Shown in pieces: positions 1 through 21,452 of a stretch of DNA of 21,452 nucleotides; position 1 is the stretch's first letter; each line of letters opens with the position of its first letter. Position numbers and translations under genes: made by a program. The stretch comes from a virus, in the IMG/VR virus record IMGVR_UViG_3300021477_000113, positions 1-21,452 of that record. One strand, 5' to 3'. The notes beneath the pieces are model-generated. The model was not told the DNA's origin and ran no database searches. It saw only the letters and a program-made list of their open reading frames with translations.

Positions 1-2
1 CC

Positions 3-494
3 GACCGTATCGAATCGCTGACAGAAGCACTGGAAATCCAGATCCGTGAAGCGCGAGACCGCGAGCGCGAACGGGATCAACTGGAGATCGACATGGAGCG
101 CGAACGCCGCGCCCGCGTATCGGCCGAAACTTTATCCATCGAGCGCCGCGCGGAGGTCGAACGGTTGATAGGAGAATTGAACGGCGTACGCGAGCAGTTG
201 AACAGCGTTATTTCGGAGCGGATGAAAAGCCTCGACGCGCTTAATGTAAAGCTCATGTCTGACCGGGTGGAGGAAAAACCGCCGGATATGGAGCAGTACA
301 AGCGGTCACAGGAAGCGCTGGGGATTAACGCAGTTCGCCAGGTGCGCAAAATTCATCACGACATGGATGCGGCTCTTCTCATGTGGGGCCATCCGGGGTT
401 CAAGGGAGCCGCAGACCGATTAGCGCGCGCGGCGGGCAAGGTATCCGGGGCTGTGATGAATGAAGTCATGGGCGGGGCAGAGCCAGCAGATTAG
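3..494 (+). CDS. Coiled-coil phage protein of unknown function, 5' end cut by window
   Basis: The reading frame is open to the left edge, so the true start lies outside the window; an internal ATG at 93 is possible but the residues before it (pattern EARDRERERDQLEID) continue the same charged helix. The visible part is about 163 residues. The first 85 are rich in Glu, Arg and Leu with heptad-like spacing, typical of a coiled coil. A second helical part follows, and the C-terminus is Ala/Gly-rich. There are no cysteines and no enzyme motif that I recognise. It ends 3 bases before the portal gene, so the two are probably co-transcribed. A packaging or head-assembly role is possible from position only. 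Function unknown. Confidence 0.7.
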   Translation, partial: DRIESLTEALEIQIREARDRERERDQLEIDMERERRARVSAETLSIERRAEVERLIGELNGVREQLNSVISERMKSLDALNVKLMSDRVEEKPPDMEQYKRSQEALGINAVRQVRKIHHDMDAALLMWGHPGFKGAADRLARAAGKVSGAVMNEVMGGAEPAD

Positions 495-497
495 CCC

Positions 498-2885
498 ATG
501 CAAATCCTCGGCCCCACCGATCCAGCGCCATCGAAGCAGGAACTGATTGCCGCACTGTCTAAGCCCATTGCCCGCGTGATTTCTTCGGAAATGGCGGACG
601 AGTCAGATGTGGACCGCGTTTGGATTCTCCGTAAAATACACAAAAATTATTTGTACTACAGGGATCTCGCCTACTTCGCTCCAGCTCTTTACCAGGGGCT
701 CATAGACGCCACCGGAGTTGATGGTTCAGTGCTGCCAGACTCTTCGTGGCAGGGGAACGGCGTTTACGACTACACGCAGAACATCTACCGCGGCTACTGC
801 CGCAAGCTGGAAGCCGTGCTCGGTACGCGCATACCCAATGCGATAGCGGTACCCAATGACCCGAGCGACGAGAAGGATATCCAGGCTGCCCGGGCAGCTA
901 ATAACGCAGCTCTGTACATCCGCGAGCAGTGCGACCTCCAAGTACAGGTTCTTTGGCTGGTATTTTCCCTGTACAATTTCGGGACGAGCTTCTGGACAAT
1001 CGAATGGGTTGAAGACGGCGACAAATACGGATGGAAGGACGTTCCGCAGTTGGCGGAGGAGACTGCGGCGCTTGGCGGAGGAACGCAATGCCCGGAATGC
1101 GGCGCCACTGGCGAGGGCGATATGTGCTCAGAGTGTGGCGGCGACATGTCGCAAGGATCTTATCAATCCCCTACGCCAGTCAGCACTCCGGGAGAAGCGC
1201 CGCCTAAGCGGATGCCGAAGGGCAATCTGGAAATCGAGATTACCGACGCGAGCGAGGTTTCCGTTCCTCTGGACGCCGATGGTCGGCAAGGCGTCAATGA
1301 CTGCGACTGGATACGGCGCGAGCGTGAGAAGCCAAAGGCGCGGCTGCTGAAAAAATACGGAGACTTGCTCCGTAATGCAATTAAGGACGGAGATAACGCT
1401 TTCGAGGACCAAAGTGCTTCCTTGCAGTACGGCGAGTCCATTCGCAGCGCGATGGCTTCGCCGATCGGCGTCGTGCGGCCGAAGCGGGAGAGCCGGTGGG
1501 GGGTTATTGAGGAAGATTGGTCCCCGACACAGTACGAGTTGATAGAGGATAAGCAGGCGCGGCAGTTAATTTCGGATAATTTCCCGGACGGTGTACGAAT
1601 CACGGCCATCAAGGGACATGTGATGGATCTGGAAGGACGTAAAATCCAGGATCACTGGCAGGAATGCCAGCCGGAGCCAACAAAGCGCATAATGGCCGAT
1701 CCGCTGGGCGATGACTGGGTTATCACGCAGGACATTCTGAACAATATCCTCAACCAGTGCAACGAGACTATCGAGCGCAGCAATGATCCGCGGTTCGCTG
1801 ATCCGACGCGCGTGGATTTGGATGCTTGGCAGCGGCGCCGGGACAATCCGGGAGACCTGATCCCCGCAGTGCGGCCTCCAGGAGGTAGTCTGAATGACCT
1901 GATATCGCAGCAAACGCAAGTTACATTCTCAGAGCAGATCCCTCCATTCCGGCAGCAGGTTGAGGCGACGAGCCAGCAGACTTCTGGGCTTCTGGAGATC
2001 ATCTGGGGTGGCGATACCACTGACCCGACGGCGCGACAGTCGGAATTGAAGACGAACGCAGCTATCCGGCAGCTATCCGTAATCTGGGTGATGATCGGCA
2101 AGTCTCTGGAGCGTCTGTACGAGAAGGGATGCAAACTCCTGTCCGAGAATCAGGACGGCGTGCTGGCCTTCTCCAAGCAAAAAGCCAATGAGTACGGCAA
2201 GTTCGATTCTGTTTCTGTGGTGATGGAAGACTTGAAGGGTGGCAATTTCCACTTTGAGGCGGACGAGGCGATCCCCATGACGTGGGGCCAGCAGCGCGAC
2301 TTGCTGATGTGGATGCTCGACAAGCCAGCGGAAATTCTGAAGGCTTGGGGGCTAGATGATCCGCTGAATATTTTCGAGTTTAAGACGCTTCTCGGTATGC
2401 CGGGGATGCGGGTACCGCACCTTGATGATCGCGACAAGGGCATGGACGTAATTGGCCGGTTACTGCAAGATAAGCCGCAACCCGGACCGATCGATCCGCA
2501 AACCGGACAACCTGGTCCATCGCAATCCAGTATTCAGCCGGACTGGGAGGACGATGGAGATTTCTTTAGTAAGTTGGCCATCGCGTACCTGATAACCAAT
2601 TTCGAGATGAAGGAAAGCAATCCAGACGGATACCAGAACGTGCAACTTTGGGGACAGGCTCAGCAAAAGAAGGCGCAGGAACCACCTCCCAAGCCTCCGG
2701 TTAAGCCTAGTGTGGCGGTTAGTTTGAAGGGTTCTGATCTAGGCGACCCTGCTGTAACTGCGGCGCTGACCAACTCAGGCATTCTGCCGCAAGGCGTGCA
2801 GGCTGCAGCAGTTCCGCCGTTACCAAAACCGGGGCAGATGCCGCCTCCTGGGATGCCACCGGCACCACTGGGAGGGATACAATAG
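498..2885 (+). CDS. Portal-like protein with zinc-ribbon insertion
   Basis: Large protein of 795 aa, probably the dodecameric portal at the head vertex through which DNA is packaged and ejected. Support is its size, its place upstream of scaffold- and capsid-like genes, and its overall pattern: an N-terminal helical region (residues 1-170), a mixed central region, a helical stretch near residues 470-560 rich in Gln (SQQTQVTFSEQIPPFRQQ) as in portal stem/clip regions, and a Pro-rich, probably disordered C-terminal tail (about 720-795). Residues 198-213 hold a four-Cys zinc ribbon (CPEC, eight residues, CSEC) followed by a Ser/Pro/Thr-rich linker, which is not a usual part of portals. The ATG lies 3 bases after the preceding stop. 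The length is near that of P22-type portals, but I cannot confirm the family without a profile search. Confidence 0.72.
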   Translation: MQILGPTDPAPSKQELIAALSKPIARVISSEMADESDVDRVWILRKIHKNYLYYRDLAYFAPALYQGLIDATGVDGSVLPDSSWQGNGVYDYTQNIYRGYCRKLEAVLGTRIPNAIAVPNDPSDEKDIQAARAANNAALYIREQCDLQVQVLWLVFSLYNFGTSFWTIEWVEDGDKYGWKDVPQLAEETAALGGGTQCPECGATGEGDMCSECGGDMSQGSYQSPTPVSTPGEAPPKRMPKGNLEIEITDASEVSVPLDADGRQGVNDCDWIRREREKPKARLLKKYGDLLRNAIKDGDNAFEDQSASLQYGESIRSAMASPIGVVRPKRESRWGVIEEDWSPTQYELIEDKQARQLISDNFPDGVRITAIKGHVMDLEGRKIQDHWQECQPEPTKRIMADPLGDDWVITQDILNNILNQCNETIERSNDPRFADPTRVDLDAWQRRRDNPGDLIPAVRPPGGSLNDLISQQTQVTFSEQIPPFRQQVEATSQQTSGLLEIIWGGDTTDPTARQSELKTNAAIRQLSVIWVMIGKSLERLYEKGCKLLSENQDGVLAFSKQKANEYGKFDSVSVVMEDLKGGNFHFEADEAIPMTWGQQRDLLMWMLDKPAEILKAWGLDDPLNIFEFKTLLGMPGMRVPHLDDRDKGMDVIGRLLQDKPQPGPIDPQTGQPGPSQSSIQPDWEDDGDFFSKLAIAYLITNFEMKESNPDGYQNVQLWGQAQQKKAQEPPPKPPVKPSVAVSLKGSDLGDPAVTAALTNSGILPQGVQAAAVPPLPKPGQMPPPGMPPAPLGGIQ

Positions 2886-2889
2886 GGAT

Positions 2890-3138
2890 ATGTTTTGGAG
2901 AACTAGATTTTTGGTATTCGCTGGAGAGGATTACGAACCGCGCGGCGGGTGGGGGGACTTTAAGGGAGGAATGAGAACAAAAAAGGGGGCAATGGATTTA
3001 GTGGAGAGGATCATGGAGGAAACTGAAGATCCATTGGAATGGGCGCATATAGTAGACCTTAAAACAAATCGAAAAGTCCAGGAATACAGGAAATTGCCAG
3101 TACATCATTGCGAGGCTATTGGCCATGCGTCTAATTAA
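2890..3138 (+). CDS. Small phage protein of unknown function
   Basis: 82 aa, starting 4 bases after the portal stop. The N-terminus (FAGEDYEPRGGWGDFKG), followed by a helix (AMDLVERIMEE) and a strand (WAHIVDLKTNRKV), matches a pattern I recall from short phage proteins in which an aromatic/Gly-rich start is followed by one helix and a closing beta strand; function is unknown. The segment is more A- and purine-rich than the portal gene before it, which may point to separate acquisition. Its 3' end overlaps the next gene by 14 bases if that gene starts at 3125. Confidence 0.6.
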   Translation: MFWRTRFLVFAGEDYEPRGGWGDFKGGMRTKKGAMDLVERIMEETEDPLEWAHIVDLKTNRKVQEYRKLPVHHCEAIGHASN

Positions 3139-3424
3139 AACCATCGCCACGCGCGTAATGATCGCGCTGGCGTCCAATCCAGCCGTCAGTCGCACCGCAG
3201 AGACAGAGCCGAAGTCATACGTTCACGACACCGGCGACGTGCTATTGGCCGAGATGGATGCCCAGTCCATGGCAGCGCACCGTCCCGAGTATCACGCGCG
3301 GTACGCGGGGCTTGTTACGTCGATGCCGGAACAGTTGCGGGTGATGATGGGGCGCCGACTCAGCAATGGCTGCTTGGCGGCGAGGGAAGAATGCAATAGG
3401 TTCGTGGAGGAGAGGACGCGCTAG
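3125..3424 (+). CDS. Small hypothetical protein
   Basis: 99 aa from the ATG at 3125. A TTG two codons upstream (3119) is also in frame, but GAGG at 3112-3115 is spaced 9 bases from the ATG and only 3 from the TTG, so I chose the ATG. The protein is mostly helical and basic, with no transmembrane segment and two cysteines near the C-terminus. I recognise no family. Its stop codon abuts the stop of the converging minus-strand gene with no base between them. Confidence 0.5.
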   Translation: MRLIKTIATRVMIALASNPAVSRTAETEPKSYVHDTGDVLLAEMDAQSMAAHRPEYHARYAGLVTSMPEQLRVMMGRRLSNGCLAAREECNRFVEERTR

Positions 3425-3622
3425 CTATCTCCGTGGGACAAAATCCGTCGGCGGCAGCATCCCGACTAGGAAGTAAATCAGCCAAATGCAGACCACGATG
3501 ATAATGACTACGCGGATGATGCGCGCGATAGTCGGATCCATCGGGATCTGAGAAATCCCCCACAATACCAATCCGACGATCAAGAGCACTACGATTAGCT
3601 GAATCAGGAAAGCAGGAAACAT
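3425..3622 (-). CDS. Two-helix small membrane protein, candidate holin
   Basis: 65 aa with two hydrophobic helices, about residues 5-23 and 36-55, joined by a short polar loop (SQIPMDPTIARIIR). The C-terminal tail is short and ends in Arg-Arg. The helix-loop pattern with PMDPTIARIIR is like very short two-helix proteins common in bacterial genomes and prophages. It begins 12 bases after the stop of the SleB-type hydrolase on the same strand. A membrane protein next to a cell-wall hydrolase in a phage suggests a holin, though here it follows the hydrolase. A plain small envelope protein is the alternative. Confidence 0.6.
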   Translation of the reverse strand: MFPAFLIQLIVVLLIVGLVLWGISQIPMDPTIARIIRVVIIIVVCIWLIYFLVGMLPPTDFVPRR

Positions 3623-3634
3623 GCTTCCATCGTA

Positions 3635-4033
3635 CTACAGCTTGTAAAACCGGAACGGCCCAATAATGACGGTTATTTTCTCTGGGTCGGCCCAGCGCGG
3701 CAGCATTCCGGCAGGCTCGGACTCATAGCTATTCGCTCCCTGCGTGGGGTCCGCAGTCAACGGCATGGTGGCCACGTCGCAGCAATCCTGCCACGCCTCC
3801 CAATCCTGGACATTGCTGGGTACCGGGAAAAGTACGGCATTGGGATCGCCGGCGTTGAAGCTGGAGAATTGGCGCGGCTGCAGAATTACTCCTGGGATGG
3901 TTTTCGGCCATCGATGTTCGGCGTCAGTTGAACGGTTGCGGATCACCGCCGCTACGGCCGCACGCGCTGCCTGTGACTGTCCGCGGACCTCTCTCCAGAG
4001 GCAAAGCGAAAGTAGGAATTGTTCATAGATCAT
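3635..4033 (-). CDS. SleB-type cell-wall hydrolase, probable endolysin
   Basis: 132 aa from the ATG at 4033. A longer frame runs to 4195, but it overlaps the next + strand gene and its extra N-terminus is Arg/Pro/His-rich and unlike the family. The pattern REVRGQSQAARAAVAAVIRN at the N-terminus, followed by PRQFSSFN and the C-terminal WADPEKITVIIGPFRFYK, matches the SleB/Hydrolase_2 family, which cleaves glycan strands of peptidoglycan; the Glu in REVRG (residue 14) is the likely catalytic acid. The length is that of the bare catalytic domain, with no wall-binding domain and no signal peptide, so release by a holin would be expected. It probably acts in host lysis. It lies opposite to all surrounding head genes. 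Confidence 0.82.
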   Translation of the reverse strand: MIYEQFLLSLCLWREVRGQSQAARAAVAAVIRNRSTDAEHRWPKTIPGVILQPRQFSSFNAGDPNAVLFPVPSNVQDWEAWQDCCDVATMPLTADPTQGANSYESEPAGMLPRWADPEKITVIIGPFRFYKL

Positions 4034-4040
4034 GGTGTCG

Positions 4041-4069
4041 ATTTTAACCCGATCTTGCAATTTCCACAA
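4041..4069 (-). promoter_or_regulatory. Possible promoter for the minus-strand lysis pair
   Basis: On the minus strand, TTGTGG (4064-4069) and TAAAAT (4041-4046) are separated by 17 bases. The -35 match is weak. Transcription would start almost at the ATG at 4033, so the message would be nearly leaderless. Only 59 bases separate the two divergent starts (4033 and 4093), so any promoter for either strand has to lie here or inside the flanking genes. Confidence 0.25.
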
Positions 4070-4092
4070 AAACGTAGTATCCTCCCGAACAG

Positions 4093-5430
4093 ATGGCAGG
4101 CGTATCTGTAGGTATTGGGGATGTCGGTTCGGCCACGGGGGGTATGCCCGTAGGTGGTAGCGATGCCGAACTAGGATCCCTCTTAGGCGATGCATTCGAT
4201 TCTGCTACGGGCGGCGAAACTCTCGAAGCAGGCGGCGAAGCGGCCCCTGCCGGGGAATCAGGTTCCGAAGGTTCGCAGCAGCCGTTCGAAGCGCCTATCG
4301 ATACTCCCGTCGGCGAAGCGCCTACCGTACAGGCGGAAGCTATCCCATCGGACGTGCCGTGGAAACTGGCGCCAGATGGGCAGTCCTACGTGCTTCCCAA
4401 GGCGGAACTTCCCAAAGTTACCAACGCGCTGAAGTATTCCGAGTCGGTTGGCCAGATTTTTGCCAATCAGATGGAAGCGCAAAACGCCGCGATACAGGCC
4501 GGCGATATGCGCACAATGTTCAATGACTGGCATTTCGGTACGGAAGAATCCCTGAAAAGCGTGATGTCTCACCTGTCCGGCGCAAACCATCCGGACCCAG
4601 CCACGCGCGCCTCTTACCAGCGATCGTTTACCAAAATGGCGCAGATGGCGCCAGATATGTTGCGGCAGATCAACCCGCAGGCATATAGCCAGTTTGTTTC
4701 CTCGATGGGAAAGTCCTTGACGGCGCAGATGTACGAAAAAGCTGCGCAGACTCAAAACCCACAGGATTTACTCGATGCGCAGTCGATGGACTGGGCGCTG
4801 ACTGGGCAGTATCAGAAGGAACTTCCCAAGGCGGACCCTCAAGCCCAGCAACGCAGCCAATTCGAGCAGCGGGAGAGAGATTTCTACGCCAGGCAGGACG
4901 CCGCACTCAAGCGCGAGGTAGTAAACTTCAACAATACTGCCGTCGAGGGTGCCAAATTCAACCAACTATCATCCAGAATCGACGCCTTATTGGCTCCCGT
5001 AAAGGGAAAATTCAACGAAGTCGCGTATGCCGACCTAAAGGCCGGTATACAGCGCGAAGCGATCGATTCTCTGATGAAATCCACCGATCCTGCCATGCAG
5101 TCATGGTTTACTGAGCATCGCCAAAATTTTGATCAACTGATGGCCGATTATCGCCACACTTGGACGCAGGGTTCTCCCGGCAAGGGATTGCAGCCCCGCA
5201 TCCAAGCATATATCAACGATTTTCTTTCGCGCGCATCGCGCGTACTGCCCGCAATCGCGCAAAAGCGCGTTAACGCCACTACCCAAGCCCGTCTCAGCCG
5301 CTCCGCTCCCGCTGCTAAACCAGCCGGAACGAGCCGCCCCGCACCGGCCCCGAGTAATGGTCAGCCGACAGGACGTATGAGCAGCGATGAATGGGACAAA
5401 CAGTGGGCGGAGGCAACTGCGGTGCGTTGA
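4093..5430 (+). CDS. Scaffold-like head assembly protein
   Basis: 445 aa, directly upstream of the capsid-like gene, where short-tailed phages commonly place the scaffold that shapes the procapsid. The first 100 residues are acidic, Gly/Ala/Pro-rich and low in complexity, followed by a long, highly helical and Gln-rich middle (about 115-395, for example QMEAQNAAIQAGDMRTMFND) and a Pro/Ala-rich linker. The charged C-terminus (SSDEWDKQWAEA) is the sort of helical tail that binds capsid in known scaffolds. There are no cysteines and no catalytic motif. The family cannot be identified from sequence alone; the call rests on position and composition. Confidence 0.6.
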   Translation: MAGVSVGIGDVGSATGGMPVGGSDAELGSLLGDAFDSATGGETLEAGGEAAPAGESGSEGSQQPFEAPIDTPVGEAPTVQAEAIPSDVPWKLAPDGQSYVLPKAELPKVTNALKYSESVGQIFANQMEAQNAAIQAGDMRTMFNDWHFGTEESLKSVMSHLSGANHPDPATRASYQRSFTKMAQMAPDMLRQINPQAYSQFVSSMGKSLTAQMYEKAAQTQNPQDLLDAQSMDWALTGQYQKELPKADPQAQQRSQFEQRERDFYARQDAALKREVVNFNNTAVEGAKFNQLSSRIDALLAPVKGKFNEVAYADLKAGIQREAIDSLMKSTDPAMQSWFTEHRQNFDQLMADYRHTWTQGSPGKGLQPRIQAYINDFLSRASRVLPAIAQKRVNATTQARLSRSAPAAKPAGTSRPAPAPSNGQPTGRMSSDEWDKQWAEATAVR

Positions 5431-5509
5431 CGGTGAATCCTTCCTGTCGATGCCCGATTATCCGCGCATTCTAGTCCTCCCTTAAAATTCACCCACCAAG
5501 GGGGACTGC

Positions 5510-6889
5510 ATGAGCATCACTGCTCAAACAGCGAACGTCATTCCAACGATGTTGGAGCAAGTTCGCCCAAAATTAAGCTATTTTCTCGCACAGAAGCAGA
5601 GTAAGTTCGCCAACCTGTTCAATAAACAGGCCGAAAAGCATCAAGTGTCCGCGTTTACGGATGCGGCATCGGGCGGTTCCCCGACCTACAGCGCCGGTGG
5701 CCCAGTGCTGGCGTGGCGCGTCCCGGTCCTACTGAACATTGGCGGAGATTATCAGGCAATCTCGCTGGATGGCGCAGATCTCGGGACTGGCAGCATGATG
5801 AACTCGGCGTTCATGGCTTTCGGGACGTTTGAGAATGATCTAGGGTTCAACTTGCCACTGCGCGCAATTTACGGCAGCAAGGATGCCAAGCAGGCGATTA
5901 CAAACGCGCTGCAGTTCACTCTCGGCAAGGCTATCTCGGAGATGGCTCTCTACAACGAGATCGGATTGTTTGGCGACAGCACCGGAACGCTCGCGCAGGC
6001 GAACGGGACTGGATCTCCGGCCATCGTCAGTAACAAGGTCACTTATAATCTGGAAAGCACCTTCGCCTACAACCGCATCCGTGGAAACAATACGCTCGTG
6101 GATGTGTACAGCACGGCCAACTTGCTACTGTATGCCGGAGCCCGCGTAAGCAATATCAACTTTGCCAGTAACACGCTGACGATTACCCTGTCTGCGGGCG
6201 GTTCCTACAGTCCGACTAACACCGATCAGATCATGTTTCCCAATATGGGACTCGGCGCATCGGCTGGGTCGTACACGGCAGCGGCCGGCTCGTGGCGCAA
6301 CGGCATCTACACGTTCAATACCACGTCGACCAGTGGTTCCCTCGGCGGCCTATCCTACACCACGGCGTACGAGCTCGCTACCCCATCGGTTAACGGGCAG
6401 TCGGGATTCTATACTCCTTCCCTGCTCTATTCCGGAAAGTCGCAGTTGACCCAGCGTCGGGATGATGAGGCCTACAGCGCAGTAATTGGCGTTTGCCACC
6501 TCGCCCAGCGCGTATCTTGGTACTTGGAAGGGCTAACCATCAGCAACTGGTTCCGTGGACCTTCCGACAAGATGATTGACTTGGCTCCGAAGGGTACCGA
6601 CTACGGAGATACCTTCATGGCCGGCGACGTCACGCACTATGTCAGCCGTTACGCTGGCAAGGCGCGCGTCGATTGGTTGAATCCTTCCAACTTCGGATGG
6701 ACGCAACTAACGGACATCGACTTCGTTCAAACGCCGGAAGGCCAGCGCATTTTCATGGGCCGATCGGCCAGTACTGGCAACCCACAGGCCGGCTTCCAGT
6801 TCTACATCGTCAACACGCGACAGCTTTATAGCGTAGACCCAGGGTGCGCGGTGGTGTTCTACTCGCTGGCAATCCCCACGGGTCAATAA
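5510..6889 (+). CDS. Major capsid protein
   Basis: 459 aa, probably the HK97-fold shell protein. Support is its place after the scaffold-like gene, a very strong ribosome binding site (AAGGGGGA, 5498-5505), and its composition: a helical N-terminus (about 1-45), a long beta-rich Gly/Ser/Thr middle including a probable inserted domain near residues 190-300 (NFASNTLTITLSAGG and similar), and a C-terminal part with the aromatic stretch VSWYLEGLTISNWFRGPSD. It has only two cysteines, in contrast to the fibre-region proteins. The 79-base gap before it holds no promoter I would defend. The HK97 fold is inferred, not shown. Confidence 0.75.
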   Translation: MSITAQTANVIPTMLEQVRPKLSYFLAQKQSKFANLFNKQAEKHQVSAFTDAASGGSPTYSAGGPVLAWRVPVLLNIGGDYQAISLDGADLGTGSMMNSAFMAFGTFENDLGFNLPLRAIYGSKDAKQAITNALQFTLGKAISEMALYNEIGLFGDSTGTLAQANGTGSPAIVSNKVTYNLESTFAYNRIRGNNTLVDVYSTANLLLYAGARVSNINFASNTLTITLSAGGSYSPTNTDQIMFPNMGLGASAGSYTAAAGSWRNGIYTFNTTSTSGSLGGLSYTTAYELATPSVNGQSGFYTPSLLYSGKSQLTQRRDDEAYSAVIGVCHLAQRVSWYLEGLTISNWFRGPSDKMIDLAPKGTDYGDTFMAGDVTHYVSRYAGKARVDWLNPSNFGWTQLTDIDFVQTPEGQRIFMGRSASTGNPQAGFQFYIVNTRQLYSVDPGCAVVFYSLAIPTGQ

Positions 6890-6899
6890 GGAGTCTGAT

Positions 6900-7286
6900 A
6901 TGCAGAGAGTATATTCCTATTCGACGGCCACTCCGACGAGCCAACCTCCCCTCGGGGCGTCGGCGGTCCTCACTGGTCCCTGGCTTTCTGTGGCGGTTTT
7001 TTCACTTGCTCAGCCGCTTCAGATGGCGGCGCAGTCCGGTGTTGGAGGCCAGCCGATATTGTCTGGTTCGGTGTATTCCGACCACGCCGGTAGCTTAGTG
7101 CTGCAGCAATCGGATAATCCATCCAGCACCAATTTCACGGATGTTCTCAGCACAACTGCCGTGACTGCGGCCACGCTGCTGACAATCACTCCGGTGGACG
7201 TTACTGCGCTGTACTGGCGCTTCGTATATACGAACGGCGGCACGGCGCAGACTACATTCGGGCTGTTTCTTAACCTCGTCTCCTAG
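6900..7286 (+). CDS. Small virion-like protein, possible head decoration protein
   Basis: 128 aa, starting 10 bases after the capsid gene with a clear AAGGAG seven bases before the ATG. It is beta-rich and Ser/Thr/Val-rich, with a pattern (ILSGSVYSDHAGSLVLQQSD, then TPVDVTALYWRFVYTNGGT) that looks like a single beta-sandwich domain. It has no signal peptide, cysteine or membrane helix. Position right after the capsid gene favours a decoration or head-completion role, but I recognise no family. Confidence 0.6.
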   Translation: MQRVYSYSTATPTSQPPLGASAVLTGPWLSVAVFSLAQPLQMAAQSGVGGQPILSGSVYSDHAGSLVLQQSDNPSSTNFTDVLSTTAVTAATLLTITPVDVTALYWRFVYTNGGTAQTTFGLFLNLVS

Positions 7287-7287
7287 C

Positions 7288-7842
7288 ATGCGCGGAATAG
7301 TTCTATTCTCGCTGCTAGCGGCTCCGCTGTTCTCCCAGGGTCAGGGGCAGGCCGTCAACCAAGTTGGCGGATCTCCCCCTAACTCCGTGGTCCAGCAGCT
7401 ATTTTACTCTGGATCTAATCTGATCTATGTTTGCAATGCGCCGGCATATTCAAAGCTGTCGACGTTCTACATTTCCAGCGGCACGCTAACCAACGTGGTT
7501 GTTTCCGGTGGAACTGGTACGATAACGTTCTCCTCAACTTCCTATCTTTGGCAGGGAGCGCAGATAACCTTGGCTGGGTCGGCCACTACGGCCCTGAACG
7601 GCACGTATAAGGTGACTGCCGTATCGGGGTCGACGGCTACGATAACAACATCAGCGGCTAATGGCACGTACACGGACGCTACATTGACGTTATCCACCAG
7701 GGCTCCTCTGCTGAATGACCACGTATGGGCCATCCAGGAGTTCGTATACGCCTCTTCAGTGCTCACGGGGACATATTGGGCTGGTACGCCATCCGTAACG
7801 CCTTCCAGCGGTCTGCAATGCTCAAATGGGGCTAATTTCTGA
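7288..7842 (+). CDS. Beta-rich protein with N-terminal signal peptide
   Basis: 184 aa. Residues 1-16 (MRGIVLFSLLAAPLFS) form an Arg plus hydrophobic stretch ending in a possible signal peptidase I site before Gln-17; the -3 Leu is not ideal. The rest is Thr/Ser/Gly-rich beta structure, with a segment around residues 95-135 (SATTALNGTYKVTAVSGSTA) of the type found in phage tail and fibre proteins. There are two cysteines. It starts one base after the previous stop and shares one base with the next gene (TGATG), so it belongs to the head operon. An exported protein in this position is unexpected. Confidence 0.6.
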   Translation: MRGIVLFSLLAAPLFSQGQGQAVNQVGGSPPNSVVQQLFYSGSNLIYVCNAPAYSKLSTFYISSGTLTNVVVSGGTGTITFSSTSYLWQGAQITLAGSATTALNGTYKVTAVSGSTATITTSAANGTYTDATLTLSTRAPLLNDHVWAIQEFVYASSVLTGTYWAGTPSVTPSSGLQCSNGANF

Positions 7843-8537
7843 TGGATGCCTTACAGTTGCACGGATTAAACGAACTGCTCGGTCGCGAGCTTGGGCGCTA
7901 TTCGGATGGGCGCCCTATTTTTTCCTGGAAGCATTCGGATAAATTATTCTGGCCGGCGTTTAATTCCGGGAATACGGAGCGGAAGGCGCGCGAGTTTTCC
8001 GTGCCGCTCGTTGGTGGGGGGGGAGCGGTTACCTGCATCGAGGAAATGACGGTTCCCGTCTATCGACGAGACCGGCAGGTAGCACGTTCCGCATGGTACA
8101 TGACGAAGCTGCTGACGCCGGAACAGCTCATCTGGGGATGGATTGGCAAGCATGGCGATCCGACGCCTCAAGGCCGCGCACCATCACATGATGCACTGAT
8201 GGAAATCTGGAATAACCGGTTCCCCGGTGCGGATTTTCCGGCGAAGGGATGGAGGGTGCCCACAGATGCATGGCTGCCGCGGTCTCCCGGAGAGACCGCC
8301 GAACCAAATCTTCCAGATACCGAGGATTTCATCGCGCAGGTACGCGAACAAACGCGGCTGTCGTTCGCGTTGAGGCTTGAGGACATGACGCAATACGAAG
8401 TTCGCAAGGAAGACGCCACTAACAAGGAAATAGAGGCTGCGGTGCGAGACAGCTTCCCGGCATTCCTCAACCCCGTACCCGGCAAGCGCAGCAATTTCGT
8501 TTCGATGCCGTGGAGTAGGAAGGACAGGTTAAACTAA
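7842..8537 (+). CDS. Conserved-looking phage protein of unknown function
   Basis: 231 aa, translationally coupled to the preceding gene by a TGATG overlap. Mixed alpha/beta and rich in Trp and Arg, with no signal peptide, membrane helix or zinc motif. The C-terminal third is charged and helical (EDFIAQVREQTRLSFALR). A run of eight G (8016-8023) encodes Gly-Gly-Gly near residues 59-62 and is a slippage-prone site, but the frame stays open through it. A neck or internal virion role is possible from position only. Confidence 0.6.
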   Translation: MDALQLHGLNELLGRELGRYSDGRPIFSWKHSDKLFWPAFNSGNTERKAREFSVPLVGGGGAVTCIEEMTVPVYRRDRQVARSAWYMTKLLTPEQLIWGWIGKHGDPTPQGRAPSHDALMEIWNNRFPGADFPAKGWRVPTDAWLPRSPGETAEPNLPDTEDFIAQVREQTRLSFALRLEDMTQYEVRKEDATNKEIEAAVRDSFPAFLNPVPGKRSNFVSMPWSRKDRLN

Positions 8538-8873
8538 ATGATACAAACAAATCAACAAATCAATGAACCCACCCTAACGGGCCTAGTTCAACAAATTCAG
8601 AATCACATGGCGCTGGCAGAGCAGCGAGTCGCGATCTTACGCGGACATCTGTGGGGAGAGGGAGAGGATGGCCCCAATCGCCCAATGCCAACGAGCGTGC
8701 GCGGTATGATCGACGACATCGGCGCTCGGTTGTGCTGCCTTTGTGGAGAACTGGCCACAATCAACTCGCGTGTTGGCTGCACTCCGGAACCAATTATGCC
8801 CGCGCCTCAATCTATGGAGCCCTACCAAGTCGGTATCCAGACCTGCGGACAATTCAGCTCTCCGCAAAGGTAA
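8538..8873 (+). CDS. Small hypothetical protein
   Basis: 111 aa, whose ATG follows the previous stop with no gap; AGGACAGG at 8521-8528 can serve as ribosome binding site. The N-terminal half is helical (LTGLVQQIQNHMALAEQRVA) and might oligomerise. CCLC near residue 58 and two further cysteines do not form a clear zinc site. Not recognised. Confidence 0.5.
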   Translation: MIQTNQQINEPTLTGLVQQIQNHMALAEQRVAILRGHLWGEGEDGPNRPMPTSVRGMIDDIGARLCCLCGELATINSRVGCTPEPIMPAPQSMEPYQVGIQTCGQFSSPQR

Positions 8874-8876
8874 CCT

Positions 8877-9602
8877 ATGGCTCAATATATACCCGACGTT
8901 CGATTCATCGCCAGCATCTACCCGGGCCAGTTGCCAACGATCCGGCGCCATTATGGCCCCAGCCGGCAAAGCGAGGGGCTCGGCGCGCAGCGGTCTACGG
9001 CGTTTACCCTTGATCCCGTACCGCGCGGCAAAAAGCCTTTCGTGATGGCACTTTACGATTCCTTCGAGAACGTGCTCGACATCGTGGCGCTGAGCTCTCT
9101 GGGAAACAACAGTGCGCAGAAACCTCGGCTGCCTAAGCCAGTTCCGGTGGAGTCTATCGAAGCTGATATCCTCAAGGAATGGACCGGCGGGTTATACAAC
9201 GTCCCGCAGGGAGCCGCACCCGGCGTCATCGGGATCCGCCCCATGAAGGTGGAACTCAAAAAGTTCGAGGATACTGGCACGCTTCCCGGCGCCGCAGTGG
9301 ATGAAGTCCAGCGGATGACCGAAATGCAGACGCTGTATTTCGAGTACCTCTTCACCGAGGGGGAGAGACTCCACAAGCAAAATAATTGGAAGGAAATCAC
9401 GTCTACCATGCGACTCGCCGCAGAATGGCTGGGATTCGAGCGGGAATGGAGCCATCGGGCGATCGCGCGCGATAGCGGTCCGTGCCCTTGGTGCCAGTCG
9501 ATAATTCCCAATATAGCGATTGTCTGCGGGACGTGCGGCAAGCAGGTTCGCGAGACGCCGGCGAATCTGGCGCACTTGGAAAGACTGAGGCCTACGGCAT
9601 AA
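8877..9602 (+). CDS. Unknown phage protein with C-terminal zinc ribbon
   Basis: 241 aa. The first 50 residues are basic and aromatic (RFIASIYPGQLPTIRRHYG). The centre is helical, with the stretch MQTLYFEYLFTEGERLHKQN. Near the C-terminus, Cys-203, Cys-206, Cys-217 and Cys-220 form a CxxC-10-CxxC zinc ribbon (CPWC and CGTC). It begins 3 bases after the previous stop and ends one base before the next gene, which also has a four-Cys zinc motif. The pattern resembles widespread phage proteins of unknown role. Zinc binding is well supported by the spacing; function is not known. Confidence 0.62.
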   Translation: MAQYIPDVRFIASIYPGQLPTIRRHYGPSRQSEGLGAQRSTAFTLDPVPRGKKPFVMALYDSFENVLDIVALSSLGNNSAQKPRLPKPVPVESIEADILKEWTGGLYNVPQGAAPGVIGIRPMKVELKKFEDTGTLPGAAVDEVQRMTEMQTLYFEYLFTEGERLHKQNNWKEITSTMRLAAEWLGFEREWSHRAIARDSGPCPWCQSIIPNIAIVCGTCGKQVRETPANLAHLERLRPTA

Positions 9603-9603
9603 T

Positions 9604-9906
9604 ATGCTCTGCCCAAACTGCGACAGCATCTTGAACGCGATCGGATGTCAGGCTTGCGGCTGGAAATACGGGCAACCGCACACCCGTGATGAGCGGGTGT
9701 TTCCATTTCGCGCGAATGCGGAGTATCCCGAAGCCACAAGGGGAGTTGTACGGTTCGCTAACCGTCCCGATGTTCCGGACCTGCCGCACCATGAGGAAGA
9801 ACTGGAGCCGCCTCCGCCGCCAGTTCCTGCCCCTGCTCCGGAAACTCGTCCAGAGACTCGTCCAACACCCAAACGTCCGTCGGACTCCAAAGTGACCGTA
9901 CAGTGA
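9604..9906 (+). CDS. Small zinc-ribbon protein with proline-rich tail
   Basis: 100 aa. The N-terminus has CPNC (Cys-3, Cys-6) and CQAC (Cys-15, Cys-18), a compact four-Cys zinc ribbon. The last 40 residues are Pro/Glu-rich (EPPPPPVPAPAPETRP) and probably unstructured. It lies 1 base after the zinc-ribbon gene at 8877 and 1 base before the adaptor-like gene, so the three are expressed together. It may bridge to a partner protein; this is inference only. Confidence 0.6.
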   Translation: MLCPNCDSILNAIGCQACGWKYGQPHTRDERVFPFRANAEYPEATRGVVRFANRPDVPDLPHHEEELEPPPPPVPAPAPETRPETRPTPKRPSDSKVTVQ

Positions 9907-9907
9907 C

Positions 9908-10894
9908 ATGGCCGAATGCACAGTCCAGAATGTTTTCGACGACGTTCGAAGCCTGCTATCTGATACCCAGATAGCAGGCGGTGAAATTTACACCAACAAT
10001 TATCTGCTGACTGGCTATGCATCGGGAGGCGTAGTTGGAAGCGGCTCACTATTGGGCGAGCCGTACCGCACGATGTTCAGTAAACTGACCGGCGGCAGCA
10101 AACGTGTCCGGCCAACGGCATACATTGTGCTTCCGCCGAATACCACAGTAGTTATCCCAACCACCTACAATATTGTGGACTTTTCCGAGCCCGAGATGAT
10201 CGAGGAGTGCGCGGCTACAAATGCGATCGCGATATTGAGCACGGACACGTCAACGCCAATCAACGTAACTACTGTGGCGCCGCATAATCTCGGCCCGAAC
10301 GGCAGCATGTCAGAGGGAATCGTTTCGGGTATCGCTGGTACGCCGGCTCCATGGGGTAATTGGTTCGCCACGGTCACCGGGACATCGACATTTTCCCTCA
10401 ACGGGAGCGCCTCAGACGGGAATCCGGGAACGAGCGGGTTTTTCTATCCGGCCAGCAATCAGCCGTTCACAGAAGTGTTCCCTACTGACTTTCCCGCCGC
10501 TCTGGATGGATTCCCGCAGTCAACTCTCGGAAATTACCTGTGGGCGCAGGGACGGCTGACATTCCGCGGCGCAACGGGATCGGTGCTTCTGCGGATCACC
10601 TACTATGCGTCGGGGACAGCGCCAACTAACCCCAATTACGTGATCTGGATCGACAATTGCCGCGACTTCCTCGCGCATGCGACTGCATGTAACGCGGCCA
10701 GGTCCAAGCAGTGGTTTTCGATGTATGAGCACCTTCGCAACAAGGCTTATGGAGATCCCAGCCATCCGGAAGAATTGAGCCTATTGGATTTGTTTTACAA
10801 CGTGCAAGTAATGGCAGACCAGCGCGGCCCGTCGCGTAGGCAAAGACCGTTTAGGGACAGGAGATACAAATGGGGCGCTTATTTGCTTGGGTGA
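9908..10894 (+). CDS. Probable head-to-tail adaptor or neck protein
   Basis: 328 aa. The N-terminus ([16 protein letters not shown], then [13 protein letters not shown] and [11 protein letters not shown]) has the helix-loop-helix pattern of head-to-tail adaptor proteins of short-tailed phages, and a beta-rich insertion fills residues 95-190. The C-terminal third is helical with Arg-rich end ([16 protein letters not shown]). Place is right for a neck protein: after head genes and before fibres. Its start holds a perfect 12-base inverted repeat (9951-9979). It overlaps the next gene by 25 bases. The family call is by pattern and position, not by a profile match. Confidence 0.5.
9951..9979 (+). 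repeat. Perfect 12-base inverted repeat inside the adaptor gene start
   Basis: GCCTGCTATCTG (9951-9962) and CAGATAGCAGGC (9968-9979) are perfect reverse complements separated by ATACC. In RNA this is a 12-bp stem with a 5-base loop, beginning 43 bases into the gene at 9908, in codons for [10 protein letters not shown]. No T-run follows on either strand, so it is not a classic terminator. Confidence 0.85.
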
Positions 10895-13464
10895 TATTCG
10901 CGTGGATGGTCGCTGGCGTAACTTATGCGCAAAATTGCACGCCGCACTTCGACCCTTTATTGGGGCGGGTTACTTGCCCGCCGGCGAATGGCCCAACGGG
11001 CGCGACTGGGCCGACCGGTCCTAGCGGTGGACCAAGCGGCCCCACTGGACCTACGGGACCGACTGGAGCAGGTGCTACGGGAGCCACGGGAGTTACCGGA
11101 CCCACAGGGATAACCGGGCCTACAGGAATTACTGGGGCAACCGGTGTTACAGGACCTACTGGTCTGACGGGCAGCACTGGGGCCAGCACAACGGCGTATA
11201 CCTTGTGCGCTAGCGGGTGCTCAACCACTGTGCCGTCTAGCGGGTCAGTAATTCTAGCCACTTCTCATGGACAGGGGATAAATGCGTTTGCCTATGCGAC
11301 TAATTCGAGCGGCAACCAGATGTTCCCGCCGAATTTTTCTGTATCCAATTCAAGCGGTAATTTAACTATCACCTATGTTACCGCCCCAACGCGGATAGCC
11401 GTATTCGGGGGAACCGCTGCCACTACCCCTACCCCTGATTGGATAAATGCAACCACCATTGCAGGGGTAGATCCAACGGGCGCTACTGATTCGGCGGCCG
11501 GTCTGCAAACATGGTCAACGGCTAACGGAACCGCAGCGGCTACATTGTATTTCCCTGCCGGAACCTACTACTTCAATTCCGCCACCGGGCCGAATGGGAC
11601 GGAGGAATGCGTCCGGTTCTCGGGCGCAAATGTTTCGATAGTGGGGGACGGCGGCGGTAGAACCATTTTCACCGACAATGCCACTCCAGTTTGTCTGTCA
11701 GATATCGGCTGGGGAGAAGGAACCACTACAAATTACAGCTACGAGACTGATACAGGCTATGCTGTCACGGCTTCTACCGCAGTCGTAGGAACGACCTATG
11801 TAACGCTGACAACCGCAGCGCAAGCATCCAATTTCCCGCTGGGCCAGTACGTTTTCGTGCGCGGTGCCGTATGCTCTTTTTGTGGGGGCGGACAGTATTA
11901 CGGCGAGTTGAACCAAGTGGCGATTGCTGGCAATACAGGTACAGGTGTTGTGGGCCTTGCATGGCCACTGTCGCAGGACTTCTCCCAGCAAGCCGGAGTT
12001 CAACTCAACGTCGTATCGTCCTCGGAAATCATCAAGGATGTCAGTGTCTCCGGCATCACATGGAATTTCCACGACCAAGCCTTTGTAGCCAGTCAAATGT
12101 TGCGAATGAAGATCTTCGACAACGTGTTCACTTATCTCGGAAGCACCCCTGGCCAAGAGATGAGCCAACTCAACCAGCATCGTAGTACCGAATTTTTCCG
12201 CAACACGGTCAATATCCCGGGCGGGATTGCTTTGGATATGGAGCGCAACCCGACGGATTGGAAAGTTCACGATAATACTCTGAACGGAGGCAGCGGCGCT
12301 TTAGCTGGAGAGGCGGGTGCCAAGATTTCAGTTCACGGGAACACCATCCAATGCACCGGAACATCTTATCTCGCGTGCGTTAGCGTCAACACATACAATA
12401 ACCTGATCGACCACAACCAGGTAACGTTTTATTACACGGGCTCTGGTCCTGGAGCGGCAATCGCCGATAGTGATGAGGGCGGAAACATCTCAACCAACAC
12501 ACTCATCAGCAATAATCTGATCACATCTGGCGGATCTGGAGCAGCAGCGGCGCCGGCCGAGGATCTTCAGTCCTCATCCTCTACTTCGGCAAATAACATC
12601 GTGGTATCAAAATACCGCGGAATCTCCTTGAATGTGAACAAAGGCGCGGGGGGGATTAAGTCCTATAACGACACGGTAACGATCACCTCGAATGCCGATG
12701 TAGGCTGCTTGCTCATCCAGGGGGCCTACACTCACGCCGTAGTGGTAGACGGTCTGACCTGTTCCTCGCTGGCAGGCCCTAGCACGACAGGCACGGCTAG
12801 CAGCGGCAGCACGGCCCTGACAGTGGCCTCGGGCACGGGAACGGCTAACGGCTATGCCGTCTATGGCGCTGGCATACCACCTAACACAACGATCGCATCG
12901 GGTGGCGGAACTACATCCATAACGTTGTCGCAGAACACTACGGCAGCGCTAAGCACTACTCCGGTATCATTCGTTGTGTTGGTTGCCCCTACGGCAATCT
13001 GGATAGCTGATAACGGACAGCAAACCGGACCGACGCAGGCTACCCTAACCAATATCACTGGCACCAATTTGGCCGCAGGCATAAAGATCGTCAACAATGC
13101 GCATGACTATCCGAATATTGGAGCGTTGACTTTTAATAACGTAACGACGCAATTCACGACCTATCCAGGGCTATCAGCAGCAGGGACATCAGGAGGGGCT
13201 TACTGTTCGGCATCCACCTCTGGAGTGTTAAAAACGCTCTCGTGCGTCCTATCTGGATACGCTCAGACTGGAAGCGCCCAAACCATCGCGTACTCTAATT
13301 TTTTCTCTACTGGATTCGTTTATAACCCGGCTCTTACGATAGCCGGAGGACCGACTGGATGTGGTACTTACGCTCCGACTGCGGGATCTACTACCGTACT
13401 AACTTTACCGGCAAACGCAGCCATGACTGCGGAGAATTGTAATTTTCTAGTGACTGGACAATAA
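10870..13464 (+). CDS. Exported-looking tail fibre with collagen-like repeats and beta-helix
   Basis: 864 aa. The ATG has AGGAG six bases upstream. Residues 1-20 ([20 protein letters not shown]) read as a Sec signal peptide with a good TYA/Q cleavage site. Residues 41-105 are collagen-like Gly-X-Thr repeats, with short breaks near 53 and 67. From about residue 190 ([17 protein letters not shown], then YFPAGTYYF) a pectate-lyase-like parallel beta-helix is likely, the fold of many receptor-binding or polysaccharide-degrading fibres. A small beta domain ([20 protein letters not shown]) is inserted near residues 640-700. About 16 cysteines. The gene lies at the tail-fibre position and overlaps the previous gene by 25 bases. 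Phage fibres normally have no signal peptide. Confidence 0.7.
10990..11184 (+). repeat. Collagen-like Gly-X-Thr repeat coding tract
   Basis: About 65 residues of repeats such as [11 protein letters not shown] and [13 protein letters not shown], coded by GC-rich 9- and 18-base units with many silent differences. Such tracts form trimeric triple helices in phage fibres. The open minus-strand frame over this stretch is only its shadow. Confidence 0.85.
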
Positions 13465-13465
13465 A

Positions 13466-15118
13466 ATGAAGCCACTCCTTTTGATGCTTGTTATTGCTAG
13501 TTGTTCTCTCGGACAAGCTCTCGGTCCAGTCAAGCCAGCTACCTACACCATCGCTGGGGGACTGCCGTCCGCATCAACTTGGAGTGGTGGGGAGATCCTT
13601 ATTACCGATGGAGCATCGCTTTGCGACGTGTCAACGGGGAGTGGTACTACCAGAGTTAAGGCCGCCAGTAACGGGACTATTTGGGTGACTCCCAATTGCG
13701 GTTCTGGTGGCAGCGGTAGTGGGCTAGGATCGATCGCTAATTGTGCATTAACAATCACCACAGGAACGGTGACGGCTGCAGCCACGGCGACAACGTTGCT
13801 ACCATGCACTGCACGTTTCGGTAATCAAGTTTTTACATTCACTGGACCCGTTTCCTATCCAATCACTGGATCTTCTACGGGAACAGCCTATTTTTATATC
13901 GATAACACAGGAAGTTTCGATGCTGCGGTGGGATCTGCTAGTGGTATTACATGTTCCGGAGGGTCATGCGCAGTTAACTCCGGCACTGGGATGCCGAATG
14001 GAAACACCGGAATCGCTATTTGGAGTGTAACATTCAATAGTGGGTCATGGAATACAGGCGGGGGAACGGCATTCATTGCCTCAGCCAGTACTAATCCAAT
14101 GGCTTGCGGAACTGGTTTGATCCAAACTGTAACGCAGGCATTGACGACGTGCTCACTTGATACAACCTTCCTAACCCTTACAACTACTGGTAGTAGCGGA
14201 GCAGCCACCTATAACTCTTCCACAGCAACATTGAATATTCCTCAGTATAGTGGCGGTGGTAGTTCCGCATGGAGTTCAATCACTAACGCTGCTGGCGCTT
14301 TGACGCTGGCGAATGCAGCATTTGGCACAACGTTCAACCAAACCTCCGCAGTCAACTGGACTTGGGCCAACACTACAGCGGCCACGTCTGGAGCAGCACA
14401 AGCAAGCCCAATAATAAATCTCACTGGGACTGGATGGACAGGATCGGCCAGCACGGCAGCCACGACCACTCTTCAACAAGGGTGGAGCGGCGTTAGTACG
14501 CCTAATTTTTTAATAACTGGTCCTGGAGTTCCGTCCTCGACTGGAAACAATTCTATAGCCACAGTTAATGGATTTGGCATAGTCAATTTTCAGTATGCCG
14601 TCCAAGCTTCTGCCGGTTCGGCCAATGGATTTAGCGGGTTCAACGTCTCGAATCTTGGGATAGTCTCCAATGGAGGAAGCGGAGCTGCGGGGAATGTTAT
14701 GCAACTCGGAGATCAGAACAGCGGCCACGCCTTTGGTGACTGGGCTTTATCCCATATTATCGGCAGCAGCTCGGCACCGACTGGGGTAGTTGGCGCGGCT
14801 GGGGGAACTTCGCCGACATGCTGTACGATCACCGGCAATGATAGCGCCTTCAATATGGCATTGACTACCGGAACTCCAGCGGCTACCAGTGGAACAATAA
14901 TGACAGTCACATTTAATCTGGGATTCACCAATATCGCAGGAACTGCAACGGCCCCTCACTGCGTGTTTTCTCCAACAGTCGGTCCAGTTGCGGGACAAGC
15001 CACAGATGTTAGGGGAACTACGACAGCTACTACTTTTGTGCTGACAGCGGGCACGGCTGGATTGACTGCGGCCACTCCTTATGCTTGGGACGTAATTTGT
15101 TTCGGAACTAACCAGTGA
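13466..15118 (+). CDS. Exported-looking fibre-like protein
   Basis: 550 aa, starting one base after the previous stop; no strong ribosome binding site is seen. The N-terminus (MKPLLLMLVIASCSLGQA) is a signal peptide; either SLG/Q cleavage or a lipoprotein site (IAS/C, Cys-13) is possible. The body is Gly/Ser/Thr/Ala-rich beta structure. Motifs such as ATYNSSTATLNIPQYSGGG and a C-terminal domain (about 455-550: MTVTFNLGFTN to FVLTAGTAGLTAATPYAWDV) resemble the tip domain of phage fibres. About 13 cysteines, including CC at 451-452. It shares four bases with the next gene. Confidence 0.62.
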   Translation: MKPLLLMLVIASCSLGQALGPVKPATYTIAGGLPSASTWSGGEILITDGASLCDVSTGSGTTRVKAASNGTIWVTPNCGSGGSGSGLGSIANCALTITTGTVTAAATATTLLPCTARFGNQVFTFTGPVSYPITGSSTGTAYFYIDNTGSFDAAVGSASGITCSGGSCAVNSGTGMPNGNTGIAIWSVTFNSGSWNTGGGTAFIASASTNPMACGTGLIQTVTQALTTCSLDTTFLTLTTTGSSGAATYNSSTATLNIPQYSGGGSSAWSSITNAAGALTLANAAFGTTFNQTSAVNWTWANTTAATSGAAQASPIINLTGTGWTGSASTAATTTLQQGWSGVSTPNFLITGPGVPSSTGNNSIATVNGFGIVNFQYAVQASAGSANGFSGFNVSNLGIVSNGGSGAAGNVMQLGDQNSGHAFGDWALSHIIGSSSAPTGVVGAAGGTSPTCCTITGNDSAFNMALTTGTPAATSGTIMTVTFNLGFTNIAGTATAPHCVFSPTVGPVAGQATDVRGTTTATTFVLTAGTAGLTAATPYAWDVICFGTNQ

Positions 15119-18100
15119 AGATATTGTATTTTTTGATATTTCCAGGAATTGTGTTTGGGCAATATACATTGAACGGAGTTACGACCACTCCGACTCAAGC
15201 GATTATCATCTACAATCCCGGCACTTCTTCCGTATGCTCTATCGCAGTAACGAACGTGGCGACCGGCGCGACTGCGGCTGACGTGAATGCCTCCCTCGGC
15301 GGAGATTTCACTGGCGCGAATCTCGACAGCCGATCAGCCGGCACATCTTCACTGGGAAACAATCGCACATTTGTGGTCGGCCAGCCGCTAGTGCGGGGAT
15401 TCGATTCGAGTGGTATAGGTCACGTGCGCGCACTTCAGGCGCTTACGCAATATCAGGGGCAACTCACTTGCGGCAGCACAGTTGAGCCAGCGTTTACTTT
15501 CACTACCCAGAACGTACCGGTCGGGAATACCCACAACAATGGTTTGGCTGTTGATCGGAATCATCCCGGCCAATATGCCCTAGATACGATCAACTGGACA
15601 AACCAGAACCAGGTAATCATTGATCCCGTTACGGGCATATCAGCACAGCGCGCTACGGTGCTTGCTGACACGGCATCGAGTAGCCAATCCTTCGTGAGCG
15701 CATTCGCTGGATCAGGATGGGCCACGCCATCTCCCACTGGAACGAACACGCTCACTGGCGCTGGATCGGTAAGCAACGCGCTATTCTTGCGTGCTGATGG
15801 TTTTTTAATTACGGGAGGTCCTACCTATACCAGATCGACAGGAAATTCCTTTGATTGGATCAAAATCTCATATACCGGAGTGAGTTCATCCTCCAGCGGT
15901 CAGAGCCTGATAACCTGCATCACGGTGAATGGCGTTAACTGCGCAACTAGCGCGCAAAATACGCAAGCAATCACTACATCAAGTTCGTCCTATGCGGTCG
16001 GCACTGGAGCGCTGATGGATTGTCTTCAGAATAGCGGCCCGTGCCCCGTAAGTTCGGTAGATGTATCGACTGTTACGGGAACGGCAAGTTATGTGAGCGG
16101 AACGGGTGTATTAACCTCGGCTACGGGATTCCCATTTATCCTCAAGTGGGTAGCGGGATCACTAATTACAGTAAATTCTGTAGTCTGTACTATCGGGAGC
16201 GTGCAGAGCGAGCTTCAAATAACCCTGTCCTCGTGCCCAGCGGTTACGAGCGGAACGTATCCCTTCACTGCTAATAATTTCGGCATTCTGGCGTGGTGTA
16301 CAGGAAGTTGCGTTATCGGTCCCACCACATACACCTACGGAACCGCGCCGATGGTTCAGATGAATCCCCAGGGAGCTCCGACCTATACGACTAGCCCCGT
16401 GGTTACCGTTGGTGGCGTGAAAGGCTATTATTCCTTCGTGGAAAGCGACTTGTATTTCTATCCCTTATCCGGCGGAAAGCCTACGCCGAAGGGGCAAGTA
16501 ATCTGGGATACGAGCGGTGGCTTGGGACCGGCAAACCAAGACTGCGGATCAGAGAAGACTTATCAGTGGGACCCGTCGATAACGGGAGCGATGTACTGCG
16601 GGTTTGTTTATTTCGGTGGTGGCGTATACATCGTGCGAGCTCAACTAACTAACGACACCGGGTTGACCGGAACTGCCGGTACGCCAATTCCGACTTGTCC
16701 CCAATCAGGCCTATGCATGGCATTTACGCAAATGTCATCGACGGACGTTTATTCAGATATGGTGGCATTTAATTCAGCGCTTTCTGCAATCTCGTTCACT
16801 CCAGGAAATGGACCGGCAGGGCCGACTGGGATCGGAGGAATTTATATTGGGGTATATTTCTCTACGCAGCAAAATTACTACGGAGGCGTAGGAGCTTATA
16901 CCCTAGGGACAGATATTCCTCGCACTCCTGCTGGTACGGATTCCGGTAGTTTCAAAATAATCGCTGCAATGCCTTCATATACTCAGCCGCTCTGTACCTG
17001 GTGCAACATTCACACGCCGTTCGCGGCTAGCAGCGGAGCTCCAGGATGGATTACTTGGTTAGCCGATGGAGACGGCCCCACTACGCAGCAATATACGGCT
17101 ACCCTGACATCCACTACCCAATTAGGGACATCGCTCATCACTTGTCCGAGCAATCCATTCAGCACGAGTAGCGCGACTAATCCATTTCCTGCGAATGGAA
17201 CGAATTGCAGTTCAATCACGATAACTAGTGATCCAGTTAACAGTGTCCCATCCACGCTGCAACATATTCAAGTAGGAGATGTGATGTTCATTGACCATAA
17301 TGGACCCACTCAGGAGATGCTGCGAGTAGTGGCGATGACTAGCACAACCGCCATGACCGTGCAGCGCGGGTACTTAACAACTAGCGGAGGAGTTTTCAAT
17401 CACACCGGAACATCTTTACAGATGGTCTGCGGGAGCACCGTCCAAGCCGCTCTTTTCAATGGAGACCCAGCCGGTCAGCCAATGTGGAATTTCTTGGCGG
17501 ACCCAAAAGGTACGAACGCAGGTTACACAACTATTTTCCCCGCAATCTACTCATTCGGATCACATGGCAATGATTATTTATCGTATCAGTCATATACCAT
17601 CCAAGCGGCAGGCGGTAACCTTCCTACCGCTAAGTTATGCCCTACAGGATATGGGTATTGCTACGCCGTATTTCCAGGAGAGTACGGGTCAGCATTCCTA
17701 GCGAACACGTCGGCTCCGAATGCCATTTCAATATCCCCCACATTTGCAGGCGTCCTACCTGCTATAAGCCAACCAAACCAAGTTGATTCCCACGCTGGGC
17801 CAGCGCCTATTGGGGCGACTTGGGTGATGGACGCAAGGCCAATGCAGGGAGAAGCCACGGGGCAAAATCCCAATGCCTGCTCCTCCACCAACCCATTCAC
17901 CAGCGTGACCGGGTTTCTTTGGAAATGCGCGGCGACCAACGTTTCTCCTGCTATGAATCGGAAAATTATCTCAACCCTGGCGTACGTTGGCCGTGCCGCT
18001 CTGGTTGATGTCAGCGGCCCATCCTCAGTGATCGGAGGAACTTCCGGGGACAATTACAAATATTGTATTGCAAATGCTGTCAATGAGTGTGTTGCCGGGT

Positions 18101-18774
18101 CGGCCATCGGCGATGTTTATGTTAACGCTCCATTCGTTTCATATCCGTACTGCTACAATCCTAATCCAAATGATCCAGCATCCCAGACAGACGACACCAA
18201 TATGATCTGCGTAGGAGACATTGGCGCATACACCCAGAACATTACCCAACAGGGAGTAAGTACAAATGATGTGACGGGAGCCACGGGCAGGGCACTGGGG
18301 AGCGCCCATAATATATATAATCAGGAGTCAACTTTTTGGACTTCCGGTAACGTTCCGAGTGGCTTGTTCTCTACCAACTGGGTGAGATGGGGAGATCAGT
18401 TAGCTTCAGCACTCACCACTAATTTCCTCCCACCGTTCCCGCTGCCGGATTCCGTCAATCGGGCTACCTTCGTTCCCGTAAGTATAACCATGAACCCGCC
18501 GGCAGGAATAACAGGGGAAACTGTGCAGTTCTGGTATCCGGAGCTCGGTGGTTGCACGTCGCGGCAGGAAAACTGCGTGGCCAGCAGCGCGACAATCAAC
18601 CAAACAACGCCATTCCAGTGGGCTTCGGAGACTATTACGCCGCTGTCCTGCACTGGTAACTGCACCATTCAAGTCCCCGGGATCAGCGGGCACGTTGTTT
18701 GGGTACAGCCTCAGTATTGGGCCAGCGGCGTTAAGGTTTCTACGGGAGCGGTTCAGCAGGTGGTGGTGCCGTAG
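15115..18774 (+). CDS. Giant cysteine-rich exported protein, possible adhesin or receptor-binding protein
   Basis: 1219 aa, starting at GTG in a GTGA overlap with the previous stop. No earlier start is possible in this frame without entering the upstream gene, and no in-frame ATG lies near it downstream. Residues 1-15 (MKILYFLIFPGIVFG) are a signal peptide with a VFG/Q site. The rest is beta-rich, Thr/Ser/Gly-rich, and has about 31 cysteines, many in close pairs (for example ITCITVNGVNC and CIANAVNEC), as expected for disulfide-bonded secreted proteins. A segment near residues 470-510 (VIWDTSGGLGPANQDC to TYQWDPSITGAMYC) hints at repeated blades, but I cannot assign a fold. Last of three coupled fibre-region genes. 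Confidence 0.6.
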   Translation: MKILYFLIFPGIVFGQYTLNGVTTTPTQAIIIYNPGTSSVCSIAVTNVATGATAADVNASLGGDFTGANLDSRSAGTSSLGNNRTFVVGQPLVRGFDSSGIGHVRALQALTQYQGQLTCGSTVEPAFTFTTQNVPVGNTHNNGLAVDRNHPGQYALDTINWTNQNQVIIDPVTGISAQRATVLADTASSSQSFVSAFAGSGWATPSPTGTNTLTGAGSVSNALFLRADGFLITGGPTYTRSTGNSFDWIKISYTGVSSSSSGQSLITCITVNGVNCATSAQNTQAITTSSSSYAVGTGALMDCLQNSGPCPVSSVDVSTVTGTASYVSGTGVLTSATGFPFILKWVAGSLITVNSVVCTIGSVQSELQITLSSCPAVTSGTYPFTANNFGILAWCTGSCVIGPTTYTYGTAPMVQMNPQGAPTYTTSPVVTVGGVKGYYSFVESDLYFYPLSGGKPTPKGQVIWDTSGGLGPANQDCGSEKTYQWDPSITGAMYCGFVYFGGGVYIVRAQLTNDTGLTGTAGTPIPTCPQSGLCMAFTQMSSTDVYSDMVAFNSALSAISFTPGNGPAGPTGIGGIYIGVYFSTQQNYYGGVGAYTLGTDIPRTPAGTDSGSFKIIAAMPSYTQPLCTWCNIHTPFAASSGAPGWITWLADGDGPTTQQYTATLTSTTQLGTSLITCPSNPFSTSSATNPFPANGTNCSSITITSDPVNSVPSTLQHIQVGDVMFIDHNGPTQEMLRVVAMTSTTAMTVQRGYLTTSGGVFNHTGTSLQMVCGSTVQAALFNGDPAGQPMWNFLADPKGTNAGYTTIFPAIYSFGSHGNDYLSYQSYTIQAAGGNLPTAKLCPTGYGYCYAVFPGEYGSAFLANTSAPNAISISPTFAGVLPAISQPNQVDSHAGPAPIGATWVMDARPMQGEATGQNPNACSSTNPFTSVTGFLWKCAATNVSPAMNRKIISTLAYVGRAALVDVSGPSSVIGGTSGDNYKYCIANAVNECVAGSAIGDVYVNAPFVSYPYCYNPNPNDPASQTDDTNMICVGDIGAYTQNITQQGVSTNDVTGATGRALGSAHNIYNQESTFWTSGNVPSGLFSTNWVRWGDQLASALTTNFLPPFPLPDSVNRATFVPVSITMNPPAGITGETVQFWYPELGGCTSRQENCVASSATINQTTPFQWASETITPLSCTGNCTIQVPGISGHVVWVQPQYWASGVKVSTGAVQQVVVP

Positions 18775-18962
18775 CGCTTTGGAGGGCTTTGGATGCTGGA
18801 ATATCTTGACCCTCGATAGCGAACAATGGCAGTAGCCTGCTGCGCCGCATTGTAGCCGCCATTGTGTAGAGAATGGCCAAGCGATACGGAGGCCCAATTT
18901 TCTGCTCCTCTCGCAGACTGTGTGTTTGCAATGTTGTATAAACCCGATAGGCCAGTATTCAT
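18753..18962 (-). CDS. Possible small ORF coupled to the PEP-CTERM gene
   Basis: 69 aa, starting within the stop of the PEP-CTERM gene (ATGA overlap, 18959-18962) and ending 22 bases inside the 3' end of the converging 1219-aa gene. Composition is Ser/Gly/Asn/Ala/Tyr-rich with no membrane helix. A second minus-strand frame is also open here (18740-18931), so coding cannot be decided by eye. Otherwise the 184 bases between the two converging genes would be empty. Confidence 0.3.
   Translation of the reverse strand: MNTGLSGLYNIANTQSARGAENWASVSLGHSLHNGGYNAAQQATAIVRYRGSRYSSIQSPPKRYGTTTC
18823..18865. repeat. Inverted repeat between converging genes
   Basis: ACAATGGC (18823-18830) and GCCATTGT (18858-18865) can pair over a 27-base loop, which itself can form a short stem (CAGTA with TGCTG). 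No T-run follows, so a terminator role is uncertain. Confidence 0.35.
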
Positions 18963-19573
18963 CCCCGTTTCCTCCGCACCACTCCCAGCCCCACCAGCGC
19001 CGCGCCGATCATAACTCCAGCCGCTGGCTCGGGCGTGCTCGCCGGCGCCGGAAAACCCGTCTGTGCGATGTATGACGGCGACACGCCGTTATTCACTAGC
19101 GGACTGAATACGCTGAAGTCGGCCGCATCAAGCTGGCCGGAATTAACCACGGCTTCGGCGCCAAGAATGTCCTGATAGGCTCCGCCGGTCAGTGGGATGC
19201 CGCTCTGTGGGTTCATCACGTCCCAGATGGCTATCTGAACGTTCTGGGAAGGCGCTTCTTCAGTAAGCGCTGCGGCCACCTCGAAGTCATACAAAGAGTT
19301 GGGCTCGCAGCAGTCCACGGCATACTGCGCCGCTTCAGTCAAGCTGAGATCGACCATCGGCCAGTTCCAGGGCAGCGGCAGCACCGCTCCGAGGGAATAC
19401 TCGTACCCCTCGACCGTCTGGTAATTTCCCGTACCGTACTGAATAGTAAGCGATTCTGGACCCACAGGGAAAATACCGATCTGTCCAGAGTCGCTGTTCA
19501 CTGTCACGCCTACTATTTGGCTCGCGCTGCACGTGATCGCGAACAGAAATTCCGCTAACGTTAGTTTTTTCAT
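18959..19573 (-). CDS. PEP-CTERM sorting-signal surface protein
   Basis: 204 aa with a signal peptide (MKKLTLAEFLFAITCSAS) and a C-terminal PEP-CTERM tag at residues 179-204: Pro-Glu-Pro at 181-183, a hydrophobic helix (AAGVMIGAALVGLGVV) and a basic end (RRKRG). In known systems an exosortase cuts at this tag after export and the protein goes to the surface or exopolysaccharide. The body is acidic, with NVQIAIWDVMN near residues 111-121, a motif I recall from other PEP-CTERM proteins. No exosortase gene is in the window, so the host must supply it. GAGG and GGAGGG lie just upstream of the ATG. The gene is opposite to the structural genes, as expected of a moron (an independently expressed cargo gene). 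Confidence 0.85.
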   Translation of the reverse strand: MKKLTLAEFLFAITCSASQIVGVTVNSDSGQIGIFPVGPESLTIQYGTGNYQTVEGYEYSLGAVLPLPWNWPMVDLSLTEAAQYAVDCCEPNSLYDFEVAAALTEEAPSQNVQIAIWDVMNPQSGIPLTGGAYQDILGAEAVVNSGQLDAADFSVFSPLVNNGVSPSYIAQTGFPAPASTPEPAAGVMIGAALVGLGVVRRKRG

Positions 19574-19597
19574 TTTTCCTCATTCCCTCCTCGAAAG

Positions 19598-19649
19598 GGT
19601 TGCGGCGGTTGGCGCGGGTTCGAGGCCCGCGCCGTGGGGACCGCCAACC
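19598..19649 (-). promoter_or_regulatory. Long hairpin in the leader of the PEP-CTERM gene
   Basis: Three stacked helices: 19598-19602 with 19645-19649 (5 bp), 19605-19609 with 19640-19644 (5 bp), and GGCGCGGG (19611-19618) with CCCGCGCC (19626-19633) around the 7-base loop TTCGAGG. It lies 25-76 bases upstream of the ATG at 19573. A smaller hairpin (GAGC 19651-19654 with GCTC 19664-19667) is adjacent. It may be a cis-regulatory leader. I recognise no riboswitch class. Confidence 0.55.
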
Positions 19650-19674
19650 TGAGCCGTTATTGCGCTCAAGGGAC

Positions 19675-19703
19675 AGTATGCGCTCCTCCGCGCGGCGCGT
19701 CAA
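19675..19703 (-). promoter_or_regulatory. Candidate promoter of the PEP-CTERM gene
   Basis: On the minus strand, TTGACG (19698-19703) and CATACT (19675-19680) are 17 bases apart, a fair sigma-70-type match, and would start a leader of about 95 bases containing the hairpin. A second possible -10, TATAAT (19728-19733), lies upstream but lacks a good -35. Confidence 0.4.
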
Positions 19704-19750
19704 GCCCAATCGGTACCATTTAAAATGATTATAGTTTCATCGCTAATTTT

Positions 19751-19756
19751 TATACT
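19751..19756 (+). promoter_or_regulatory. Possible -10 element for the downstream small-gene operon
   Basis: TATACT on the + strand, in an AT-rich island (about 19718-19757) between the divergent genes, 38 bases before the ATG at 19794. There is no convincing -35. The rest of 19574-19793 holds only the hairpin and the minus-strand promoter candidates. Confidence 0.25.
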
Positions 19757-19793
19757 TGCGCGCTGCCGCTAAACGGTTGTACACTCACGGCAT

Positions 19794-20060
19794 ATGCAAT
19801 CTGCTCTCGATCAAGCGATTACGGCGGCTAGCACCGCAGAAGCCACCTACACGGCCGACGTTAACAACGTGGCCAGCATTCAATCTTCCATCGCAACGGC
19901 AACTGCTCCGCTTGCGCCGGCCCAAACGCAACTCACTACGGACACTGAGGCTTACGTGACCGCTCTGAATGCATTGTCTGCGGCTGCGCTAGCGCAAGTC
20001 ACTTCACTTTCCGCACCGGCTACCACGCAAAACCCTACTGCGCCGACGACCGGGAGCTAA
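19794..20060 (+). CDS. Small Ala/Thr-rich helical protein
   Basis: 88 aa, first gene of the small-gene operon. Composed largely of Ala, Thr, Ser and Gln with helical heptads (AITAASTAEATYTADVNNVA), no cysteine and no membrane helix; the C-terminus is Pro/Thr-rich. No clear ribosome binding site precedes the ATG. A short coiled-coil virion or assembly protein would fit. Not recognised. Confidence 0.5.
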   Translation: MQSALDQAITAASTAEATYTADVNNVASIQSSIATATAPLAPAQTQLTTDTEAYVTALNALSAAALAQVTSLSAPATTQNPTAPTTGS

Positions 20061-20061
20061 C

Positions 20062-20550
20062 ATGCCGCAGCACATACGCACCAATTCCGCCGGAGGCGCA
20101 GCCGGGACGCTACAGGGAATATTCCCGGTTACACCGACGCCTCCCGCTGCTCCGGTTACCCCCGCGCCCCTGAAGTTTACGGTTAACCCGATGGTGGACT
20201 TGGCGGTGGTGATGATGCCCGGTTTCTTCGGGGAGGCCGGGTATCAGGAATATATTTGGAACTGTGCCACGGTGGCGGCTGCCGAGCGGCTGCAAGCCTA
20301 CCTCGCTGCTAAGCTTGGGCTCAGTTGCACTATTGGCTTCGCCTATCCCGACGGGCCGCCCGTCGTCGTGCAAGCTACGCAGTCCGCGTACACCGTCCCC
20401 TATTTTACGTTTGCGCTTAACGCCGACGGGTCTATTCCTGGCCCCCCGGGCAACTCCAACATCGCCATCGTCGGCGGATTGCTGCTGGAATACTATCAGT
20501 TCCCGACGAGCGCGGACGCCAACACCCTGTCGTTTTATAAGGCAACCTAA
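20062..20550 (+). CDS. Hypothetical protein
   Basis: 162 aa, one base after the previous stop with GGGAG five bases upstream of the ATG. The first 45 residues are Gly/Pro/Ala-rich and probably disordered; the remainder is a mixed alpha/beta domain (AERLQAYLAAKLGLSCTIGF, then NIAIVGGLLLEYYQFP). No signal peptide. I do not recognise the family. Confidence 0.55.
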   Translation: MPQHIRTNSAGGAAGTLQGIFPVTPTPPAAPVTPAPLKFTVNPMVDLAVVMMPGFFGEAGYQEYIWNCATVAAAERLQAYLAAKLGLSCTIGFAYPDGPPVVVQATQSAYTVPYFTFALNADGSIPGPPGNSNIAIVGGLLLEYYQFPTSADANTLSFYKAT

Positions 20551-20551
20551 A

Positions 20552-20767
20552 ATGGGAAAAGTTATTTTTCGCATGCTCGTAGCGCTACTTATTATCAGCG
20601 CGATGTATCTCTCTGCGCAGTATTCTTCCGAGCCTCGGCCGACGGTTATAAAGGTCGGCGAAGGGCTTGTCATGTCGGTAACGGACAAGGGCGTATACAC
20701 GATTAGCATTGACCGAGAATACATTCAAGCGCTTTCGAGAGGAGCGCTGCAAGGTACGGTAAAGTGA
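20552..20767 (+). CDS. Small exported or membrane-anchored protein
   Basis: 71 aa from the ATG at 20552. A longer frame (from 20264) is only an extension over the preceding gene. Residues 1-22 (MGKVIFRMLVALLIISAMYL) are a signal peptide or anchor with a possible LSA/Q site at residues 21-24. The mature part is short and beta-rich (VIKVGEGLVMSVTDKGVYTI). Its stop overlaps the next start (GTGA). Confidence 0.55.
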   Translation: MGKVIFRMLVALLIISAMYLSAQYSSEPRPTVIKVGEGLVMSVTDKGVYTISIDREYIQALSRGALQGTVK

Positions 20768-21045
20768 CTCCTGCTCCCGTGATCGCTCCAAAGTTGCCAT
20801 GGTGGGAGCGGCTACTCGTGTCGATAGAGAAAATCGCTTCCGCTGCGGAGACGGTGGCGCAAACTGTGGGACCGATCGCTATCAAGGTGCTGCCGCTGAT
20901 AGATGTGGCTGCGAATGCGTTTATCAAGGACCCTGCCAGCAAAGCCGCGGCGGCGACGGTCGAGGGAGACATTAACTCTGCCCTAGCGACCGCCACGGTA
21001 ACTACGACAACCACGACGATAAAACCCACTACGGAGGCTAAATGA
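20764..21045 (+). CDS. Small helical protein
   Basis: 93 aa from a GTG start in a GTGA overlap. It has an amphipathic helix start (WWERLLVSIEKIASAAETVA), an Ala/Val-rich middle (IKVLPLIDVAANAF) and a Thr-run at the end (VTTTTTTIK). The middle is not hydrophobic enough for a sure membrane helix. Coupled to both neighbours. Not recognised. Confidence 0.5.
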   Translation: MTPAPVIAPKLPWWERLLVSIEKIASAAETVAQTVGPIAIKVLPLIDVAANAFIKDPASKAAAATVEGDINSALATATVTTTTTTIKPTTEAK

Positions 21046-21329
21046 GCCTAGCCCTTGGAGACATCAGCGCGGAGTCGATGAAGGCGCTCGCCGCGCAAGG
21101 AGGATCAGAACTGGGCGAGGTGGTCGACCGCATCAAGGCGATGGCTCTTGCTGCTGAGGATCACGGCGAAGAGGTTATTGATTCCGTTGAGACAAAGACG
21201 CAGGGAGATATCGCGGAAGACCTCAACACGTTGCTGTCCGGCATCAAGGACATAGTAACGCCGATTCTGGCGCTGCTTAACGAGATCAAAGACCGCGGCA
21301 TCTTGATCTCTCTTCCCCCGACAAAATGA
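21042..21329 (+). CDS. Small acidic helical protein
   Basis: 95 aa, ATGA-coupled to the previous gene, with GGAGG (21033-21037) upstream. Acidic and almost fully helical (ELGEVVDRIKAMALAAEDHG, then IVTPILALLNEIKDRGI). No cysteine or signal peptide. A chaperone-like or structural role cannot be decided. Not recognised. Confidence 0.55.
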   Translation: MSLALGDISAESMKALAAQGGSELGEVVDRIKAMALAAEDHGEEVIDSVETKTQGDIAEDLNTLLSGIKDIVTPILALLNEIKDRGILISLPPTK

Positions 21330-21442
21330 CGCCGGACCCGCCTGACCTGGAATGGTGGCAGGTCGTTATGATCGTCGTGCTGCTCGTGGTTCTGTTTATT
21401 CTGAGCATGCCGCGACCACCGGGACCAACTGACATTGGATGA
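21326..21442 (+). CDS. Tiny one-helix membrane protein
   Basis: 38 aa, ATGA-coupled to the previous gene. An acidic start (MTPDPPDLEWW) precedes one hydrophobic helix (about residues 13-27, VVMIVVLLVVLFILS) and a Pro-rich tail. A lysis accessory, envelope or superinfection protein is possible. An ATG at 21444 just after it may open another gene cut by the window edge; only three codons are visible. Confidence 0.5.
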   Translation: MTPDPPDLEWWQVVMIVVLLVVLFILSMPRPPGPTDIG

Positions 21443-21452
21443 AATGAGCTTA

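Follow-up and report, generated by a model that had tools for sequence, protein, structure and literature searches.

Phages of soil Acidobacteriota, cultured isolates among them, encode large spike-like or adhesin-like proteins of the tail region as what their sequences predict to be signal-peptide precursors with paired cysteines. These genes form a recognizable class: the products are 450–1500 aa long and combine a Sec-type signal (often cut before Gln) with 1–3% Cys, mostly even mature Cys counts and short Cys pairs, and the rest of the virion proteins in these phages are mostly poor in Cys and free of signals. The class is carried by 64–65 kb podovirus-like relatives of the fragment described below, by an unrelated 78 kb phage, by three phage regions in Acidobacteriota assemblies and by three Tunturiibacter isolates. 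The observation is not peculiar to one contig, and it is at odds with the textbook picture, in which phage tails are built entirely in the reducing cytoplasm.

The fragment and its relatives

The window, that is the whole stretch of DNA analysed, is a 21,452-base viral fragment from IMG/VR that looks like a podovirus-like structural region by its ORF layout and family matches. The portal (identified by a PHROG portal match) is followed by a probable scaffold and capsid and by small genes, after which come a 328 aa adaptor-like protein and three giant genes. Gene calls on this and the other metagenomic contigs are longest ORFs, and genes are named here by their first coordinate. The features considered are:

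7288–7842, plus strand: 184 aa predicted secreted protein, downstream of the capsid gene; signal 7288–7335, mature start at Gln17, 2 Cys, β-rich
9908–10894, plus strand: conserved 328 aa protein, by position alone a putative head-tail adaptor; lies ahead of the cassette, whose first gene (10870) it overlaps by 25 bases
10870–13464, plus strand: 864 aa spike-like protein; signal 10870–10929, 16 Cys in 8 close pairs
13466–15118, plus strand: 550 aa predicted secreted protein, in the A position of an A+B pair; signal 13466–13513, 12 mature Cys
15115–18774, plus strand: 1219 aa predicted secreted protein of the B family; GTG start, signal 15115–15159, 31 Cys
20552–20767, plus strand: 71 aa protein with a signal ending LSA/Q and no Cys, in a separate small-gene cluster

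The capsid and portal show no detectable similarity to any phage record; the capsid recurs in nine contigs at 78–91% identity. Two of these are 64–65 kb long and have identical ends (123 and 39 bases), so that they are probably complete genomes. An Acidobacteriaceae MAG includes a 5.5 kb contig that bears the portal, which weakly points to a host. The putative adaptor is 70–87% identical across full-length relatives and 72% identical over a partial match in a further one (G005), and neither relatives nor a family match were found for the 20552 protein.

Signal peptides

Signal-like N-termini on 7288, 10870, 13466, 15115 and 20552, as put forward in the original prediction, were recovered by inspection and with a rule-based detector. 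Up to the predicted cleavage they read MRGIVLFSLLAAPLFS/Q (7288), MKPLLLMLVIASCSLG/Q (13466), MKILYFLIFPGIVFG/Q (15115) and MGKVIFRMLVALLIISAMYLSA/Q (20552), with TYA/Q as the end of the 10870 signal, and they display the hallmarks of Sec export and signal peptidase I processing, namely a positive n-region, a hydrophobic h-region and small residues at -3/-1. The detector is a crude rule that considers n-region charge, a hydrophobic stretch and small residues at -3/-1, and was calibrated on shuffled N-termini and on five reference phages (T7, lambda, N4, crAss001 and epsilon15); shuffled N-termini from this window pass it at about 2% per ORF. Three of the seven window ORFs of at least 250 aa are positive, as are 22 of 163 large ORFs in ten acidobacterial-phage sets against 1 of 78 in the controls (Fisher p=0.0017), these being rough numbers, as the larger set includes some spurious frames and a few of the 22 matches, at distant alternative starts, are probably false. 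The single control match comes from T7, at an alternative start within the gene 19 product, and the control tail proteins are without signals. These controls, together with the signals in isolated phages (see below), lead us to reject chance hydrophobic N-termini as an explanation.

That wrongly called starts were an unlikely source of the signals had also been argued, and the alternatives indeed prove poor. The first in-frame start past the cleavage site lies at residue 34 (7288), 31 (10870), 55 (13466), 19 (15115) and 41 (20552), and a downstream start in 7288 or 10870 would remove conserved mature residues. Given these late starts, the loss of conserved residues and the presence of signals of the same type in the relatives, this artefact was rejected. 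A strong AGGAG motif precedes the 10870 start, and tail-region genes of isolated phages bear such signals at starts annotated by others. The 13466 product contains a lipobox-like IASC at residues 10–13, through which lipoprotein processing is possible; cleavage at SLG/Q fits as well.

Cysteine content and pairing

The counts of 16, 13 and 31 Cys reported for the three giant proteins, and of 2 for the capsid, are exact; one of the 13 in 13466 sits in the signal, leaving mature counts of 16, 12 and 31. Pairing was measured as the span of consecutive Cys pairs, observed against expected. It amounts to 113 against 401 in 10870 (p=0.001), 222 against 435 in 15115 (p=0.0005) and 113 against 249 in 13466 (p=0.02); the sequence sets being partly related, the p-values throughout are indicative, and the combined Fisher p of about 6e-20 for pairing is inflated by related sequences. 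Among control phage proteins with six or more Cys, 3 of 28 are paired at p<0.05. Mature Cys counts are even in 22 of 27 cases (p=0.0008), which is weaker evidence alone, 19 of the 28 controls also being even; five additional proteins, from Tunturi 4 and the G471 phage region (see below), have even counts too. A comparison of 15115 with the homologue from a host chromosome shows joint retention or loss of adjacent Cys slightly above expectation (p=0.047); the same comparison in 10870 is not significant (p=0.22).

Conservation of signal and mature protein

Identity over the signal is lower than over the mature N-terminus in each family: 0.31 versus 0.56 in the spike family, 0.35 versus 0.70 in the 10870 family and 0.39 versus 0.52 in the 7288 family. 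The 10870 protein consists of a signal, a conserved mature N-terminus, a collagen-like GPTGPTG repeat (about residues 41–105) and a β-strand-rich region. Behind a signal of 35% identity, members of its family retain the mature start Q(N)CTPxFDPLLG..TCPPA, with 70% identity over 20 residues; they differ in the stalk, which is exchanged, and agree to about 38% in the body. The 7288 family has a signal-type N-terminus in the window and in four relatives (G002, G003, G005 and G006), with a conserved mature part. In a third family, encoded upstream of the portal in the relatives, QQ[VI]DW[VIN]SQ[VI]RN stands right behind the signal, and the C-terminal body is exchanged. Comparison of 10870 with its counterpart in G002, and within the upstream spike family, reveals a constant N-terminal anchor and a variable C-terminal body, which by analogy would correspond to the usual layout of an anchor plus a binding domain.

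A homologue lacking the N-terminal segment had been named as evidence that would speak against export. One does exist, a 575 aa spike in G002 (17807–19534, minus strand; loci L015–L018) that has no signal and begins M-IDWVSEIRDKP; however, it contains only 4 Cys against 10–14 in the signal-bearing copies, and so strengthens the link between export and Cys. This single comparison falls short of proof, yet the outcome is the one expected from a functional link of that kind, and the signal-less spike and the signal-bearing copies provide a ready-made comparison pair.

Elsewhere the slot of the cassette is filled by a 467 aa repeat protein without a signal (L004, 15330–16733; L006, 11490–12878; G001, reversed, 50349–51755), which has no family match and is absent from G002; the window and the probably complete G002 have the secreted cassette in this slot. 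No close relatives of 10870 and 15115 were found in IMG/VR (with peptide patterns) or among annotated phages, and the relatives' upstream spike has no close match among annotated phages. Host genomes searched with the 10870 family returned mainly collagen-repeat matches, so that this spike is not demonstrated as a host protein. Its matches to tail-fibre families are likewise confined to the collagen stalk, and PDB sequence searches with the 10870 and 15115 profiles gave collagen-like or chance matches only. An AlphaFold model of 10870 from a two-row alignment (pLDDT 37) was discarded for fold; the 7288 model (pLDDT 60) matches viral fibre and baseplate proteins at a TM of about 0.35 and is not used as proof.

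The same gene class in other phages

The unrelated 78 kb phage (G010) sets signal-bearing, Cys-rich giants against Cys-free large proteins. The phage regions from Acidobacteriota assemblies (G238, G284 and contig C280 of G471) could be either prophages or free phages that were binned along with host sequence; the capsid and portal of C280 are homologous to those of Tunturi 1, and three proteins of the G471 phage region have even Cys counts of 12, 26 and 30.

The isolates carry the most weight; they are Tunturi 1 (PP887698), Tunturi 2 (PP885685) and Tunturi 4 (PP885687) (PMC11924767). In the podovirus Tunturi 1 the tail protein gp11 is followed by gp12, gp13, gp14 and gp17, with predicted mature N-termini QTAAYP, QTTGAP, TAYTV and QTCTQT. 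At the annotated start, three of the four fit the signal rule, and in gp14, the annotated tail spike, the signal lies about ten residues in. They contain 20, 10, 21 and 32 Cys respectively (20, 10, 20 and 32 in the mature forms), against 0–8 in the other checked proteins of at least 250 aa, and all are paired at p<0.01. Tunturi 2 has the same genes, and the siphovirus Tunturi 4 has two, gp113 and gp114, again with even counts (8 and 20). Tunturi 1 gp17 and Tunturi 4 gp114, both signal-bearing, have in common a 47%-identical secreted domain (L114, 19474–23028, and L117, 11019–13325), placed behind the signal in one and internally in the other, which suggests that receptor modules may be exchanged between morphotypes. 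The two proteins contain the extracellular-type domains choice-of-anchor Q, chitobiase C-terminal and Big_2, and gp114 also gave an Ig-like domain match in a PDB sequence search. Among the structural-region proteins checked in Tunturi 3, which has the same host strain as Tunturi 1 (Tunturiibacter psychrotolerans X5P2), there are no such genes, implying that export is no general need of phages on that host. The isolates with these genes are described as lytic, and the main text of that study does not mention signal peptides (PMC11924767). A search of the open-access literature turned up no publication describing signal-bearing tail proteins like these.

Relationship to host secreted proteins

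The 15115 product has a whole-length homologue in an Acidobacteriota genome, and belongs to a family, here termed B, whose host copies are 27–31% identical to it. Of 237 genomes from one Acidobacteriota family, the one to which that genome belongs, 56 encode B proteins, often in multiple copies, and full-length copies are mostly signal-bearing with about 20–38 Cys. In several genomes the B genes have ordinary chromosomal genes around them and are not part of a prophage, as on the single 6.69 Mb contig of G466, and they often stand beside what appear, by eye from the N-termini, to be polysaccharide-biosynthesis or glycosyltransferase genes. At roughly nine B loci a second gene, termed A and usually with a signal, lies directly upstream. 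A+B is an uncharacterised Cys-rich secreted two-gene unit, widespread in that one Acidobacteriota family (L087–L101, L053).

The phage pair resembles the chromosomal one in the full-length homology, signal and many Cys of 15115 and in the A-then-B order, 13466 lying directly upstream of 15115 with a signal and a 4-base overlap. It differs in belonging to a tail operon, and the similarity of 13466 to host A genes is weak and partial (E 6e-8). In a tree the phage 15115 copy is nested among host B proteins as sister to one on G471 contig C223 (100/100 for that pair); branches are long, and host-to-phage transfer would be the simplest reading. The phage region on contig C280 of G471 also carries a B-family member, so that exchange in both directions is possible.

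A proposed exported spike and adhesin cassette

We propose, with about half of our confidence behind it, that these genes form a cassette of Sec-exported, disulfide-stabilized spikes and adhesins, made late and drawn partly from the host secretome, the spike types of which dock on the tail after export or lysis. The products of 7288, 10870, 13466 and 15115 would be Sec-exported precursors, cut by signal peptidase in most cases just ahead of a Gln, and disulfides would form in the mature Cys-paired ectodomains once these are in the periplasm or outside. They would be produced late, alongside the virion, as a swappable set that binds or cuts the polysaccharide-rich Acidobacteriota surface, and at least some would have been recruited from the host's own secretome. 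The spike types (10870 and the relatives' QQVDWVSQVRNKP spikes) are most likely receptor-binding proteins, whose conserved mature N-terminus would attach them to the tail, either once exported or at lysis.

From the signals, the conservation pattern, the Cys pairing, the homology of 15115 to host secreted proteins and the presence of the class in isolated lytic phages we infer export, cleavage, disulfides and surface binding, with virion docking as the least certain step. Export with disulfide formation is strongly suggested by signals conserved in type across lineages, by paired Cys and by the Cys-poverty of the signal-less homologue, while a surface interaction would follow from the collagen stalk and the domain types of the Tunturi proteins. 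Docking of the spike type we place near the point of balance, perhaps slightly on the doubtful side of it, and that of 13466 and 15115 lower. It is suggested by the conserved mature N-termini, by the cassette replacing a non-signal tail-region gene and by the shortage of alternative spike candidates in G002. Against it speak the topology, export separating the proteins from cytoplasmic tail assembly, and the chromosomal relatives of 15115.

In a rival reading the proteins are exported but never become part of virions, serving in late infection as released or surface-bound depolymerases, adhesins or receptor decoys that open biofilm for the progeny or block superinfection. We consider this doubtful, though well worth keeping in mind. 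The mostly chromosomal B family of the hosts, with relatives outside prophages as in G466, would fit a free surface protein, the domains of Tunturi 1 gp17 and Tunturi 4 gp114 are typical of extracellular proteins, and signals ordinarily remove proteins from the compartment of virion assembly. Yet apart from its one signal-less spike the probably complete G002 has no obvious other spike candidate, the short conserved stretch that opens the mature proteins, ahead of exchanged bodies, suits a docking element, and unrelated phages have the genes at corresponding places within the tail operon. It is very unlikely that the hydrophobic N-termini are instead uncleaved anchors, retaining the proteins in the inner membrane or persisting intact in virions: most of the segments, at 15–20 hydrophobic residues, are long enough for this, but small residues at -3/-1 followed by Gln recur in unrelated proteins, conservation starts at that very Gln, and Cys pairing implies an oxidizing compartment.

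A lysogenic-conversion (moron) module that alters the surface of the lysogen, in the manner of lambda Lom, would account for the host secreted homologues of 15115 and for a moron-like PEP-CTERM gene on the opposite strand next door (18959–19573), but we rate it as highly improbable. The genes are packed in the late structural run (with a 25-base overlap, a 1-base gap and a 4-base overlap), and similar tail-region genes occur in isolates described as lytic (PMC11924767). There is no terminator-like pattern between 10700 and 11400 of the window, and no plus-strand promoter-like site matching the sigma-70 consensus, from which host promoters may differ, between 9931 and 20568; by this sequence evidence such overlapping, tightly packed genes do not display the transcription independent of virion genes that is a trait of the Lom type. 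Of the two readings in the original prediction, maturation of fibres in the host envelope is possible, and a surface or adhesin module expressed during lysogeny keeps its adhesin part for 13466 and 15115, the latter being homologous to chromosomal secreted proteins, while expression in lysogens is unsupported.

Comparison with known systems and implications

The known podovirus tailspikes and fibres (of the P22, K1F and epsilon15 type) to our knowledge fold in the cytoplasm without signal peptides. The window proteins resemble them in their tail-region genes, β-rich bodies, collagen-like stalk and constant N-terminus with a swapped C-terminus, and differ in bearing signals. With Tunturi 1, 2 and 4 the window shares large, signal-bearing, Cys-paired tail-region proteins, which in Tunturi 1 directly follow gp11, whereas its capsid and portal set it apart. 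Agrobacterium phage Milano is likewise a tailed phage with an extensive disulfide network in the virion, but its bonds link sheath and baseplate subunits, and protein export is not mentioned in the available extract of that paper (PMC10811340). Lambda Lom is also a signal-bearing protein encoded between tail genes, but it is an outer-membrane barrel expressed in lysogens (PMC12309495), whereas the window encodes a set of Cys-paired spikes.

More generally, we tentatively suggest, at somewhat less than even confidence, that tailed phages of Acidobacteriota may have Sec-exported spikes that become disulfide-bonded in the envelope and join the tail only at or after lysis, and may acquire new spikes straight from the secretome of the host. 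Should the proteins belong to the virion, the complete assembly of tailed phages in the reducing cytoplasm needs an exception, and phages have a route for turning host secreted proteins into host-range determinants with the export signal retained. If instead the proteins are secreted and stay free, several kilobases of the late operon in soil phages of a dominant bacterial phylum are given over to a secretome. Either outcome bears on phage infection of polysaccharide-coated soil bacteria, and with Tunturi 1, 2 and 4 and their hosts in culture the question is directly testable.

Other genes of the window

The product of the minus-strand PEP-CTERM gene that adjoins the cassette is 204 aa long; its start is signal-like, and the motif lies at its C-terminus, with a Pfam match just under the cut-off (E 0.0023). 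The gene is possibly a phage-borne moron specifying an exosortase-substrate-like protein. Within the structural run, also on the opposite strand, is a cell wall hydrolase (3425–4195, minus strand; Pfam Hydrolase_2, E 8e-12), whose 5' end as called overlaps the next gene; a small hydrophobic ORF that resembles a holin accompanies it. Two adjacent small proteins encoded at 8877–9906 have CxxC zinc-ribbon-like motifs with 4 Cys each, and are kept in the relatives.
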